Shown: piece by piece, positions 1 through 64,000 of the stretch | How positions within the stretch are numbered: position 1 is the first letter of the stretch | How the letters are laid out: each line of letters starts with the position of its first letter | Source: Flavobacterium fontis | Lineage (GTDB): Bacteria; Bacteroidota; Bacteroidia; Flavobacteriales; Flavobacteriaceae | Reading direction: 5' to 3' | Length of the DNA stretch: 64,000 nt | NCBI RefSeq assembly: GCF_900129405.1 | Contig: NZ_FQVQ01000001.1 | Location: 434,001-498,000 of the forward strand | Position numbers and translations under genes: made by a program | The notes under the pieces: model-generated | The model's database searches: none | What the model was told of the DNA's origin: nothing | The model's input: the letters and a program-made list of their open reading frames with translations, nothing else

Positions 1-717
1 TACAATTTCACCTTTAATTTGTTGCATTTCATGTCTAAGTTTTTCCTCCAATAAACTCCGCTGTGGCTCGGGACCCGACAGTAAAATGACATAATCAATA
101 GTTTCCGGCACTTCTTTTTTAACTAAACGGCTCAACACACCAATGTAACGTGTTGTAATGGGTAACTTTTCAGGATGCCCCAATTTTCCTGATAGATTGA
201 TCGCACCGCCCCAATCGGGCACCCAACATTCTTGAAATTTTTGAATAAAAAAACGATGCAATCCGCTGGAAATCCAAGTGGTTTTTCCCGATAGTACGGT
301 AAGTTGGTGCGTGATGATAACCGACGGAATCTTTTTGCTGTATACGCCCAATCGGTTGTCTGAAATAATGCCAGCCAGTTGATACTCGGCGATCCATTGG
401 CGAACCAATTTCTTTTCTTCAAAAATGGCCGCAATTGTCTTGGGACTGTTTTTGAGTAATTTCCATTTGAAGTTTTTCGGATTCTTGGCGTAGGCAATAT
501 GATACGAAGGTAATTCCAAATGCACCAGCGCGGGAAACTCCCGTTGCAACAACGCCAAGGCCGCACCATCACTCGCAATAATAGGCTGAAAGCCTTCTGC
601 GAGCAACTGTCGAATAATCGGGATGCAACGCGTAGCATGGCCCAATCCCCAGTTCAACGGCGCCACCAATATGTTCTTTCGGGTTTCCACAGCAGCAAAA
701 ATAAAATAATTTGTCAT
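1..717 (-). CDS. Glycosyltransferase, family 28-like (partial, C-terminus outside window)
   Basis: The frame reads without a stop from the ATG at 717 down to the window edge, about 239 residues. The protein starts MTNYFIFAAVETRKNILVAP and continues into a glycine/histidine turn (NWGLGHATR), which is the nucleotide-sugar transferase N-terminal pattern seen in MurG-like and related GT28 proteins. A second conserved-looking stretch, VILLSGPEPQRSLLEEKL, near the window edge resembles the start of the C-terminal nucleotide-binding domain. Bacteroidota carry close relatives annotated simply as glycosyltransferase; the acceptor cannot be told from sequence. It is divergent from trmB, and its start lies only about 40 bp from that gene. 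Confidence 0.75.
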   Translation of the reverse strand, partial: MTNYFIFAAVETRKNILVAPLNWGLGHATRCIPIIRQLLAEGFQPIIASDGAALALLQREFPALVHLELPSYHIAYAKNPKNFKWKLLKNSPKTIAAIFEEKKLVRQWIAEYQLAGIISDNRLGVYSKKIPSVIITHQLTVLSGKTTWISSGLHRFFIQKFQECWVPDWGGAINLSGKLGHPEKLPITTRYIGVLSRLVKKEVPETIDYVILLSGPEPQRSLLEEKLRHEMQQIKGEIV

Positions 718-739
718 GCGGTGGATTTCCTTAATTTTG
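710..739 (+). promoter_or_regulatory. Bacteroidota-type promoter of trmB
   Basis: A TTTG element at 710-713 is separated by 18 bp from TAATTTTG at 732-739, matching the Bacteroidota consensus (TTG near -33, TAnnTTTG near -7). The predicted start of transcription, about 745, leaves roughly 15 nt of leader before the GTG at 760. This supports the shorter trmB start. Confidence 0.55.
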
Positions 740-759
740 CCAAAACATTAAGAAATCAC

Positions 760-1431
760 GTGGGCAGTAAAAATAAATTAAAACGATTCAGCGAAAACGC
801 CAATTTTACCAATGTGATCCAACCCACCCGGGAGGAGGTTGTGGAAGGACGATTTCCCCAGCGCGGGATGTGGCGATCCTTTTTTAATAACGACAATCCT
901 GTTGTGGTCGAATTGGGTTGTGGTAAAGGCGAATATACCGTAGGCTTGGCCCAACGCAATCCCAATAGGAATTATATCGGAATCGATATCAAAGGCGCTC
1001 GTTTTTGGCGCGGTGCGAAGACAGCTGCCGAACAAGGGTTGACTAACGTAGCTTTTGTACGCACCCAAATCGAATTGGTAGATTTTATTTTTGCCGAAAA
1101 TGAGGTCGATGAAATTTGGATTACCTTCCCCGACCCGCAAATCAAATACAAGCGTACCAAACACCGCATGACCAATGCCGATTTTTTAAACCGGTACCAA
1201 AAAATCCTGAAGCCCGATGGATTGATGCATTTAAAAACCGATAGTGAATTTATGCACGGGTATACTTTGGGTCTTCTACACGGACTGGGTCATGAAGTAG
1301 TATATGCCAACCATAACATTTACCACAACTTAGGCGCTCCCGAAGAAGTTACTGAAATAAAAACATTTTACGAGCAACAATATTTGGAAATCAACAAAGC
1401 GATTACGTATATTCGTTTCAAAATCAAGTAG
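760..1431 (+). CDS. trmB: tRNA (guanine-N7-)-methyltransferase TrmB
   Basis: Predicted to methylate G46 in the variable loop of tRNAs using AdoMet. From the GTG at 760 the protein has 223 residues, the usual TrmB length. It shows the AdoMet motif VVELGCGKGEYTVGLA and the family motif WITFPDPQIKYKRTKHRM (equivalent of PDPWPKKRH), then a conserved TDSEFMHGY strand near the C-terminus. An in-frame ATG exists at 520, but the residues it would add do not resemble TrmB, overlap the divergent glycosyltransferase gene, and lie upstream of the promoter at 710-739. GTG 760 (VGSKNKLKRF) fits the N-terminus expected of flavobacterial TrmB. A LysE-type gene follows 21 bp downstream. Confidence 0.93.
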   Translation: MGSKNKLKRFSENANFTNVIQPTREEVVEGRFPQRGMWRSFFNNDNPVVVELGCGKGEYTVGLAQRNPNRNYIGIDIKGARFWRGAKTAAEQGLTNVAFVRTQIELVDFIFAENEVDEIWITFPDPQIKYKRTKHRMTNADFLNRYQKILKPDGLMHLKTDSEFMHGYTLGLLHGLGHEVVYANHNIYHNLGAPEEVTEIKTFYEQQYLEINKAITYIRFKIK

Positions 1432-1452
1432 TTTTCCGTTAACCACGGTTTT

Positions 1453-2079
1453 ATGACAGTATTCATCCCTTTTTTCACGGGATTGATTGCGGCTATCGTA
1501 GGGGTACTTCCCCCAGGGCTCATCAATATGACCGTTGCCAAAGTTCGTTTAACCGATGGAATCAAGCGTGCGTTGATTTTTGTTTCAGGCGCTTTGTTGG
1601 TTATAGCGGTTCAAACCTATGTTTCGGTTGTTTTTGCGCGCTACATCAGTCAGCACGACGAAGTGGTAGCCACCTTGCGTACGATTGGATTGGTCGTTTT
1701 TGGCGTACTTACCTTATATTTTTTCTTTTGGGCCAAAAAACCCACCTTGGAGGGCAGTGACCGCATTCAGTTGAAAAGCAAACGCAGTCGTTTTTTTATG
1801 GGAATGCTTATCTCCGCCTTAAATCTTTTGCCGATTCCCTACTATGTAGTCATCAGTGTTACCCTTGCTTCCTATGGTTATTTTGATTTTTCACTAGCAC
1901 AAGAACTCAGCTTGGTCGCCGGTGTAACTTCAGGCTCTTTTTTGGTGTTTTATCTTTACATCGTGTTTATTAGCCATTTAAAGTCCAAAACCGATTGGGT
2001 GCTGCGCTATATGAACCGTATAATTGGTGCCATAACTGGGTTGGTGGCTTTATTGACGTTGTGGAATTTATTGCGTTAG
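1453..2079 (+). CDS. LysE-family transporter
   Basis: A 208-residue integral membrane protein with about six hydrophobic segments. The N-terminal helix carries GLIAAIVGVLPPGLINMTVA, the glycine/proline-rich PGP-type signature of the LysE/RhtB amino-acid exporter superfamily. A positively charged loop (QLKSKRSRFF) lies mid-protein, as in the family. The substrate cannot be predicted, although amino-acid or small-metabolite export is typical. It lies between trmB and the alkyltransferase-like gene; the 1-bp gap to the latter suggests co-transcription. Confidence 0.8.
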   Translation: MTVFIPFFTGLIAAIVGVLPPGLINMTVAKVRLTDGIKRALIFVSGALLVIAVQTYVSVVFARYISQHDEVVATLRTIGLVVFGVLTLYFFFWAKKPTLEGSDRIQLKSKRSRFFMGMLISALNLLPIPYYVVISVTLASYGYFDFSLAQELSLVAGVTSGSFLVFYLYIVFISHLKSKTDWVLRYMNRIIGAITGLVALLTLWNLLR

Positions 2080-2080
2080 T

Positions 2081-2431
2081 ATGAAATCGTCTCCTGAAAC
2101 AGCTTCTTTTTTTGAACGGGTGTATGCCGTGGTGCGTCAAATTCCCGAAGGACGCGTTACTTCGTATGGAGCTATCGCCAAAGCTTTGGGTGCCGCGCGT
2201 TCGGCACGAATGGTGGGTTGGGCTATGAATGCCAGTCACGGATTGGACGATGTTCCCGCCCATCGCGTTGTCAATCGCAGTGGGTTACTCACCGGGAAGC
2301 ATCATTTTGCGGGAAGCCACTTGATGCAACAACTGTTGGAGCAAGAAGGGATTCGTGTGGAAAACGATCAAATTGTCGATTTTAAAGTCCACTTCTGGAA
2401 TCCCGAAATCAATTCCGAATCAATTCCATAA
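2081..2431 (+). CDS. Alkyltransferase-like protein (MGMT family, lacks the acceptor cysteine)
   Basis: A 116-residue protein equivalent to the DNA-binding domain of O6-alkylguanine-DNA alkyltransferases. It has the IPEGRVTSYGAIAKALG start and the GAARSARMVGWAM helix-turn-helix with the base-flipping arginine. The acceptor motif PCHRV is replaced by PAHRV at residues 59-63, so the protein cannot accept an alkyl group. Alkyltransferase-like proteins of this kind bind O6-alkylguanine lesions and hand them to nucleotide excision repair; that role is inferred from family knowledge. Its last 23 bp overlap the convergent phosphoesterase gene. Confidence 0.87.
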   Translation: MKSSPETASFFERVYAVVRQIPEGRVTSYGAIAKALGAARSARMVGWAMNASHGLDDVPAHRVVNRSGLLTGKHHFAGSHLMQQLLEQEGIRVENDQIVDFKVHFWNPEINSESIP

Positions 2432-3239
2432 ACTGCTCGATAAGCTGGTTTTCGTAGTCAAAATTAACCTCCTCTTCCCAAGTCATTTGCGAAGGATAGT
2501 CGGTTTTATGGTGGTAAATTTTCCAGCGTTTGTTATGGTATTCTAGGGCGGTTAAGTTTTCAATCCAATCGCCCGAGTTGAGGTACAATGTGGTTCCTTT
2601 TTTGGTAGTTATCGATTCGATTTTGGGCTCATGGATATGCCCACAAACCACATAGTCGTAGCCGTTTTCAATGGCAATTTCGGCGCAGAGGGTTTCAAAA
2701 TTGGAGATAAATTTTACCGCCGATTTCACACTGGCTTTGATTTTTTTGGAGAGCGAATAGGGTTCTTTTCCCATTTTTTGCAATCCCCAATTGATCATAC
2801 GGTTGAGTAAAATCATGATGTCATAGCCCCAACCGCCGAGTTTGGCCAACCATTTGGCGTGGGTGATCGAAGCGTCAAACACGTCGCCATGAAAGAGCCA
2901 TGCTTTTTTCCCGTCCAAGGTGAGCGTTAGTTTGTTGAGCAACGAAAAATTGCCCAAATGCACGTCGGTAAATTTTCGTAAGAGTTCGTCGTGATTGCCC
3001 GTCAAATAATACACTCGGGTTCCTTTGGCGCTGAGGCCAATGATTTTTTTGAGTACTTTTTGGTGGGCGGGCGGAAAATACGATTTTCGAAATTGCCAAA
3101 TATCGATAATGTCACCATTCAAAATTAAGGTTTTGGGTTTGATGGAATTGAGGTATTCCAAGATTTCATTGGCGTGGCAGCCATAGGTTCCCAAATGCAG
3201 GTCGGAGATCACGACCAATTCTACTTTACGCTTTTTCAT
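2409..3239 (-). CDS. UDP-2,3-diacylglucosamine diphosphatase family metallophosphoesterase (LpxH-like)
   Basis: A 276-residue calcineurin-like metallophosphoesterase with all metal-binding blocks in order: SDLHLG near residue 12, NGDIIDIW near 42, GNHDELL near 80, FHGD near 115 and CGHIHEP near 196. The layout matches UDP-2,3-diacylglucosamine pyrophosphohydrolases, which release lipid X from UDP-diacylglucosamine in lipid A synthesis at the inner membrane. The protein is somewhat longer than enterobacterial LpxH, as in Bacteroidota homologues. Its role in lipid A synthesis here is inferred, since other members of this large family have different substrates. Confidence 0.8.
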   Translation of the reverse strand: MKKRKVELVVISDLHLGTYGCHANEILEYLNSIKPKTLILNGDIIDIWQFRKSYFPPAHQKVLKKIIGLSAKGTRVYYLTGNHDELLRKFTDVHLGNFSLLNKLTLTLDGKKAWLFHGDVFDASITHAKWLAKLGGWGYDIMILLNRMINWGLQKMGKEPYSLSKKIKASVKSAVKFISNFETLCAEIAIENGYDYVVCGHIHEPKIESITTKKGTTLYLNSGDWIENLTALEYHNKRWKIYHHKTDYPSQMTWEEEVNFDYENQLIEQFMELIRN

Positions 3240-3569
3240 GGGATAATGTTTTCACAAAGGAATAGCATAGGTGTTGTGTGAGCGTAAGCTTGACTTTATG
3301 AAAAGGTAAAGGTATTGCTCTCTAAAAAGATTTTCTATAAGGATTTCTTAACCTCCTCGCTAGGCCTGACCGTCGTGGATATCCTGCCGGCGGGAGGGCG
3401 CTTTATCCGACGGCCGGCCGATAGCAACAAAGGGCAGGAGCAGGGTGGTAAAAACCGTGGGGGTGCTTCCTTCTCATCCAACTAAAAACAAGGATGTAAG
3501 CGCAAATTTGTCGTTTTTTTCCGCAAAACATTTTGAAAGCTTTAACGGTCGTTTCTTTGTATTTCCTTG
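3240..3569. other. Intergenic region with GC-rich palindromic patches
   Basis: This 330-bp gap between the divergent phosphoesterase and mrp genes contains no convincing gene. At 3380-3422 it holds short GC-rich, partly self-complementary stretches (CCTGCCGGCGGGAGG, then CGACGGCCGGCCGATAG) that stand out from the AT-rich background. Similar patches occur at 5031-5170 and 23760-23830. They look like dispersed intergenic repeats; their function is unknown. Confidence 0.4.
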
Positions 3570-3577
3570 TATCTTTG
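3570..3577 (+). promoter_or_regulatory. -7 box (TATCTTTG) of the mrp gene
   Basis: TATCTTTG matches the Bacteroidota -7 consensus TAnnTTTG. Transcription would begin near 3584, leaving a leader of about 20 nt before the ATG at 3603. I see no clear -33 TTG at normal spacing. The position rules out the in-frame upstream start codon at 3567. Confidence 0.45.
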
Positions 3578-3602
3578 CAATCTAAAATCAGTCTTAATAA
3601 AA

Positions 3603-4730
3603 ATGAAGTTAGAACGCAAAGCAATTCTTCAAGCGCTTGAAACCATTACGGTGGCGGGTGAAGGAAAAAATATGGTAGAGAGCGGCGCTGTTAAAAATGT
3701 GGTTACGTTTGGCAACGAAGTTGTGGTCGATTTGGTGTTGAAAACGCCGGCCATGCACATTAAAAAACGCGCAGAAGACGATATTCGCAAATTGATTCAC
3801 GAGCAGTTTTCTCCCGAGGCTGAAGTGAAAGTTAATATCAAAGTAGAAGTCCCCGAGAAAAATGAAATCAAAGGGCAACCCATACCGGGCATCAGTAATA
3901 TTATTGCCGTAGCTTCTGGAAAAGGAGGCGTTGGGAAGTCAACCACTACAGCCAATTTAGCGGTAACCTTGGCCAAAATGGGCTTTAAAGTTGGTGTTTT
4001 GGATGCCGATATTTATGGTCCTTCGATGCCGATTATGTTTGACGTAGAAACCGAAAAACCGTTGTCGATTGAAGTCGATGGCAAGTCGAAAATGAAACCG
4101 ATTGAGAGTTACGAAATCAAGTTGCTTTCCATCGGATTCTTCACGGCGCCTGGTCAAGCGGTGATTTGGCGTGGCCCGATGGCAGCCAAAGCGTTGAATC
4201 AAATGATTTTTGATGCGGCGTGGGGGGATTTGGACTTTATGCTGATCGATTTGCCGCCGGGTACAGGTGACATTCATTTGTCGATTATGCAGTCGTTGCC
4301 CGTCACAGGAGCCGTGGTGGTGAGTACGCCGCAACCTGTAGCCTTGGCCGATGCGCGCAAAGGGGTAGCCATGTTCCAATCGGAAGCCATCAATGTGCCG
4401 GTACTCGGAATCATCGAAAACATGGCGTATTTCACGCCCGAAGAATTGCCCAACAACAAATACTATATTTTTGGAAAAGAAGGCGCGAAGCATTTGGCCG
4501 AAGACCTTCAGGTGCCGTTTTTGGGCGAAGTGCCTTTGGTACAAAGTATCCGTGAGGCAGGCGATTTCGGTCGACCAGCGGCTTTACAAACGGCTTCTCC
4601 ACTAGAACAAGTATACGAAGCCATTGCGCGTAACGTAGTGTCCGAAGTGGTGCAGCGCAACGAACATTTGCCTCCTACCGAAGCGATCAAAATTACTACG
4701 ATGGCAGGCTGTTCGGCGGTAAAGAAATAA
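3603..4730 (+). CDS. Mrp/ApbC-family iron-sulfur cluster carrier ATPase
   Basis: A 375-residue P-loop NTPase. Residues 5-80 form a MIP18/DUF59-type Fe-S assembly domain; the deviant Walker A is SGKGGVGKST at about 105-114, followed by VLDADIYGPS and the DLPPGTGD strand typical of Mrp/NBP35. It is expected to carry Fe-S clusters in the cytoplasm. The CxxC pair that many Mrp proteins have after the ENM motif is absent (ENMAYFTPEELPNNKYY), leaving a C-terminal GCSAVKK cysteine; this appears usual for Bacteroidota versions. The start at 3603 is chosen because the -7 box at 3570-3577 lies inside the longer frame. An nfu-type gene follows 60 bp downstream, consistent with a joint Fe-S role. Confidence 0.92.
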   Translation: MKLERKAILQALETITVAGEGKNMVESGAVKNVVTFGNEVVVDLVLKTPAMHIKKRAEDDIRKLIHEQFSPEAEVKVNIKVEVPEKNEIKGQPIPGISNIIAVASGKGGVGKSTTTANLAVTLAKMGFKVGVLDADIYGPSMPIMFDVETEKPLSIEVDGKSKMKPIESYEIKLLSIGFFTAPGQAVIWRGPMAAKALNQMIFDAAWGDLDFMLIDLPPGTGDIHLSIMQSLPVTGAVVVSTPQPVALADARKGVAMFQSEAINVPVLGIIENMAYFTPEELPNNKYYIFGKEGAKHLAEDLQVPFLGEVPLVQSIREAGDFGRPAALQTASPLEQVYEAIARNVVSEVVQRNEHLPPTEAIKITTMAGCSAVKK

Positions 4731-4790
4731 ATTAATTCATCATGCCTAGCGCGGTGCCTGCCGCACTGGGATTTTATACTTTTTGAGAAC

Positions 4791-5030
4791 ATGAGTCAGG
4801 ATCAATTAATTGAAAATATTGAGAAAGCCCTCGAGGAAATTCGTCCGTTTTTGAATTCCGATGGCGGCGATATTACCTTGGTTTCGGTGGAAGACGACAA
4901 ACACGTGAAAGTTCGCTTTGAAGGCGCTTGCACCGGTTGTAGTGTCAATCAAATGACGCTCAAAGCAGGGGTCGAAACGACCATCAAACGCTATGCTCCT
5001 CAAATTGAAACTGTAGAAAACGTTTCCTAA
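4791..5030 (+). CDS. NifU C-terminal-domain Fe-S scaffold protein (Nfu type)
   Basis: A 79-residue protein consisting only of the NifU C-terminal domain. It starts with a helix (IEKALEEIRPFLNSDGGDITL) and carries the cluster-binding CTGC at residues 47-50, followed by MTLKAGVETTIKRYAPQI. Such proteins assemble or carry 4Fe-4S clusters. Its position directly after the Mrp carrier ATPase and before a ferredoxin reductase/ferredoxin pair makes a local Fe-S/electron-transfer block. Confidence 0.9.
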   Translation: MSQDQLIENIEKALEEIRPFLNSDGGDITLVSVEDDKHVKVRFEGACTGCSVNQMTLKAGVETTIKRYAPQIETVENVS

Positions 5031-5242
5031 AGAGTAGGTTGGGGCGCGTCCCTCGAGGCCCACATGGGGTGTATTTATCACGTGTGTCCATCCTCGGGGT
5101 CGGGCTTTTGGCACTCGCGTCCTTACGGCGCGCTCAAACAAAGCCGCAATCCCTCGCGCAACCCCTGCTGCCGATGACATTTATCATAGATTAGAAAAAT
5201 ACGGTTCGCGATTTTTGTGCCGTATTTCAAACCCAAAACACG
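5031..5242. other. GC-rich intergenic spacer, dispersed-repeat-like
   Basis: The 212-bp spacer between nfu and the reductase gene is markedly richer in G+C than its neighbours (GGGGCGCGTCCCTCGAGGCC near the start, CTTACGGCGCGCTC in the middle). No frame in it resembles a protein. Its composition is like the other GC-rich intergenic islands at 3380-3422 and 23760-23830, and it may be a family of noncoding repeats. Confidence 0.35.
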
Positions 5243-6295
5243 ATGATTACAACCGATATTCTAATTATAGGCGCGGGCCCCACCGGATTATTTGCGGTGT
5301 TTGAAGCGGGTTTGCTTCAAATGAAATGCCACTTAATCGATGCCTTACCCCAACCGGGCGGGCAGTTGGCCGAACTCTATCCAAAGAAGCCCATTTTTGA
5401 CATTCCCGGATTTCCCGAAGTGATGGCTGGCGATTTGGTCAACAACCTGATGGAGCAAATCAAACAGTTTCAACCCGGATTTACCCTAGGCGAAACGGCC
5501 GAAACCATTGATAAACTCGAGGATGGAACGTTTGTCGTGACCACCAATAAAGGAACCAAGCACCACGCCAAAGCCGTAGCGATTGCCGGTGGCTTGGGTA
5601 CGTTTGAACCCCGAAAACCCTTGATCGACAACATCGCTGCCTATGAAGAAAAAGGGGTGGAATACTTTGTAAAAGATCCCGAATTGTTTCGCGACAAGCG
5701 TATCGTGATTGCGGGCGGTGGCGATTCGGCACTGGATTGGAGTATCTTCTTGTCGAATGTAGCGCGTGAAGTGACTTTGGTTCACCGTCGTAACGAATTC
5801 CGTGGCGCTTTGGATTCGGTGGAAAAAGTACAAGAACTCAAAAAATTAGGCAAAATCACCTTAATCACTCCCGCCGAAATAACCGCCATCGAAGGCGAAG
5901 GGCATGTAGAGCGTTTGACGTTGGATTGTAACGGCGCACAGCAAATTCTCGAGACGGATTATTTTATCCCGTTGTTTGGGTTAACTCCCAAATTGGGTGC
6001 TATCGCCAATTGGGGCTTGGAAATCGAGAAAAATGCGATTAAAGTCAACAATGCCTTAGACTACCAAACCAATATTGAAGGAATTTATGCCATTGGCGAT
6101 GTCAATACCTATCCTGGCAAGTTGAAACTCATTTTGTGCGGTTTCCATGAAGCGACGTTAATGTGTCAAAGTGTGTACAATCGTTTGAACCCCGGCAAAC
6201 GTTATGTATTGAAATACACTACGGTTTCAGGAGTAGACGGTTTTGACGGTACCCGAAAAGAAGCGGAGAAAGCGGTGGTGAAATCTATTGAATAA
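5243..6295 (+). CDS. Ferredoxin--NADP(+) reductase, thioredoxin-reductase type
   Basis: A 350-residue two-dinucleotide-domain flavoprotein. The FAD-binding GAGPTG is at residues 10-15, followed by DALPQPGGQLAELYP, which is diagnostic of TrxR-like ferredoxin reductases. The NAD(P)-binding loop is IAGGGDSALDW near residue 156, and the FAD-contacting strand GIYAIGDVN near 283. The CxxC redox pair of true thioredoxin reductases is absent. It would move electrons between NAD(P)H and ferredoxin or flavodoxin in the cytosol. The ferredoxin gene 3 bp downstream is the obvious partner. Confidence 0.9.
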   Translation: MITTDILIIGAGPTGLFAVFEAGLLQMKCHLIDALPQPGGQLAELYPKKPIFDIPGFPEVMAGDLVNNLMEQIKQFQPGFTLGETAETIDKLEDGTFVVTTNKGTKHHAKAVAIAGGLGTFEPRKPLIDNIAAYEEKGVEYFVKDPELFRDKRIVIAGGGDSALDWSIFLSNVAREVTLVHRRNEFRGALDSVEKVQELKKLGKITLITPAEITAIEGEGHVERLTLDCNGAQQILETDYFIPLFGLTPKLGAIANWGLEIEKNAIKVNNALDYQTNIEGIYAIGDVNTYPGKLKLILCGFHEATLMCQSVYNRLNPGKRYVLKYTTVSGVDGFDGTRKEAEKAVVKSIE

Positions 6296-6298
6296 CGT

Positions 6299-6631
6299 AT
6301 GGCAACCGATATCACAATTTCCATTACCGATCGTGACGGGGTAACCCACGAAGTACAAGCCCCTACAGACATGAACATGAACCTCATGGAGTTGGTGCGG
6401 GCGTATGAATTGGCCCCCGAGGGAACGATAGGCGTTTGCGGCGGGATGGCCATGTGTGCTTCCTGTCAGTGTTATGTCTTGAACGACATTGCATTACCCG
6501 AAAAAAATCCCGATGAAGAGGCCATGTTGTGGGAAGCTTACAACGTTAAAGACAACAGCCGATTGGGTTGTCAAATTCACCTCACGCCCGAAATTGATGG
6601 TTTGGCTATTGAATTGGCCCCTTATGCTTAG
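6299..6631 (+). CDS. 2Fe-2S ferredoxin
   Basis: A 110-residue adrenodoxin-type ferredoxin. The cluster ligands are visible as Cys47, Cys53, Cys56 and Cys91 (C-x5-C-x2-C, then a distant C within SRLGCQIHL), with one extra Cys58. The gene begins 3 bp after the TrxR-type reductase and is almost certainly co-transcribed with it, so it is the likely electron acceptor or donor. It ends flush against the convergent SGNH lipoprotein gene. Confidence 0.93.
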   Translation: MATDITISITDRDGVTHEVQAPTDMNMNLMELVRAYELAPEGTIGVCGGMAMCASCQCYVLNDIALPEKNPDEEAMLWEAYNVKDNSRLGCQIHLTPEIDGLAIELAPYA

Positions 6632-7321
6632 TTACAAGCCAAGTTTAGGCATAACGACGGGTAACAATCGCTCTACAAATCGCGTATAGGCTAAGGTGGA
6701 AGGATGAAGGCCGTCTTGCGCGACCAATGCCGGTTGCTGTAACCCGAGCTGGGTGATATCGGTAATGTATACAAAACTTATTTGTTGGCTCGCACAATAA
6801 TCGGAAGCAAACTGGTTGTAGGTTTGCAGTGCCGCCGAAATCGAGGTATTCCCGTTGCCAAATGGGGTAAACGCATAATCGGGAATCGAGAGAACCACTA
6901 CCTTATTTCGATTACCTCCTGCTTTTTCAATCGCTTTTTGAACCAGTTCCGGGAAATCATTTTCATAAAAACTAAACGGCATGTTTTGGTATTGATTGTT
7001 CACCCCAATTAAAAGGGTAACCAAGTCAAATGTATTCGGCGGATTGGTTTGATTGATGGCATTTTTGAGTTGCGGAGTGGTCCAACCTGTTTGGGCAATG
7101 ATTTGCACCTCAGAAAGTCCGTTGCCGCGACGGGCATTGATACTGTCGCGAAGTTGTGTCGGGAAATTGCAGGTACTACAAACCGATTCGCCTTTGGTGT
7201 AACTATCGCCCAACGCCAGAATTTTGAGCACACGGGTATCGGGCGGAGCGGTAGTATCGTCCTTGTCTTTTGAACAATTCACAAGGGAAAGCACGAGAAA
7301 TATGAGAAGTAATCGCTTCAC
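6632..7321 (-). CDS. SGNH/GDSL hydrolase, lipoprotein
   Basis: A 229-residue protein if translated from the GTG at 7321: VKRLLLIFLVLSLVNCSKDK, a lipoprotein signal with a cysteine after LVN. The mature part has the SGNH blocks: GDSYTKGES (catalytic Ser), GVNNQ (block III Asn) and DGLHPS (catalytic Asp and His). Members act as esterases or lipases, or deacylate glycans, in the envelope; the substrate is unknown. An in-frame ATG at 7408 is rejected as the start because a strong terminator of the upstream gene (7361-7395) lies within that extension. Confidence 0.83.
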   Translation of the reverse strand: MKRLLLIFLVLSLVNCSKDKDDTTAPPDTRVLKILALGDSYTKGESVCSTCNFPTQLRDSINARRGNGLSEVQIIAQTGWTTPQLKNAINQTNPPNTFDLVTLLIGVNNQYQNMPFSFYENDFPELVQKAIEKAGGNRNKVVVLSIPDYAFTPFGNGNTSISAALQTYNQFASDYCASQQISFVYITDITQLGLQQPALVAQDGLHPSTLAYTRFVERLLPVVMPKLGL

Positions 7322-7360
7322 TACATTGAAATATTTCAGCAAGTTAGCGTACTTTATTCC

Positions 7361-7395
7361 AAAAAAAAAGGCACAATTGTTAAACTGTGCCTTTT
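7361..7395 (-). terminator. Rho-independent terminator after the M43 protease gene
   Basis: On the minus strand AAAAGGCACA pairs with TGTGCCTTTT (10 bp) around a 10-nt loop and runs into nine T residues. It ends the M43 metalloprotease transcript and separates it from the SGNH gene. Confidence 0.75.
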
Positions 7396-7413
7396 CGAAT
7401 GTTTCCACATCAA

Positions 7414-8796
7414 TTATTTTTTCAACAATTGAAGAGTTTTGCTACTGTTTTGTTTGATTATTTTGACAAAATACACGCCGCTTTCCCATTCGGAAGTGGG
7501 GATTGTTAAATCGGTTGAATTGTAGACCGTTTTTTCAACAACCAGTTGCCCCAAGGCATTACATACTTGATAGGCATCGGGCAAGTCGGTTCCTGAGGAA
7601 ATATTTATTATGGCATATTCTTGCGCGGGATTGGGATAGATTTTTAGGTTATCAAACAATTCAAATTCAGAACGACTTAAAGGTGCTAGGCAAGCTTGGG
7701 AGCTGGGTAACGTGTTTCGGCGGGGTGAATTTTGAATCACCGCTAAAATACGTGCCTTTTGATTTAGCGTAAAGATATTCATACAACTATCGTTGGTATA
7801 ATCCATGTAGTTTTCGATCATATCATTGCCAGTGGCAGCGGGACAAGAATCGTAAGTGTCGGCACAATCATAGTTTTCATTGGCTGCTGCGGGAGTGTCG
7901 GGGCAATAATCTTTGGCGCTATCGGCCGTATTTACGGTGCAACTTGAATTATCTCCCCAAATATGTCGTAGTCCAAAGCAGTGACCAATTTCATGCGTTG
8001 CCGTTCGACCCAAATCATAATCTGTAAAATAACTCCCCGGTGCAATTTGACTGGATCCAAAGCAGCGGTAATCAATAATCACACCGTCGGTAGTTGCGGT
8101 ATTGGTCACTCCTGACAACCCTGAAAGTCCAGAGCCATAGGGAAATTGTGCATATCCCAAAACGCCATACAATTCGGCTGAAGTACTGGTGCTAAAGGCG
8201 CAAACCCAAATGTTAAAATATTGGGTGGGATCCCAAATGGTATTGGGTTTTAGCGTGCCCTCGACACTGCTTTCTGTGGCCCAACTCGCCGTGCCTAGAT
8301 TGACGCGGTCAATTCCATTGGTAGCGGTGCCATCGGGTTTGCGTTGCGCCATACAAAATTCAACTTCAATATCAGCGCCTACAGCATTGGTATTGTACCC
8401 GTTGGTGTTTACCATTCGACGAAAGTCTTGATTTAATACCGTGATTTGCGATAACACCCGCGCATCAGAAATATTTTCATTCGTTCCAACCGCATCTCCA
8501 TTGTGGATTACATGCACCACGACTGGAATAGTTACTACTGTCGCTGCTGATTTACCGCTGAGGAGTTGGGTTTTAATGGCTTCAACTTTTGGAGCAATCC
8601 ATTGTTCAAAGGCGGCGGTATTTCGTGAGGCATCTTCGTTTTGGAGATACGTTTCATATTCTGTTGTTGCACAGCGAATTTTTCCATGGGTAGGATTGAT
8701 TTTTTCAACGGGGGTGCCAAAAAGCAAGCGTTGGGTTTGACTAAAGGAATGAATTCCAACAAGTACAGTCAGTAGGGTGATTAGTTTTTTAGTCAT
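7414..8796 (-). CDS. Secreted M43-family zinc metalloprotease with T9SS sorting domain
   Basis: A 460-residue exported protein: signal peptide at 1-19 (ending HSFSQ), prodomain, a pappalysin-like M43 catalytic domain and a C-terminal type A T9SS tail. The zinc site is HEIGHCFGLRH (HExxHxxGxxH) near residue 267, with the Met-turn NYMDYTNDSCM near 330. The many cysteines of the catalytic domain fit an extracellular protein. From about residue 385 the sequence LKIYPNPAQEYAIIN... GVYFVKI is the Por secretion tail recognised by the type IX system. Cytophagalysin-like proteases of this kind digest extracellular protein. It is monocistronic, with its own terminator. Confidence 0.9.
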   Translation of the reverse strand: MTKKLITLLTVLVGIHSFSQTQRLLFGTPVEKINPTHGKIRCATTEYETYLQNEDASRNTAAFEQWIAPKVEAIKTQLLSGKSAATVVTIPVVVHVIHNGDAVGTNENISDARVLSQITVLNQDFRRMVNTNGYNTNAVGADIEVEFCMAQRKPDGTATNGIDRVNLGTASWATESSVEGTLKPNTIWDPTQYFNIWVCAFSTSTSAELYGVLGYAQFPYGSGLSGLSGVTNTATTDGVIIDYRCFGSSQIAPGSYFTDYDLGRTATHEIGHCFGLRHIWGDNSSCTVNTADSAKDYCPDTPAAANENYDCADTYDSCPAATGNDMIENYMDYTNDSCMNIFTLNQKARILAVIQNSPRRNTLPSSQACLAPLSRSEFELFDNLKIYPNPAQEYAIINISSGTDLPDAYQVCNALGQLVVEKTVYNSTDLTIPTSEWESGVYFVKIIKQNSSKTLQLLKK

Positions 8797-8897
8797 ATTA
8801 CAATCTTATTTAGGGGCTAAAAGTATTTCTATTGCGCCTTTACGTCTAATTTTTGAGGTAAACCCATTTTTTTCAACGGTCAAACTACAGAAAGAAC

Positions 8898-8923
8898 AAA
8901 GGAGTTCACAAACGAACTCCTTT
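8898..8923. terminator. Hairpin between the two T9SS cargo genes
   Basis: AAAGGAGTTC at 8898-8907 is perfectly complementary to GAACTCCTTT at 8914-8923 across a 6-nt loop. No long T-run follows on either strand, so it may be a weak terminator or only an RNA structure upstream of the M43 gene. Confidence 0.35.
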
Positions 8924-8942
8924 ATCATGAAAAAAATATATC

Positions 8943-9062
8943 ACATTACGGAATTCACGGAAATTATAAAATAGCAAATCCAAAAGCGCTGTTAACCCAG
9001 TGGGTTGCTAATTTTTACAATCAGGATTATGAAAACAAGCGTATGATGTGAATCCGTAATGT
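8943..9062. repeat. Long-range inverted repeat, 120-bp unit
   Basis: ACATTACGGAATTCAC at 8943-8958 reappears inverted, with one base missing, at 9048-9062. An internal hairpin (AACCCAGTGGGTT) lies near 8992-9004. The unit fits between the two secreted-protein genes and could be a small nonautonomous element or a structured 3' region of the dioxygenase transcript. There is no convincing gene inside. Confidence 0.35.
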
Positions 9063-9073
9063 TTTGGGGTAAA

Positions 9074-10072
9074 CTAAGTTTTACTTAATTTTTTACTTTG
9101 TTCAAATTTTCCTGTGGCTGTTTCCACCATTACCTTGTAGATGTAAATCCCTTTGGATAATCCACTCACATTAAGCTCTATTTCCTGAATGCCTCCGTCA
9201 ATGGAGGTGCGGAGTGGCTGTTGTACCCGCCGTCCAGAAAGGTCATAGACGGTCACTTCAACAGTTCCCGCTGCCTTGGATACAATTGGAATTTTGGTTA
9301 TTTCTTCCACAGGGTTGGGATAATTTTGCCCTAAATAGAAGGTATTGGATTCAAAGGTTTGGGTATTCAATACGGGTCCAGCAACATAAATGGTATGGGT
9401 TAGATCAAAACCATTGGCAATCGAACCGGTTATCGTAGACATTTCACTTGTCACGCCATCAGAAAAAACATTGTCGTTGGCATTATAGGTATACCCCGTC
9501 ATCCCTTTGGTGTATCCATAACTTGTAGCACTATTCACTTGCACTACAGCGCTATTCGATCCCTCAGGAAAGGCGATTTGAGTGACCAATAGTGAAGTTC
9601 CCGAGGCACTGTAAATATGAACGTGAATATGGGTTGACCTTCCGGTGTACCATCCTGGAAAAATAGAAGTAAAGGCCACTTGTCCATTGGTGTCGGTTGT
9701 TTGTCTGCCTCGAAGAAATGTGTTGTTTGTATAGTTTACCGTTTGCATACCCGTTCCGCCGTATTGCGAATAGTATCCATCTTTATCACAATGCCAAATA
9801 TCAACGAGGGCGCCTTGAAGGGCCGTACAATTGGCATTCACGTTGATGATTGTGATGGTAATATCCATAGGAATACCCGTGCGGTCTCCCGTGATATTTG
9901 TTCGAACCAAGCTAGAAGGTGTTAGCGTTGGAAATGGACCGGCCGTTTCACTGTTGGTTACAGTACACGTGGTGGTTTCAGACTCCGATTGATTGGCACG
10001 TAAAAGGCTAGGTACAACGATGGCCGCTCCAAGAAGGCTGAATCCTTTTCGTAAAAAATCCTTTCTTTCCAT
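9074..10072 (-). CDS. Secreted intradiol ring-cleavage dioxygenase-like protein with T9SS sorting domain
   Basis: A 332-residue protein. An N-terminal export signal (RKDFLRKGFSLLGAAIVVP, Tat-like in shape but without a clear twin arginine) is followed by a dioxygenase_C-type beta sandwich at about 40-225. Iron-ligand candidates are the tyrosines in DGYYSQY and GWYTG and the histidines in HIHVHI, the Tyr-Tyr-His-His set of intradiol dioxygenases. The last 80 or so residues (YLGQNYPNPVEEI... GIYIYKVM) are a type A T9SS sorting domain. The protein should therefore act at the cell surface or outside. The aromatic substrate is unknown; catechol-like compounds are the family norm. Confidence 0.85.
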   Translation of the reverse strand: MERKDFLRKGFSLLGAAIVVPSLLRANQSESETTTCTVTNSETAGPFPTLTPSSLVRTNITGDRTGIPMDITITIINVNANCTALQGALVDIWHCDKDGYYSQYGGTGMQTVNYTNNTFLRGRQTTDTNGQVAFTSIFPGWYTGRSTHIHVHIYSASGTSLLVTQIAFPEGSNSAVVQVNSATSYGYTKGMTGYTYNANDNVFSDGVTSEMSTITGSIANGFDLTHTIYVAGPVLNTQTFESNTFYLGQNYPNPVEEITKIPIVSKAAGTVEVTVYDLSGRRVQQPLRTSIDGGIQEIELNVSGLSKGIYIYKVMVETATGKFEQSKKLSKT

Positions 10073-10166
10073 AATTTTCTGTTTTAGTGATATAAAGAAA
10101 TAGCAAAGGAAATGGACAGCCTAATTATTGAGGTAAACAGAAAAGAAATAGCGGTTAACTCGTTTT

Positions 10167-10781
10167 TTATAACTGAATTAAGCCTAAAATGGACCCTTCA
10201 CATAAGGATTCCATTTCACATAAATGGGGCGATATAAGTTGTAATCCATCGCGGTCTTCAAGCAATCGATTTTCAAATTCAAAAGCCCCCGCCAAGCAAA
10301 TAGCCCACAGCGGATGGTTGGGTTTTTGCGGCATAAATTCAAATTCTTCCCGATTGCTAAACTGCCGAAGGGTCAAATGCATTGGATTATTTTGCCACTG
10401 AAAAAAAGGCAATTCCAGGGTTTGAAGTTGCGATTGACCTGGCGCGGAATTATAGTGAATTAGGATACAGTTCACAGTTTCCGAAGCGAACGGATTGGTG
10501 ATGGCAACATGATTTTCTGCCGTGGGATACAATTCAAGAAAATTACCCACAGGAATCGCGTGCATTTTTTCGGGTTTTTGAACTTGGATACCACCCGCCA
10601 ATGGAATCGCAAGTATTGTATTGAATTTGGGCATAAAGTGCCAACTTCCTTTGGGCGAGAGTGTCAGGTCAACAATACAAATTTCATCCTGTATTTCGGC
10701 AATAGTTCTCTTTTGATAGGTTGCGGTTGACTCCGTTTTTTGGAGAAAACGTTTATAAATAATGGAAGGTTGCTGTTTCAT
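10167..10781 (-). CDS. Hypothetical protein, possible cupin fold
   Basis: A 204-residue soluble protein, beta-rich by inspection, with no signal peptide. The C-terminal stretch LAGAFEFENRLLEDRDGLQL resembles the second cupin barrel of pirin/quercetinase-like proteins, and the first half (LAIPLAGGIQVQ, VGNFLELYP) could form the other barrel. I see no clear metal-binding histidine cluster. It sits 5 bp downstream of the LytTR regulator gene on the same strand, so it may be the third gene of that operon. The function is not recognised. Confidence 0.6.
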   Translation of the reverse strand: MKQQPSIIYKRFLQKTESTATYQKRTIAEIQDEICIVDLTLSPKGSWHFMPKFNTILAIPLAGGIQVQKPEKMHAIPVGNFLELYPTAENHVAITNPFASETVNCILIHYNSAPGQSQLQTLELPFFQWQNNPMHLTLRQFSNREEFEFMPQKPNHPLWAICLAGAFEFENRLLEDRDGLQLISPHLCEMESLCEGSILGLIQL

Positions 10782-10786
10782 TCGTT

Positions 10787-11461
10787 TTAGGTTAAAAGGA
10801 CATCGCGGAAGGTATCGCCAATGGGTAATACAAATTCACCGAGCGATACCGTTTTATTTTGAATCGACTTGATGTGTTGAGTACCTACAATGTAAGAACG
10901 ATGAATTCGTTTGAATTTTTGATTGGGAAGTTTATCCAAAATACTTTTCATGGCATGGCGGGCTACAATTTTTGTTCCGTTGGTGAGATGAATTTGTACA
11001 TAGTCATCCATACCTTCAATAAAAATAATGGTATCAAATTCAAGCCGGTACAATTTGTAATCCGCGCGTACCATTAAGTGCGTTTGGATTTGAAGATTTT
11101 TTCGGAATTCAAACTCATTACGTGCTTTTAACGCTGCTTGTTTAAAACGTTCTTCCGAAAAGGGTTTCAACAAATAGTCGGTGGCATTGACATTAAATCC
11201 ATCGACAGCATATTCACTAAAAGCGGTCGTGAAAATCACAATCACATCATGATCCAACAATTTGTAAAAATCAATGCCATTTTTATTGGGCATTTGGATG
11301 TCCAAGAAAAGCAAGTCTACAGGAAACTTACGAATGTGTTTAAGGGCTTCACTTTGAGCGGTAAAGGTTTTTTCAAGGGTAATAAAGTCAATTTGGGCGC
11401 AATAATGGGTAATCACTTGCAACGCCAAAGGTTCGTCATCAATAGCTATAGCGCGAATCAT
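10787..11461 (-). CDS. LytTR-family response regulator
   Basis: A 224-residue regulator. The receiver domain covers about 1-115, with acidic residues IDDEP at the N-terminus and phospho-acceptor Asp in LLFLDIQMPNKNG near residue 55. A LytTR DNA-binding domain follows at about 125-222 (YRLEFDTIIFIEGMDDYVQIH, then RIHRSYIV). It overlaps the sensor kinase gene by 4 bp and is translated after it, so the two form a LytS/LytR-type system. The target genes are unknown. Confidence 0.92.
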   Translation of the reverse strand: MIRAIAIDDEPLALQVITHYCAQIDFITLEKTFTAQSEALKHIRKFPVDLLFLDIQMPNKNGIDFYKLLDHDVIVIFTTAFSEYAVDGFNVNATDYLLKPFSEERFKQAALKARNEFEFRKNLQIQTHLMVRADYKLYRLEFDTIIFIEGMDDYVQIHLTNGTKIVARHAMKSILDKLPNQKFKRIHRSYIVGTQHIKSIQNKTVSLGEFVLPIGDTFRDVLLT

Positions 11462-12483
11462 TGTAAATCTATTATTAGGGTCACTTCATATACTTTTTCA
11501 TCTTCAAAAACCGATAGGTTATACCGTCCCGTATACATCAAATCCAATCGTTTTTGGGTGTTTTTTAGGCCCTCTGCTGTCCGCAGTTCTTCGTCTATAG
11601 AATGGGCAGCTTTGGGATTCTTAACCGACATCGTTAAGGTCTGGTTTTCAATTAAGATATGAATCAAAATATACGATTCTGCATCGGGATTGATGCCGTA
11701 TTTAAAGGCATTTTCAATGAAAGGAATCAATATAAGTGGTGCAATGGCTTTTCCAAAAGGTTCGCCTTCAATCTTAAAATCCAAAATAACGTTTTGGTCA
11801 AGCCGCAATTTTTGTAGCGCTATATAGTCCTTGATATAATTGAGTTCTTTGTCTAAAGTAACGTATTCCTGATTACTTTCGGTGACGACATACCGCATAA
11901 TCCCCGAAAGTTTCAAGACAGCATTGGGGGCTTCATCCGATTTTTGCAAGGTTAGCGCATATAAGCTGTTTAAGGTGTTGAATAAAAAATGCGGATTAAT
12001 TTGCGCTTTTAGATAGGAAACTTCGGCAATTTTTTTCTCAGTATTAATTTCGTTCAAACGGTTTGACATTTTAATAAGAAAGGCAAAGGCAATGACTAAC
12101 AAATAGGGAATTAAGATTTGGGCATCAAAAATCTCTGAAGGCTCTCTGGGTTCAGGGAAGTTTGGGAATCCCTTTGATCTAGGCATAAATCGTTGACTAC
12201 CGAAAATAGCATTGGTGATACCAATAATCCCGAGATAAGCAAAAACGACAAAGGCAAAAAAGAGTAGTTTTTTTTTGGCCAAAAACAGTTTGGGTATTAC
12301 AACGTAATAATAGGTGTAGAATAGGAGAAGGAGAAATACAAAACGGACAAATGATTTTTGAAACGGACTGATGTAAATCAATTGCCAACCTTCACCAAAA
12401 TCAGGAGATGATAAGATGGGAATGCTTAGAAAGGCAAAGATGCCTAGGATATTAATAAGGTAAAAGCGGGTTGAATTTTTCAT
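11458..12483 (-). CDS. LytS-type sensor histidine kinase
   Basis: A 341-residue kinase of the His_kinase (PF06580) class. Four hydrophobic segments fill about residues 8-135, with a proline-rich extracytoplasmic loop (PNFPEPREPSE). The phospho-acceptor box is AQINPHFLFNTLNSLYALT near 168, and the ATPase domain N-box is LILIPFIENAFKYGI near 250. No extracellular sensor domain is present, so the signal is probably sensed in the membrane. The gene heads the operon with the LytTR regulator. Confidence 0.92.
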   Translation of the reverse strand: MKNSTRFYLINILGIFAFLSIPILSSPDFGEGWQLIYISPFQKSFVRFVFLLLLFYTYYYVVIPKLFLAKKKLLFFAFVVFAYLGIIGITNAIFGSQRFMPRSKGFPNFPEPREPSEIFDAQILIPYLLVIAFAFLIKMSNRLNEINTEKKIAEVSYLKAQINPHFLFNTLNSLYALTLQKSDEAPNAVLKLSGIMRYVVTESNQEYVTLDKELNYIKDYIALQKLRLDQNVILDFKIEGEPFGKAIAPLILIPFIENAFKYGINPDAESYILIHILIENQTLTMSVKNPKAAHSIDEELRTAEGLKNTQKRLDLMYTGRYNLSVFEDEKVYEVTLIIDLQ

Positions 12484-12690
12484 AAATATTCTAACACTAT
12501 CAAAGATAGCGAGAAATATTTCAAGCTTGCGGATTATGCGACGAATGAAGTGTTTTTGTAGGTGAAATAATTTAACTTTATCTAGAATTGAACGTTTTTA
12601 TCCTTGCTATTTCGTTTCATTTATCTCAACGCTAAATTAAAAAGTGTAACATTTTTTGAAACTTGCCGTATAAAAATATATTTTGCATAA

Positions 12691-13053
12691 ATGTCATCAC
12701 CTGAATATCAGCCTGGCTTACATGCCTTGTTAACCTTGCATGTAACGCGAACAGAATTTTTAATGAATGCAGCGCTATTCGTTCAATTTACAGACCTAAT
12801 GTTGGCTCAATTTGAATTGGAAAAAGTTGGTTTTTCACAACATGTTTTTGAGAACGCGAGTTATACAATAGCATATTGTTTGAAAGAATCTCATATTTGT
12901 ATTCATACTTGGCCAGAACATCAACAACTTACGCTGGATATCTATTTGTGTAATTACCAACAAGACAACAGCGAAAAGGTGAGAGCTTTGGCTCAAGCGT
13001 ATATTGACTTTTTTGAAGCAACTATTCTCAAACAATTTGAAATTCAACGCTAA
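12691..13053 (+). CDS. S-adenosylmethionine decarboxylase proenzyme (SpeH type)
   Basis: A 120-residue pyruvoyl-dependent enzyme that makes decarboxylated AdoMet, the aminopropyl donor. The self-cleavage motif is KESHICIHTWPE. Ser67 becomes the pyruvoyl group, His72 is at +5 and Cys87 at +20, the same spacing as the catalytic Ser-His-Cys set of the small bacterial enzymes. It starts a tight seven-gene operon (gaps of 0 to 11 bp, several overlaps) that also encodes a spermidine-synthase-like enzyme. No arginine or ornithine decarboxylase is in the window. The dedicated context suggests its product is used by the neighbouring membrane-bound aminopropyltransferase rather than for bulk spermidine. 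Confidence 0.88.
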   Translation: MSSPEYQPGLHALLTLHVTRTEFLMNAALFVQFTDLMLAQFELEKVGFSQHVFENASYTIAYCLKESHICIHTWPEHQQLTLDIYLCNYQQDNSEKVRALAQAYIDFFEATILKQFEIQR

Positions 13054-14286
13054 ATGACTTTATCTTGTTTTCATTGCGACACTGATACTACTGTGGATCT
13101 AACTTTTGAGCCTACTTTTTTTGTGTGTCCAAATTGCCAAAGTGTTTATGGAAAAGATTCCGATGCAGAATGGCGTGTAAAACATAAATTAAAGGGGGAA
13201 ATAACGCAAGAACTCCCACTTCAATTAGGACAAAAGGGAACAATTTATGGGGTAACATATACCATTACGGGAATCCTTGTCAAGTCTTCTTACAGTTATT
13301 ATCATTGGGTTGAATATGTTTTAGTTGATGATGCAGCCAATTTTAGATACCTTTCGGAATCGCAGGGGCATTGGATTTGGATGCAAAAAATACCAGAGTC
13401 TGACCAGGTAAATTTTGAAATTTATACTGCCGAATGTAATGGTGAAACTTTCGATTTATACGATAATTCAACGCCCAAACTATTAATGGCTCATGGATAT
13501 TTTGATTATGACATCCAAAAAAAATATTCTTTACGCGAATATATTAATCCACCGCATTTATTGTCTAAAGAGGAGTACAATAACTATGAAGTGCATTTCA
13601 AAGGTGAGCACATTAGTCGAAGAAACATAAAAAAAGCATTTAATTGTTCGGTGATGCCTCCAAAGATTGGTGTTGGAATCGTTCAACCTCCCGTGTTTTC
13701 ATTTCAAAAAGCAATTATTGTTTTTGCAAGTGTTGGGATACTAATGTTATTCACCTTATTTTTTCGTAATCTTGGTCGAAATGAAGCGCAAGTAGTTAGC
13801 ATCGATTTGCCCATGGATAAAGCGCAAGGGAGTACATTGAACACTCCTTCATTTACACTTGAAGGTATGGCTGCTTCCTTGAAAATTGATGTTTCAACCA
13901 ATGTAGATAATTCATGGGCAAGTTTGGAAGTTGCGCTCATTAACGAGATTACCCAAGACGAAGTGTATGCCAATAAAGATGTTGAATATTACCACGGTTA
14001 CGAAGGTGGAGAGAATTGGACAGAAGGAAGTACCAGTGAAAGTTTTACCATCTGTGGTGTAGGTCCGGGAAAATATCATCTCGCATTGACCCCTTCCAAG
14101 GAAAGCGATATGAGTAATGGCGATAAAATGTATGTCACAGCGCAGTGGGAGGTGCCTACCCTACGTAATTTTTTAATGACCTTACTTTTTATGGGAATTG
14201 CTCTTGTGGGAGGGTATTATTTAAATTTAATGTTTTTGGAGAAGCCACGATGGCAAGACAGTGACTACTCACCTTACGAAGAATAA
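13054..14286 (+). CDS. DUF4178-domain membrane protein with N-terminal zinc ribbon
   Basis: A 410-residue protein. It begins with a four-cysteine zinc ribbon (SCFHCDT at 4-10, VCPNCQS near 25-31), followed by a beta-rich DUF4178 domain at about 45-170 (GTIYGVTYTITGILVKSSYSYYHWVEYVLVDD type strands). A transmembrane helix follows near 212-232, then a second extracytoplasmic beta domain, and a C-terminal membrane helix near 375-395. DUF4178 proteins recur with DUF350 and spermidine-synthase-like genes; their biochemical role is unsettled. It starts right after the speH stop codon, so translation is probably coupled. Confidence 0.82.
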   Translation: MTLSCFHCDTDTTVDLTFEPTFFVCPNCQSVYGKDSDAEWRVKHKLKGEITQELPLQLGQKGTIYGVTYTITGILVKSSYSYYHWVEYVLVDDAANFRYLSESQGHWIWMQKIPESDQVNFEIYTAECNGETFDLYDNSTPKLLMAHGYFDYDIQKKYSLREYINPPHLLSKEEYNNYEVHFKGEHISRRNIKKAFNCSVMPPKIGVGIVQPPVFSFQKAIIVFASVGILMLFTLFFRNLGRNEAQVVSIDLPMDKAQGSTLNTPSFTLEGMAASLKIDVSTNVDNSWASLEVALINEITQDEVYANKDVEYYHGYEGGENWTEGSTSESFTICGVGPGKYHLALTPSKESDMSNGDKMYVTAQWEVPTLRNFLMTLLFMGIALVGGYYLNLMFLEKPRWQDSDYSPYEE

Positions 14287-14288
14287 AT

Positions 14289-14468
14289 ATGGAAAAATTG
14301 ACACATTTCATTCGTGAAAATAAATTAGCTTTGATACTTGGAGCTCTATTTTATGCTTATTTTTTATACAGTTCTGTAGCCGGTAATCGAATTTGTGATT
14401 GTGAATCCACACAAGAATACCGCTCCTCCAATGTAGTGACAACCCGCAATCATTTTTATCACAAATAA
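14289..14468 (+). CDS. Small single-pass membrane protein of the AdoMetDC/DUF350 operon
   Basis: A 59-residue protein, MEKLTHFIRENKLALILGAL at the start, with one membrane helix at about 13-33 and a short extracytoplasmic tail holding CDCES and a run of polar residues. It lies 2 bp after the DUF4178 gene and 11 bp before DUF350 and is in the same direction, so it is very likely a real operon member. I do not recognise the family. Confidence 0.65.
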   Translation: MEKLTHFIRENKLALILGALFYAYFLYSSVAGNRICDCESTQEYRSSNVVTTRNHFYHK

Positions 14469-14479
14469 AACAATACCTT

Positions 14480-14686
14480 ATGACACTTACTCCTATTTTA
14501 AATTCAATTGTTTTTTCAATTATTGGTATAGTTATCCTATTTATTGGATACTGGATATTGGAAAAAATGACGCCTGAAAATACGTGGAAAGAAATTGTTC
14601 ACAATAAAAATACGGCCTTGGCAATAGTTATGGGGGCATTAATTATTGGAATCTCTTTGATTGTTAGTGCCGCTATTCATGGGTAA
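14480..14686 (+). CDS. DUF350-family membrane protein
   Basis: A 68-residue protein with two hydrophobic helices (about 7-27 and 45-66) and the DUF350-like central segment TWKEIVHNKNTALAIVMGALIIGISLIV. Canonical DUF350 proteins are about 130 residues with two such units, so this is a half-length, single-unit version. Its last 8 bp overlap the start of the spermidine-synthase-like gene (ATGGGTAA), giving direct translational coupling. Confidence 0.78.
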   Translation: MTLTPILNSIVFSIIGIVILFIGYWILEKMTPENTWKEIVHNKNTALAIVMGALIIGISLIVSAAIHG

Positions 14687-16196
14687 AAAATTTCGATTCG
14701 AACTCTTATTACTTTTTGCAGTTTTTGTCATTGCTACTTGCGGATTAATCTATGAATTAGTCGCAGGGACATTGGCTAGTTACCTATTAGGGGATTCGGT
14801 AAAACAATTCTCTTTTATCATTGGTGTCTATTTGTTTTCAATGGGAGTGGGCTCGTATTTTGCCAAATTTATCCAAAAAAATTTACTGAAGACTTTTGTT
14901 GAGATTGAAATTTTAGTGGGTTTAGTTGGTGGATTGAGCTCAGTAGTATTGTATTTTTTATTTGAAAATGCCGCTTCTTTTCAGTTCGTGCTTTATTTCT
15001 TGGTTTTTGTAACGGGTTGTTTAGTTGGACTCGAAATCCCGCTTTTGATGAATATTTTAAAAGATCGAGTGGCCTTTCGTGATTTAGTATCTAATGTTTT
15101 TGCGTTTGATTACATAGGAGCGCTTTTAGCGTCTATATTATTTCCACTTTTTCTGATGCCCCATTTCGGGATTATGGGGACCTCGCTTTTTTTCGGAATG
15201 ATCAATGTTTCCATAGCTATTGTCTTGAGTTTTGTATTGCAAAATGAGGTAAAACGCCCCCGAATACTTCAATCGAAAGCCTTAATTTCTTTTACAATAT
15301 TGGCTGTTTCTTTCTTATTTTCCGACCGATTGCTCGGCCTTTCAGAGGAAAAGTTTTATGGAGAGAATATCATTTACACTCAAGCAACACCCTATCAGCG
15401 TATCGTTCTCACACATCAAAAAAGTGATTATCGATTGTACTTAAACAATAACCTTCAGTTCAGTTCACAAGATGAATACCGATACCATGAAGCCTTGGTA
15501 CACCCTGCGATGTCTATGGCACCCAAAATTGATCACGTATTAGTGCTTGGAGGTGGTGACGGGCTTGCTGTGCGCGAGGTGCTCAAGTATCGTGATGTAA
15601 AGTCCATAACGCTAGTCGATTTGGATGCAGGGATGACAAAATTGTTTCAAACGAATGCTATCCTGAAAGGGTTTAATAAAAACAGCTTAAACCATCCCAA
15701 AGTAACCGTATTGAATCAAGATGCCTACATTTGGTCAAAAGCCAATACGAAACGTTTTGATGTAGTAATTATTGATTTTCCCGACCCTTCCAATTATAGT
15801 TTGGGTAAATTATATGCTCTAAATTTTTATCAAACCCTTCAAAAGAATCTTACAGAAAATGCTGTCGTGGTAGTACAAACCACCTCTCCTTATTTTGCGC
15901 CAAAATCGTTTTGGTGTATTCAAAAAACGATACAACATGTTTTTCCACAGGTTGACGCCTACCATGCCTATGTCCCTTCTTTTGGGGAATGGGGCTTTTC
16001 AATTGCAATCAACGGATTTGGGACAACTTTCAACACGGTCTATCGAACCGTTCAAGGGCTTCGTTTTTATACCTATCAATTTGACACGATGAATCAGTTT
16101 CCGTCCGATATGATGCAAAAGGATGTCGAAATTAATCGATTGGATAACCAAATTTTAGTTCGCTATTTTGATGAAGAGTGGGGCCGAATTCAATAA
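14679..16196 (+). CDS. Membrane-fused spermidine-synthase-like aminopropyltransferase
   Basis: A 505-residue protein from the ATG at 14679. The first 200 or so residues are polytopic (about seven helices; LIYELVAGTLASYLLGDSV at the start is typical of membrane-anchored SpeE proteins). The rest is a spermidine-synthase fold: HEALVHPAM, AdoMet-binding VLVLGGGDGLAVREVLKY, LVDLDAGM, and VVIIDFPDPSNYSLGKLY. The last contains the catalytic Asp in a variant (FPDP) typical of membrane-bound forms. With AdoMet decarboxylase in the same operon it probably transfers an aminopropyl group to an unknown acceptor at the membrane. It overlaps DUF350 by 8 bp and the following oxidoreductase gene by 26 bp. Confidence 0.88.
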   Translation: MGKKFRFELLLLFAVFVIATCGLIYELVAGTLASYLLGDSVKQFSFIIGVYLFSMGVGSYFAKFIQKNLLKTFVEIEILVGLVGGLSSVVLYFLFENAASFQFVLYFLVFVTGCLVGLEIPLLMNILKDRVAFRDLVSNVFAFDYIGALLASILFPLFLMPHFGIMGTSLFFGMINVSIAIVLSFVLQNEVKRPRILQSKALISFTILAVSFLFSDRLLGLSEEKFYGENIIYTQATPYQRIVLTHQKSDYRLYLNNNLQFSSQDEYRYHEALVHPAMSMAPKIDHVLVLGGGDGLAVREVLKYRDVKSITLVDLDAGMTKLFQTNAILKGFNKNSLNHPKVTVLNQDAYIWSKANTKRFDVVIIDFPDPSNYSLGKLYALNFYQTLQKNLTENAVVVVQTTSPYFAPKSFWCIQKTIQHVFPQVDAYHAYVPSFGEWGFSIAINGFGTTFNTVYRTVQGLRFYTYQFDTMNQFPSDMMQKDVEINRLDNQILVRYFDEEWGRIQ

Positions 16197-17775
16197 ATCC
16201 AGACGGAATTTCTTTAAAAGTATCGCAACAGCATTAGTTGTTTTGCCGATGTTGCAGGCGTGCAAACAAAAGGCAAAACAATGGGTGGTTAAACTTACCG
16301 GAACAAGGCATGTGCTCGGACATCGTTTGTGGAGCAAAGATTTTCCTGCCCCCACAGCACACTTGTCGGTACCGATTGTTATTGTAGGTGGAGGTGTTAC
16401 AGGACTCAGTGCTGCACGGCAATTGCACCGTAAAGGGCACGATGATTTTTTACTCCTAGAAATGGAAGATCATGTGGGGGGAAATGCTTCAAATGGTGAA
16501 AATACCTATACAAAATATCCCCTCGGGGCGCACTATCTACCGTTACCTAATCGGGAAGACCACGAATTGATTGCGTTTTTAAAAGAGTCAAAAATTTTAA
16601 AAGAAGAGGACCAAACTGGGCTATTGAATTTTGATGAAACGCAAATTGTTTTTGCGCCCAACGAACGCATTTATTACCGGAATGCCTGGCACGAAGGATT
16701 GATTCCTAAATCGGAGTTGAGCGCTAATGATGAAGCACAATTTGCTGCTTTTTTTCAACAAATGGAGTACTACCGCTCTCAAAAAACAGCGGGGAAATAT
16801 TGGTTTGATATTCCGCTAAAAAATGTCATTTGGGTAAATGAAAATCGCGCACTCGATCAGATGACAATGCGGGAGTGGATGGAGAAACAATGGAGTTCTT
16901 CTAAATTATTTGCCTATGTAGATTACTGTTGTCGTGATGATTTTGGGTTGGGAATTGACTATGTATCTGCCTATGCAGGCATTCACTATTTTGCTGCTCG
17001 GAAAAAAAATGCCCAACCTGAATATGAAGATGGGGTACTCACATGGCCAGAGGGAAATGCTCGTTTAGTACGTCATTTTCATAGTTATGTTAAAGATAAA
17101 ACGAAAGTCAATCACATAGTGTATGAGGTGAAAATCAAAGTGGGAGGAGTTGAATTATGGGTTTTTGATGCTCAGAAGAATCAATCTTTGATCATCCATG
17201 CCCAAAAAGTCATTATGACAACTCCACAGTTTGTGAATGCCTATTTGTTTGATTCGCACAAAAAATATGCCCGCTCTTTTCATTACGCGCCTTGGTTATT
17301 AGCCACATTAGTCGTCTCTGAATTAAAGGATAATGAAACTTATCCGCTGTGTTGGGATAATGTTTTGTATGAATCCGATGGTCTAGGCTATATTTACGAT
17401 CAACATCAGCATTTGAATCAAGTTTCAACTCCCAAAGTCATTACCTATTATCACAGTTTTTCTTCCGATAACTGCAAAAGAGACCGTAGATTACTTTATC
17501 AAAAACCGGCAGAGTATTGGCAACAAAAAGTCTTTAACGAGCTCAAGAAAGCGCATCCGACAATTGAACAAGTAACAGAATCTATGACCATTCATCGGTT
17601 GGGACACGGAATGATAAGTCCGAAGCCCGGGTTTATCACAGGGCAAGCCCGACGTAATGCGGCACAAACCATGGAAAATCGTATTTATTTTGCGCACACT
17701 GATTTGTCGGGTATTTCTATTTTTGAAGAGGCTTTTCATCAAGGTATTGATGTTGTAAATCAACTTTTGTCATGA
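16171..17775 (+). CDS. FAD-dependent amine-oxidase-like protein with export signal
   Basis: A 534-residue flavoprotein. The N-terminus NKSRRNFFKSIATALVVLPMLQAC combines a twin-arginine-like SRRNFF motif with a lipobox-like LQAC, so it is probably exported folded and lipid-anchored. The FAD site is VIVGGGVTGLSAARQLHRKG near 68-87, then EMEDHVGGNA and GAHYLP; this is an NAD(P)-binding Rossmann/amine-oxidase fold. The C-terminus (RIYFAHTDLSG... EEAFHQGI) is the usual second FAD-contact region. It follows the aminopropyltransferase with overlap, so an aminated lipid, peptide or polyamine may be the substrate; that is inference. Confidence 0.82.
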   Translation: MKSGAEFNKSRRNFFKSIATALVVLPMLQACKQKAKQWVVKLTGTRHVLGHRLWSKDFPAPTAHLSVPIVIVGGGVTGLSAARQLHRKGHDDFLLLEMEDHVGGNASNGENTYTKYPLGAHYLPLPNREDHELIAFLKESKILKEEDQTGLLNFDETQIVFAPNERIYYRNAWHEGLIPKSELSANDEAQFAAFFQQMEYYRSQKTAGKYWFDIPLKNVIWVNENRALDQMTMREWMEKQWSSSKLFAYVDYCCRDDFGLGIDYVSAYAGIHYFAARKKNAQPEYEDGVLTWPEGNARLVRHFHSYVKDKTKVNHIVYEVKIKVGGVELWVFDAQKNQSLIIHAQKVIMTTPQFVNAYLFDSHKKYARSFHYAPWLLATLVVSELKDNETYPLCWDNVLYESDGLGYIYDQHQHLNQVSTPKVITYYHSFSSDNCKRDRRLLYQKPAEYWQQKVFNELKKAHPTIEQVTESMTIHRLGHGMISPKPGFITGQARRNAAQTMENRIYFAHTDLSGISIFEEAFHQGIDVVNQLLS

Positions 17776-18815
17776 GTACACCTTGGATCTATAATCAAAA
17801 AAAGGATACATTGTTTATTCTTTTACCTCCGTTCCTTATTGTAGGGGTAGTCTTGTTATGTCAACCTTTTTTTAGCCATTTAGAGGATAAATATGAGTTT
17901 GTGAACTGGTTGGTATTCATTGTTTTTATTGATGTTGCACATGTTTATGCCACCTTGTTCAAAACGTATTGGGTCTCTGGAGAAGTTGGTAAACATCGAC
18001 TCCGCTATTGGGGTATACCCTTAGGTTGTTTTGTCTTGGGCGCTGTATTGTATGCTTTGGGGAGCAAAACTTTTTGGTCGGTTCTAGCTTATTTGGCGGT
18101 TTTTCATTTTATAAGACAACAATATGGATTTATGCGGCTGTATAGTAGAACAGAGCATACGAGTTTGCTTAAACGCCGTTGGGATACCGTGATGATTTAT
18201 GCTGTAACAGGATTACCAATGCTCTATTGGTTTATCACCCCCGACCGAAATTATACTTGGTTTACTCCAGATGATTTTTGGCGACTTTCTTTACCAAACG
18301 CAAAACCGTATTGGTATGTTTTGTATATACTTTTTTGGCTAGTCCACATTACAATCACGTTTAAAGAATATCAAAAATTTAACCAAATCAATTGGCCAAA
18401 GCAAATGATCATAGTGGGAACAGCCATTTCGTGGTTTACTGGGATTGTTTACTTAAATAGCGACTGGGCCTTTACTGCGATTAATGTTGTGTCGCATGGA
18501 GTTCCTTATATGGCCTTGGTTTACTTTAATGAAATCAAGAGCAAGCCCAACGAATTGATTATCGGACAGATACCAAAACAAGCTATTGGCGTTATCACTT
18601 TTGTAATTATTGTATGTGGTTTCGCTTTTTGCGAGGAATGGCTTTGGGAAGTTATGGTATGGAAAGAACATTTTACATTTTCAGATTTAGCGACTTTAAA
18701 CTGGACTGCCCTATGGGTACCTTTGTTAACAGTACCTCAATTCACACATTACATTTTGGACGGAATCATCTGGAAACAAAAAAAGCGAGCAGAAAATTCG
18801 GCTCGCTCAACATAA
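17772..18815 (+). CDS. Polytopic membrane protein, last gene of the aminopropyltransferase operon
   Basis: A 347-residue protein with eight or more hydrophobic helices. Conserved-looking polar residues sit within the helices (VFIDVAHVYATLFKTYW, AVFHFIRQQYGFMRLYSR, VVSHGVPYMALVYFNE, VPQFTHYILDGIIWK); the repeated histidines could bind a metal or cofactor. It overlaps the FAD oxidoreductase by 4 bp (ATGA). I do not recognise the family; membrane desaturase- or oxidase-like chemistry would fit the histidine pattern but is unproven. Confidence 0.75.
   Translation: MSTPWIYNQKKDTLFILLPPFLIVGVVLLCQPFFSHLEDKYEFVNWLVFIVFIDVAHVYATLFKTYWVSGEVGKHRLRYWGIPLGCFVLGAVLYALGSKTFWSVLAYLAVFHFIRQQYGFMRLYSRTEHTSLLKRRWDTVMIYAVTGLPMLYWFITPDRNYTWFTPDDFWRLSLPNAKPYWYVLYILFWLVHITITFKEYQKFNQINWPKQMIIVGTAISWFTGIVYLNSDWAFTAINVVSHGVPYMALVYFNEIKSKPNELIIGQIPKQAIGVITFVIIVCGFAFCEEWLWEVMVWKEHFTFSDLATLNWTALWVPLLTVPQFTHYILDGIIWKQKKRAENSARST
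18778..18807 (-). terminator. Terminator of the DUF3050 gene
   Basis: AGCGAGC at 18784-18790 pairs with GCTCGCT at 18801-18807. On the minus strand the hairpin is followed by a run of seven T residues (A-run at 18778-18784 on the plus strand). It is encoded inside the last codons of the convergent membrane-protein gene. Confidence 0.65.
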
Positions 18816-18828
18816 CTAAGTTGTATTT

Positions 18829-19611
18829 TTACACCAATTCCTCGCGAGTGACAACCATCTCTTCAATCGCATCCCATAAACCAAGGCGTTTTTCCAAAGC
18901 TTGTTGGGAAACTTCGAGCACTTCATTCCATTTGGTTGCGCTGTCTCCACAAAGTTCTGTAATCATTTGCATCGCCATCGGACCGTGCTCATCGCCATCC
19001 AATTCGATATGACGTTCAAAGTAGTAAATTAGCTTTGACAAATCGGTTTGTGGGAAATTTTGCTGGAAGTTCTTTAAAATCTCAGTGAACATCGTCGGAA
19101 TCAAATCTTCTCTCCCAAAAGTAAAAGCAGCTGCAATTTTATGCGCCTTCCCTTCTTCAATGACCCGAAAGGTGAAGTCTAAAAATGCGCGTACCTTCGG
19201 ATGCACTTCCGCATGTTTGATGGAAACAAATATGTTTTGCGTTTTTTGAATATCCTCCAAAAAGCGTTGAACCGCCAGCGTATTGGCTCCGCATTGGTTC
19301 ATGGCGTCCAAGTACATCTCAAAATGACTTTGGCGTTTTCCATCCATCGCAAGGTCTGTTTCTTCCGCCACAACAATTTCATTAATCAAATAGCGTACTT
19401 CAGGATTTCCAACCGGTAACCATGGCGTCGTGGTACAGGTGAGTTGCTGTTGTAACGCTTTTAACAACGACATAAAATCCCAAACCGCATAGACATGGTG
19501 TTCTAGGAAACAGTGTAAATCGTCAAGGGTTCGAATTTTATCGTAAAGCGGATGCTGTAGCAATTGGTCTTTCAACGGTTGAAGAGCGCCGTTTATGTCT
19601 GAAATTTGCAT
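18829..19611 (-). CDS. DUF3050 protein, heme-oxygenase-like (HDO) fold
   Basis: A 260-residue all-alpha protein with the DUF3050 features. The N-terminal segment is HPLYDKIRTLDDLHCFLEHHVYAVWDFM, and acidic/histidine helices VVAEETDL... SHFEMYLDAM and YYFERHIELDGDEHG look like the diiron ligands of heme-oxygenase-like oxidases. The family is common in Bacteroidota; the reaction is unknown. It is convergent to the aminopropyltransferase operon, with its terminator inside that operon's last gene. Confidence 0.83.
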   Translation of the reverse strand: MQISDINGALQPLKDQLLQHPLYDKIRTLDDLHCFLEHHVYAVWDFMSLLKALQQQLTCTTTPWLPVGNPEVRYLINEIVVAEETDLAMDGKRQSHFEMYLDAMNQCGANTLAVQRFLEDIQKTQNIFVSIKHAEVHPKVRAFLDFTFRVIEEGKAHKIAAAFTFGREDLIPTMFTEILKNFQQNFPQTDLSKLIYYFERHIELDGDEHGPMAMQMITELCGDSATKWNEVLEVSQQALEKRLGLWDAIEEMVVTREELV

Positions 19612-19838
19612 AGTATTTTTTTGTAAAAATAAAAATGCTTCTCAAATACAAGAAGTATTTTATATCAATTTTATTTATTGTTTGATTTTTTTTGAAAGGT
19701 TATTCCAACTCTACTGAGACTCTTTCTCAAGCGGGAGTGTAAATAAAGAATTTGCTCTAGACACCAGATGTTAATTTTGATATAAAACACGACATTGTTC
19801 GTTCTTAATTGTATTTTTAACCAACTAAACTTACGAAT

Positions 19839-22364
19839 ATGTATAACCAATCTTTAAAAGTTTTTGTACTGCTTTTACTTTTTTTAAGTACAGAGATTAT
19901 CGCTCAGAAAAAAGATAAAAATACAGCGCCACCTGCACAAGAAGCCAAGAAACCCGAGGGTAAGAAAGAGCCAAAACCCTACAAAAAAGTAATCGATTCA
20001 ACGGCCATCACTCAAAAAGGCTTGATCGATGTACACAAGGTTGCAGATAAATACTTGTTTGAAATTCCAAATTCCCTTATCGGAAAAGAAATTATGACCA
20101 CCACACGGTATTCCAAAACACCCGCTGGAGGTGGAATTTTTGGTGGGGAAGAAGTAAATCGACAGGTCGTTCGTTTTGAAAAAGGGTTAAACAACACCAT
20201 CATTTTGCGTTCCATCACCTATGTGATCATGGCCAAAGAGGAAGACAAACCCATCACCCAATCGGTGCGAAACTCCAGCGCCGATCCTATTATTGGGATT
20301 TATGACATTTTAGCCTACAAAAAAGACGAAGCCGGCAAAGAAAATGTGGCCAGTGTAATTGACATGACTCCCACTTTTGAAGCCGATGTGCAAACCTTTT
20401 CCTTGGACCCGATCAAAAAGCAATTGTTAAGCATCCAAGCGTTTCAAAAAGATAAATCGTTCATTCAATATGTAAAAAGTTTCCCTATTAATACAGAAAT
20501 CAGAACGACGAAAACATTTACCACGGTAGCACCTCAAATCTCCAGAACACCCGCACCTAAAATTGGCGTTGATTTACCTGCAGGTTTAGATGCTGGGGTA
20601 GTAACTATGGAATTGAATACTTCTTTTATTTTATTGCCCGAAAAGCCCATGCGCAAGCGTACTTTTGATAAACGGGTAGGGTATTTTGCCAACCGATACA
20701 GTGTTTTTGAAGAAGAATCGCATAAAGCCGATACCGATATTTTTGCGGTTCGCTGGCGTTTGGAACCAAAAAATGAAGAAGACGCTCAAAAACAAAAACG
20801 AGGTGAGTTGATCGAACCCCTTAAGCCGATTGTTTATTATATCGACCCGGCAACACCTGATAAGTGGAAACCCTTCATTAAACAAGGAATTGACGATTGG
20901 CAAGTAGCCTTTGAAGGCGCAGGGTGGAAAAACGCTATTCGCGGCGAATATTGGCCTGAAAACGATCCGACCATGAGTTTGGAAGACGCCCGATTTTCGG
21001 TGTTGCGCTACTTTGCTGCCGATATCCAAAATGCCTACGGTCCGAACGTGCACGACCCGAGAACAGGGGAAATTATGGAAAGTCACATCGGTTGGTACCA
21101 TAATATTATGAGTTTGTTGCGCGATTGGTATCTCATTCAAACCGCGGCAGTCGATCCCAAAGCAAGAAATAAAAAATTTGACGATCAGTTAATGGGTGAA
21201 CTCATTCGTTTTGTAGCCGCTCACGAAGTAGGCCATACCCTTGGTTTACGACATAATATGGGAGCAAGTAATGCTACACCGGTGGAAATGTTGAGAAATC
21301 CCGAATACCAAAAGAAAAACGGTCACACCTCTTCCATTATGGATTATGCCCGATTTAATTATGTGGCGCAACCCGGCGATGGGGTCACCGATCTATTCCC
21401 GCGTATAGGCGATTATGATAAATGGGCCATCAAATGGGGATATTCCTATTTTGCAGATGCGAAATCGGAAGAGGAGGAGAAAGCCTTGCTCAACGAAATG
21501 ACCAAAGAAGCCTACAAAAATCGCCGTCTTTGGTTTGGTACCGAAAGTAGTCCTTTTGATCCGCGTTATCAAACAGAAGATTTAGGCGATAATGCAATGA
21601 AAGCCTCCGAATATGGGATTAAAAATTTAAAATACATTTTACCCAACCTTATCGAATGGAGTAAAGAAAAGGGCGAAGATTATTCGGAACTAGAAGACAT
21701 GTACACCGCTTTGGTGGGTCAGTTTAGACGCTATATGGGTCATGTGACGAAAAATGTGGGCGGAATTTATGAGACCCCAAAAACCTATGACATGCAAGGC
21801 AACGAATACGAAACGGTGCCGTCAAGCATTCAAAATGAAGCGGTAGACTTTTTGAATAAGCAATTGTTTAAAACACCTACTTGGTTGTTGGATCAAAATA
21901 TCTTGGCAAAAATTTATCCCGATAAAGGAGTCGAACTCATGCGTGGAATACAAGAAGGTACGCTCTCCAGTTTAATGTCGTTGGATCGAATGGCCCGTTT
22001 GATGGAAACCGCTTCGTTAGGAAAAGATAATTACTCGGTAGACGAATTGATGAGCGATTTGAAAAACGGAATTTTCTCGGAACTTAAATCCAATACCCCG
22101 ATTGATGTGTACCGAAGAAATTTGCAAAAAGCGTTTGTTTCAAAACTGATTGATGCGATCAAATTGGATAAAAGTGCGGTGGCCAATTTTAACGGAAGAC
22201 GCATCGTTATGGTCGACACCGATTTGCCCTCGATTGCACGCGGTCATTTAATAGAACTGAAAAATCAATTGAAAGTGGCCAATACTACGACAACCGATCG
22301 TTTAAGCAAATTTCATATCGCTGATTTAATCGCCAGAATTGATCAAGCGCTGAATCCAAAGTAA
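19839..22364 (+). CDS. Large secreted zinc-dependent metalloprotease (DUF5117/DUF5118 type)
   Basis: An 841-residue exported protein with a signal peptide at about 1-22 (ending IIAQ), a lysine/proline-rich linker, and then a long beta-rich region. The zinc site is HEVGHTLGLRH (HExxHxxGxxH) at about residue 462, with a Met-turn-like SIMDYARFNY about 40 residues later, so it is a metzincin. The domain order matches the Bacteroidota proteins annotated as zinc-dependent metalloprotease with DUF5117 and DUF5118. No T9SS tail is visible; it may stay in the periplasm. It is monocistronic, with a bidirectional terminator after it. Confidence 0.88.
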   Translation: MYNQSLKVFVLLLLFLSTEIIAQKKDKNTAPPAQEAKKPEGKKEPKPYKKVIDSTAITQKGLIDVHKVADKYLFEIPNSLIGKEIMTTTRYSKTPAGGGIFGGEEVNRQVVRFEKGLNNTIILRSITYVIMAKEEDKPITQSVRNSSADPIIGIYDILAYKKDEAGKENVASVIDMTPTFEADVQTFSLDPIKKQLLSIQAFQKDKSFIQYVKSFPINTEIRTTKTFTTVAPQISRTPAPKIGVDLPAGLDAGVVTMELNTSFILLPEKPMRKRTFDKRVGYFANRYSVFEEESHKADTDIFAVRWRLEPKNEEDAQKQKRGELIEPLKPIVYYIDPATPDKWKPFIKQGIDDWQVAFEGAGWKNAIRGEYWPENDPTMSLEDARFSVLRYFAADIQNAYGPNVHDPRTGEIMESHIGWYHNIMSLLRDWYLIQTAAVDPKARNKKFDDQLMGELIRFVAAHEVGHTLGLRHNMGASNATPVEMLRNPEYQKKNGHTSSIMDYARFNYVAQPGDGVTDLFPRIGDYDKWAIKWGYSYFADAKSEEEEKALLNEMTKEAYKNRRLWFGTESSPFDPRYQTEDLGDNAMKASEYGIKNLKYILPNLIEWSKEKGEDYSELEDMYTALVGQFRRYMGHVTKNVGGIYETPKTYDMQGNEYETVPSSIQNEAVDFLNKQLFKTPTWLLDQNILAKIYPDKGVELMRGIQEGTLSSLMSLDRMARLMETASLGKDNYSVDELMSDLKNGIFSELKSNTPIDVYRRNLQKAFVSKLIDAIKLDKSAVANFNGRRIVMVDTDLPSIARGHLIELKNQLKVANTTTTDRLSKFHIADLIARIDQALNPK

Positions 22365-22386
22365 AATCTCATGTAATGCCAAAAAA

Positions 22387-22415
22387 AATGCTTCACAACT
22401 CGTGAAGCATTTTTT
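22387..22415. terminator. Bidirectional terminator between metalloprotease and acyl-CoA dehydrogenase genes
   Basis: AATGCTTCAC at 22387-22396 pairs perfectly with GTGAAGCATT at 22402-22411 around a 5-nt loop. A T-run follows on the plus strand and an A-run precedes it, so it can serve both convergent genes. Confidence 0.85.
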
Positions 22416-22433
22416 GTATAAAAGGAAGTTATT

Positions 22434-23612
22434 TTATTTGAATGCTGGGATTCCCGTAATATCAGCCCCTGTGATTAACAAGTGGATATCATGCGTTCCC
22501 TCATAGGTAATCACCGATTCCAAGTTCATGCTGTGACGCATAATCGAGTATTCTCCCGTGATTCCCATACCGCCTAATATCTGACGGGCCTCACGCGCAA
22601 TGTTGATCGCCATATCCACGTTGTTGCGTTTTGCCATCGAAATTTGAGCAGTAGTCGCTTTTCCTTCGTTTCTCAAAACACCCAAACGCCAGGTCAATAA
22701 TTGGGCTTTGGTGATTTCGGTAATCATTTCGGCCAATTTTTTCTGTTGCAATTGATAGGCTGCAATCGGTTTGTCAAATTGGATGCGCTCTTTCGCATAA
22801 CGTAAAGCGGTGTCATAACAGTCCATCGCAGCGCCAATCGCTCCCCAAGCAATTCCATAACGTGCCGAATCCAAGCAGCCTAGCGGCGCACCCAATCCGG
22901 ATTTGTTGGGTAATAAATTTTCTTTAGGAACCTTTACATTGTCGAAAATCAATTCTCCCGTAGCCGAAGCGCGTAACGACCATTTGTTGTGCGTTTCGGG
23001 CGTAGAAAACCCTTCCATGCCGCGTTCTACGATTAATCCGTGAATACGACCTTCTTCGTTTTTGGCCCAAACCACAGCGATATCCGCAAACGGAGCATTT
23101 GAAATCCACATTTTGGCACCGTTCAACAAATAATGGTCGCCCATGTCTTTAAAGTTGGTAACCATACCCCCGGGATTCGACCCAAAGTCGGGTTCGGTCA
23201 AGCCAAAACAACCCATCATTTCACCCGTTGCCAATTTGGGAAGGTACTTCATGCGCTGTGCTTCGTTACCATATTTCCAAATCGGATACATCACCAAAGA
23301 CGATTGCACCGATGAGGTTGAACGCACCCCAGAGTCGCCGCGCTCAATCTCTTGCATGATCAAGCCGTATGAAATTTGATCCAATCCTGCACCACCATAT
23401 TCGACAGGAATATAAGGGCCAAAACCACCAATTTCTCCCAAACCTTTGATAATTTGTGTTGGGAATTCAGCACGCTGGGCATAATCCTCAATGATCGGAG
23501 AAACTTCGCGTTTCACCCAAGCACGAGCCGCTTCACGTACCAATTTATGTTCGTCTGTCAATAAATCATCCAACAAATAATAGTCGGGAGCTTGAAATAA
23601 GTCTGGTTTCAT
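22434..23612 (-). CDS. Acyl-CoA dehydrogenase, glutaryl-CoA dehydrogenase-like
   Basis: A 392-residue FAD enzyme. Typical acyl-CoA dehydrogenase blocks are present: CFGLTEPDFGSNPGGM (FAD/substrate loop), KMWISNAPFADI, and SARYGIAWGAIGAAMDCYD, a glutaryl-CoA dehydrogenase-like helix. The C-terminal TYEGTHDIHLLITG contains the catalytic Glu. Glutaryl-CoA dehydrogenase oxidises and decarboxylates glutaryl-CoA to crotonyl-CoA in lysine and tryptophan breakdown. The overall pattern fits this subfamily better than straight-chain enzymes, but substrate use is inferred. Confidence 0.87.
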   Translation of the reverse strand: MKPDLFQAPDYYLLDDLLTDEHKLVREAARAWVKREVSPIIEDYAQRAEFPTQIIKGLGEIGGFGPYIPVEYGGAGLDQISYGLIMQEIERGDSGVRSTSSVQSSLVMYPIWKYGNEAQRMKYLPKLATGEMMGCFGLTEPDFGSNPGGMVTNFKDMGDHYLLNGAKMWISNAPFADIAVVWAKNEEGRIHGLIVERGMEGFSTPETHNKWSLRASATGELIFDNVKVPKENLLPNKSGLGAPLGCLDSARYGIAWGAIGAAMDCYDTALRYAKERIQFDKPIAAYQLQQKKLAEMITEITKAQLLTWRLGVLRNEGKATTAQISMAKRNNVDMAINIAREARQILGGMGITGEYSIMRHSMNLESVITYEGTHDIHLLITGADITGIPAFK

Positions 23613-23759
23613 GTGTTTGTTTGTTGTTAACGGATTTACCGTCGGATTGTTACTTTACGAAAACGTTTGCAAATTTAACAAAACCCCTTTCAGAATAAAA
23701 CGAACAGTTGTTATTTTTTGAAGCTTTTTCCTGCTATCCGCTGTACTTGCCTTCCGGTG

Positions 23760-23829
23760 AAGGGAGGTCTCCCACCTTGCGTCGGGAGGATGCCGCTCCT
23801 ACCAGCCTGCCGGCAGGCAGGTCAGGATG
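23760..23829. repeat. GC-rich intergenic palindromic repeat
   Basis: Downstream of the carboxypeptidase-regulatory-like gene there is a GC-rich stretch containing a 12-bp perfect palindrome (CCTGCCGGCAGG) extended by CAGG. It resembles the patch at 3380-3422 and may be a member of a dispersed intergenic repeat family. Confidence 0.4.
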
Positions 23830-24561
23830 CTAGGGCTTGGGTGCTACAAGGGTGGTTTGGACTTGAAACGCCTTCTTTTTTTGGAGAAAAAATTCCGTCA
23901 ATTCTAAACCATTCTCCCGTGCCAACAGGGTTTGAAGCTGGGGATCTTCCATACAAAATTTTAAAAATGGCGCTTTTTCTTCGGGCTTTAAGCGTAAAGT
24001 TGTCGTCCAGTAATCTTCTGTAAAATGACGATCTATAAATTGGTCGAGGGTTTCGGCATTGGCTGTAGGTTCCTCTTTTTTCTTTTTAAAAAGTTTCCCA
24101 ATTCCTTTAAACAAGGATACAAAATTTACTCCATAAGGCATGGATCCGTCATACACTCCCGTATACGAGCGTAATTCTTCTTTTTTTAGCTCCGCCAACC
24201 GTTGCTCGCCCGGGCTGACACTTACTTTAACATTGCTCAGATTGTCGACAGCTACCTCATCCAATTGAATCGCTTTGGGAGTAAGTTCAATATCGTAGAG
24301 CCAAACGGTTTCACTCACAATAGTGATTTTTTTTATTTCAAAATCAGGGTGTACAATGTAAAGTACATCATTTAAGGCCACGTCAATAGAAAAGGAACCA
24401 TCGGGCGCTGACGTGACATGTTTTTGTGTTCGGGAATTGGCAATATCGGCTTTTGCAATCCACATTTCTTGCGAGCGCAAAGTGCCCTGTATGCGAAAAC
24501 TCTGACCCACAGCATCGGTGAAAGCAAAGAGAAGGAAAAAGAAACCGAGAGCCGTTTTCAT
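23830..24561 (-). CDS. Exported protein with carboxypeptidase-regulatory-like domain
   Basis: A 243-residue protein from the ATG at 24561. The signal peptide is MKTALGFFFLLFAFTDAVGQ. A carboxypeptidase-regulatory-like beta sandwich follows (FRIQGTLRSQEMWIAKADIAN... DGSFSIDV), then a charged, helical C-terminal half with a KKKKEE patch. The fold is common in Bacteroidota outer-membrane and periplasmic proteins; the specific role is unknown. A longer in-frame start at 24615 would place charged residues before the signal peptide and is rejected. Confidence 0.75.
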   Translation of the reverse strand: MKTALGFFFLLFAFTDAVGQSFRIQGTLRSQEMWIAKADIANSRTQKHVTSAPDGSFSIDVALNDVLYIVHPDFEIKKITIVSETVWLYDIELTPKAIQLDEVAVDNLSNVKVSVSPGEQRLAELKKEELRSYTGVYDGSMPYGVNFVSLFKGIGKLFKKKKEEPTANAETLDQFIDRHFTEDYWTTTLRLKPEEKAPFLKFCMEDPQLQTLLARENGLELTEFFLQKKKAFQVQTTLVAPKP

Positions 24562-24650
24562 AGGAGAAAAGTTAGTGTAACGAAGGTACAAATTCCCAAA
24601 GCGCTCCTGTTCCAAAATTTTGTTAATTCTAGGGATTGTATGCGATCATC

Positions 24651-25361
24651 TTATTTTTTATCCAAATAAAAGTCGTTGGTAAGAGCGCGATAGGCTTCGG
24701 TATAGCAGTGGCGTTCAAGTTCGATAACCATCCTGTCGGTAGTCAGGGAGCGTTGTTCTCGTGAAAAGGCAAGAAGGCTGCGCTTTACGGGGCTAGTGGG
24801 CGTGCCTTGTACGTGGGTAATTTTAAAAGGATACAATTCGTTCTCACGAGCCAAATCAATAATTCGTTCCTCTTCTTTGGCGGGAATGATAAGCGCAAGC
24901 ACTCCAATCTCCGAAAGCAGAATACCCGCAGCTTCCAGGATATCTTCAAAAGGCAACGATTGATTTTGACGGGCACGATCGCGGTGTTCACTGCCCGACG
25001 AAACGGTTTCTGTATAAAAAGGTGGATTGGAAACGATCAAATCATATACTTCGTCTTGCAATTCCTCCATAAAATCGTCCAGCGAGGCATGAAAGCAAAA
25101 GAGACGGTCGTTCCAAGGGGAGTTCTCAAAATTTTCAACGGCTTGTTCAAAAGCATCGGCATCGATTTCAAGCGCGTCAAGGTGTTCGGCTGCGCTTCGT
25201 TGGGCAAGCATCAAAGCGATGAGTCCGGTACCTGTTCCAATATCCAAAATCGAAAACGGATGATGGTCCAAAGGCGTCCAAGCACCCAAGAGCACCCCAT
25301 CGGTACCTACTTTCATGGCACAACGGTCTTGCTCAATGGTGAATTGTTTAAATTGAAACAT
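24651..25361 (-). CDS. tRNA1(Val) (adenine(37)-N6)-methyltransferase (TrmN6/YfiC)
   Basis: A 236-residue class I methyltransferase from the ATG at 25361 (MFQFKQFTIEQDRCAMKVGT). It has the AdoMet motif ILDIGTGTGLIALMLAQR and the N6-adenine catalytic motif SNPPFY. The KVGTDGVLLGAW segment near the N-terminus is diagnostic of the TrmN6/YfiC family, which methylates A37 of tRNA1(Val). Fifteen extra upstream residues in frame do not look conserved. It is in line with rpsP and rimM on the same strand, separated from rimM by the four-helix-bundle cassette. Confidence 0.85.
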   Translation of the reverse strand: MFQFKQFTIEQDRCAMKVGTDGVLLGAWTPLDHHPFSILDIGTGTGLIALMLAQRSAAEHLDALEIDADAFEQAVENFENSPWNDRLFCFHASLDDFMEELQDEVYDLIVSNPPFYTETVSSGSEHRDRARQNQSLPFEDILEAAGILLSEIGVLALIIPAKEEERIIDLARENELYPFKITHVQGTPTSPVKRSLLAFSREQRSLTTDRMVIELERHCYTEAYRALTNDFYLDKK

Positions 25362-25380
25362 AGGGGTAAAATCTAAGTGG

Positions 25381-25413
25381 GGAAATTCCAATCTGTAAAA
25401 TTCCAAATTCCAA
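25381..25413 (+). repeat. Left inverted repeat of the four-helix-bundle cassette
   Basis: GGAAATTCCAATCTG at the left, continuing with further AAATTCCAA units, is an imperfect inverted copy of 25868-25899. The pair flanks the four-helix-bundle gene. Confidence 0.5.
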
Positions 25414-25457
25414 AAAATCCCGAAATTCCAAAATTGGGGAAATTATGATGGGCAAAA

Positions 25458-25808
25458 TTAGGAAGAACTTTTGGATATAATGGCTGAAAATATTTTTCTT
25501 AGTTCATCGGCTTCCTCAAATAATGAAATCGAGTTTTCTCTATAATCAGGATTTAATTCTTGCAATAATCGTATCCAATATTTCGATTCTTTTGCTTCTT
25601 TTCGGGATGTTTTTATTTTAAACAAAAAGTCTTTATCGCCAAGTTTTTCATTTGCTTCAATGTAATTCGCTCCAACCGAACCCGATGAACGAACGAGTTG
25701 TTTTCCGTCTTCTAGGGTTGAAATTGTTTTGGGAAGTTTTCGGACATATATCCGACAGTTTTTTGCAAATAAATAGGTTCTTTCTTCTAAGTCATAAGGC
25801 TTTTCCAT
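25458..25808 (-). CDS. Four-helix-bundle protein (23S rRNA intervening-sequence protein family)
   Basis: A 116-residue all-alpha protein with the family signature: YLFAKNCRIYVRKLPKT, then LVRSSGSVGANYIEANEKL and FKIKTSRKEAKESKYWIRLL. Members of this family are often encoded within intervening sequences of 23S rRNA genes or as free-standing, scattered cassettes in Bacteroidota. The biochemical role is unknown. Here it interrupts the rimM-trmN6 neighbourhood and is flanked by imperfect inverted repeats. Confidence 0.88.
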   Translation of the reverse strand: MEKPYDLEERTYLFAKNCRIYVRKLPKTISTLEDGKQLVRSSGSVGANYIEANEKLGDKDFLFKIKTSRKEAKESKYWIRLLQELNPDYRENSISLFEEADELRKIFSAIISKSSS

Positions 25809-25867
25809 AAAATCTTGATTTGGCGTTTAAAAAATTGGTCCCGATGCTTCGGGAGGTGTTTAAAGTA

Positions 25868-25899
25868 TTGGAATTTAGGATTTTTTTATTGGAATTTCT
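25868..25899 (-). repeat. Right inverted repeat of the four-helix-bundle cassette
   Basis: TTGGAATTTAGGATTTTTTT and then ATTGGAATTTCT read inverted as AGAAATTCCAAT followed by TCCTAAATTCCAA, matching 25381-25413 at roughly 25 of 32 positions. It abuts the rimM stop codon. Confidence 0.5.
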
Positions 25900-26423
25900 T
25901 AAAGATATAAATCCACCAATCCTTCAGGCGTATTGAGTACAATTTTCTTTTGGACGCGATTCACTTCAATAATGAAATCGTCAATCATGGGAACAAGAAT
26001 TTGGCGGGTATTCCATTCAATTTCAAATAGGGGCTGGGCTGTCGTATCGTTTACGCCTACAATTTCACCTATAGGGCCTAAGCGCTGATCTTCCACGGCA
26101 AACCCAATAATTTCGTGGAAATAAAACTGATTTCCCTCAAGAGGAGGGAGCGCCGAAAGGGGAAGGTAAACTTCACTGCCTAGAATTTCATCGGCCTCGG
26201 CTTCAGAATCGACGTCTTCAAACTTGACGCGGAGAAAATCTCCTTTGTGGAGTTGTGCTGTTTCAATAAAAAATGGAACCAGATTTTTGCCTAAATCGAC
26301 AAAAACTGATTCCATATTTTCATATAATTCGGGTTGATCCGTATCTAAATAGAGTAGGACTTCTCCTTTGAAGCTAAATTTTTTCGCGATTTTGCCGAGA
26401 TAGAAACAGTCTTTCTTTCGCAT
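25899..26423 (-). CDS. rimM: Ribosome maturation factor RimM
   Basis: A 174-residue protein with the two RimM domains: an N-terminal beta barrel (CFYLGKIAKKFSFKGEVLLY) and a C-terminal PRC-barrel (FYFHEIIGFAVEDQRLGPIG, then LVPMIDDFI). RimM helps 30S head maturation near ribosomal protein uS19. It lies 17 bp downstream of rpsP, the classic rpsP-rimM order. Confidence 0.94.
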   Translation of the reverse strand: MRKKDCFYLGKIAKKFSFKGEVLLYLDTDQPELYENMESVFVDLGKNLVPFFIETAQLHKGDFLRVKFEDVDSEAEADEILGSEVYLPLSALPPLEGNQFYFHEIIGFAVEDQRLGPIGEIVGVNDTTAQPLFEIEWNTRQILVPMIDDFIIEVNRVQKKIVLNTPEGLVDLYL

Positions 26424-26440
26424 TACCGCTGGATAACGAA

Positions 26441-27052
26441 TTAAGCTTCTTCGCTAGTTTCTTCAGCAGCAGGAGCTTCTGGAGCTTCCTCAACCGCAGG
26501 AGCTTCTTCTGTCGCCACTTCAGCCACTACTTCTTCAGTAGCTGCTTCAGCTGCTTCTTCCGCAACTTCCTCTGTTGCTGCTTCTGCTTCAGCAGCTTTC
26601 AAAGCTTCTTCAGCGGCTTTAGCACGTTTTTCGTTGATTTCTTTTTCAGCTTTCAATGCTTTTGCTTTAGCATCATCTTTCGCTTTAGACAAACCGTCTT
26701 TTTTAGCGTTTACTTTCGCTGCTTTTTCTTCCAACCAAGCCGCTAATTTAGCATCAGCTTGCTCTTGCGTCAAAGCGCCTTTGCGAACACCACCATCCAA
26801 GTGATGTTTCAACAAAGCTCCTTTGTACGATAAAATAGCACGTGCAGTGTCGGTAGGTTGTGCACCATTGTGTAACCACTGAACCGCTTTGTCTAAATGT
26901 AATTCTACCGTTGCAGGGTTGGTGTTCGGATTGTAGATTCCAATTTTTTCTAAGAATTTACCATCTCTTTTGGCACGCGCATCGGCGGCTACAATCCAGT
27001 AAAAAGGTTTCCCTTTTTTACCATGTCTTTGTAATCTAATTTTTACTGACAT
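26441..27052 (-). CDS. rpsP: Small ribosomal subunit protein bS16 with Ala/Glu-rich extension
   Basis: A 203-residue protein. The first 80 or so residues are canonical bS16 (VKIRLQRHGKKGKPFYWIVA, KFLEKIGIYNPNT, VQWLHNGAQPTDTARAIL). They are followed by a helical charged region and a C-terminal tail of about 70 residues made almost only of Ala and Glu. Tails of this kind occur in Bacteroidota bS16 but make the protein more than twice the length of E. coli bS16 (82 residues). It is the first gene of the rpsP-rimM group, with a promoter at 27101-27127. Confidence 0.95.
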   Translation of the reverse strand: MSVKIRLQRHGKKGKPFYWIVAADARAKRDGKFLEKIGIYNPNTNPATVELHLDKAVQWLHNGAQPTDTARAILSYKGALLKHHLDGGVRKGALTQEQADAKLAAWLEEKAAKVNAKKDGLSKAKDDAKAKALKAEKEINEKRAKAAEEALKAAEAEAATEEVAEEAAEAATEEVVAEVATEEAPAVEEAPEAPAAEETSEEA

Positions 27053-27071
27053 AATCGAATGATTTGTTTAT

Positions 27072-27127
27072 GGGGTACTCGACCCCGGTTATTGAGGGCG
27101 CAAATATACAAAACATTTTAATTCAAA
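27072..27127 (-). promoter_or_regulatory. rpsP promoter and 5' leader hairpin
   Basis: On the minus strand TTTG (27127-27124) and TATATTTG (27108-27101) are 15 bp apart, slightly short for the consensus. Between the promoter and the start codon the leader contains GGGGT/ACCCC (27072-27076 with 27082-27086), a 5-bp GC-rich hairpin with a 5-nt loop. Such leader hairpins before ribosomal protein genes can be autoregulatory; that is only a possibility here. Confidence 0.45.
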
Positions 27128-27199
27128 TTACTCGAACTCAAAAAAATAGCGTTGCCCGATAAAAACCATAAAAAATAGGGTGTAATTCCTTAAAAAAAC

Positions 27200-27207
27200 T
27201 ATTTTTG
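27200..27207 (+). promoter_or_regulatory. -7 box (TATTTTTG) before the lipoprotein gene at 27235
   Basis: TATTTTTG fits TAnnTTTG and would place transcription start near 27214, about 20 nt before the ATG at 27235. This excludes the upstream in-frame start at 27205. Confidence 0.4.
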
Positions 27208-27234
27208 TATTACAAATACCGAATAATTACGTAC

Positions 27235-27987
27235 ATGAAAAAATTAATTGCCCTATTTCTAGTTGTGTTGACTTTTTCTTCTTGTTCAGAAGAAATTAAA
27301 TTTAACGATCCGGGTTTTCAAGCCTATCGCGACGGCATTTTATTTCGAGGAATTGATGTAAAAGCCTATAAATCGGCTTCAACCAACGCTATTCGTTTTG
27401 TAGCTTTGGCTGAAGATGAAGAGGTTGAATTGCGTGTGGCCAATGGAAATCCAGGTACCTATTTCTTTGGAACCTCCAATACAGGAATCAAAGCAACGTA
27501 TCAATCTTCGTTCAACGACATCGAATTGGCGTATGAAACAAAAATTATCAACGGCCCTGTAGCCAATATCGCTTCAGGGATCGTAGCAGGAGGGTCGGGG
27601 TACACCGCCAATTGTACAACTGTAGCAGGTGTAGTTACGTGTAGTGGATCCTATCCCACTACCGGAGGAAGTGGTAGCGGACTCACGGTTTCGATATCCA
27701 CAAATGCGGCAGGAGCAATCACAGCAGCTCGCGTAGCCTCCCCCGGAAACGGATACAAAGCCGGTGATGTAATTACTGTGGTAGGCGGTAATGGACTTGG
27801 ACGTGTTCGCGTCCTTAATGTAGAAGGAAGTAATGGTGAAATAAAAATTACGCAAAATAACGGAACCATCATTTCGGGAGAATTTAAATTTAATGCAGTA
27901 CAAACTACTACCAACCCTTTAGGCGGTGACTTGGTGAATTTCCAATACGGGACCTTCTATCAAATCCCTATTTTCCCCGAACCGTAA
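27235..27987 (+). CDS. Hypothetical lipoprotein, glycine-rich beta protein
   Basis: A 250-residue lipoprotein: MKKLIALFLVVLTFSSCSEE, with the lipobox cysteine after FSS. The mature part is beta-rich and includes a glycine/serine-rich middle (GIVAGGSGYTANCTTVAGV, then GGSGSGLTVSI and GNGYKAGDVITVVGGNG). This resembles the YapH/Hyr-like GYxxGD repeats seen in surface proteins. I do not recognise a specific family. It is monocistronic, with a strong terminator. Confidence 0.75.
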   Translation: MKKLIALFLVVLTFSSCSEEIKFNDPGFQAYRDGILFRGIDVKAYKSASTNAIRFVALAEDEEVELRVANGNPGTYFFGTSNTGIKATYQSSFNDIELAYETKIINGPVANIASGIVAGGSGYTANCTTVAGVVTCSGSYPTTGGSGSGLTVSISTNAAGAITAARVASPGNGYKAGDVITVVGGNGLGRVRVLNVEGSNGEIKITQNNGTIISGEFKFNAVQTTTNPLGGDLVNFQYGTFYQIPIFPEP

Positions 27988-28011
27988 GGGTCAAAATTTC
28001 ATAAAATATAG

Positions 28012-28041
28012 AAAGCTGTCTTTAACGAGACAGCTTTTTTT
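28012..28041 (+). terminator. Rho-independent terminator after the lipoprotein gene
   Basis: AAAGCTGTCT at 28012-28021 pairs with AGACAGCTTT at 28028-28037 across a 6-nt loop and runs into seven T residues. Confidence 0.88.
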
Positions 28042-28127
28042 GTTGATAACTATTCCTTGAATCTTCTCAGGCGAAAGTGTATTTTTGAAACGAAAGGCAA
28101 GGTGTTTTTAAGCCTTAAAAATCGACT

Positions 28128-31100
28128 ATGTATTTAATTTTTGATACCGAAACTACAGGATTACCCCGCAATTGGGCCGCTCCAATTACCGATACCGATA
28201 ACTGGCCAAGAGCAGTACAAATTGCTTGGCAGTTGCATGACGAATGGGGTAATCTTATAGACAACCAAGATTATTTAGTGATTCCCGAAGGCTATGATAT
28301 TCCGTATGATGCCGAACGGGTTCATGGCATTTCAACTGAGTTGGCCCATAAGTACGGGGTAGATTTACGTGAAATGCTACTAAAATTCAATGCCGCACTA
28401 GCCCAAACAAAATTTATAGTAGGGCAAAATGTCGGTTTTGATGTCAATATCATGGGGTGTGAGTTTCATCGCGCGGGAATTCCTACTGCATTATCACAAC
28501 TTCCCGTTTTAGACACGTGTACCGAGGTTACAGCCGGTTTATTGCAACTTCCGGGTGGTCGCGGGGGACGTTACAAACTGCCCACGCTAACCGAATTACA
28601 TGAATACCTGTTTGGGGAACCTTTTGGGGAGGCGCACAATGCCACTGCCGACGTGGAGGCAACAACTCGCTGTTTCTTGGAGTTGATTCGACGAGAAATT
28701 TTCACCAAAACCGAACTCGGTGTTACGTCCGACTATTTCCAGCAATTTAAAGCGCGAAATCCTCAGCCTATACCTCCCGTTGGGTTGACCCATTTGAACT
28801 TGAAAAAGGAATCAGAGGAGCTTCGCAAAAAAGCCAATCCCACCCCAGCCACTCCGATTTCGCATCAAGATATCGCACAAGGACAGGCTGAAATGGCGAC
28901 GGTTGATTTCGTGCATTTGCACAACCATACGCAATTCTCTGTACTACAGTCGACGATATCCGTAAAAGATTTGGTGCAAGCGGCCGTGCAACACAAAATG
29001 CCTGCCGTAGCCATGACCGATATCGGCAATATGATGGGGGCTTTTCACTTTGTGCGAGACGTTATGGCGCACAATAAAACGGCCAAACAAAAAAATGAAC
29101 AAGCCCTTGAAGCAGGGGAAACACCCACAGAAACCATACTCAAACCTATAGTAGGGTGCGAATTTAATGTGTGTGATAACCACAAAGATCGAACCCGAAA
29201 GGACAACGGGTATCAAGTGGTTTTTTTGGCCAAAAATAAACGCGGGTATCACCATCTTGCCAAAATGGCTTCCATTGCTTACACGGCCGGTTTTTATTAT
29301 GTGCCGCGTATTGACAAAGAAATTATCCAGCAGTATAAAGAAGATCTTATCGTGCTCACCGGAAGTTTGTATGGTGAAGTGCCGAGCAAAATTCTTAATG
29401 TCGGCTTGCACCAAGCAGAAGAAGCGCTGTTGTGGTGGAAAGCCCAGTTTGGAGATGATTTGTATATCGAACTCATGCGGCACCAACAAGAGGATGAAAA
29501 TCGCGTAAACAGTGCATTAATTGATCTCTCTCGCAAGCATCATATTAAAACCGTGGCAACCAATAATGTTTTCTATGTAAAAAAAGAAGACGCCAATGCC
29601 CACGACATTCTCTTGTGTGTGCGGGACGGGGAAAAACAATCTACACCCATTGGACGCGGCCGTGGCTACCGATTTGGTTTACCCAATCAGGAGTACTATT
29701 TCAAATCGGGCGCCGAAATGAAGCAACTGTTTGCCGATTTTCCTGAAGCCATCACCAATATTGCAGAGGTCGTCGATAAAATTGAAATTTACGATCTAGC
29801 CCGTGAAGTGCTTTTGCCCAAATTTGAAATCCCTTCGGAGTTTGAAGACCCTTTAGACACAGACGATGGCGGGAAACGCGGAGAAAATAATTATTTACGT
29901 TTTCTAACCTACAAAGGGGCCGAAAAACGCTACCCTGAACTCACGGAAGAAATTCGCGAACGCCTCGATTTTGAGTTGGCTACTATTGAGCGAACCGGGT
30001 ATCCGGGGTACTTTTTGATTGTGCAAGATTTTATCGCAGAAGCCCGTAGAATGGGAGTTTCTGTGGGGCCAGGGCGTGGTTCAGCCGCGGGAAGTGCTGT
30101 GGCCTATTGCTTGGGAATTACCAACATCGACCCGATTGCCTACGACCTACTTTTTGAGCGTTTCTTGAATCCTGATCGGGTGTCCATGCCTGATATTGAT
30201 ATTGATTTTGATGACGAAGGACGCAGTAAAGTTATGGATTATGTTATCCAAAAATACGGCTCCAATCAGGTAGCACAAATCATTACCTACGGGACCATGG
30301 CCGCCAAATCCTCAGTGCGCGATACCGCTCGGGTATTGGATTTGCCCTTGTTTGAAGCCGATAAAATAGCCAAACTGATTCCGAATAACCTGAATTTGGC
30401 CAAAATTTTCTCCTTGGAAAATGACAAACTCAAGGCCGCGTTACGGGCAGATGAATTTGATAAAGTCAAAGAGCTCATTGAATTGGCGAATGGGGGCGAT
30501 TTAAGTTCCGAAACCATTCAACAGGCGAAAGTGTTAGAAGGAAATTTAAGAAATACGGGAATTCATGCCTGTGGAGTGATTATCACCCCGAGCGACATTA
30601 CCGATTATGTTCCTGTGGCAACGGCCAAGGATTCTGAACTGTTTGTGACTCAATTTGACAACTCGGTCGTAGAAAGTGCAGGGTTATTGAAAATGGACTT
30701 TTTGGGGTTGAAAACGTTGACCCTTATCAAAGACACCTGTAAACTGGTGAAATACCGCACCGGAATCGAGTTAGATCCCGATGCTTTCCCCATTGATGAT
30801 GTCAAAACTTATGAGTTGTTCCAGCGTGGGGAAACGGTAGGGATTTTCCAATATGAATCGCCGGGAATGCAAAAGTATATGAAGGAGTTGAAGCCTACGG
30901 TTTTTGGGGATTTGATTGCGATGAATGCCTTGTATCGTCCGGGACCCTTGGAGTATATTCCCTCGTTTATTCGTCGTAAAAACGGAGAAGAGCCCATCAC
31001 CTACGACTTGGATGCTTGTGAAGAATATTTGAAAGAGACTTACGGAATTACGGTCTACCAAGAGCAGGTAATGTTGTTGTCGCAAAAGTTGGCCAATTTC

Positions 31101-32636
31101 TCCAAAGGGGATGCCGACGTTTTGCGGAAAGCAATGGGTAAAAAACAAAAAGATGTTTTGGATAAAATGAAATCCAAGTTCATCGACCAAGCGGTGGCCA
31201 ACGGACATAATGCAGAAAAGCTGGATAAAATTTGGAAAGACTGGGAAGCTTTCGCGAGTTACGCTTTCAACAAATCCCACTCCACTTGTTATGCTTGGGT
31301 CGCCTATCAAACGGCCTATCTCAAAGCCCATTATCCTGCAGAGTATATGGCGGCCGTACTTTCCAATAATATGAATGACATTAAACAAGTTTCGTTCTTT
31401 ATGGAAGAGTGTAAACGCATGGGATTGAAAGTGTTGGGTCCCGATGTAAACGAGTCGTTCTATAAATTTACCGTAAACGAAGACTATGCCGTTCGTTTTG
31501 GAATGGGAGCCATAAAAGGCGTGGGGCAAGGTGCAGTTGATACGATAGTAGCGCAACGAAAAGAAGGAAAATACCGCTCTATTTTTGATTTGGCGAAGCG
31601 AATTGACTTGCGTGCAGCCAATAAAAAAGCCTTTGAAAATCTAGCTTTGGCAGGCGGATTCGATGGCTTTGAAGCTACCCACCGTGCCCAATATTTTCAC
31701 CATGATGGCGATGGAATTACTTTCTTGGAAAAAGCCATTCGGTATGGTGCCAAGTTTCAAGAAAACGAAAATTCGGCTCAAGTCAGTCTTTTTGGCGAAG
31801 CCAGTGAAATTCAAATTGCCGAACCCCAAATTCCCCCCTGTGAAGAGTGGACCACTATGGCCAAGTTAGCCCGGGAGAAAGAGGTGGTTGGGATTTATAT
31901 TTCGGGACATCCCCTGGATGATTATCGTTTTGAAATGAAATATTTCTGTAATGTACGTTTGGAACATTTGAAGCAACTAGAGCCGTTGGTTAATAAAACA
32001 CTAACTTTTGGCGGGATTGTGACCAATGTACAGTTCAAAACCGGGAAAAATGGAAAAGATTGGGCCATGTTCACCTTGGAAGGCTACGACGAAAACCATG
32101 AGTTCCGCATTTTTGATGAAGAATATTTAAAATTCCGTCATTTTTTGGTCAACAATCAATTTGTGTTTTTTAAAGTATTGGTGCGTGAAGGATGGGTAAA
32201 TCGGGAAACGGGTAAAAAATCAGATCCTCGAATTACCTTTCAAGACGCCAAATTATTGGCCGATGTACTGCCTACGTTTGCCAAGAAGCTGGTCATACAA
32301 ATGAATATCCAAGAGTTGCATCAAGCGATGATTGAACAATTGGCAGCCTTATTTCAAGCGCATAAAGGTGAACATCCGATTAGTTTTGAGGTGATGGAAC
32401 TCGAACGGGTGAAAAAGAAAGCAGAAGCGGTCATTAAAGCGGTTGAAGTGCCTGCTGTAGAGGGCGATGAAACGTTGGAGGACAGTGAGGCCTTTGTAGA
32501 CGAATTGCCCGCCGATACCGAAGAACTTCGCGTTGTTACACATTTGGCCATGCCTAGCCGTAAAGTGAAAATTAAAATTTCAAGGGATTTGTTGAGTGAA
32601 TTAGAAAAAATGCAACTCAACTTTAAATTGAATTAG
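28128..32636 (+). CDS. dnaE: DNA polymerase III alpha subunit with N-terminal 3'-5' exonuclease domain
   Basis: A 1502-residue replicative polymerase. Residues 1-190 form a DEDDh exonuclease (FDTETTG at 5-11, VGQNVGFDVN near 103, EAHNATADVEAT near 168), an epsilon-type proofreader fused to alpha. A PHP domain starts near 262 (HLHNHTQFSVLQSTI). The polymerase core shows VGPGRGSAAGSAVAYCLGI and the catalytic PDIDIDFDDEGR near 690, then helix-hairpin-helix and OB-fold regions. This fused arrangement is usual in Bacteroidota DnaE. It would copy the chromosome as part of the replisome. It is followed 115 bp later by trxA with its own promoter. Confidence 0.96.
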   Translation: MYLIFDTETTGLPRNWAAPITDTDNWPRAVQIAWQLHDEWGNLIDNQDYLVIPEGYDIPYDAERVHGISTELAHKYGVDLREMLLKFNAALAQTKFIVGQNVGFDVNIMGCEFHRAGIPTALSQLPVLDTCTEVTAGLLQLPGGRGGRYKLPTLTELHEYLFGEPFGEAHNATADVEATTRCFLELIRREIFTKTELGVTSDYFQQFKARNPQPIPPVGLTHLNLKKESEELRKKANPTPATPISHQDIAQGQAEMATVDFVHLHNHTQFSVLQSTISVKDLVQAAVQHKMPAVAMTDIGNMMGAFHFVRDVMAHNKTAKQKNEQALEAGETPTETILKPIVGCEFNVCDNHKDRTRKDNGYQVVFLAKNKRGYHHLAKMASIAYTAGFYYVPRIDKEIIQQYKEDLIVLTGSLYGEVPSKILNVGLHQAEEALLWWKAQFGDDLYIELMRHQQEDENRVNSALIDLSRKHHIKTVATNNVFYVKKEDANAHDILLCVRDGEKQSTPIGRGRGYRFGLPNQEYYFKSGAEMKQLFADFPEAITNIAEVVDKIEIYDLAREVLLPKFEIPSEFEDPLDTDDGGKRGENNYLRFLTYKGAEKRYPELTEEIRERLDFELATIERTGYPGYFLIVQDFIAEARRMGVSVGPGRGSAAGSAVAYCLGITNIDPIAYDLLFERFLNPDRVSMPDIDIDFDDEGRSKVMDYVIQKYGSNQVAQIITYGTMAAKSSVRDTARVLDLPLFEADKIAKLIPNNLNLAKIFSLENDKLKAALRADEFDKVKELIELANGGDLSSETIQQAKVLEGNLRNTGIHACGVIITPSDITDYVPVATAKDSELFVTQFDNSVVESAGLLKMDFLGLKTLTLIKDTCKLVKYRTGIELDPDAFPIDDVKTYELFQRGETVGIFQYESPGMQKYMKELKPTVFGDLIAMNALYRPGPLEYIPSFIRRKNGEEPITYDLDACEEYLKETYGITVYQEQVMLLSQKLANFSKGDADVLRKAMGKKQKDVLDKMKSKFIDQAVANGHNAEKLDKIWKDWEAFASYAFNKSHSTCYAWVAYQTAYLKAHYPAEYMAAVLSNNMNDIKQVSFFMEECKRMGLKVLGPDVNESFYKFTVNEDYAVRFGMGAIKGVGQGAVDTIVAQRKEGKYRSIFDLAKRIDLRAANKKAFENLALAGGFDGFEATHRAQYFHHDGDGITFLEKAIRYGAKFQENENSAQVSLFGEASEIQIAEPQIPPCEEWTTMAKLAREKEVVGIYISGHPLDDYRFEMKYFCNVRLEHLKQLEPLVNKTLTFGGIVTNVQFKTGKNGKDWAMFTLEGYDENHEFRIFDEEYLKFRHFLVNNQFVFFKVLVREGWVNRETGKKSDPRITFQDAKLLADVLPTFAKKLVIQMNIQELHQAMIEQLAALFQAHKGEHPISFEVMELERVKKKAEAVIKAVEVPAVEGDETLEDSEAFVDELPADTEELRVVTHLAMPSRKVKIKISRDLLSELEKMQLNFKLN

Positions 32637-32705
32637 TATTGTTTTCACCAATTAAAAAATAACTAAAAGTAATCTTAATGTCGATGGCGGGCCCATAGAT
32701 TTGGT

Positions 32706-32713
32706 TATCTTTG
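32706..32713 (+). promoter_or_regulatory. -7 box (TATCTTTG) of trxA
   Basis: TATCTTTG matches the Bacteroidota -7 consensus, 38 bp before the trxA start codon. I see no convincing TTG at -33 spacing. Confidence 0.45.
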
Positions 32714-32751
32714 TGCTTTAAATAGGAAAACATAACTTAAATAAGAATAGC

Positions 32752-33069
32752 ATGGCATTAGCAATTACCGATGCTACTTTTGAAGAAGTAGTATTGCAAT
32801 CTGATAAACCAGTTTTGGTTGATTTTTGGGCAGCTTGGTGCGGTCCGTGTCGTATGGTAGGTCCAGTAATCGATGAAATTTCATCAGAATATGAGGGCAA
32901 AGCAGTGGTTGGAAAAGTCGATGTAGACGCCAATCAAGAGTTTGCCGCTAAATACGGAGTGCGTAACATTCCCACCGTTTTGGTGTTCCAAAATGGAGAG
33001 GTAGTAGGAAGACAAGTAGGAGTAGCTCCGAAAAAAACCTACACCGATGCAATCGATGCGTTATTATAA
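32752..33069 (+). CDS. trxA: Thioredoxin
   Basis: A 105-residue thioredoxin with the WCGPC active site at residues 29-33, the buried Asp before it (VLVDFWAAWC) and the cis-proline loop NIPTVLVFQNG. It has no signal peptide, so it is cytoplasmic. It reduces protein disulfides with electrons from thioredoxin reductase. It has its own promoter and a terminator shared with the convergent kinase gene. Confidence 0.96.
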   Translation: MALAITDATFEEVVLQSDKPVLVDFWAAWCGPCRMVGPVIDEISSEYEGKAVVGKVDVDANQEFAAKYGVRNIPTVLVFQNGEVVGRQVGVAPKKTYTDAIDALL

Positions 33070-33090
33070 CGGATATACGAAAGTGAATGA

Positions 33091-33122
33091 AAAAGCCCGA
33101 TTTTTAAGTCGGGCTTTTTTTT
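33091..33122. terminator. Bidirectional terminator between trxA and the TPR kinase gene
   Basis: AAAAGCCCGA at 33091-33100 pairs with TCGGGCTTTT at 33109-33118 around an 8-nt loop, followed by a T-run on the plus strand and preceded by A residues. Confidence 0.85.
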
Positions 33123-35103
33123 ATTTCCAACGTAAGGATATTGTTGTTCCTTTTCCTGGATTGGATTGAACTTCTATCGTGCATTGAATCAATTGTGCTA
33201 AGTCTCGAATAAGGTGCAATCCTAAACCCGACTTGGTTCCTACTGGAGCTGCGGCATCAAAAAGCGCTCGAAATTGTTCTTCGGTTGCCCCCGGGCCATT
33301 ATCTTCTATACATAAACAAACGCCATGTTCATCTTGCCAAGCCGACCACGTAATTTGAGCATCTTCTGCTTGAACAAAGGCATTGATGGCATTACTGGTA
33401 AGGTTTCGAACGATTGTTTTTAAACAATTTTCATCCGTAAGCAGATGTAATTGCTCTGGGATAGTGTACTTAAATTGAATGTGTGAGTAGCCCGAAAAAA
33501 CCTTACGCGTATCAGCGAAGAGTTCGGCAAGATTTACTTGTGAGGCTTGTGGTTTAAATTGCTCCATTTGTCCTTTACTCCACAACAAAATGTCTTCCAT
33601 CGAGTGCAGGAGGTCTTCGGCACCCGTGATGGTTTTATTTTCCAAGCGTGTTTTGGTCGCTTCATCCATGAGTTCGGGATGTTCTTTTTGCAAATGCAAG
33701 AAATGAATGAGATTGGAAACGGGTGCCCGTAAATCGTGATTTAAGATGTTGAAAAATCGCGTTTTTACTTTGTTGGCTTGATCCAATTCCTGATTGAGCT
33801 GACGTAGTTTTTGATTAGTTTTTTTTCGTTGGTAATTTTGAAAAACCAGAAAGAATCCACCAAGGAACAAGACAATGATACCGCCATACAACAGTTGTTG
33901 CTCCTTTTTTTTATTTTCTAATTCCAACGCTTTTAGACGTAGCTCACGGGATTTTTGGGCAATGATATAGCGGTCTTCAAGATTTTTTAAAGTGGCTTTA
34001 GTTTTGGCATTAAAAATAGCATCATTAAACTGACTCCGCAATTGCGCATAGTCGTAGGCTTTTTGAAAATTGCCCAACTTTTCATAAACACGCGCGATTT
34101 TGGCACAGGTATCGACTGCGTCTATATTTCGCTTTTGATTTTTCATTTTTTCAAAAGCCTTTAGGTAAAATGACAGCGCCGTTTGTAGTGTTTTTGAAGA
34201 AGCATCTTGGGTATATTTTTGGAAATAGGCATCGCCTAAATGCTTTTCAATTAATGCCACAGTCGGGAGGTTGGGCGAAGTTTTTACCAAGGATAACGCT
34301 TCTTGTAACCGTTTCAGTGCCGCTGTGGTATTCTTTTGTTCTAAGTAAATTCTTCCTTGTTTTAAAAGGGCATCCGCTTTTTCGGGGTCATTTTTTGCAA
34401 GAGTAGCTTCTTTGATTTTTTGCGCATAAAAAAGAGTATCCCATTCTTTTTTTACTTTTTTGGATTCGTGTGCAATGACAGGTCCAGCGGTGAGGGGTAT
34501 CAAGGTTTTGGGTACCTCTTTTTGCTGCGATTCCATCTGTGTTTTTACTTCTAAAGCTTTGTCTTTATAAGTTTTGTAGCGGGTGGCATCGCCCATTTGC
34601 AAATAGGTATTGGCTACGTTGTATAAGGTGATGTATTGCAATTGTAAATCGCCGATGGTTTCAAAGGCTTCTAAAGCTTTAAATTGATACTCCAGGCACT
34701 TGTCAAATGCTGAACTTTCCGAGTAGGTTCTTCCGATACTGCCGTAAATTTGACCTTGGATTTTTAGATTTTTGGTATAGGACAATGCTTTTTTAAAGTA
34801 CGCATGAGCAGTTTCAAATTGGGATTGATTGGTAGCCACGATGCCTAAATTTCGATACGCAATTGCTTTTCCGTCGGGATATTTTTCTTTTTCAGCCCAT
34901 ACAATGGCTTTGTTTGAAAGCGATTCCGCGGTAGCAAAGTCTTTGGTTTTGTATTGTAACGCCACGGTATTGCATTCATCCACTTTTTGCGTGCCTGAAA
35001 ACTTTTTTTCAATTGCCAAGGCGAGCGAGTCCGCCAGGGTTTGTTGTGCCGAAAGCCAAAATGGGAATACAATTCCAAACCATAAAACCAATCTAATTTT
35101 CAT
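33121..35103 (-). CDS. TPR-containing sensor histidine kinase
   Basis: A 660-residue protein: signal peptide, TPR repeats over about 25-385 (CLEYQFKALEAFETIGDLQLQY-type units), one membrane helix at about 398-418, a short coiled coil, a HisKA-like domain with the acceptor in FNILNHDLRAPVSNLIHFL near 455, and a HATPase domain (NLTSNAINAF, EDNGPGA, SGLGLHLIRDL) to the C-terminus. The TPR part lies outside the cytoplasm. Partner regulators of this kinase class usually lack LytTR; here the regulator gene overlapping by 4 bp is LytTR type, a mixed pairing seen in Bacteroidota. Confidence 0.9.
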   Translation of the reverse strand: MKIRLVLWFGIVFPFWLSAQQTLADSLALAIEKKFSGTQKVDECNTVALQYKTKDFATAESLSNKAIVWAEKEKYPDGKAIAYRNLGIVATNQSQFETAHAYFKKALSYTKNLKIQGQIYGSIGRTYSESSAFDKCLEYQFKALEAFETIGDLQLQYITLYNVANTYLQMGDATRYKTYKDKALEVKTQMESQQKEVPKTLIPLTAGPVIAHESKKVKKEWDTLFYAQKIKEATLAKNDPEKADALLKQGRIYLEQKNTTAALKRLQEALSLVKTSPNLPTVALIEKHLGDAYFQKYTQDASSKTLQTALSFYLKAFEKMKNQKRNIDAVDTCAKIARVYEKLGNFQKAYDYAQLRSQFNDAIFNAKTKATLKNLEDRYIIAQKSRELRLKALELENKKKEQQLLYGGIIVLFLGGFFLVFQNYQRKKTNQKLRQLNQELDQANKVKTRFFNILNHDLRAPVSNLIHFLHLQKEHPELMDEATKTRLENKTITGAEDLLHSMEDILLWSKGQMEQFKPQASQVNLAELFADTRKVFSGYSHIQFKYTIPEQLHLLTDENCLKTIVRNLTSNAINAFVQAEDAQITWSAWQDEHGVCLCIEDNGPGATEEQFRALFDAAAPVGTKSGLGLHLIRDLAQLIQCTIEVQSNPGKGTTISLRWK

Positions 35104-35807
35104 AACAATTGCATGGCGATTTCTTTATAACTTCTTCCAATCGGAATCGTGACTCCGTTTTCCAATTCAATTTCTTGCGGTTTTTTGTGTTTGACAACCG
35201 AACGCTGTACCGCATAACTTCGATGAATTCGAACAAACGATTGAAAATGGGATTCCTTCAACAAATTACCGATGGATGCCAGTACACAATGGCGTTTGTG
35301 GGGCGTGATGATGAGGGTGTAATCTTTCAATGCTTCCAAATAAAGGATTTCGTTGAGCTGTATTTTTGATTCGGTGTGGCCTTCTTTGATCACAATTTGA
35401 TCGGTTCCCAAGGTTTTGTCTAAATAACTTGCTTTTTCACGAAGCGTTAAATACTGTTCAATGCGCACCATGGTTTGTTGAAACCGTTCAGCTTTCAAAG
35501 GTTTTACGATAAAATCTAAGGTCTCCAAGGCAAATGTTTCTGCCGCATATTCAGGGTGTGCGGAAATAAAAACACATACCGGAATTTCTTGCAGAAATTG
35601 GCGCAAATGCAAGCCACTCATTCCAGGCATATCAATATCTAAAAAAGCAATATCTAGCGTTGAAAAATCGATACCCTGGGATAAAATTTCTTGGGCGCTG
35701 CTATACATACCCACGATTTCAAGTGACTCCTGTTTTTGGGCATAGGACCAAACCGTTAATCGATCGATTTCATCATCGTCTACAATAATACATCGGTAAC
35801 GTGGCAT
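35100..35807 (-). CDS. LytTR-family response regulator
   Basis: A 235-residue regulator with a receiver domain at about 1-120 (acidic VDDDEID, phospho-acceptor in AFLDIDMPGMSGLHL near residue 56). A LytTR DNA-binding domain follows at about 135-233 (KIQLNEILYLEALKDYTLI, FVRIHRSYAVQ, VTIPIGRSYKE). It is translated first in the operon with the TPR kinase, with a 4-bp overlap. Confidence 0.92.
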   Translation of the reverse strand: MPRYRCIIVDDDEIDRLTVWSYAQKQESLEIVGMYSSAQEILSQGIDFSTLDIAFLDIDMPGMSGLHLRQFLQEIPVCVFISAHPEYAAETFALETLDFIVKPLKAERFQQTMVRIEQYLTLREKASYLDKTLGTDQIVIKEGHTESKIQLNEILYLEALKDYTLIITPHKRHCVLASIGNLLKESHFQSFVRIHRSYAVQRSVVKHKKPQEIELENGVTIPIGRSYKEIAMQLL

Positions 35808-35952
35808 GGGTTAGGGTTTTACCCAAAATTACAAAAAAAACACCACCGATAAAGTAAAGGCTGCTGTCCTTGGTCTATTTAAAAAGTCGTTCGTCTATTT
35901 GTGTTTTTTTTTAGATCGTTTGCCCCTGAAATTTGACCAAAATTCAAGGGTT

Positions 35953-38900
35953 ATGCGACTGTATTTTTTCATTTTATGTGTGATTTGCTTTGGAATGGGA
36001 CATGCTCAAGTTGGCATAAACACGACCAATCCTCAGGCGCAGTTGGAAATTAGCTCTTCCAATCAAGCCGCACCTTCCCCAACCGATGGCGTGCTGATTC
36101 CCAAGATAGATGCCTTTCCAGCGACCAATCCCTCGGCCGCTCAACAAGGGATGCTCGTGTATTTAACGATCCCTTCAGGAAGTAATTCTCCAGGATTTTA
36201 CTATTGGGATAACCCAACAACCACTTGGTTGCCTATCGGGAATGGCAGTAAAGACAGTTGGAAGTTGACAGGTAATGCAGGCACAAATCCTGCTGTAAAT
36301 TTTATAGGAACGACAGATAATCAGCCACTTCGATTTCGATTAAATAATACTTGGGCTGGGCAGTGGAATCGAGTTGCAAGCAATTATTTCATTGGTGAAG
36401 ATGCAGGGTTAGTCACCACGCCTTCTGGTTTATTTGCAGGTAGAAATAATATCGGCTTTGGAAATAGAGCGTTACAAAGTAATACTATAGGTTTTAGTAA
36501 TATTGCGCTAGGTACGGAGTCACTATTAACCAATACAACTGGAAATTCTAATGTGGCCATTGGTAGTTTTTCATTAAACGCAAACACGACTGGCACTAGT
36601 AATATTGGAATCGGTCCACTCGCTTTAGGTGCTAATACAACGGGTAGTAATAACATTGCCCTAGGAAATTTAGCCCTAGTAAATAATACAACTGGATATG
36701 AAAATATTGGTATGGGTAACGCGGTTTTAAATGCAAATACCCAAGGAATTTATAATATTGGTATAGGAAACGAGGTGTTAAGAAATAACACTCTTGGAGG
36801 TACTAATTTAGGGTTGGGTTATCACGCATTGTTTTCGAACAACTCTGGTAATTCAAATATCGCTATTGGTGTAGAATCATTGGCATTCAACACTTCAGGA
36901 AATAGAAATATAGCTATTGGCGATTATACTCAAGTTCATTCAACAACCAATAGTGAGTCGATAGCTATTGGGCATAACGCACTAGAGTCAAATACTTTAG
37001 GCCTGTTCAATACAGCTCTTGGGAGTTATGCTTTAAATTTAAATACAACTGGTAGCTACAACACATCAATTGGAAATGATGTATTAAGAAATAATACAAC
37101 GGCAAGTAATAACGTTGGAATTGGTTATAGAACTTTAAGTTCAAATACCACAGGTTCGCCTAATACAGCAGTAGGAACGGAAGCTTTATTTTATAATACT
37201 ACTGGTGATAGTAATAATGCGTTTGGTTATAGAGCGCTGTATTCTAATACTTTAGGCGAATCAAATATTGCTATTGGTAATAGTGCTTTGATTTCTAACA
37301 TAACCGGTGATTTTAATGTAGCTATTGGTGATGATGCTTTATGGAATAGCCGCCACTCTAGCAATAATATCGCTGTTGGGTGGCAAGCATTATTTAGTAA
37401 TAATAATGGTTCAGAAAATATTGCTATTGGCCTTCGAAGCCTTCGTAGTAATAATGGTTCGGATAATATTGGTATTGGTTCTCGAAGTCTTGAAGCAAAT
37501 AGCTCAGGACAAAGAAATATAGCATTTGGAAATCTTAGTTTGAACAGTAACACGACAGGCAGTAGGAATCTTGCTATTGGTCATCAGGCGCTTTCGTCAA
37601 GCAATGCAAGTTCAGACAATGTCGCTATCGGTGATAGCTCATTGATGGCTAATACTACTGGGAATTTTAATACAGCAGTTGGTGTTGAGTCTGCCAAAGC
37701 TAACACAACTGGCGCTGAAAATACTAGCCTTGGCTATCAAAGTTTATTTAAAAACGTGCATGGAAGTTTTAACACCGCTATTGGAAATTTTTCTTTATGG
37801 TCTAACTTATTAGGTGATAATAATACGGCAACAGGAAACCGATCACTTTATTCTAATAGTCACGGTGATTTCAATACTGCTTTTGGTGCATCTTCATTAC
37901 GATTAAATACAATTGGAAACAATAATACTGCTTTAGGGTGTTTTAGTTTACAAAATAATACATGGGGTTCAAACAACACATCCATTGGCTATGAAGCTAT
38001 ACTAAATAATACAACAGGAAATGATAATACAGCCATAGGCGCAATAGCGTTAAGAAATAATACTACAGGAAATAAAAATAATGCTTTTGGACGTGAGGCA
38101 CTATTTAAGAATATCAATGGATACGAAAATGTTGCAATTGGTAATTCCGCGCTTTACGAAAATACCAGTGGATATCGAAATGTTGCTATTGGCATATATT
38201 CTTTATATAAAAATACAACAGGTAACGCAAATGTAGCCGTTGGGACAGCGGTTCTTTCTGATAATGAAACTGGAAGAGCTAATACGGCAATTGGATACGA
38301 ATCTTTACTAAGCAATACATCAGGAGAAGAAAATACAGCTACAGGTTTTCGGGCATTAGCAGGGAATACAACGGGGAGTCAAAATACTGCTGTAGGTGAT
38401 TCTGCATTATTTTTGAATACTACTGCAAGTAACAACACGGCTGTGGGCCATCAAGCACTTAATAGAAATAGTATTGGGAATCAAAATACTGCATTAGGTG
38501 TAGGAACTCTTTATTTTAGTATTAGCTCAAATAATACGGCTTCAGGTTATAGAGCTGCTTATAATACTACAACTGGATTTAGAAATGTTGCTTTTGGAAG
38601 CAATGCGATGCTGAATGTTACCACTGGAAACTACAACACAGCCGTTGGAAGTTTTGCCTACAATATTAATTCATTTACCAACGCCACCGCTATTGGCGAT
38701 GCTGCAGCTATTACGGCTTCCAATCAAATTCGATTAGGCGATGGTGGCGTGACTTCTATCGGTGGATTTGCCAATTGGACCAATGTGTCGGATGCTCGGT
38801 TTAAGGTCAATGTGCAACAAAATGTCCCGGGACTTTCGTTTGTTACCAAATTACGACCTGTTACCTATCAACTGGATTTAGAGGGGATTCATACCTATTT

Positions 38901-39186
38901 AAAAACACCTTCAGAAGTTAGAAAACCAGAAACAGAGACCGAGAAAAAACAAGAAATTCAAACGGGCTTTATCGCTCAAGAGGTAGAACAAGCCGCTCAA
39001 GAACTTGGATTTACCTTTTCGGGTATAGATAAACCAAAAAATGAAAAAGATTTTTATGGTCTGCGATATGCCGAATTTGTGGTGCCTCTAGTCAAAGCCG
39101 TTCAAGAGCAACAAGCTATCATCGAAAACCTTCAAGCGAAAGTTCGAGCGCTAGAGGAACAACTTCAGCGTCAAAACAAAAAGTAA
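35953..39186 (+). CDS. Giant 17-residue-repeat surface protein with S74-type C-terminal domain
   Basis: A 1077-residue exported protein from the ATG at 35953 (MRLYFFILCVICFGMGHAQ, signal peptide). After an N-terminal domain of about 150 residues, roughly 45 tandem repeats of 17 residues run to about residue 920. Typical units are NTTGNSNVAIGSFSLNA and NTTGSNNIALGNLALVN, like the left-handed beta-roll heads of trimeric adhesins and phage tail fibres. The C-terminus carries SDARFKVNVQQNVPGL, TGFIAQEVEQ and YAEFVVPLVKAVQEQ, the S74 intramolecular-chaperone domain, ending in a coiled coil. S74 domains trimerise and often cut themselves off; the conserved Ser-Asp is present. It is probably a trimeric surface fibre; its ligand is unknown. 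Confidence 0.85.
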   Translation: MRLYFFILCVICFGMGHAQVGINTTNPQAQLEISSSNQAAPSPTDGVLIPKIDAFPATNPSAAQQGMLVYLTIPSGSNSPGFYYWDNPTTTWLPIGNGSKDSWKLTGNAGTNPAVNFIGTTDNQPLRFRLNNTWAGQWNRVASNYFIGEDAGLVTTPSGLFAGRNNIGFGNRALQSNTIGFSNIALGTESLLTNTTGNSNVAIGSFSLNANTTGTSNIGIGPLALGANTTGSNNIALGNLALVNNTTGYENIGMGNAVLNANTQGIYNIGIGNEVLRNNTLGGTNLGLGYHALFSNNSGNSNIAIGVESLAFNTSGNRNIAIGDYTQVHSTTNSESIAIGHNALESNTLGLFNTALGSYALNLNTTGSYNTSIGNDVLRNNTTASNNVGIGYRTLSSNTTGSPNTAVGTEALFYNTTGDSNNAFGYRALYSNTLGESNIAIGNSALISNITGDFNVAIGDDALWNSRHSSNNIAVGWQALFSNNNGSENIAIGLRSLRSNNGSDNIGIGSRSLEANSSGQRNIAFGNLSLNSNTTGSRNLAIGHQALSSSNASSDNVAIGDSSLMANTTGNFNTAVGVESAKANTTGAENTSLGYQSLFKNVHGSFNTAIGNFSLWSNLLGDNNTATGNRSLYSNSHGDFNTAFGASSLRLNTIGNNNTALGCFSLQNNTWGSNNTSIGYEAILNNTTGNDNTAIGAIALRNNTTGNKNNAFGREALFKNINGYENVAIGNSALYENTSGYRNVAIGIYSLYKNTTGNANVAVGTAVLSDNETGRANTAIGYESLLSNTSGEENTATGFRALAGNTTGSQNTAVGDSALFLNTTASNNTAVGHQALNRNSIGNQNTALGVGTLYFSISSNNTASGYRAAYNTTTGFRNVAFGSNAMLNVTTGNYNTAVGSFAYNINSFTNATAIGDAAAITASNQIRLGDGGVTSIGGFANWTNVSDARFKVNVQQNVPGLSFVTKLRPVTYQLDLEGIHTYLKTPSEVRKPETETEKKQEIQTGFIAQEVEQAAQELGFTFSGIDKPKNEKDFYGLRYAEFVVPLVKAVQEQQAIIENLQAKVRALEEQLQRQNKK

Positions 39187-39214
39187 GAACCCACACAATA
39201 AACACTATACCGAT

Positions 39215-41359
39215 ATGAAACCAATCCATTATTTTGCAGTGCTCTCTTTTTTATTCTTTTCAAAAGGGGTGGCACAATCCTATCCCGCGACAAAAGTGGG
39301 AAATGATGTCGATGTTCTTCACGGCGTTACGTATCCCGACCCTTTACGATGGTTGGAAGACATGAAGAATCCCGAAGTTGAGCAATGGTTCAAAAGCCAA
39401 GCCGATTACACTACGGCTGTTTTCAAGAATGTCAAAGGAATTCAGTCCTTGGCCCAAGAATGGTATCATTTAAGTACGATTCAAAATGAAAAATTTGCCG
39501 ATATCTATTGCCGTGGCGGTATTTATTTTTATAAAAAAACCTTACCCAACGAGGTGGTAGGGAAGATTTATATGCGAAAAAGCCGCAATGCTCCCGAGGA
39601 ACTCTTATTTGACCCGTACACATTTATCCCCGGAAAAATGCTTTCGGTCACGGCGATAAAACCCAGTTTTGATGGCAAATATATCGGCATTGCCTATTCA
39701 GAAATGGGAGCAGAAATTGGAAGTCTTATCATTATTGAGGTCGCTAATAAAAAGGTATTGCCTCAAAAGTTCGAACCCAATTACAACGGCATTAGCGAAT
39801 GGTTGCCCGATAATTCTGGCTTTTTATGGCCCAAATTGGCTACCTCCGACAGCACCAGCCCCGAGTTGTTTATGAACCTCAAAACCATGTTTCAATCCGT
39901 TGATTGGACCACGCCAAGTGTAGATTTTTTCTCAAAAGCCAAAAATCCTGAACTTCCTATTGCGTCTTCCGATTTCCCCATTGCTTTTACTATAGAGGAT
40001 ATGCCCAATTACGTATTTGCAGGTTTATTCTCGGTACAAAATGAGTTACGCACCTTTTTTGCCCCTTATCAAAAAAATTCCAAGAAACCGTTGCAATGGA
40101 AAGTGCTTTCTCAGGTAAACGATAGCCTCGTGGGCACCATCGAAGTGCATCAAGGAAAAGTCTTCGCCTGCACTACAAAAAATGCACCCAACATGAAAGT
40201 AGTTTGTACCTCGCTTGATAACCCCAATTGGGATACGGCTGAGGTCATCATTCCTGAGAAAAAGGAAATCCTCCAAGAGTTTATCAAATGCAACGATTAT
40301 CTCGTGGTCGTTTATAGTGACGGCATTAATTGTTCGTTATACAAATACGGATTTGCGTCCAAAAAATTGGAAAAAATTGAAGCCCCCTTGTCGGGTACGT
40401 TTACGCTGACCGTCATCGATACTAAAAAGAATGAAGTGTTGGTGAAAATAACGAGTTGGAATAAAGCGGCGACGGCCTATGATTTGGACTTGGATAAAAA
40501 CACCTTTACCCAAAGTACTTTTTCTAAACCCGCCAATTACCCCAAAGCCTTTGATGAATTAGTGGTAGAAGAAGTAGAAGTGAAAGGACACGATGGCGTG
40601 ATGATCCCTTTGTCGCTTATCTATAAAAAAGGACTCCAAAAAGACGGTAAAAATGTATGTGTAATGGAAGCCTACGGGGCCTATGGAATGAGTTCAAAAC
40701 CTCTTTTTGATATTATGTACAATACGCTAGCGACCAAAGGCGTGATTCTTGCGATTCCGCATGTTCGTGGCGGTGGAGAAAAAGGATATGATTGGTATAT
40801 GGCCGGGTATAAGACGACCAAACCCAATACGTGGAAAGACTTTATCAGTTGTGGTGAATGGTTGGTACAAAACGGCTATACTTCGCCTTCTAAGCTAGGA
40901 GGGATGGGAACTTCAGCCGGAGGAATACTCATCACGCGCGCTATTACCGAACGCCCCGATTTATTTGCGGCAGCGGTTTGTAATGTAGGGATTTCCAATG
41001 CCCTTCGCTTTGAATTTACACCCAATGGTAGTAATAATGTGAAAGAATTTGGGTCTGTAAGCAACCCCATCGAATGTAAAGCACTGTATGAAATGGATGG
41101 TTTGGCTCATATCCAAAAAGGAGGGAACTATCCGGCTGTTTTGTGTGTGGCGGGTTGGAACGATCCTCGTGTCATTCCGTGGCAACCGGGCAAATTTGCG
41201 GCCCTCATGCAATTGTATTCTTCCTCTGATAAGCCAGCGCTGTTGAAAGTAAACTACGATAACGGTCATTTTACAGAGGACAAAAAAGTGACCCAACTTG
41301 ATTTTGCCCACCAATTTGGGTTTCTCTTATGGCAATGTGGCCATCCTGATTTTAATTAA
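39215..41359 (+). CDS. Prolyl oligopeptidase family serine peptidase (S9A)
   Basis: A 714-residue exported enzyme: signal peptide (ending GVAQ), a seven-bladed propeller over about 70-430, and an alpha/beta-hydrolase domain from about 440. The nucleophile is Ser567 in GGMGTSAGGIL, with the Asp in GWNDPRVIPWQ and the His in NGHFTEDKK. The N-terminal VGNDVDVLHGVTYPDPLRWLED is diagnostic of prolyl oligopeptidases. It would cut short peptides after proline in the periplasm. A weak hairpin terminator follows. Confidence 0.92.
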   Translation: MKPIHYFAVLSFLFFSKGVAQSYPATKVGNDVDVLHGVTYPDPLRWLEDMKNPEVEQWFKSQADYTTAVFKNVKGIQSLAQEWYHLSTIQNEKFADIYCRGGIYFYKKTLPNEVVGKIYMRKSRNAPEELLFDPYTFIPGKMLSVTAIKPSFDGKYIGIAYSEMGAEIGSLIIIEVANKKVLPQKFEPNYNGISEWLPDNSGFLWPKLATSDSTSPELFMNLKTMFQSVDWTTPSVDFFSKAKNPELPIASSDFPIAFTIEDMPNYVFAGLFSVQNELRTFFAPYQKNSKKPLQWKVLSQVNDSLVGTIEVHQGKVFACTTKNAPNMKVVCTSLDNPNWDTAEVIIPEKKEILQEFIKCNDYLVVVYSDGINCSLYKYGFASKKLEKIEAPLSGTFTLTVIDTKKNEVLVKITSWNKAATAYDLDLDKNTFTQSTFSKPANYPKAFDELVVEEVEVKGHDGVMIPLSLIYKKGLQKDGKNVCVMEAYGAYGMSSKPLFDIMYNTLATKGVILAIPHVRGGGEKGYDWYMAGYKTTKPNTWKDFISCGEWLVQNGYTSPSKLGGMGTSAGGILITRAITERPDLFAAAVCNVGISNALRFEFTPNGSNNVKEFGSVSNPIECKALYEMDGLAHIQKGGNYPAVLCVAGWNDPRVIPWQPGKFAALMQLYSSSDKPALLKVNYDNGHFTEDKKVTQLDFAHQFGFLLWQCGHPDFN

Positions 41360-41362
41360 AAG

Positions 41363-41390
41363 AAAAGGCGCTGTGAAGGCGTCTTTTTTT
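41363..41390 (+). terminator. Terminator after the prolyl oligopeptidase gene
   Basis: AAAAGGCGC pairs with GCGTCTTTT (one G-U pair) around a 7-nt loop and continues into a T-run. Confidence 0.6.
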
Positions 41391-41426
41391 GTGCGATGGA
41401 TTTTTTCAATTCCCAAGGAATACTAG

Positions 41427-41434
41427 TATCTTTG
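41427..41434 (+). promoter_or_regulatory. -7 box (TATCTTTG) immediately before the DUF58 gene
   Basis: TATCTTTG matches the -7 consensus and ends 5 bp before the ATG at 41440. Transcription would begin at or next to the start codon, implying a leaderless mRNA. No TTG at -33 is obvious, so confidence is modest. Confidence 0.4.
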
Positions 41435-41439
41435 AACGT

Positions 41440-42366
41440 ATGAAGATCGAACAAGAAAAAGAACTCATCTCGGGATTTAAGCACCTGGAACTATTGGCCA
41501 ACCAAGTGGTGGAGGGTTTTATTTCGGGAATGCATAAATCGCCTTTCCATGGATTTTCTGCGGAGTTTGCCGAGCATAAGGTCTACAATAAAGGCGAAAG
41601 CACCAAACACATCGATTGGAAGTTGTATGCCAAAACCGATCGGTTGTATACCAAGCGATTTGAAGAGGAAACCAATTTGCGCTGTCATTTGATTTTGGAT
41701 AATTCGTCGTCGATGCATTATCCGAAACTGACTTCGGGGCAGCCTTTTTATCAGCAAAAAATTGGATTTTCGGTTTTAGCTGCCGCCGTTTTGATGAACT
41801 TGTTAAAAAAACAACGCGATGCTGTGGGGTTAAGTGTGTTTTCGGATACCTACGAGTACTACGCTCCTGAAAAAGGGTCCGACCGACACCATCGGATGCT
41901 TTTGGCACAATTGGAAGGAATGTTAGAGGATCCTAAAGGGGCTAAACCGACGGACACTATTACGTTTTTGCATCAAATTGCCGAAAAGTTACACCGGCGC
42001 TCCATGGTGATTTTGTTTACCGATATGTTTCAAAACGAAGCCCAAGAAAAGTTGTTCAATGCGTTGCAACATTTGAAGCACAACAAGCACAAGGTGGTGG
42101 TGTTTCATGTGGTCGATGAAGCGACTGAATTGCACTTTGATTTTGACAATCATCCCCGAAAGTTTGTCGATGTTGAAACGGGTGAAGTCATCAATGTGTT
42201 TGCCGATTCGCTACAAAATGCTTACCAAAATCAGGCAGAAACCTACTTTAAGTCGTTGTCATTGGCCTGCGCACAGAATAAAATCAAGTACGTTCCAATC
42301 AATGTAGGTGCGGATTTTGAGAAAATTTTGACCACTTACTTGGTTGAAAAACAAATGTTTGGTTAG
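41440..42366 (+). CDS. DUF58-domain protein (von Willebrand A-like)
   Basis: A 308-residue cytoplasmic protein. The DUF58 signature is FHGFSAEFAEHKVYNKGEST KHIDWKLYAKTDRLY-like (here at about 40-75), followed by a vWA domain whose metal site is LILDNSSSMHYP (DxSxS) near 90-101. Such proteins usually work with MoxR AAA+ ATPases and vWA membrane proteins; none of those partners is next to it here. The start is the ATG at 41440; a longer TTG-started frame from 41389 would place the promoter box inside the gene. A tRNA gene follows. Confidence 0.88.
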   Translation: MKIEQEKELISGFKHLELLANQVVEGFISGMHKSPFHGFSAEFAEHKVYNKGESTKHIDWKLYAKTDRLYTKRFEEETNLRCHLILDNSSSMHYPKLTSGQPFYQQKIGFSVLAAAVLMNLLKKQRDAVGLSVFSDTYEYYAPEKGSDRHHRMLLAQLEGMLEDPKGAKPTDTITFLHQIAEKLHRRSMVILFTDMFQNEAQEKLFNALQHLKHNKHKVVVFHVVDEATELHFDFDNHPRKFVDVETGEVINVFADSLQNAYQNQAETYFKSLSLACAQNKIKYVPINVGADFEKILTTYLVEKQMFG

Positions 42367-42403
42367 GCCTGTAGAAAATATTTTTAAATTTTAAAGCAAA
42401 ACG

Positions 42404-42434
42404 TTTGCAAAACTCAAATTTGGACGTATATTTG
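42404..42434 (+). promoter_or_regulatory. Promoter of tRNA-Asp
   Basis: TTTG at 42404-42407, a 19-bp spacer and TATATTTG at 42427-42434 match the Bacteroidota promoter consensus at both boxes. Transcription would start about 10 bp before the tRNA. Confidence 0.7.
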
Positions 42435-42451
42435 CATCCGCAATAAAGCAA

Positions 42452-42525
42452 GGTTTGGTAGTTCAGTTGGTTAGAATACATGCCTGTCACGCATGGGGTC
42501 GCGGGTTCGAGTCCCGTCCAGACCG
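42452..42525 (+). tRNA. tRNA-Asp (anticodon GTC)
   Basis: A 74-nt cloverleaf: acceptor stem GGTTTGG/CCAGACC with one T-G wobble, D-loop AGTTCAGTTGGTTAGAAT, anticodon stem-loop ATGCCTGTCACGCAT with GTC at 42486-42488, T-arm CGGGTTCGAGTCCCG, and discriminator G. CCA is not encoded. The promoter lies at 42404-42434 and a strong terminator follows at 42536. Confidence 0.97.
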
Positions 42526-42535
42526 CTAAATTGGG

Positions 42536-42566
42536 AAAAGCGTTCCGTTACACGGAGCGCTTTTTT
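42536..42566 (+). terminator. Terminator of tRNA-Asp
   Basis: AAAAGCGTTCCGT pairs with ACGGAGCGCTTTT (13 bp, one G-T wobble) around a 3-nt loop and ends in a T-run. Confidence 0.9.
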
Positions 42567-42653
42567 GCCCAAAAAAGCTTTGGAATGATGCTTCTTTTTG
42601 CAGGAAGCACATTTAAAATAGTTGTGTTGTTTCGTCTCGTGTAACAGCGAGAC

Positions 42654-42718
42654 AGGTTTAGTAGTTAGACCAATGAAAAGCTTTTCCGATTCATTTCGGA
42701 ATAGCTTTTTTGCTTTTA
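42654..42718. repeat. Left direct repeat flanking the GIY-YIG gene
   Basis: It begins with AGGTTTAGTAGT, which equals the last codons of the GIY-YIG gene, and continues into a 44-bp stretch (42673-42716) identical to 43045-43088. That stretch forms a terminator-like hairpin (TTCCG/CGGAA core with AGCTTTTTT tail). It looks like the 3' end of a lost earlier copy of the gene. Confidence 0.7.
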
Positions 42719-42774
42719 GAAAGGTTTATTTTTTCTAAATTCGTTTTTTACTCTATTAAATTTATTTATTCACC

Positions 42775-43023
42775 ATGTACACCGTTTATATTTTATTCTC
42801 TCCAACATTAGATGTCTATTATAAAGGTTTTACTTCAAATATTGAATTAAGAATTGATTATCATTTAAATTCAAAAAGTCCTTACACTTCAAAAACTAAT
42901 GATTGGATTTTAGTTTATGAAAGAAAATTTGAGATTAAACGAGAAGCATTGATTGAAGAAAAAAGGTTGAAAAAATTAAATCGAAAATCAATTTTAGATT
43001 TAATAGATAAATACAAGGTTTAG
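42775..43023 (+). CDS. GIY-YIG nuclease family protein
   Basis: An 82-residue protein with the GIY-YIG fold: MYTVYILFSPTLDVYYKGFT corresponds to the GIY and YIG strands. The conserved Arg appears in IELRIDYHL, and the downstream region EALIEEKRLKKLNRKSI holds the metal-binding Glu. Small stand-alone proteins of this kind are frequent in Flavobacteria and may be nucleases of mobile cassettes. It sits downstream of tRNA-Asp between direct repeats. Confidence 0.88.
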   Translation: MYTVYILFSPTLDVYYKGFTSNIELRIDYHLNSKSPYTSKTNDWILVYERKFEIKREALIEEKRLKKLNRKSILDLIDKYKV

Positions 43024-43088
43024 TAGTCTCGTCTTTGGGACGAGATGAAAAGCTTTTCCGATTCATTTCGGAATAGCTTTTTTGCTTT
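43016..43088. repeat. Right direct repeat and terminator of the GIY-YIG gene
   Basis: This is the second copy of the repeat at 42654-42718: AGGTTTAGTAGT overlaps the gene's stop codon, then a GTCTCGTC/GACGAGA hairpin, then the 44-bp identical terminator-like hairpin at 43045-43088. Confidence 0.7.
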
Positions 43089-43130
43089 ATAGCACCTGCT
43101 AAGATGAGGAGTGCAAGCGTTTTTTCCTTT

Positions 43131-43900
43131 GCCACGAAGGCATTAAGACACTAAGGTTATGGTTTTTAAGTTTGCGGCCTGTGGCCTGGGTTTTTAACCG
43201 CAAAGGGGCTAAGGTTACGCAGAGCACGCAATGGATTAAGTTTCCAAAGAATTGCGGCCGTTGGCCGGCTAAATGCTCTTAATCTATTCGGTTTAGTGGG
43301 TATACTTAATTCCTTAATGTTTAAATTTAGGAGCACAAGGTTACACGATGTTTGCACCAAGTTTCACCGTTTCTTTCTTCTATTTAACTGCCAAGGATAC
43401 GCAGAGCACGCAGTGATTTAAGTTTGCAAAGAATCGCGGCCGTTGACCGGCTAAATGCTCTTAATCTATTCGGTTTGGTGGGTATACTTAATTCCTTAAT
43501 GTTTAAATTTTGGAGCACAAGGTTACACGATGTTTGCACCAAGTTTCACCATTTTTTCTTGTTTTTTTTCGCCACGAAGGCATGAAGGTTATTAAGTTTG
43601 CGGCCTGTGGCCTGGGTTTTTAACCGCAAAGGCGCTAAGGTTACGCAGAGCACGCAATGGATTAAGTTTCCAAAGAATTGCGGCCGTTGGCCAGCTTAAG
43701 GCTCTTAATCTATACGGTTTGGTGGGTATACTTAATTCCTTAATGTTTAAATTTTGGAGCACAAGGTTGCACGATGTTTGCACCAAGTTTCACTGTTTCT
43801 TTCTTCTTTCTTCTTTTCTCTTTCTTCTATTTAACTGCCAAGGATACGCAGAGCACGCAGTGATTTAAGTTTGCAAAGAATCGCGGCCTTTGCTCAGCTA
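43131..43900. repeat. Field of tandem noncoding repeats (about 440-bp period)
   Basis: Two tandem copies of a composite unit make up this gene-free stretch. Each has a prefix (GCCACGAAGGCAT... GCGGCCTGTGGCCTGGG) at 43131 and 43569, then a unit of about 180 bp beginning CCGCAAAGG.GCTAAGGTTACGCAGAGCACGCA, at 43197 and 43622. A sister unit beginning AACTGCCAAGGATACGCAGA starts at 43386 and 43832, the last truncated. All units share TAATCTAT.CGGTTTRGTGG and TTGCACCAAGTTTCAC segments. Open frames in it are by-products of the repeat. Such CGCAAAGG-type sequences look like degenerate intergenic repeats rather than a CRISPR, because the units are long and not separated by unique spacers. Confidence 0.8.
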
Positions 43901-43955
43901 CCTACTTGTGATTGCGTTTATTTTACTACTTTTGATTTCTTTGAAGCGGTGAACT

Positions 43956-44321
43956 ATGCGTAAATGGATTTGGTTTTTTGTACTGTGGATTGGCTCAGGG
44001 GTAGTGGCGCCTTCTTTGTTGGCACAAGAGGCTTCCGATCCGGATTTAGCCCTCAAAAACACCTTGTATGCCCAATACCGAAAAGAAGTTTTGGCCTATG
44101 ACAAGAAAACGTATGATGCGTTGTTTTTTTCGTTTTTTGAGAAACAAAACGACCCCAATATTACCTTGACCAAAGAAGAATATTATACGTACACTATAAA
44201 AATCGCAATCTATTCGGAGAAGTTGGGAATGCTCTACAAAGCGCAAAAAGAGGCAGCGGAACAAACCAAAAAAGAATGGTTTGACAAACGGTATGAAGCG
44301 TATTTACAATCGAAAAATTAA
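43956..44321 (+). CDS. Hypothetical exported protein
   Basis: A 121-residue protein with a signal peptide (WIWFFVLWIGSGVVAPSLLAQ) followed by a helical, charged body rich in Lys, Glu and Tyr (YAQYRKEVLAYDKKTYDALF, KEEYYTYTIKIAIYSEKLG). No family is recognised. A lipoprotein gene begins 4 bp downstream, so the two probably form an operon. Confidence 0.68.
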   Translation: MRKWIWFFVLWIGSGVVAPSLLAQEASDPDLALKNTLYAQYRKEVLAYDKKTYDALFFSFFEKQNDPNITLTKEEYYTYTIKIAIYSEKLGMLYKAQKEAAEQTKKEWFDKRYEAYLQSKN

Positions 44322-44325
44322 GGAA

Positions 44326-44802
44326 GTGAAAAAAGTGCTTTTCCTTTTGGCGTTGGCCCTAACCTCATGCAGTTATTTTGAAAAACAAGTTCCCAACGAA
44401 CAGGAATTGTTGGAAAAAGAACTTCAAGCCATCAATTGGGATCAAGTCGATGAGTATCCTTCTATAGCTGAATGTGAAAAATTGACCGATGCCAACCAAC
44501 GAAAACAATGCTTTTTTGAATTCCTTTCGGCCACCATTCAAGAAAAATTAACTTCCGATTCGTTGGCTGTACTTCCTCCAGCGGTCGACACTATTGAAGT
44601 GAAAGTAACGGTTAATCCCGATGCAACATTGGTGTTGGAACCCCAATTTCCGCAAGATTCAACCGCTTACGACAAGAAAAAGATAGATAGTATTTTGCGT
44701 ACCCGCTTGACCGATTTGCCCAAAATTAATCCGGCCCTCAAACGCGGTATTCCTGTAAAGTCACAGTTTATTTTGCCGGTCATCCTTCGCAGTGAAAATT
44801 AA
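44326..44802 (+). CDS. Hypothetical lipoprotein
   Basis: A 158-residue lipoprotein if started at the GTG at 44326 (VKKVLFLLALALTSCSYFEK, lipobox cysteine after LTS). The mature part ends LKRGIPVKSQFILPVILRSEN, the shape of a TonB-C-like or energy-transducer-associated tail, but I cannot assign it. The 4-bp gap to the upstream exported protein suggests a pair. Its stop overlaps the convergent glycosyltransferase stop. Confidence 0.65.
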   Translation: MKKVLFLLALALTSCSYFEKQVPNEQELLEKELQAINWDQVDEYPSIAECEKLTDANQRKQCFFEFLSATIQEKLTSDSLAVLPPAVDTIEVKVTVNPDATLVLEPQFPQDSTAYDKKKIDSILRTRLTDLPKINPALKRGIPVKSQFILPVILRSEN

Positions 44803-45929
44803 CGCCGATACGCACGTCCTTTCCACCGAAATCCCCCGAACAATGCCCCAATTCCAGTTACACTACTAAACAACGGATACACCACACTACTCGCGACGGG
44901 TAAGAAGAATTGACCGTTTCGCAGCAAAACATTCGTACGGTACATGACCAAAAAGTCCACCGCATATTTTACCGCCCACATGCTCCAAACCATGGGCCAT
45001 TGCAGTTGGTGGTTGAAGGCAAGAATGACGGCAGTTACCCAACATAGATTCATGCACAAAACGACAACGGCAAGTCCTTTTGCATAGGTATTGGAATAAC
45101 CTGTTGACTTCGCCGCCCAGCGAATACGTTGTTGAAGTACTTCAAACAAATCGTCTATAGCGCGGGTTGCAACGGTTGCTGCGGCACTTTTCAAATAGCC
45201 CACTTTTTGCGGTTGTTGCTGCAAGGCTTTTTGTAACAATAACACATCATCACCCCCCGCGTATTGCTGGAGTCCGTCGAAGCCCCCTAGGTCAAGAAAA
45301 AAGGATTTCGTGTAAGCAAAGTTGGCGCCATTGCACATAAATCCTTGGCCGTTCCCAAAACTACCCATCGTGGTGCCTTGTAACGCAAGGTTTTCCAATT
45401 GTTGAAAATCGTGAAACCAGTTGATTTTAGTTTTTAAAATGACGGGTCCCGCGACCATCGCACAGTTCGTTTCCTGAATGTAATCGTGGTAGGTTTGCAG
45501 CCAATTTTCGGGTAAAATACAATCACCATCGGTGGTAATCACCCACGGATGTTTCAGGATAGGTAAGGCACGGGAAATGGCGTCTTTTTTAGGCGACCCC
45601 GTTCGTCGTACGTTTTCCAAAAAAGTAGTGTCAAACTGACTGTGGATCAACCGCCAATTCAGGTAAATCCGTTCACTTTGGTCTTCCGAGAAATCGTCGA
45701 TGATGATGACTTCAAAAAGTTCAGGCGGATACTTGAGATTCGCAATGGAATGCAATAGTGCCGGTAGATTTTTCGCCTCATTTCGTATGGGGATAACGAT
45801 TGAAAATCCGGTGGTTGGCGTTGTATGTTTGGGAGTGAATGTGCGGAGTTTTGCGATACCTGAAAAAATATGCAAAAGGAAACCCGCATACAGTATTGTT
45901 ATGAGTCCGAAGCCGAGGAAGATGTCCAT
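44799..45929 (-). CDS. Family 2 glycosyltransferase, membrane-anchored
   Basis: A 376-residue inner-membrane enzyme: one N-terminal helix, a GT-A domain (FSIVIPIRNEAKNLPALL at about 43-60, DDFSED, DxD-like TTDGDC near 133, QRIRW near 268), and then two or three C-terminal helices. It resembles processive or polyprenyl-linked sugar transferases that face the cytoplasm. The acceptor is unknown. It overlaps the upstream flippase-like gene by 31 bp, so both probably belong to one envelope-glycan operon. Confidence 0.87.
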   Translation of the reverse strand: MDIFLGFGLITILYAGFLLHIFSGIAKLRTFTPKHTTPTTGFSIVIPIRNEAKNLPALLHSIANLKYPPELFEVIIIDDFSEDQSERIYLNWRLIHSQFDTTFLENVRRTGSPKKDAISRALPILKHPWVITTDGDCILPENWLQTYHDYIQETNCAMVAGPVILKTKINWFHDFQQLENLALQGTTMGSFGNGQGFMCNGANFAYTKSFFLDLGGFDGLQQYAGGDDVLLLQKALQQQPQKVGYLKSAAATVATRAIDDLFEVLQQRIRWAAKSTGYSNTYAKGLAVVVLCMNLCWVTAVILAFNHQLQWPMVWSMWAVKYAVDFLVMYRTNVLLRNGQFFLPVASSVVYPLFSSVTGIGALFGGFRWKGRAYRR

Positions 45930-46843
45930 TGTGGTTTAAAGATTAAAATATAATAACTTCCTAAAAGTACAGGAACCACCACATTCATAAGCCACATGAG
46001 CGTACTTATGAAAACAACAGTCCAATCGTTAACGCCCAATTTTCCGAAGAAGAACAAGGCTACGCTCCCTTTTACGGCAAAATCCAAAAACTGAAAACTT
46101 GGTAAAGAGGAAGCCATGAAATAGACTGCTGCAATGGCGCCCATTAAAGTAGCGTAAGGTAAATGTACCTCAAATGCCTGAAATAAAAAATAGTATTGGT
46201 GCGAAAAGATGAGGTAACGGCCTAAGGCTAAGAGGTTGTTTTTTTGGTGAACCGACTTTGGCAGTGCTTGAATTTTGGTGAAAAGTAAATGAAATGAATA
46301 CCCTTTGAGGGTGATTTTTTGGGTAAAATAAAAAAGCAATCCCAACGTGGTAGCCAACACGATAACACCCAATGCCCATTCGGTGTATCCTAAGATGAAA
46401 AGTCCGATAGTGCCAAAAACAATCGTGAGCACCATTTGAATACCATTGCAAATCAGATTTAAAAAGACGACTTGACCTGCCTCTTTTTTGGGGAAATAGA
46501 AGGCTTTTCCCGCGTATTCGCCAATGCCGTTGGGGGTGAAAATGCCCGCTGTTAAAGCCGCCAATACTTGTTTGGTCGATTCCCTAAGCGAAAGTGGGCG
46601 AAGGGTTGAACCCATATTTTGCCATTTGAGGATTTCCAAAAAACGGTTGCCAAAGGTCAGGACAAATAATAGCAGCAACATCCCCGGATGCGCAATTTTT
46701 TGAATGGCTTCGCGAAAGGCGGTCCAGGAGAGTTGGGGGTCTGAATTCAATCGGTCGTAGATCACATAAAAGGCTGCTGATACAATCAGAATTTTGAGGA
46801 GAACTGTAAGGAATTGTGTAGCTTTGTCTGACCGTGCCTTCAT
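45899..46843 (-). CDS. Lysylphosphatidylglycerol synthase TM-region-like membrane protein (UPF0104)
   Basis: A 314-residue polytopic protein from the ATG at 46843 with about eight helices. It has the LPG-synthase-TM pattern (LRPLSLRESTKQVLAALTAG followed by FTPNGIGEYAGKAFYF). Proteins of this family act as lipid-linked flippase or transporter-like partners of glycosyltransferases. Here a GT2 gene overlaps its 3' end. Residues added by an upstream in-frame start at 46897 look non-conserved. Confidence 0.85.
   Translation of the reverse strand: MKARSDKATQFLTVLLKILIVSAAFYVIYDRLNSDPQLSWTAFREAIQKIAHPGMLLLLFVLTFGNRFLEILKWQNMGSTLRPLSLRESTKQVLAALTAGIFTPNGIGEYAGKAFYFPKKEAGQVVFLNLICNGIQMVLTIVFGTIGLFILGYTEWALGVIVLATTLGLLFYFTQKITLKGYSFHLLFTKIQALPKSVHQKNNLLALGRYLIFSHQYYFLFQAFEVHLPYATLMGAIAAVYFMASSLPSFQFLDFAVKGSVALFFFGKLGVNDWTVVFISTLMWLMNVVVPVLLGSYYILIFKPQWTSSSASDS
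46793..46826 (+). promoter_or_regulatory. Promoter of ruvC
   Basis: TTTG at 46793-46796 and TAGCTTTG at 46819-46826 (22 bp apart) fit the Bacteroidota consensus. Transcription would start near 46833, inside the 5' end of the divergent membrane-protein gene. Confidence 0.45.
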
Positions 46844-46890
46844 GGTACAAAGAAAACGCTTTTTTGGCGAAACCAACGAATGAATTGACC

Positions 46891-47442
46891 TTGGCAAACG
46901 AACGAATTATACTAGGCATAGACCCAGGAACCACGATTATGGGGTTTGGACTCATTCGTGTGGTCCATAAAAAAATGGAATTTATACAACTCAATGAATT
47001 GATGTTGAGTAAATACGATGATCATTATGTGAAGTTGAAAAAAATTTTCGAGCGCACCCTTGAGTTAATCGATACCTACCATCCCGATGAAATTGCGATT
47101 GAAGCCCCTTTTTTTGGTAAAAACGTCCAATCGATGCTGAAATTAGGTCGAGCCCAAGGAGTTGCTATGGCCGCAGGGTTGTCTCGTCAAATTCCGATTA
47201 CCGAATACGAACCCAAGAAAATCAAAATGGCAATCACCGGTAACGGAAATGCCAGCAAAGAGCAAGTTGCTAAAATGTTGCAACAATTATTGGGATTAAA
47301 AGAATTACCCAAAAATCTCGATTCCACCGATGGTTTAGCCGCCGCCGTGTGTCATTTTTTCAACACCGGCAAAGTGGTAGCGGGGAAAAGTTATTCGGGT
47401 TGGGATGCCTTTGTGAAACAGAATCAAGATCGTGTAAAGTAA
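46891..47442 (+). CDS. ruvC: Crossover junction endodeoxyribonuclease RuvC
   Basis: A 183-residue Holliday-junction resolvase from the TTG at 46891 (LANERIILGIDPGTTIMGFG). Catalytic acidic residues are seen in GIDPGTT, IEAPFFGKN and DSTDGLAAAVCH. It cleaves four-way junctions with RuvAB. A GTG at 46834 would add 19 unmatched residues and overlap the divergent gene; TTG 46891 gives the expected RuvC start and length, though TTG 46885 cannot be excluded. The promoter at 46793-46826 leaves a leader of about 57 nt. Confidence 0.93.
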   Translation: MANERIILGIDPGTTIMGFGLIRVVHKKMEFIQLNELMLSKYDDHYVKLKKIFERTLELIDTYHPDEIAIEAPFFGKNVQSMLKLGRAQGVAMAAGLSRQIPITEYEPKKIKMAITGNGNASKEQVAKMLQQLLGLKELPKNLDSTDGLAAAVCHFFNTGKVVAGKSYSGWDAFVKQNQDRVK

Positions 47443-47490
47443 AGTTTACGCCATAAATTTTTTAGTATTTTAGAAATTTAATTTGTTGAT

Positions 47491-47520
47491 TTTGAATGCT
47501 AAAAAAATAATGCATATTTG
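47491..47520 (+). promoter_or_regulatory. Promoter-like pair before the lipoprotein gene at 47559
   Basis: TTTG at 47491-47494 and CATATTTG at 47513-47520, 18 bp apart, differ from the consensus by one base in the -7 box. Confidence 0.4.
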
Positions 47521-47558
47521 TACTTTCATCTATGTAACTTTTTAATTCTTTATAAACC

Positions 47559-48428
47559 ATGAGAAAATTAAACATTTTTGCAACCTTTTTATTAACTTTT
47601 GTATTGTTTTCTTGTTCAAATTCAGAGAACTCCAACGGTTCAGGACAAAGTCAAAACGTAGTTACTTTTACTTCTAACTCAGTCGCCAAAACAGTAACTA
47701 ATTTTCAAGCTCAAAAATCTGAAAACACCCTTGTTATTACTGCTATAACCAGCGATGGATACGGGTTGGAGATAAATTTTAATAAGTTTGGCGATTTAAA
47801 TAAAGTTTCCGCTTACAGTTTGATGGGGACAGAGAGCCATACCACCTATATTAACTTCACATCAAATTATTTTACGTTCAACCTGACATCCATAGACGAG
47901 TCAAATAAAATTGTTAAAGGAAATTTTTCGGGTCGCCTTTATGAAGATGAAAACGATTTAACTTCGCCCTTTGTAACGGTAAGTGGAAATTTTGATGTGG
48001 TATACACAGAAGTGACGCCTGCGGTGCCTAACTTGGAATGTTATGCAAAAATAGCAGGGCAAGACTGGTATAGTACTAAAGGGTATCAAAACAATGGATT
48101 TAGCGCAAATGATTTTATAATGCAAAATCTATCCGATGATGATGTTTTAATTAGTATGGGTTTTAATTCTACAAATAATGGCCCCGGAGTCTATAATTTT
48201 ACCCCTTCAAGTACCACAAATTTTGTGCGTTTCTCGAAGTTTAACACTACAACTTTAGAATACGACTTATACAATTGCACAGGATCAATGACAGTCGTAT
48301 CAAAAACGCCTGCGCTTGTAGGTTATATCATTGATGTAAATTATAGTTTAACAGCAGTGAATCCGGCAAATCCAAGTCAGTCGATACAAATTACAAACGG
48401 ACATTATAAAGCGTACTATAGTTGGTAA
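47559..48428 (+). CDS. Hypothetical lipoprotein
   Basis: A 289-residue lipoprotein: MRKLNIFATFLLTFVLFSCS, with the acylated Cys at 19 or 20. The mature part is serine/asparagine-rich and beta-structured, with two similar halves (each with an aromatic GxxxxNF-type strand), suggesting an internal duplication. No family is recognised. It is monocistronic, with a strong terminator. Confidence 0.75.
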   Translation: MRKLNIFATFLLTFVLFSCSNSENSNGSGQSQNVVTFTSNSVAKTVTNFQAQKSENTLVITAITSDGYGLEINFNKFGDLNKVSAYSLMGTESHTTYINFTSNYFTFNLTSIDESNKIVKGNFSGRLYEDENDLTSPFVTVSGNFDVVYTEVTPAVPNLECYAKIAGQDWYSTKGYQNNGFSANDFIMQNLSDDDVLISMGFNSTNNGPGVYNFTPSSTTNFVRFSKFNTTTLEYDLYNCTGSMTVVSKTPALVGYIIDVNYSLTAVNPANPSQSIQITNGHYKAYYSW

Positions 48429-48447
48429 TGTATCAGGTGAAATATAG

Positions 48448-48474
48448 AAGTCGGTTCAAGTAACCGACTTTTTT
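48448..48474 (+). terminator. Terminator after the lipoprotein gene at 47559
   Basis: AAGTCGGTT at 48448-48456 pairs with AACCGACTT at 48462-48470 around a 5-nt loop and leads into a T-run. Confidence 0.85.
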
Positions 48475-48498
48475 AGTTTATTTTTGGTTCAAGAATAA

Positions 48499-48523
48499 AA
48501 ACCTGAAACCTGAAACCTGAAAC
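48499..48523. repeat. Short tandem repeat (AAACCTG) x3 before hemW
   Basis: Three perfect copies of the 7-mer AAACCTG followed by a partial fourth lie 8 bp before the hemW start codon, in the place of a leader. Repeat-number change could alter spacing of upstream signals. Confidence 0.6.
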
Positions 48524-48530
48524 TTTCACC

Positions 48531-49664
48531 ATGAGTGGCATCTACCTCCATATTCCTTTTTGCAAACAAGCCTGTCATTATTGTGATTTCCATTTTTCGA
48601 CATCTTTGAAAAAAAAAGAAGCGCTGGTGGCCATGATGGCGCGTGAAATGGTGTTGCGGAACCATTGGATGGGAGATCAAACCGTCATTGAAACCATCTA
48701 TTTTGGAGGGGGAACGCCAAGTCTATTGACGATTCCTGAACTTCTTTTTCTTATCGAGACCATTTACCAGCATTTCGAGGTGGTTGACCAACCCGAAATC
48801 ACCCTAGAAGCCAATCCCGATGATTTGACCCCGGACTATTTACATGCTTTGGCACAAACTCCGGTGAATCGTTTGTCCATTGGAGTACAGTCGTTTTTTG
48901 AAGAGGATTTGCAGTTGATGAATCGCGCGCACAATGCCCAAGAGGCCTTGGCTTGTTTACAATTGGCGACCACACTATTTGATAACATTACCTTGGACTT
49001 GATTTACGGGATTCCGGGACTTACGCATGAAAAATGGTTGGCCAATATCCAAACGGCTTTGGACTTGGGAGTACCGCACATTTCGAGTTATGCGTTGACG
49101 GTCGAACCCAAAACGGCCTTGCATTCGTTTGTGCAAAAAGGGATTATTCCCAATCCGGATGATGGTCAAGCCCAAGAACAATTTTTGTTGTTGATGGACC
49201 AACTCGAAGCTGCGGGTTTTGTGCATTATGAGTTGTCCAATTTTGGAAAAGAAGGTTTTTTTTCCAAAAATAATTCGGCCTATTGGTTGGGCAAACCGTA
49301 TATAGGCATTGGGCCTGCCGCACATAGTTTTAACGGTACCCAACGCGGATGGAATATTTCCAATAACACCAAATACATCCAAGCCCTCGAAGCCCATGAA
49401 CTGCCTATCGAATTGGAAACTTTATCCCTAACCGATCGTTATAACGAATATGTGATGACAGGATTGCGCACCATTTGGGGCGTTGATTTACATCGGTTGG
49501 AAACGGAATTCGGACCCCGATTCAAGACGTATTTTTTACAACAAGCCGAAGCGCACTTGGAAGATCATTTGCTCTTCATAGACGGTGATATCGTTCGCAC
49601 AACTCGTAAAGGAAAGTTTCTAAGTGATGGGATTGCGAGTGATTTGTTTTTATTGAATTTGTAA
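48531..49664 (+). CDS. hemW: Radical SAM family heme chaperone HemW
   Basis: A 377-residue radical SAM protein. The cluster motif CKQACHYC (CxxxCxxC) is at residues 11-18, directly after YLHIPF as in HemW. It is followed by YFGGGTPSLL, LEANPDD, NRLSIGVQSF, the HemW-type central region (LDLIYGIPGLTHEKW) and a C-terminal winged-helix-like HemN_C region. HemW inserts heme into respiratory enzymes and lacks the extra residues of true HemN oxygen-independent coproporphyrinogen oxidase; the extra cysteine after the cluster (CxxxCxxC-x-F versus CxxxCxxC-x-C) supports that. It stands upstream of the cyclase gene. Confidence 0.93.
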   Translation: MSGIYLHIPFCKQACHYCDFHFSTSLKKKEALVAMMAREMVLRNHWMGDQTVIETIYFGGGTPSLLTIPELLFLIETIYQHFEVVDQPEITLEANPDDLTPDYLHALAQTPVNRLSIGVQSFFEEDLQLMNRAHNAQEALACLQLATTLFDNITLDLIYGIPGLTHEKWLANIQTALDLGVPHISSYALTVEPKTALHSFVQKGIIPNPDDGQAQEQFLLLMDQLEAAGFVHYELSNFGKEGFFSKNNSAYWLGKPYIGIGPAAHSFNGTQRGWNISNNTKYIQALEAHELPIELETLSLTDRYNEYVMTGLRTIWGVDLHRLETEFGPRFKTYFLQQAEAHLEDHLLFIDGDIVRTTRKGKFLSDGIASDLFLLNL

Positions 49665-49703
49665 ATTTATACCTTAGCGTACTTTGCGGTTAATTCTCAG
49701 CTT

Positions 49704-50459
49704 ATGATTCTACAATTTGACACCCATACCTTCGACACTTCGCAACCCATTGACATTTCGATTCCGTTGACTAATACCGATGCCAATCCGATTGCATGGT
49801 ATTTGGAACAACCTGTGATCGAACCCGTTCGTTTTGGCGATTGGGTTGGAAAAGTGGCAGCTGGGAGTTCAACCAACTTCAACAACATCCATTTCAACCC
49901 GCATGGACATGGAACGCATACGGAATGTTTGGGACACATTACCCGTGATTTTTACAGTATAAATCAATGTTTGCAGACCTTTTTTTTTCGTGCCGAATTG
50001 ATTTCGATAGCGCCAGAAAAGCATGCAGGTGACAGCATCATAACCCAAAATCAACTGGAAAAAGCCTTGGCAGGAAATACGCCTGAAGCTGTGGTGATTC
50101 GCACTTTACCCAATTTGGCATCAAAAAAGCACCAAAACTATTCCCATACCAATCCGCCGTATTTGGCAGCGGAAGCCGCACATTATTTGCGTGAAATTGG
50201 GGTAAAACACCTCTTGATTGATTTGCCCAGTGTCGATCGGGAAGAAGACGGAGGTGCCTTGGCGGCGCATAAAGCCTTTTGGAATGTCAATGATATTCAG
50301 CAGCTCAATGCCGATGCCCGTTTGGATTGTACGATTACGGAATTGATTTTTGTTCCCGATACGGTGCCCGACGGGAGCTATCTACTGAATTTACAAATCG
50401 CTTCCTTTGAAAATGATGCCTCGCCCAGTAAACCTGTTTTGTATGCTTTACAGCCTTAG
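49704..50459 (+). CDS. Cyclase family protein (kynurenine formamidase-like)
   Basis: A 251-residue protein. The metal-binding HGHGTHTE (HxGTHxD/E) is at about 68-75, and LLIDLPSVDREEDGG and AAHKAFW lie further on, all typical of the cyclase/KynB fold. Bacterial kynurenine formamidases hydrolyse N-formylkynurenine, while other members cyclise polyketides or act as amidohydrolases. The substrate here is not known. Confidence 0.86.
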   Translation: MILQFDTHTFDTSQPIDISIPLTNTDANPIAWYLEQPVIEPVRFGDWVGKVAAGSSTNFNNIHFNPHGHGTHTECLGHITRDFYSINQCLQTFFFRAELISIAPEKHAGDSIITQNQLEKALAGNTPEAVVIRTLPNLASKKHQNYSHTNPPYLAAEAAHYLREIGVKHLLIDLPSVDREEDGGALAAHKAFWNVNDIQQLNADARLDCTITELIFVPDTVPDGSYLLNLQIASFENDASPSKPVLYALQP

Positions 50460-50516
50460 CCATACTTTTAGCCTCAAAAGGGTAGGGATAGGTGTTTTGG
50501 TATAAAAATTAAAGTT

Positions 50517-50882
50517 ATGGATATACAGCAACTATACGACTATTGTCTCTCTAAAAAAGGAGTGACCGAACATTTTCCATTTGATGAGGATACATTGGTC
50601 TTTAAAGTGATGGGGAAAATGTTTTGTTTGGCTTCCTTGCAAGAATGGGAAAAAGGAAATCCAGCGGTTAATGTAAAATGCGATCCCGATTATGCGGAGG
50701 AGTTGCGGGCCGAATTTGAAAGTGTGCAACCGGGCTACCACTCCAATAAAAAGCACTGGAATACCGTATATGTCAATCGCGAAATCCCCGACAAGAAAAT
50801 CATTCATTTTATCCACCACTCCTATGAATTGGTTGTATCAAAATTGCCCAAAAAGGAACGCGAGGCGCTTCGAGAGTTGTGA
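50517..50882 (+). CDS. MmcQ/YjbR family DNA-binding protein
   Basis: A 121-residue protein of the CyaY-like MmcQ/YjbR superfamily (LSKKGVTEHFPFDEDTLVFKV at the N-terminus, VNVKCDPDYAEELR, then KKHWNTVYVN). The family is usually thought to bind DNA, but its role is unknown. The last codons (LPKKEREALREL, stop) recur in altered form at 61385-61429 (KIPKKEREALHAME, stop). This gene therefore marks the left border of the toxin array, and its original 3' end appears to be the right-hand copy. Confidence 0.87.
   Translation: MDIQQLYDYCLSKKGVTEHFPFDEDTLVFKVMGKMFCLASLQEWEKGNPAVNVKCDPDYAEELRAEFESVQPGYHSNKKHWNTVYVNREIPDKKIIHFIHHSYELVVSKLPKKEREALREL
50847..50871 (+). repeat. Left direct repeat bordering the toxin array
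   Basis: The 25-mer encoding PKKEREAL (CCCAAAAAGGAACGCGAGGC, then GCTTC) is repeated at 61391-61415 with a single difference. It lies within the MmcQ/YjbR gene, whereas the right copy lies past the last toxin module. Confidence 0.75.
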
Positions 50883-50930
50883 ATCGACGGTTTTGCCTAC
50901 CAATTTTTCTTAAATTTACTTTTTGGAGAA
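50881..50930 (+). repeat. Truncated Rhs core copy (R0)
   Basis: Directly after the MmcQ/YjbR stop codon, ATCGACGGTTTTGCCTACC and onward matches the first 50 bp of the array's core repeat (translated DGFAYQFFLNLLFGE), then changes abruptly into a transposase fragment. Confidence 0.7.
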
Positions 50931-51014
50931 CCAGTAGATGAAGGAATTGTATTTAGAGCTGAAGATTATAAATACAGTAGTGCTTCAGATTATTCTGGAG
51001 AAAAAGGTTTGTGA
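50928..51014 (+). pseudogene. REP-associated tyrosine (IS200-like) transposase, C-terminal remnant
   Basis: Twenty-eight codons read EPVDEGIVFRAEDYKYSSAS and DYSGEKGL before a stop, like the C-terminus of Y1-type transposases (PVxxGxVxxxEDYxYSSAxxY). Everything upstream of this in the transposase is missing, and the fragment is fused in frame to the Rhs core remnant at 50881-50930. It marks an old insertion or recombination at the left end of the array. Confidence 0.6.
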
Positions 51015-51113
51015 AATGAAGTTTGTGTTTTCAGTATTTTAAATTGTAAAACCACGCGGAAGGATTGACTTCGTCGAATTTCATTTCGCGCTATAGCAGG
51101 GCCTACTACACTT

Positions 51114-51212
51114 ATGGACAAAATAATAAAAGGAGGGAAAATTGTTAAAGATTGTCTATTCTTACCTGTAAATGGAACCATAAAATCTAAAAAATTACAA
51201 GTGAATGAATGA
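51114..51212 (+). pseudogene. Remnant of a toxin C-terminal end
   Basis: Thirty-two codons from the ATG at 51114 (MDKIIKGGKIVKDCLFLPVN, then GTIKSKKLQVNE) end in a stop that overlaps the start of the next gene as ATGAATGA. In-frame codons run back to 51069 (after a stop at 51066) without a core repeat. This looks like the tail of a decayed toxin module whose immunity gene is 51205-51414. Confidence 0.4.
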
Positions 51213-51414
51213 TATTTTTAGAACAGAAAAAGAGTTTTATATTATTGTCTTTCTTTTTACAGTTACACTTTTACTAGTAATTTATTTAATTAGAAAAACA
51301 TTTTTAAGACTAAGAAAGTTAGACAAAGATGAATTAATTAAAGAAAGAGATAAATCATTAAATAAATCTAGTAAATCTAATATAGTGAAAATGATATTAG
51401 ATTTATTTTCTTAA
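51205..51414 (+). CDS. Small single-pass membrane protein, orphan immunity candidate
   Basis: A 69-residue protein with one strong membrane helix (EFYIIVFLFTVTLLLVIYLI at about 10-29) and a basic, lysine-rich cytoplasmic tail (LKDELIKERDKSLNKSSKS type). It overlaps the end of the toxin remnant by 8 bp, as immunity genes do. No family is recognised. Confidence 0.5.
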   Translation: MNDIFRTEKEFYIIVFLFTVTLLLVIYLIRKTFLRLRKLDKDELIKERDKSLNKSSKSNIVKMILDLFS

Positions 51415-51861
51415 ATTATTTTCATAAAATGACAGATAATAAGCTTAAAAAACCTTGCATTTTGTCTGGTTTTTTAGCTTTATAATTACAAAATTTACTC
51501 TTTCCCCTGCTCCCACGCGAAATCCCGATAGCGCTGATTTTCAATGCGTGCCAGCATTAATAAAAAAGCAAAAACTACATTTTTAAGTGAAGTTTTTTTA
51601 CTTTTGAGAAATACGTTACATGCCAATTTAAGAGTATTAGCAAGGATTGCCCCCGAAGCTTTAACCGAACAGACGAAGTAAATCCGCCCTGTCGGGTTTT
51701 TTTAAATTTGATGTTAATATCGTAAATGACACTTAGGTGGTTTTATAAAGGTTAGGCATAGTAAGAGTGGGCTTTACTGGAGTTCAAATTTTTTTAAATA
51801 TAAATATAGATAGTGATTTGGGGATAGATGTGTCTTATTGGAAATCAATGAAAAAATAATT
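51415..51861. other. Spacer of the array with hairpin and linker repeats
   Basis: A gap of about 450 bp. It contains a possible terminator at 51433-51475 (AAAAAACC... GGTTTTTTAGC). A degenerate copy of the linker sequence (GAAATCCCGATAGCGCTGAT, then CGTGCCAGCATTAA) lies at 51521-51560, and the AAAACTAC...GAAGTTTTTTT terminator repeat at 51570-51600. The remainder to 51861 shows nothing gene-like. Confidence 0.5.
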
Positions 51862-52509
51862 ATGAAATTAAAAATTTACTTTGGCATAGTACTCATTTCT
51901 TTTTTTTCTTGTGTAAAAGAAAATAAATTTTCAAAAGTTGAGGAATCAATTCCATGTGTTGAGTGTTTTAAAAGGGAACTGGTTTTTGAAAAATTGAATT
52001 ATTACACAAAAAACAATTTTATTTGTAACCAATACGGCACAAAAAATATTGATGAAAAAAGAAAGAAGAACGTCTATGTTTATTTTTCAGATAAAAACTT
52101 TGATTTTTATGCATATGAAAATAACACAAGAATAATTTTTGACAAAAAAATGAAAATTTGGATGGCAATAAGTTCAAATGGATACTCAGGTTTTGAATAT
52201 AATAATAAGAAGAATAGGTATATAAGTTTTTATTTTCTTGATGAAAATTTAACGCCATTATGTCATATAAACCAAGCTTTTGACGTTTCAATTTTTATCG
52301 ATGATAAAAAAAATAAAAAATTGAGAGAGTATGTTATCAAAATTGATGATATAGAAAAAATCAAATTAGAGAGTGTTTCATATGAACAAATATTGCTATT
52401 GCACTCCAAATTAATTAAGAAAGAATACAAAATTGTTAAAGAAAAAACCAACATGTATTTAGATACGTTTTATAAAGATCAACCTTTATGGACAGTTTTT
52501 TATCATTAA
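51862..52509 (+). CDS. Lipoprotein, orphan immunity candidate
   Basis: A 215-residue lipoprotein from the ATG at 51862 (MKLKIYFGIVLISFFSCVKE, lipobox cysteine after FFS). The mature part is Lys/Asn/Tyr-rich and of very low GC, like the other immunity-like genes of the array. No Rhs core or recognisable toxin precedes it; it may be a survivor of a lost module. The next toxin remnant starts directly after its stop codon. A TTG at 51838 is an alternative start, but it precedes a normal lipoprotein signal and is not used. Confidence 0.55.
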   Translation: MKLKIYFGIVLISFFSCVKENKFSKVEESIPCVECFKRELVFEKLNYYTKNNFICNQYGTKNIDEKRKKNVYVYFSDKNFDFYAYENNTRIIFDKKMKIWMAISSNGYSGFEYNNKKNRYISFYFLDENLTPLCHINQAFDVSIFIDDKKNKKLREYVIKIDDIEKIKLESVSYEQILLLHSKLIKKEYKIVKEKTNMYLDTFYKDQPLWTVFYH

Positions 52510-52732
52510 AGAACTTCAATGGCGAATTTGCAACATTGATGGTATGATTGCAGCCGATGCGTCACACGAAGCTATACATGCAGCCGACGAAACAAATATT
52601 ATGCAATTTATGCATAATTAAAAATTAGGTACAAAATATGATACGGAAAAAGAACCTAAAGAAGTTGAAGATAAAGTTTTGAAACAACTTATTGAGAAAC
52701 AAGAAATAAAGGAAGAAACGCCTAAAAATTAG
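52510..52732 (+). pseudogene. Decayed HExxH metallopeptidase toxin tail
   Basis: From the ATG at 52544 the frame reads MIAADASHEAIHAADETNIM and continues past an in-frame TAA at 52619 to KYDTEKEPKEVEDKVLKQLI, ending at a stop at 52730. The HEAIH zinc motif and the closing helix are typical of Rhs-type metallopeptidase toxins. The preceding bases encode NFNGEFATL one frame away, so a frameshift plus a stop have disabled it. The immunity candidate 52735-53172 follows immediately. Confidence 0.5.
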
Positions 52733-52734
52733 AA

Positions 52735-53172
52735 ATGATGAAATTTTTTACACTGTTTTTTTTATCTATTGTTTTTAGCTCTCAAATGAAAGCTCAATTA
52801 CTAGATATTGAATTGGATAAATACAGTAATATTATTTGTGATTCTTTAAAAAAATTTAATGAAATTGATTCTTCTCGAACGTGTGTAGAAATTAAACAAT
52901 TAATGTATTCTAGGAAAATTAAATTAAATGTAGGTACTGTAAGTTATTATGAAATTGGTTTAACCGTTAGTCACGGATATAAATACTTAGGAATTTTTGA
53001 TGGTAAAATTTTTAAAATTTTAAAGAGTAAAGATTTTACCGAAGATTATTTAGAAATTATTAAACCTTTTTTAACAAAAAAAGATAAAACGGATTTAAAT
53101 AGCTTTTATTTTTTTTGGACTGAAATAAAAGAACTATATGATTATAATATAAATCCCCCTTGGAAAAAATAG
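52735..53172 (+). CDS. Exported immunity candidate of the decayed metallopeptidase module
   Basis: A 145-residue protein with a signal peptide (MMKFFTLFFLSIVFSSQMKA, cut before Q) and a helical/beta mature part with no lipobox. It follows the toxin remnant by 2 bp and precedes a good terminator. Low GC and lack of homology to housekeeping families are typical of array immunity genes. Confidence 0.55.
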   Translation: MMKFFTLFFLSIVFSSQMKAQLLDIELDKYSNIICDSLKKFNEIDSSRTCVEIKQLMYSRKIKLNVGTVSYYEIGLTVSHGYKYLGIFDGKIFKILKSKDFTEDYLEIIKPFLTKKDKTDLNSFYFFWTEIKELYDYNINPPWKK

Positions 53173-53174
53173 TT

Positions 53175-53206
53175 ACAAGCCTTGCAGAGAGGCAGGGCTT
53201 GTTTTT
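53175..53206 (+). terminator. Terminator after the immunity candidate at 52735
   Basis: ACAAGCC at 53175-53181 pairs with GGCTTGT at 53196-53202, with inner TGC/GCA pairing, and then runs into a T stretch. Confidence 0.7.
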
Positions 53207-53211
53207 ATTTA

Positions 53212-53617
53212 CCCCCGCTCCCGCGCGAAATGAAATTCGACGAACCCAGCTCCGCAAAGTGTTCATTTGACGCACAATGCTCTGCATCCCGATAGCTATC
53301 GGGACCCGACTTTGCGGAACAAATGAACCTAAAAATCCAATAGCGGATTTACAATCCGTGCCAGCATTAAGGCAGATGCCGACGGTTTTGCCTACCAATT
53401 TTTCTTAAATTTACCTTTTGGAGAAATCGAAGATTAATCGAACACCACAGAAAATAAGAGCAAAGTGAGATACACCATGGCCGAGCAACGCGGACAACAC
53501 TACTACAACAGCCCCTATAAGTTTAACGGGAAAGAACTCGATGAAGAAACAGGGCTATACTATTACGGCGCTCGATACTATGACCCAAAAGTGAGTATTT
53601 GGTTGAGTGTGGATCCG
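53212..53617 (+). repeat. Array repeat R1: linker plus Rhs core
   Basis: The linker at 53212-53371 (CCCGCTCCCGCGCGAAATGA and onward, including an ATAGCTATCGGG hairpin) is about 95 percent like the one at 54932-55089. The core at 53375-53617 carries ADGFAYQFFLNLPFGEIED, a TAA, and then MAEQRGQHYYNSPYKFNGKE. All five full cores contain the same in-frame TAA. Confidence 0.85.
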
Positions 53618-54466
53618 TTGGCTGAGAAGTATATAGGTATATCTCCGTACGCTTTTTGTGCACAAAACCCTATTGTAAATAAAGAGATTGATGGGAGATA
53701 TTTTATTTTTGTTCCAGGTTTAGGTTATAGTACACAATCAGGATATAATAATTCTCCATGCGTTTCGGCTTATGGAAGTATGGTCGATGATTTTGATAGA
53801 AATAGAGGAGGATTAGGTGGTGCAACAGTTAATGGTTCAAGAGGTGGTCAAAGTAGTTTAGGTAATAGATTTCATGATGGTCTTTATGTATCGTGGTGGG
53901 GTTCAAGTGTAAGAGGTAATATAAGAAATGATTACAGAGCAATGAATATTATAAACCATGTTGCAGATAATTATTCAAGAGTAAGAGAAGCTGGAGATAA
54001 TTTTGATGTAATGGCAACTAGCCAAGGAACAGTATCAACTGCACAACCCATGGTTGCAATGTTAAGTAATCCTACAGATTTTGGACTTCCCGAAGATTTT
54101 CATTTAGATAATGTTTATATGGCAGGTAGTATGGTTGATCCAAATTCTGAATTAGGGCAAACACTACAATCGTTTGCCTATAATGGGAAAATTGGTAATT
54201 TACAGTATGTTTCAGCACCAGGAGATACAATTGAAGGGACAGGTAGCACGAGTCGTGATGGTGTTTTCGGAAACGCTAATAAGTTTATAAAAATGGTATC
54301 TGGAGAATTAAAAGCCTCATCTAGTGCTAAAAAGCAAGGTACAACATATACTCCAATTCATACTCATGTAAGAGCTGCCGAAAATTTACCAAATAATCCA
54401 TCTAGTGGATGTTCAACATCAGCATGTGAAGTTAGGCAAGCCATACAATCAACATATAAAGAATAA
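53477..54466 (+). CDS. Rhs-core-tipped toxin, module 1: alpha/beta-hydrolase-like domain
   Basis: A 329-residue protein. Residues 1-70 are the Rhs repeat-associated core (MAEQRGQHYYNSPYKFNGKE, LYYYGARYYDPKVSIWLSVDP, SPYAFCAQNP). From about 70 on the sequence is unique to this module: FIFVPGLGYSTQSGY, and a nucleophile-elbow-like VMATSQGTVSTAQ (ATSQGT, Ser flanked by small residues), which suggest a lipase or esterase-like alpha/beta hydrolase. Later histidines (TPIHTHVRAAE) could complete the site. Expected activity on membrane lipids is inference. A GTG at 53465 is an alternative start 4 codons upstream. An envelope lipoprotein gene follows. Confidence 0.7.
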   Translation: MAEQRGQHYYNSPYKFNGKELDEETGLYYYGARYYDPKVSIWLSVDPLAEKYIGISPYAFCAQNPIVNKEIDGRYFIFVPGLGYSTQSGYNNSPCVSAYGSMVDDFDRNRGGLGGATVNGSRGGQSSLGNRFHDGLYVSWWGSSVRGNIRNDYRAMNIINHVADNYSRVREAGDNFDVMATSQGTVSTAQPMVAMLSNPTDFGLPEDFHLDNVYMAGSMVDPNSELGQTLQSFAYNGKIGNLQYVSAPGDTIEGTGSTSRDGVFGNANKFIKMVSGELKASSSAKKQGTTYTPIHTHVRAAENLPNNPSSGCSTSACEVRQAIQSTYKE

Positions 54467-54470
54467 TAAG

Positions 54471-54920
54471 ATGAATAAGTCAATTAGTTTGTTGTTGTTG
54501 TTGTTGTTAATTTTATTAAGTTCTTGTAAAAGTCAAAATTTTGTAAAAAAAATAAAAGACAATAAGAATAAATCAGAAATAGTTGCATTTAAAGATTATT
54601 TGCAAAGAATAAATATTATGAATGATTTTAAAGAATATAGTATTAATAATTATCCTAACAATGATACTATAATAAAAAAGTTTATCCAAAAATATAACAT
54701 TCAAACTATATATGTTAAGCCATGTTTGAATAAAAACAAAACATCTCAACCATATGATCATTTTCAAAACTGTGGAAATATTATTGAGTTAAGGTATGGT
54801 ATTCCTATAATTTCAACGGAACATTCAATAATTTTTGACTATTCAGAAGACGGCTTAAAATTAAAAGAGCATATCAATGAGAAAAAACATAAAATAGCAG
54901 ATGGAGTATTTCTTTTTTAA
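54471..54920 (+). CDS. Lipoprotein immunity candidate, module 1
   Basis: A 149-residue lipoprotein from the ATG at 54471 (MNKSISLLLLLLLILLSSCK, lipobox LSSC). The mature part is very rich in Lys, Asn and Ile. It begins 4 bp after the module 1 toxin and is the only gene before the next core repeat, so it is the likely cognate immunity protein, anchored in the envelope where a lipase-like toxin would act. An upstream in-frame start at 54405 lies within the toxin and is rejected. Confidence 0.6.
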   Translation: MNKSISLLLLLLLILLSSCKSQNFVKKIKDNKNKSEIVAFKDYLQRINIMNDFKEYSINNYPNNDTIIKKFIQKYNIQTIYVKPCLNKNKTSQPYDHFQNCGNIIELRYGIPIISTEHSIIFDYSEDGLKLKEHINEKKHKIADGVFLF

Positions 54921-54931
54921 AATAATAATGC

Positions 54932-55272
54932 CCCCGCTCCCGCGCGAAATGAAATTCGACGAACCCAGCTCCGCAAAGTATTCATTTGATGCACAATGCT
55001 CCGCATCCCGATAGCTATCGGGACCCGACTTTTCGGAACAAATGAACCTAAAATCCAATAGCGGATTTACAATCCGTGCCAGCATTAAGACTGATGCCGA
55101 CGGTTTTGCCTACCAATTTTTCTTAAATTTACCTTTTGGAGAAATCGAAGATTAATCGAACACCACAGAAAATAAGAGCAAAGTGAGATACACCATGGCC
55201 GAGCAACGCGGACAACATTATTACAACAGCCTATACAAGTTTAACGGGAAAGAACTCGATGAAGAAACAGGA
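54932..55272 (+). repeat. Array repeat R2: linker plus Rhs core
   Basis: The linker at 54932-55089 is about 95 percent identical to that of R1. The core begins at 55093 and stays close to the others until about 55272, then diverges: RYFDPRTSIWLSVDPEFARY replaces the usual end, so the recombination junction lies earlier here. Confidence 0.8.
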
Positions 55273-56047
55273 TTGTATTATTATGGGGCAAGGTACTTTG
55301 ATCCTCGTACTTCGATATGGTTATCCGTTGATCCAGAATTTGCTAGATATCCAAACGCTTCTCCATATAATTACTGTTTACAAAATCCAATAAATGCTAT
55401 AGATCCTGATGGGAGAGCGGTCGCCAAACCACCTTTAAAAGGGACTAAAGAGTTTAATGATTTTGTTAATGATGTAGTTAAAAAAAATAGTTCTCCTGTG
55501 AAATTGGAGTGATAAAGATGGTACTTGGCGTTATGATGCTAAAAAACAATCTTGGATAGGAATTGATGAAAGTAAAGGGAATAATATTAGTTTTAATAAA
55601 AAAATTATTTCTGACGATGCAAATAAAACAGCTTCAGCTGTAAGTACGGGTTCTGGAGTAAAAGATTTATTAATAGAAGGAGCAGTTGCTCAAAGTAGTA
55701 ATACAAAAATTTATAACGTTACTGATGATATTGTATCAGCAACTTCAGGAGTTGGGGTTGCTAAATATTTAAAATATTCTAAAGGAGCCGGAGTTCTTTT
55801 AGGAGCTGTAGGCACAGCGTATAGTACAAATGAAGCAATAAAACAGTATCAATCCGGTGGTATGAACGAAGTGATGGAACATAGAGATGGACTTGATGCA
55901 ACTGTTGGAGCTGTAGGCTTAGGAGCAACTGCTTTAATAACTTTAGGTATAATAAGTAATCCTGTCGGTTGGAGTATTGGTATTGGATGTCTGGCTTATG
56001 GAGCAGGATGCTTAATATACGAAGCAGTAACTGAAGAAAAAAAGTAA
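55195..56047 (+). pseudogene. Rhs-core-tipped toxin, module 2: membrane-active-like domain, frameshifted
   Basis: The first 105 codons from the ATG at 55195 give the Rhs core and SPYNYCLQNPINAIDPDGRA, then the frame stops at 55510. The reading frame one base later is open from 55502 to 56047 and continues sensibly: PVK, then WSDKDGTWRYDAKK. One extra T near 55504 (AAATTGG instead of AAATGG) accounts for the break. The distal part has glycine-rich hydrophobic stretches (VGVAKYLKYSKGAGVLLGAV, GAVGLGATALITLGIISN, SIGIGCLAYGAGCLIYEAV) that suggest insertion into membranes. Its immunity partner is a polytopic membrane protein, which fits. Confidence 0.65.
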
Positions 56048-56051
56048 GATT

Positions 56052-56474
56052 ATGAAGTTCTATTATATTTTATTTTCGGATGCTATAAACAAAATTTTGA
56101 CTGTTGAAAAGAGTAAAGATTTGTGGAAGTTTTACACACTTATCTTTATTTCATTTGCAATGGGATTAAATTTACTTATGCTAAAATTTATTTATTTTGA
56201 ATTAAATTCATCTAAAGAATATACAATTTTAACCAATCTTAACATTACAGGTTTTCAAAAGATTGATGGTATTTTGACATATTTTACGTTTCATTTGTTT
56301 CCATTTTTGATATTAAATTATTTTTTGATTTTTTATAAAGACAAATACAAAGAGATTATAGTAAAATACAAACATTATAATGGAAAATTAATTGGTTGGT
56401 ATTATGCTATTTCCTTTTTCTTTTTTCCTTTATTGTTTATTATGGGAGTTGTAAAGTATTATTTTTTTAGATGA
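56052..56474 (+). CDS. Polytopic membrane immunity candidate, module 2
   Basis: A 140-residue protein with about three strong membrane helices (LIFISFAMGLNLLMLKFIYF, YFTFHLFPFLILNYFLIFY, ISFFFFPLLFIMGVVKYYFF). It follows the module 2 toxin by 4 bp. A membrane immunity protein is expected for a membrane-depolarising or pore-forming toxin. Confidence 0.6.
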   Translation: MKFYYILFSDAINKILTVEKSKDLWKFYTLIFISFAMGLNLLMLKFIYFELNSSKEYTILTNLNITGFQKIDGILTYFTFHLFPFLILNYFLIFYKDKYKEIIVKYKHYNGKLIGWYYAISFFFFPLLFIMGVVKYYFFR

Positions 56475-56503
56475 TACAAAATGTAAGCAACAATAATTGA
56501 CCC

Positions 56504-56938
56504 CGATAGCGCGGATTTACTATCCGTGCCAACATTAATAAAAAGCAAAAACTACATTTTTTAAGTGTAGTTTTTTTATTTTTAGAATTAGGTTACGTGC
56601 CAACTTTCCCTAGTCGCCCAATAGATTGATAGTGGGGGAAATTGTCCGTTTCCAAGTTGCCCCGACCATTTGGGGACTAGCTCAGCCATTACTGATGCCG
56701 ACGGTTTTGCCTACCAATTTTTCTTAAATTTACCTTTTGGAGAAATCGAAGATTAATCGAACACCACTGAAAATAAGAGCAAAGTGAGATACACCATGGC
56801 CGAGCAACGCGGACAACACTACTATAACAGCCCCTATAAGTTTAACGGGAAAGAACTCGATGAAGAAACAGGGCTGTACTATTATGGCGCTCGGTACTTT
56901 GACCCAAAAGTGAGTATTTGGTTGAGTGTTGACCCGTT
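56504..56938 (+). repeat. Array repeat R3: linker, terminator and Rhs core
   Basis: A short linker at 56504-56540 (CCCGATAGCGCGGATTTAC and CGTGCCAACATTAA) is followed by the AAAACTAC/GTAGTTTT terminator at 56548-56577, a spacer, then the core at 56694-56938, near-identical to R1, R4 and R5. The spacer resembles the one after the last module at 61308-61390. Confidence 0.85.
56548..56577 (+). terminator. Array terminator repeat
   Basis: AAAACTAC at 56548-56555 pairs with GTAGTTTT at 56567-56574, then a T-run. The same hairpin occurs at 61279-61307 and, with a mismatch, at 51570-51600. Confidence 0.8.
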
Positions 56939-57694
56939 GGCGGAGAAGTTTCCAAACGTGAGTCCTTATAATTATTGTTTGCAGAATCCAATCAGGTTTA
57001 TTGACCCAGATGGGAAGGCTCCCAAACCGCCTAAGCTTTCAGGAGTTACTAATATTCCAAATGTAATGGCCGGAAATAATTGGATAGATTATAGAACAAA
57101 AGCAATAAAGATAGTAGATGGAAAATAGGTGTTTGGGGAGGTATATCATACCCATATAAAGAAACTTTTTATAGAAGAGGAGAATGTGCAGAATATAGTA
57201 GATTACAAGTGGAGCAAGGAAGTGGAAATTATACAGCGGTAGGAGCGAAAGATAGAATTGATATGTATGTTGATTCAAGAACCGCAGACCAGTCAAGGTA
57301 TAATCTTCAAAAAGGTATAGATACAATTATTGAAAACTTGAATGAAGGTAAATCAGTAATGGCAGGTGTGATGTATGATTCAAAAAAAACAGTACAAGAG
57401 AAAGATTACGCCAATAAATCTACTAATCACTATGTTACTATAGTAGGTATGGGTAGAGATGACCAAGGTGTTTACTTTTCTTATTATGATAATTACAGCA
57501 ATGGCAAAGGCGAAAGCGTAGGAACAGATTTGAAAAACAATAAATTTAGGTTACTGACTGATAGTAAAGGGAATTATTATTTTGCTGATGCTGATAACAA
57601 CATTCCTTTAAATGGAAATCAAAATGTTGAATTAGGAAATAAAGAAAATAAACCTGCTAGATATATATTAACAGAGGTTCGAGATAATGAATAA
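56796..57694 (+). pseudogene. Rhs-core-tipped toxin, module 3: papain-like peptidase/amidase domain, frameshifted
   Basis: The Rhs core runs from the ATG at 56796 through SPYNYCLQNPIRFIDPDGKA to a stop at 57126. Two frames over, KIGVWGGISYPYKETFYRRG and onward stays open to 57694; restoring one missing base near 57117 gives KIVDWKIGVWGG. The distal domain has a Cys in GECAEYSRLQ, a His in STNHYVTIVGMG and an Asp/Asn in YYDNYS, the Cys-His-Asp/Asn layout of papain-like peptidases and peptidoglycan amidases. As assembled, the gene is broken. Confidence 0.65.
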
Positions 57695-58088
57695 ATATAT
57701 GAAAAGTTTATATAAAATAATTTCGTTGTCAGTTATGGCAATTATAACAAGTTGTTCTTCTAAAATTGATGAAAATCAGATAATAGGAAAGTATGAAATA
57801 GATAAAGTTGTTATAAGAGATACGTTAGTTAAAGTTGAAGAATATCGATTGTTAATATTAAATTCTGATAAAACATTTGAGTTAAAGAATTATGATAAAA
57901 AAGAAAATTCTAGAGGTACTTGGAATGCTAAAAACTCTAAAAATGATGATGAGATTGTTATAGAGTTTAATTTTTCAAACCGTAAAATAGAAGGTTTGTT
58001 AAATGGTACTATAATTACTTTTAGTTATCCGAATGATTTGTATCAAGGCAGATATAGCAATTTACTATATGTAAAACTAAATAATTAA
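57687..58088 (+). CDS. Lipoprotein immunity candidate, module 3
   Basis: A 133-residue lipoprotein (MNKYMKSLYKIISLSVMAII followed by TSC lipobox). It overlaps the last codons of the toxin by 8 bp (start within GATAATGAATAA). The mature part has a lipocalin-like strand pattern (IIGKYEIDKVVIRDTLVKVEE, LLNGTIITFSY). A periplasm-facing lipoprotein is what one would expect for protection against a cell-wall amidase. MKSLYK at 57699 is an alternative start. Confidence 0.6.
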   Translation: MNKYMKSLYKIISLSVMAIITSCSSKIDENQIIGKYEIDKVVIRDTLVKVEEYRLLILNSDKTFELKNYDKKENSRGTWNAKNSKNDDEIVIEFNFSNRKIEGLLNGTIITFSYPNDLYQGRYSNLLYVKLNN

Positions 58089-58089
58089 T

Positions 58090-58372
58090 CCGATAGCGCG
58101 GATTTACAACCCGTGCCAGCATTAAGGCAGATGCCGACGGTTTTGCCTACCAATTTTTCTTAAATTTACCTTTTGGAGAAATCGAAGATTAATCGAACAC
58201 CACAGAAAATAAGAGCAAAGTGAGATACACCATGGCCGAGCAACGCGGACAACATTACTACAATAGCCCCTATAAGTTTAACGGGAAAGAACTCGATGAA
58301 GAAACAGGGCTGTACTATTACGGCGCGAGGTACTATAACCCAAAAGTGAGTATTTGGTTGAGTGTTGATCCG
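58090..58372 (+). repeat. Array repeat R4: short linker plus Rhs core
   Basis: The linker CCGATAGCGCGGATTTACAA runs into the core at 58130-58372, which is near-identical to R1, R3 and R5. Confidence 0.85.
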
Positions 58373-59107
58373 CACGCAGAACGTTACCCAAGTTGGTCGC
58401 CTTATAATTTTGTTTTCAATAATCCATTAATTTTTATAGACCCTGATGGAAGAGATCCAATATATGGAAAGAATTTTTGGGGAAATGTTAAGCTGATTGG
58501 TGATGATGGAAAAACAGATGGGAAATCATATCTTGTAAGAGGTGATGTTAAAAAGGATGTCAAAGCTGCTACAAAAGAAGGTCAAAATTATACTGGAGCA
58601 TTAATCGAAGGAAAAAATGTAATGAACATTCCAACAGGTGGAGTAATGGATGATGTTGTAAATTCAGTAAATGATACTGAAAAGTCAGGAAAAGAGAATG
58701 GAGGTCATTCTTTTATAGGCGATGCTAATGCTACAAGATGGGATGAGGGACCAGCAGCACAACCCTACAAAGATCAAGAAGGTAATGAGGGTGCAAGAGC
58801 TCAACTAATAATGTTTAAAATTAATGGGAAGACACAAAAACCTAAAGACGCATCAAATATGGAGTTTTGGTGGCATGTCCATCCAAATGTTACAATAAAC
58901 GGCGTATCGTTAGGGTCATCTAACCCCACTGATCCAGCAGACTTTAATGGTCAAAAGTCAGTACAGTCAATTGGTTTTAAAGGTAATTCTTTTGTAATTG
59001 GTGTTAGAACAGGGACAGTAACCTTTTTTACGGTTGATAGTAAAGGAAATAATAAAATCTTAATGACAGTAAAATATTCTGACTTCAAAAAAATGGGAGG
59101 GAAATAA
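58232..59107 (+). CDS. Rhs-core-tipped toxin, module 4: JAB/MPN-like metallopeptidase domain
   Basis: A 291-residue protein. The Rhs core covers about 1-70 (core, then SPYNFVFNNPLIFIDPDGRD). The unique part ends in a JAB-like domain: EFWWHVHPNVTINGVSLGSS with the HxH of the metal site, followed by NPTDPADFNGQKS, where the usual Ser-x-x-Asp is altered, and strands NSFVIGVRTGTVTFFTVD. The family includes metallopeptidases that cut isopeptide bonds or peptidoglycan stems. The altered serine position makes activity uncertain. Confidence 0.65.
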   Translation: MAEQRGQHYYNSPYKFNGKELDEETGLYYYGARYYNPKVSIWLSVDPHAERYPSWSPYNFVFNNPLIFIDPDGRDPIYGKNFWGNVKLIGDDGKTDGKSYLVRGDVKKDVKAATKEGQNYTGALIEGKNVMNIPTGGVMDDVVNSVNDTEKSGKENGGHSFIGDANATRWDEGPAAQPYKDQEGNEGARAQLIMFKINGKTQKPKDASNMEFWWHVHPNVTINGVSLGSSNPTDPADFNGQKSVQSIGFKGNSFVIGVRTGTVTFFTVDSKGNNKILMTVKYSDFKKMGGK

Positions 59108-59122
59108 TAAACTTTGATACAA

Positions 59123-59620
59123 ATGAGATATACATTTAAAATAGTGATAATTGGTTTTGTAACAATGTTTACATCTTGCTCAACAATGAAACAAGCAATA
59201 TCGAAAAATCAAAAAAACACAAATAAATATATTACTAATCTGCTAAAAAATAACGATAATGTGTTCTATCTTTATTCTACATACTCAACATTTTCAACAG
59301 TTTGGACTTATAGAAGTGATTCGATTGAAATATACAGACTTGCGAAAGGCAAATTAATAAGTAAAGAGATATATAAAAACACAGGAATAAAATCATTTCA
59401 GATACCAACAATTAAAGATTTGAATTCAGATATTGATAAATGTGGTTTGGTATTAGATGGTGATATTATTGGATTTGAATTTGATAAAAATAAACCTGAA
59501 AAAAATCATAATCAGATAACTACAGATATAAAATGTTGCAAAGCTCAAAAATATAAATCTGATTTTCTAAACAAACTTGTTGAAGATATTACCATATACA
59601 AGATGTGGAATATTGAATAA
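59123..59620 (+). CDS. Lipoprotein immunity candidate, module 4
   Basis: A 165-residue lipoprotein from the ATG at 59123 (MRYTFKIVIIGFVTMFTSCS, lipobox FTSC). The mature part is Lys/Asn/Ser-rich. It lies 15 bp after the toxin, followed by a terminator. It resembles other array immunity genes in composition and location rather than in sequence. Confidence 0.6.
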   Translation: MRYTFKIVIIGFVTMFTSCSTMKQAISKNQKNTNKYITNLLKNNDNVFYLYSTYSTFSTVWTYRSDSIEIYRLAKGKLISKEIYKNTGIKSFQIPTIKDLNSDIDKCGLVLDGDIIGFEFDKNKPEKNHNQITTDIKCCKAQKYKSDFLNKLVEDITIYKMWNIE

Positions 59621-59647
59621 ATAAGAATAATTTAAATTTTATAAGCC

Positions 59648-59675
59648 AACAAAGCCCGAGCAATAGGGCTTTGTT
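59648..59675 (+). terminator. Terminator after module 4
   Basis: AACAAAGCCC at 59648-59657 pairs with GGGCTTTGTT at 59666-59675 around an 8-nt loop. Confidence 0.75.
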
Positions 59676-59721
59676 ATTTAGCGTAAGCCAGTTTAGTATT
59701 GGCAGAAGCCAATAAGTTATC

Positions 59722-60097
59722 CCCCGCTCCCGCGCGAAATTAAATTCGACGAAGTCAATCCCTTCGAGTGGTAGCATTCGTGTCTCCCCCGCACCCAATA
59801 GCGTATTTAACAACCCGATAGCGCGGATTTACAACCCGTGCCAACATTAAGACTGATGCCGACGGTTTTGCCTACCAATTTTTCTTAAATTTACCTTTTG
59901 GAGAAATCGAAGATTAATCGAACACCACAGAAAATAAGAGCAAAGTGAGATACACCATGGCCGAGCAACGCGGACAACACTACTACAACAGCCCCTATAA
60001 GTTTAGCGGGAAAGAACTCGATGAAGAAACAGGGCTGTACTATTACGGCGCTCGGTACTATGACCCAAAAGTGAGTATTTGGTTGAGTGTTGACCCG
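59722..60097 (+). repeat. Array repeat R5: linker plus Rhs core
   Basis: The linker at 59722-59850 contains a shortened version of the R1/R2 linker (CCCGCTCCCGCGCGAAAT, then CGATAGCGCGGATTTAC). The core covers 59855-60097 and reads ...GEIED, TAA, then MAEQRG as in the other copies. Confidence 0.85.
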
Positions 60098-60853
60098 CTG
60101 GCGGAGAAGTTTCCAGAGTGGTCGCCATATAATTATTGTTTGAATAACCCTGTTGTTCTTCTTGATCCAGATGGAAGAAGTCCTATTGATCCTAAATTTG
60201 TTTTTAGTCAAACACAATTTGATAGTTATTTAAATTATATAATTAAAAACATGAATACTCCTCAAAGAATTATTAATGGTAAACCTCGTTATGGTTATAC
60301 TGATTCAGATAAACATGATTGTGTTACTGCTGTCAATAGAAGTATTAGAACTTTAATGAATGATAATAAGATTAAGGCAAAAGCTAATATGGATGATCAA
60401 ATGAAAGAGCATATTAAAACAAATTATGCTGAAAAACAGATTACTATCGATTTTAAAGACGCGAGTGGAAAAAAAACAGTGGGTGCAACAAATCCTTATG
60501 GATATCTAAATAAAACTCTATCAGAAACTATAAAAGATAATTTATCAGATACAGATAGTGGATATCAGTTTTTTGGTATGTCTATAATGGATGGTTATCA
60601 TAGTGTTATGGTAGTGGTAAATAATACAGACCCCAAAAATCCTTCATTTAATATGTTTGACCAACATGGGTCTATGTTTGGTAGTGATGACGAAACAAAT
60701 GCGAAATCTTGGTATAGTGCTACTGAATTAGACGATTTATTAATGAATTGGGTAGAGAATGGAAACCCAACAAAAAGTGGACTTCCAGGTATAACAACAA
60801 CAACGATAACACCATTAAAACATAAAACAGACAATTCAACTAATCAACCTTAA
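59957..60853 (+). CDS. Rhs-core-tipped toxin, module 5: papain-like cysteine peptidase/amidase domain
   Basis: A 298-residue protein. The Rhs core covers about 1-70 (here KFSGKE instead of KFNGKE), followed by SPYNYCLNNPVVLLDPDGRS. The unique domain has a catalytic Cys candidate in DKHDCVTAVNRSIRTL, a His in DGYHSVMVVVNN and an acidic residue in FNMFDQHGSM, the order of NlpC/P60- and amidase-like cysteine peptidases. Peptidoglycan is a likely target, given the lipoprotein immunity candidate. The reading frame is intact. Confidence 0.68.
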   Translation: MAEQRGQHYYNSPYKFSGKELDEETGLYYYGARYYDPKVSIWLSVDPLAEKFPEWSPYNYCLNNPVVLLDPDGRSPIDPKFVFSQTQFDSYLNYIIKNMNTPQRIINGKPRYGYTDSDKHDCVTAVNRSIRTLMNDNKIKAKANMDDQMKEHIKTNYAEKQITIDFKDASGKKTVGATNPYGYLNKTLSETIKDNLSDTDSGYQFFGMSIMDGYHSVMVVVNNTDPKNPSFNMFDQHGSMFGSDDETNAKSWYSATELDDLLMNWVENGNPTKSGLPGITTTTITPLKHKTDNSTNQP

Positions 60854-60863
60854 AAAATAGAAA

Positions 60864-61196
60864 ATGAAATATTTATATTTTTACTTGTTATATCTTATAT
60901 TAATGTCTTGTAGTGTTAACAAGAATAATGGATATTGTGAATGTTTAATTATTAATGAAAAAGAAGTTTTATTAGAAGTTATATTGTCATCAAAAGAGAA
61001 ATTTTACATTTCACATGTATATAGTGATAATTTTGAAGATGATGGAGTAAAACCATTAATTGAAGTAATTGATAAAAACACATTTGTTAAAATTGATGAT
61101 GTGTCATATAAAGATAAAAGGCATAATTATAAATTAAAATTGATGCATGATACAGCAACTTTAAGTATAATTGATGTATCTTATAAAGATAATTAA
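60864..61196 (+). CDS. Lipoprotein immunity candidate, module 5
   Basis: A 110-residue lipoprotein (MKYLYFYLLYLILMSCSVNK, lipobox LMSC). The mature part is short and beta-like, with a C-terminal SYKD motif repeated (VSYKDKRHN, VSYKDN). It lies 10 bp after the module 5 toxin and is followed by the array terminator repeat. Confidence 0.6.
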   Translation: MKYLYFYLLYLILMSCSVNKNNGYCECLIINEKEVLLEVILSSKEKFYISHVYSDNFEDDGVKPLIEVIDKNTFVKIDDVSYKDKRHNYKLKLMHDTATLSIIDVSYKDN

Positions 61197-61231
61197 CATC
61201 ATAATCATTAATCAATTTAACAATAACTAAA

Positions 61232-61340
61232 CCCCGATAGCGCGGATTTACAATCCGTGCCAGCATTAATAAAAAGCAAAAACTACATTTTTTAAGTGTA
61301 GTTTTTTACTTTTGAGAAATACGTTACGTGCCAACTTTTC
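61232..61340 (+). repeat. Terminal array repeat with terminator
   Basis: A last linker copy (CCCGATAGCGCGGATTTAC, then CCAGCATTAA) at 61232-61269 is followed by the AAAACTAC/GTAGTTTT terminator hairpin at 61279-61307 and TTGAGAAATACGTTACGTGCC, which also occurs near 51605. No core follows. Confidence 0.75.
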
Positions 61341-61390
61341 TGAGTTGCCCATTAGATTGATAGTTGGGGAAATTGTCCGTCTCGAAGATT

Positions 61391-61415
61391 CCCAAAAAGG
61401 AACGGGAGGCGCTTC
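61391..61415 (+). repeat. Right direct repeat bordering the toxin array (duplicated MmcQ/YjbR 3' end)
   Basis: This copy matches 50847-50871 at 24 of 25 positions and, in frame, reads PKKEREAL then HAME and a stop at 61427. It looks like the displaced 3' end of the MmcQ/YjbR gene, with no gene start in front of it. Confidence 0.75.
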
Positions 61416-61528
61416 ATGCGATGGAGTAGTTCACGCGTATAAAAGAAAAAATACTTTCGTTGTTTTACAATTCAATTTAGGCATTACTTTTGTAGCCCAT
61501 CGATTCGTTTAAAAAAGTAACTAAGACC

Positions 61529-62227
61529 ATGTTAGATAATCTCAAAAAACTTCTCAACGAAGATCAAGATCCCAAAGCGATTGAAAAAATCTCGGCTAAA
61601 CTAGAAAACCTATTAATGTCGCATGAGGAAGTGGGCTACATTGCGGTGCAAAAGAAACCTGCGATTACAGTATTTCCCGACAGCATTGTGGTGACCAACA
61701 AACGCATCATTTTATGCAAACCCAAAAACTTGGGCTTGTCCATGGAGTTTGTCGATTACGATTGGAATGATATTGCAGGGACTTTCGTCAAAGAAGGGAT
61801 ACTCGGTGCTGATTTTACCTTTACCACGCAATCAGATTTGACGCATACTGTAGATTATTTGCCAAAAAATCAAGCGCGAAAACTCTACACGTTTGCCAAA
61901 GAACAATTGGATGCCTTAAAAAATCCGGGAGTTGTGCCAACGGCAGCCCCTGTGGTCGAAACGCCTAAAGCCGAAACAACACCCGAAACCATCGAAGAAC
62001 CCGAGGTGGAAGAAGTACAGGATTTTGCCGAAATCATTCCCGTAGCCCAATCCGGGTATCGCGATGAAAAGCAGTTTCCCGAAGCTGCGGCCGAGCAAAG
62101 TCTTGCCGAGCTTTCCCAAGATGCCTTGTTTGAAAAACTTCAAAACTACAAGAAACTCCTCGACAACGGTCTTATCCTACAAGGCGAATACGATCGGTTG
62201 AAAGCTGAAATTTTAAAGTATTTATAA
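61529..62227 (+). CDS. PH-domain protein with SHOCT-like C-terminus
   Basis: A 232-residue cytoplasmic protein. Residues 15-125 fit a bacterial PH domain (VGYIAVQKKPAITVFPDSIV, VTNKRIILCKPKN, ADFTFTTQSDL). A Pro/Glu-rich linker follows, and the last 40 residues (LFEKLQNYKKLLDNGLILQGEYDRLKAEIL pattern) form a short helical hairpin like SHOCT. This architecture is frequent in Bacteroidota stress-related proteins; the function is unknown. It is the first gene past the right array border. Confidence 0.8.
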   Translation: MLDNLKKLLNEDQDPKAIEKISAKLENLLMSHEEVGYIAVQKKPAITVFPDSIVVTNKRIILCKPKNLGLSMEFVDYDWNDIAGTFVKEGILGADFTFTTQSDLTHTVDYLPKNQARKLYTFAKEQLDALKNPGVVPTAAPVVETPKAETTPETIEEPEVEEVQDFAEIIPVAQSGYRDEKQFPEAAAEQSLAELSQDALFEKLQNYKKLLDNGLILQGEYDRLKAEILKYL

Positions 62228-62246
62228 AATCCAAAGTCATTGGTCG

Positions 62247-62281
62247 AAATGCACATCCTTTTCATCGATGTGCATTTTTTG
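62247..62281 (+). terminator. Terminator after the PH-domain gene
   Basis: AAATGCACATC at 62247-62257 pairs with GATGTGCATTT at 62267-62277 around a 9-nt loop and runs into a T stretch. Confidence 0.85.
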
Positions 62282-62386
62282 TTTTTACCACTTTCGTCTA
62301 CAGCTATTTTCGTTTAAACGACTTTTTTTTCGAATGCAAGTCCGTTTCGTTTTTAAAACAGATATTTGGGTAAAATTTCCACTAAA

Positions 62387-62797
62387 ATGAAAGCCCTGAC
62401 CCATTTGTTGTTGTTGGAAGATGACGCTATTGAAATTATGAAATTTGAACGCGTTATTCAAAAGTTAGCGACTTCTTTCACCCTCTCCATTGCCCATGAT
62501 GGAGCGATAGCTTTAGAAGCTCTACAACAAGCCAAGGACCATTTGCCCGAATTGATTCTTTTAGATTTGAATATGCCCAATTTTAATGGGATCGAGTTTT
62601 TACGAAGTGTCAAAAAAGAACCCGCATGGTGTCATATTCCCTGTGTGGTTTTAACCACTTCCGATAATCGAATTGATTTGATGGATTGTTACCGAGAGGG
62701 TATCGCTGGGTATTTTTTGAAACCCTTGCGCTACGACGATTATGTGGCGCTAATTCAATCCATTTTAGCGTATTGGAACAATAGTCATTTAGTATAA
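62387..62797 (+). CDS. Single-domain response regulator
   Basis: A 136-residue CheY-like receiver from the ATG at 62387 (MKALTHLLLLEDDAIEIMKF). The acidic pair is EDD, the phospho-acceptor Asp is in LILLDLNMPNFNG, and the switch Thr/Lys appear in VVLTTSDN and FLKPLRYDD. It has no output domain. Genes for a heme-NO-binding-like protein and a PAS sensor follow, so it is probably part of that signalling unit. Confidence 0.9.
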   Translation: MKALTHLLLLEDDAIEIMKFERVIQKLATSFTLSIAHDGAIALEALQQAKDHLPELILLDLNMPNFNGIEFLRSVKKEPAWCHIPCVVLTTSDNRIDLMDCYREGIAGYFLKPLRYDDYVALIQSILAYWNNSHLV

Positions 62798-62805
62798 AAG
62801 GCAGT

Positions 62806-63351
62806 ATGTACGGTATTTTTATCAACGCAATTAAAGAGTACACGATCCAAAATGAAGGGTATTCGGTTTGGCAACAAGTCTGTGAATCGGCAGGATTGGA
62901 GGATGATTTTTTTATCAACTCCGAGTTTTATCCCGATCCTATTCTAGAAAACATTCTAAAAGCACTGGTGCACTTCTCCGGAAAGTCTACGGCCGATTTG
63001 TATTACCATATCGGATACTGGTGGGCCTTGCATTCGGTACCTCGATTGTATTTAGGGAAATTAGAAAAAGGAGTTCCTGCGTACCGTCAATTTATTCTGG
63101 ATTTTCCCCTTTTTATCAATCGGTTGTCGTTGATTTATGAGAAGCTCACCCTCACTCAATTTCATTCGGTCAAAGTTTCTGAAGAGGCCATCGATTTTTT
63201 TCACACGCCGTATCGCTTAAAAGAACCTCGTTTTTCAGAGGGTGTTTTACGAGGTTTTGCCACGCTTTTTGCGGTGCCTGACCAAAGCTTCACATTGCAT
63301 TTGTTAGACCGTTCGGGAGATTCCTTTCATTACCGTATCCAATTTATATGA
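62806..63351 (+). CDS. H-NOX/heme-NO-binding-fold protein, apparently without heme ligands
   Basis: A 181-residue protein with the H-NOX fold: MYGIFINAIKEYTIQNEGYS VWQQV-like start, then the helices and the alpha/beta distal part ending GDSFHYRIQFI. At the proximal position, where H-NOX proteins have LDxxHxxL, the sequence is NRLSLIYEKL, so His is replaced by Tyr111. The heme-binding YxSxR is also lost (LKEPR at about 138-142). It overlaps the next gene by 4 bp. It may sense something other than heme-bound gas, or be a partner scaffold. Confidence 0.75.
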   Translation: MYGIFINAIKEYTIQNEGYSVWQQVCESAGLEDDFFINSEFYPDPILENILKALVHFSGKSTADLYYHIGYWWALHSVPRLYLGKLEKGVPAYRQFILDFPLFINRLSLIYEKLTLTQFHSVKVSEEAIDFFHTPYRLKEPRFSEGVLRGFATLFAVPDQSFTLHLLDRSGDSFHYRIQFI

Positions 63352-64000
63352 GTGCGGCTATGTTTCATTTTGATCGGGATACGTTCTCAACCTTATTTCC
63401 ATTTTATATGGTGGTAGACCGCCATGGGATGCTGCGTCATTTTGGTCCCAGTCTACATAAAATGCTGCCTGAATTGCAAGAGCATACGTTATTTGAAACC
63501 TATTTTCAATTCAAAAATCCGATTATTCCTCAAGGAAAAGCCATTGATTTCGAAAAGTTAACCGACGCTTTACTGGTGATTCATGTGATTACCCAAGCGC
63601 GAACCTTTTTGCGCGGGCAATTCCTAAAGCATCACGAAGAATACCTATTTGTGGGTTCCCCTTGGGTTTCTAATATTGAAGAATTGCACGAAAAGAAGTT
63701 GGACATCGCCGATTTTGCCTACCACGATTCGAGTGTCGATATGCTCAATATGTTGCGAAGTTTAGAAATCAGCAACAGCGATTTGAAGTATATGGTACAT
63801 GCCATTTCGGGTCAGAAAAAAGAATTACAACGCGATAAAGAGGAGATTAAAAAATTGTCTTTGGTGGTAAGTACCAATGAAAACGGGGTTGTACTCTCCG
63901 ATTTACACGGTGAGATCTTTTGGGTGAACCCTTCGTATTTGCAAATGACAGGGTATGTAGAGGAAGAGGTGCTGGGCAAAACGATGTATGATTTGGGGGT
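63348..64000 (+). CDS. H-NOX-associated PAS-domain sensor protein (partial, C-terminus outside window)
   Basis: The first 217 residues are present. Residues 1-150 (FHFDRDTFSTLFPFYMVVDR, FPFY-type start) match the H-NOX-associated HNOBA domain found in H-NOX partner kinases and cyclases. A coiled coil follows (LRSLEISNSDLKYMVHAISG to EIKKL), and then a PAS domain begins (NGVVLSDLHGEIFWVNPSYL, QMTGYVEEEVLGK). A histidine kinase output is likely but lies outside the window. The start codon overlaps the H-NOX-like gene (ATGA), so the two are probably translated together and work as a pair. Confidence 0.85.
   Translation, partial: MSAAMFHFDRDTFSTLFPFYMVVDRHGMLRHFGPSLHKMLPELQEHTLFETYFQFKNPIIPQGKAIDFEKLTDALLVIHVITQARTFLRGQFLKHHEEYLFVGSPWVSNIEELHEKKLDIADFAYHDSSVDMLNMLRSLEISNSDLKYMVHAISGQKKELQRDKEEIKKLSLVVSTNENGVVLSDLHGEIFWVNPSYLQMTGYVEEEVLGKTMYDLG

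What the first reader, a model, noticed from the sequence alone, without database searches (positions are those of the whole stretch)
12691..18815. Seven-gene operon around a membrane-bound aminopropyltransferase
Seen: AdoMet decarboxylase, DUF4178, a 59-residue membrane protein, half-size DUF350, membrane-fused spermidine-synthase-like enzyme, exported FAD oxidase and a His-rich membrane protein, with gaps of at most 11 bp and several overlaps. Known: AdoMetDC, DUF350, DUF4178 and spermidine-synthase-like genes recur together in bacteria, some in envelope-stress contexts. Inference: the system modifies a lipid, peptide or polyamine at the membrane with aminopropyl groups and oxidises the product. 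The oxidase and terminal membrane protein are additions worth noting.
Basis: partly seen in the sequence, partly recalled or inferred. Interest (0 to 1): 0.66.

Follow-up and report, generated by a model that had tools for sequence, protein, structure and literature searches.

The report
Membrane aminopropylation operon with oxidase module
A seven-gene bacterial operon appears to add aminopropyl groups to an unknown amine at the inner membrane, and its last two genes, an exported flavoenzyme and an undescribed membrane protein, are inherited together with it, which suggests a second, unstudied step outside the cytoplasm.

Summary
Confirmed: seven co-directional genes at 12691-18815, spacings -26 to +11 bp. 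The core (AdoMet decarboxylase, DUF4178, DUF350, membrane-fused aminopropyltransferase) is a published operon type. What is new is the 3' pair.

Gene 6: amine-oxidase-fold flavoprotein with Tat motif and lipobox. In 296 phylum genomes it occurs in 12 of 22 with a long transferase match and 0 of 274 others. In a 27-row transferase tree all 17 gene-6 rows (Bacteroidota, Pseudomonadota, Gemmatimonadota) lie in one supported set of 19.

Gene 7: membrane protein without Pfam or NCBIfam family; four His and three Asp invariant over 24 sequences. In 395 order genomes genes 6 and 7 occur in the same 35, adjacent in each. One, G316, has the pair beside a PspA-type transferase.

Against: two same-genus genomes lack the pair; the transferase's acceptor loop resembles that of a solved thermospermine synthase, so a polyamine substrate is not excluded.

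Most likely: aminopropylation of an amine at the membrane, then oxidation on the periplasmic side. Substrate and chemistry unproven. New variant of a known kind.

The parts
12691..13053 (+). Gene 1: class 1b-type S-adenosylmethionine decarboxylase (SpeD), 120 aa; S67, H72 and C87 correspond to T. maritima S63, H68, C83
   Evidence: PF02675 65 bits; ESH/IHTWPE/YLC aligned to solved AdoMetDCs 2iii and 1tlu; positions counted; the three residues are named in PMC10407285 (passage); only PF02675 match in the genome. Below the cut-off of TIGR03330 (54 of 75.65 bits)
13054..14286 (+). Gene 2: N-terminal CxxC pairs (zinc-ribbon-like), DUF4178 domain, then two hydrophobic segments (residues 219-237, 377-395) around a stretch of about 140 residues
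   Evidence: PF13785 53 bits; hydropathy scan; CxxC read from the sequence
14289..14468 (+). Gene 3: 59-aa protein, one hydrophobic segment, conserved G-N-x-x-C-(D/N)-C and C-terminal H-K
   Evidence: No family; homologs in 10 of 22 loci, all 10 with the motif
14480..14686 (+). Gene 4: half-length DUF350, two hydrophobic segments, 68 aa
   Evidence: PF03994 57 bits over profile positions 3-66 of 133; hydropathy; 69 aa (210 bp) also in Novosphingobium
14679..16196 (+). Gene 5: membrane-fused aminopropyltransferase, 7 hydrophobic segments (residues 10-214) plus a spermidine-synthase-like domain; GGGDG at 291-295, acceptor-side loop D366-F-P-D369-P-S-N-Y-S-L-G-K-L-Y
   Evidence: NF002956 642 bits; PF01564; alignments to five solved chains; motifs in 27 rows; only match in the genome
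16171..17775 (+). Gene 6: amine-oxidase-fold FAD enzyme, 534 aa, predicted Tat-exported lipoprotein
   Evidence: PF01593, PF13450; model pLDDT 78.5 matches monoamine oxidase, putrescine oxidase and spermidine dehydrogenase folds, E about 1e-21 to 1e-19; beside gene 5 in all 12 phylum genomes that have it
16198..16263 (+). Tat motif S10-R11-R12 (SRRNFFK) and lipobox-like L28-Q29-A30-C31 of gene 6
   Evidence: N-termini: RR in 12 of 14 rows, RK in 2; cysteine at the aligned place in 13 of 14 (not L045); a Burkholderia frame and G316 also have RR and a cysteine; TatC in the genome
17772..18815 (+). Gene 7: membrane protein, about ten helices in the model, with invariant D54, H57, H112, Q116, D138, H242, H326, D330; undescribed family
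   Evidence: No Pfam family and no NCBIfam match better than E 0.07; alignment A1; invariants shared with 9 remote homologs and the G316 copy; model pLDDT 70.5, the four His in four helices; the hydropathy scan finds only 4 segments

Best explanation
The operon is a two-stage envelope-modification system. Stage 1 (the known core): SpeD makes decarboxylated AdoMet in the cytosol; the membrane-embedded aminopropyltransferase uses it to aminopropylate an amine presented at or in the inner membrane (a lipid head group or a membrane-delivered amine). DUF350, the DUF4178 protein and the small protein are membrane partners or sensors. Stage 2 (the pair described here): the product reaches the periplasmic face, where the Tat-exported, lipid-anchored flavoenzyme (gene 6) oxidises the new C-N bond, and gene 7, a polytopic protein with a conserved His/Asp set, is either a metal-dependent enzyme acting on the same membrane product or the membrane electron acceptor of gene 6. 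Shown: gene content, order, co-inheritance, conserved catalytic and donor-site motifs, a predicted export signal. Inferred: substrate, side of the membrane where the product appears, chemistry of genes 6 and 7.
For: SpeD catalytic residues kept. GGG(D/E)G donor motif in 27 of 27 transferases. One PF02675 match and one transferase match in the genome, while the host has a homospermidine/deoxyhypusine-synthase-family gene (PF01916) about 0.6 kb from a PF02784 decarboxylase-family gene, so the operon is probably not its only route to a triamine (inference). Gene 6 in 12 of 22 genomes with a long transferase match and 0 of 274 others, always adjacent (Fisher p about 9e-16 with genomes taken as independent); 7 of 7 plasmid records with gene 6 have the transferase beside it. 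Tat motif and cysteine from Bacteroidota to Burkholderia, Novosphingobium and Gemmatirosa. Gene 6 fold matches amine-oxidising enzymes. Genes 6 and 7 in the same 35 of 395 genomes, gap -4 to +83 bp. In G316 the pair sits beside a PspA-type transferase in the order 5-7-6.
Against: No substrate or product is known. The acceptor-side loop D(F/L)PDP....LY, kept in 27 of 27, differs from B. subtilis spermidine synthase (DSTEPVGPA) but resembles solved polyamine enzymes: DLADP...KLY in thermospermine synthase 6bq2, DLTDP...LLY in 1uir and 3anx, DLTDP...QLY in 7xif. So the loop does not speak against a polyamine acceptor. Amine-oxidase-fold proteins include non-amine enzymes; sequence matches of gene 6 to solved chains cover mainly the FAD-binding region, and there is no lysine in the eight residues where I expect the usual active-site lysine (15 of 15 rows; position recalled and inferred, not superposed). 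G257 and G289 keep genes 1-5 without 6-7; 7 further loci of the 22 have neither gene. G002, G212 and G291 have gene 6 without gene 7. Searches scored only the first 3-7 candidates per genome, so absences are soft.
Confidence: 0.42

Rival explanations
1. A polyamine system after all: the transferase makes an unusual polyamine (for example by aminopropylating homospermidine), its membrane half exports it, and gene 6 is a periplasmic polyamine oxidase or dehydrogenase that trims or degrades it.
For: Spermine_synth domain with intact donor motif; acceptor-side loop of the form seen in thermospermine synthase 6bq2 and the polyamine aminopropyltransferases 1uir and 7xif; gene 6 fold matches putrescine oxidase and spermidine dehydrogenase; the host probably makes homospermidine (inference); MFS_SpdSyn model matches over its cut-off (50.8 of 40 bits).
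Against: A published test of such fusion proteins found no complementation of a spermidine synthase mutant (Li et al. 2019, recalled from its abstract, paper not held); that test concerned putrescine and does not exclude longer amines. Half-length DUF350 and other small membrane partners are not needed for a soluble product (inference).
Confidence: 0.3
2. Gene 6 is not an amine oxidase but a flavin-dependent dehydrogenase, desaturase or isomerase acting on the acyl part of a lipid; gene 7 is a membrane oxygenase-like enzyme; aminopropylation is only the head-group step of a new lipid.
For: The best profile match among solved chains is 2b9w, named 'putative aminooxidase', recalled to be a fatty-acid isomerase; no lysine where one is expected; gene 7 His/Asp set in helices.
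Against: Fold matches are headed by amine-oxidising enzymes; FMS1 polyamine oxidase is the best single-sequence match.
Confidence: 0.15
3. Gene 7 is the electron acceptor of gene 6: a b-type cytochrome or quinone-reducing subunit with two bis-histidine haems, passing electrons from amine oxidation to the respiratory chain. (This concerns gene 7 only and can hold together with either of the first two readings.)
For: Four invariant histidines in four different helices; genes 6 and 7 coupled in 35 of 35.
Against: Invariant D54, D138 and D330 near the histidines are unusual for haem ligation (recalled); nine remote relatives have no match to gene 5 or gene 6 in the fetched flanks of up to about 5 kb; gene 6 occurs without gene 7 in G002, G212 and G291.
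Confidence: 0.15

Closest known systems
Membrane-fused spermidine-synthase-like / AdoMetDC / DUF350 clusters (Li et al. 2019 Biochem J 476:2579, recalled; cited in PMC11237479)
   Same: SpeD, DUF350 and a fusion of an N-terminal membrane domain with a SpdSyn-like domain; inferred non-polyamine aminopropylation
   Different: As far as I recall its abstract, no Tat flavoprotein or gene 7 is described; the paper could not be read
Second CesT/Tir-PspA operon group of Ravi et al. 2024 (PMC11237479, passages read)
   Same: DUF350, DUF4178 and a spermine-synthase domain fused to a 7TM domain
   Different: No PspA or CesT/Tir match among the seven window genes; DUF350 is half-length; genes 6 and 7 are added. 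That paper mentions a 'polyamine oxidase' for another group, with an ATP-grasp ligase; whether that protein is related to gene 6 was not tested. G316 holds a CesT/Tir-PspA cluster and a 5-7-6 set side by side
Novosphingobium cluster SPFH-DUF4178-DUF4178-small-DUF350-transferase-FAD oxidoreductase-speD (NZ_CP063446.1)
   Same: DUF4178, small protein, 69-aa DUF350, transferase, FAD enzyme in the same order
   Different: SPFH gene and a second DUF4178 gene added, speD at the 3' end, no gene 7
Flavin amine oxidases (monoamine oxidase, putrescine oxidase, spermidine dehydrogenase SpdH)
   Same: Fold and FAD-binding segment
   Different: 12-17 % identity in the listed fold matches; predicted Tat lipoprotein; own C-terminal motif DLSG.S.FEEA, degenerate in G316
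Brp/Blh beta-carotene dioxygenase (PF15461)
   Same: Four helices each with a conserved His (layout recalled); a forced global alignment puts four His motifs in register
   Different: Profile comparison not significant (probability 0.6-4.6 %), near reversed controls (0.2-0.8 %)

Membership tests
Membrane-fused aminopropyltransferase operon (Li 2019 / Ravi 2024 type) | SpdSyn-like domain fused to an N-terminal multi-TM domain | tested here: met
   NF002956 642 bits over cut-off 472; 7 hydrophobic segments then PF01564
Membrane-fused aminopropyltransferase operon (Li 2019 / Ravi 2024 type) | Linked AdoMetDC, DUF350 and DUF4178 | tested here: met
Membrane-fused aminopropyltransferase operon (Li 2019 / Ravi 2024 type) | Acceptor other than putrescine | not testable with these tools
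   The acceptor-side loop differs from one spermidine synthase and resembles a thermospermine synthase and other polyamine enzymes
CesT/Tir-PspA operon group | PspA and CesT/Tir genes in the operon | tested here: not met
   No PspA or CesT match among the seven genes; the rest of the genome was not searched for them
AdoMet decarboxylase (class 1b) | Pyruvoyl-forming Ser, with His at +5 and Cys at +20 | tested here: met
   S67, H72, C87; TIGR03330 equivalog cut-off not reached
Flavin amine oxidase superfamily | Amine-oxidase fold with N-terminal FAD-binding motif | tested here: met
   PF01593 57 bits over cut-off 19.8; fold match E about 1e-21
Polyamine oxidase | Catalytic lysine near flavin N5 and polyamine-binding residues | tested here: inconclusive
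   No lysine in the expected segment in 15 of 15 rows, but the place was inferred from recall and one weak alignment, not from superposed coordinates
Brp/Blh (PF15461) | Significant profile similarity | tested here: inconclusive
   Probability 0.6-4.6 %; gene 7 gives no Pfam match
Bis-His haem membrane cytochrome | Haem binding | not testable with these tools
   No call can show haem

The most novel reading that the evidence does not exclude
Genes 6 and 7 are the later steps of an undescribed pathway that first aminopropylates an inner-membrane lipid and then oxidises the added group on the periplasmic face, giving a new class of modified envelope lipids; gene 7 founds a family of membrane metalloenzymes (invariant D-x-x-H, H-x-x-x-Q, H-x-x-x-Y and H-Y-x-x-D) whose other branch occurs away from this operon elsewhere in the phylum.
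Probability: 0.18. Interest if true: 0.8.

Novelty: new variant of a known kind. Interest (0 to 1): 0.55.

Why it matters
What the membrane-fused aminopropyltransferases act on is an open question. A predicted exported flavoenzyme that is inherited with one clade of them narrows it: the product should be reachable from the periplasm and carry an oxidisable group. Genes 6 and 7 can be deleted singly, so an intermediate should accumulate and become visible by mass spectrometry. Gene 7 adds an unnamed membrane protein family with a metal-site-like residue set.

Tried and rejected
Gene 7 as a known family: no Pfam match, NCBIfam only chance hits; of its 9 fetched remote relatives 5 were scanned and none has a family over cut-off. 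No sequence match to solved structures but one chance hit at E 1.6. Foldseek best E 0.42; VIA-align lists rhodopsin-like helical bundles at Z up to 6.6, background for such bundles. The model is only moderate (pLDDT 70.5).

Gene 7 as Brp/Blh: 27 of 30 fetched PF15461 loci were aligned (one dropped as over-long, two without a clean ORF); profile comparison not significant, with reversed alignments as controls. Left as a resemblance.

Altered acceptor loop as evidence against a polyamine acceptor: first argued from 1iy9 alone; dropped after five solved chains were aligned. For that reason I lowered the best explanation (0.50 to 0.42) and the novel case (0.20 to 0.18), raised the polyamine rival (0.22 to 0.30) and trimmed the second rival (0.18 to 0.15).

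'Flotillin-like' 696-aa ORF in G316: judged by eye, no Pfam match at E 0.001, dropped.

Gene 7 or its remote relative on plasmids: no match. Promoter and terminator scan uninformative (22 promoter-like sites against 22.0 expected, 2 terminator-like against 5.3). nspC: no match in the genome at E 0.001.

Paper searches: 3 papers; 290, 25 listed; 8; 51, 15 listed; DUF4178, 1 paper; DUF350, 35, 25 listed; 22, 10 listed. In the listed titles and abstract beginnings I saw none that describes genes 6 or 7. Opened by passages only: PMC11237479, PMC11107197, PMC10407285, PMC11999265.
Full report
WHAT IS THERE. Seven ORFs on the + strand at 12691-18815, with spacings 0, +2, +11, -8, -26 and -4 bp. Domains: AdoMet_dc, DUF4178, none, DUF350 (half), Spermine_synth with PRK03612-type membrane fusion, Amino_oxidase/NAD_binding_8, none. 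Downstream lies a convergent DUF3050 gene (18829-19611), upstream a divergent LytTR/histidine-kinase pair. A DUF3050 relative lies about 1-3.5 kb from the operon in 5 of the 22 compared loci, all of the window's genus; the upstream pair has no match at E 1e-15 in any of them. Neither is counted as part of the operon.

CONSERVATION OF THE ORDER. 22 related loci were compared: 20 of the 21 other phylum genomes with a long transferase match (G088 not fetched) and two Elizabethkingia loci. tblastn with the seven window proteins gives all seven in order in 8; all but gene 3 in 2; gene 6 without gene 7 in 3 (G002, G212, G291); genes 1-5 only in 2 (G257, G289, both of the window's genus); neither gene 6 nor 7 in the other 7. 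Of 5 further loci fetched because they hold genes 6 and 7, 4 have all seven (gene 6 in two pieces in G562) and the fifth is G316.

GENE 6 GOES WITH THE TRANSFERASE. In a sample of 296 genomes of the phylum, 22 have a long match to gene 5 (E at most 1.7e-93, covering at least residues 10-445). A gene-6 profile matches 12 of 296 at E at most 1e-20, all among those 22 and all next to gene 5 (Fisher p about 9e-16, which treats related genomes as independent). The profile was made from operon members and only 4 candidates per genome were scored, so unlinked distant relatives could be missed. Outside the phylum, tblastn of gene 6 against plasmid records gives 7 records (3 Novosphingobium, 3 Burkholderia, 1 Gemmatirosa), each with the transferase beside it. 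The annotated Novosphingobium record reads SPFH, DUF4178, DUF4178, small protein, DUF350, transferase, FAD oxidoreductase, speD.

TREE. In a maximum-likelihood tree of 27 transferases (window, L033-L052, L002, L003, L139-L142), the 17 rows with gene 6 fall in one set of 19 supported at 97/97; the other two are G257 and G289, and the 8 remaining rows without gene 6 lie outside. The simplest reading is one gain of gene 6 and one loss in part of the window's genus, with a midpoint root. Gene 7 needs 4 changes on the tree, at least 2 on supported branches. The transferases of G316 are not in this tree and add at least one change.

GENE 6 ITSELF. RR stands in 12 of 14 N-termini and RK in 2 (L037, L038); a cysteine stands at the lipobox-like place in 13 of 14, not in L045. 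The genome has TatC. The model (pLDDT 78.5) matches monoamine oxidases, putrescine oxidase and spermidine dehydrogenase at 12-17 % identity. Motifs such as GAHY and DLSG.S.FEEA (the latter degenerate in G316) are not assigned to a substrate. By sequence, similarity to solved chains is mostly the FAD-binding region. No lysine lies in the eight residues from the conserved P-W, where I expect the flavin-N5 lysine of amine oxidases (15 of 15); the placing rests on recall and a weak alignment. 'Amine oxidase' is the leading reading, not a result.

GENE 7. In 395 genomes of the order it matches 35; the gene-6 profile matches 35; they are the same 35, on the same contig and strand, with gaps of -4 to +83 bp, gene 6 first in 34 (for G562 only the nearer piece of gene 6 was used). 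Whether gene 5 is also adjacent was looked at in 12 of the 35 and was so in all 12. In the phylum sample gene 7 has 9 close matches, all beside gene 6, and 11 remote ones (E 4.8e-16 to 3.8e-11) in other families. Nine of the 11 were fetched; they show no match to genes 1-6 at E 1e-3 in flanks of up to about 5 kb, and four of them (L100, L103, L105, L108) share neighbours with each other (by eye). L102 starts at a contig end and may be cut. Profile comparison shows the remote proteins to be homologs of gene 7 (probability 99.5 %). Over 24 sequences the invariant residues are W46, D54, H57, T61, T65, A109, H112, Q116, Y118, G119, D138, Y143, P149, F234, H242, Y246, A248, H326, Y327, D330, I333, W334. 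The four histidines lie in four separate predicted helices. This looks like a metal site in the membrane; distances could not be measured because no coordinates are given.

G316. A genome of another family in the order (83 % complete) carries side by side a cluster with CesT_Tir_1, PspA, AdoMet_dc, an ion channel, DUF4178, full-length DUF350 and a transferase, and a set transferase-gene 7-gene 6, with a second PspA gene beyond it. Both its transferases are nearest to L052 and L050 (46-54 %), loci that also hold PspA, and further from the window's clade (32-37 %). So the 6-7 pair occurs with two lineages of the transferase, which supports a functional link and ties it to the envelope-stress network of PMC11237479.

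THE TRANSFERASE. The donor motif GGG(D/E)G is kept in 27 of 27 rows, and D(F/L)PDP....(L/V/I).(K/R)LY in 27 of 27. Compared with five solved chains, 1iy9 (spermidine synthase) reads DSTEPVGPA...LF, but 1uir and 3anx DLTDPVGE...LLY, 6bq2 (thermospermine synthase) DLADPIEG...KLY and 7xif DLTDPYSS...QLY. The loop is thus of the kind found in several polyamine enzymes, with P in place of T or A before the second D. It neither proves nor excludes a polyamine acceptor. The genome has one SpeD, one transferase match, no nspC match, and a PF01916 gene near a PF02784 gene on contig 19, which suggests homospermidine as its own triamine (inference).

LITERATURE. Ravi et al. [quoted passage not shown] they mention a polyamine oxidase in another operon group. 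Li et al. 2019 is cited there and recalled; it is not held.

VERDICT. A real, conserved operon; a new variant of a known kind with a well-supported two-gene module whose chemistry is open.

Noticed in passing
window 18829-19611 (-): DUF3050 protein (355 bits) with a weaker Haem_oxygenas_2 match, convergent with the operon; a relative lies about 1-3.5 kb from the operon in 5 of 22 compared loci, two of them without genes 6-7.
   Followed up: partly
window 10787-12483 (-): Divergent histidine kinase and LytTR response regulator just upstream; no match near the operon in the 22 compared loci at E 1e-15.
   Followed up: partly
L143 5921-6619 and 16404-17126: Two PspA genes (PF04012, 106 and 154 bits) in G316 around two aminopropyltransferase sets.
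   Followed up: partly
L144 5013-6598: Gene 6 of G562 is split over two frames while tblastn finds the other six genes; frameshift or sequencing error.
   Followed up: no
G000:C26:34524-35297: The window's genome has a Brp/Blh (PF15461) gene, 123 bits; 39 of 296 phylum genomes exceed the family cut-off.
   Followed up: no
L100-L108: Other branch of the gene 7 family, 355-441 aa (one possibly cut at a contig end), in other families of the phylum; the five scanned have no Pfam or NCBIfam family.
   Followed up: partly
window 14289-14468: The 59-aa protein keeps a C-D-C (or C-N-C) motif after its hydrophobic segment and ends in H-K in the 10 homologs listed.
   Followed up: no
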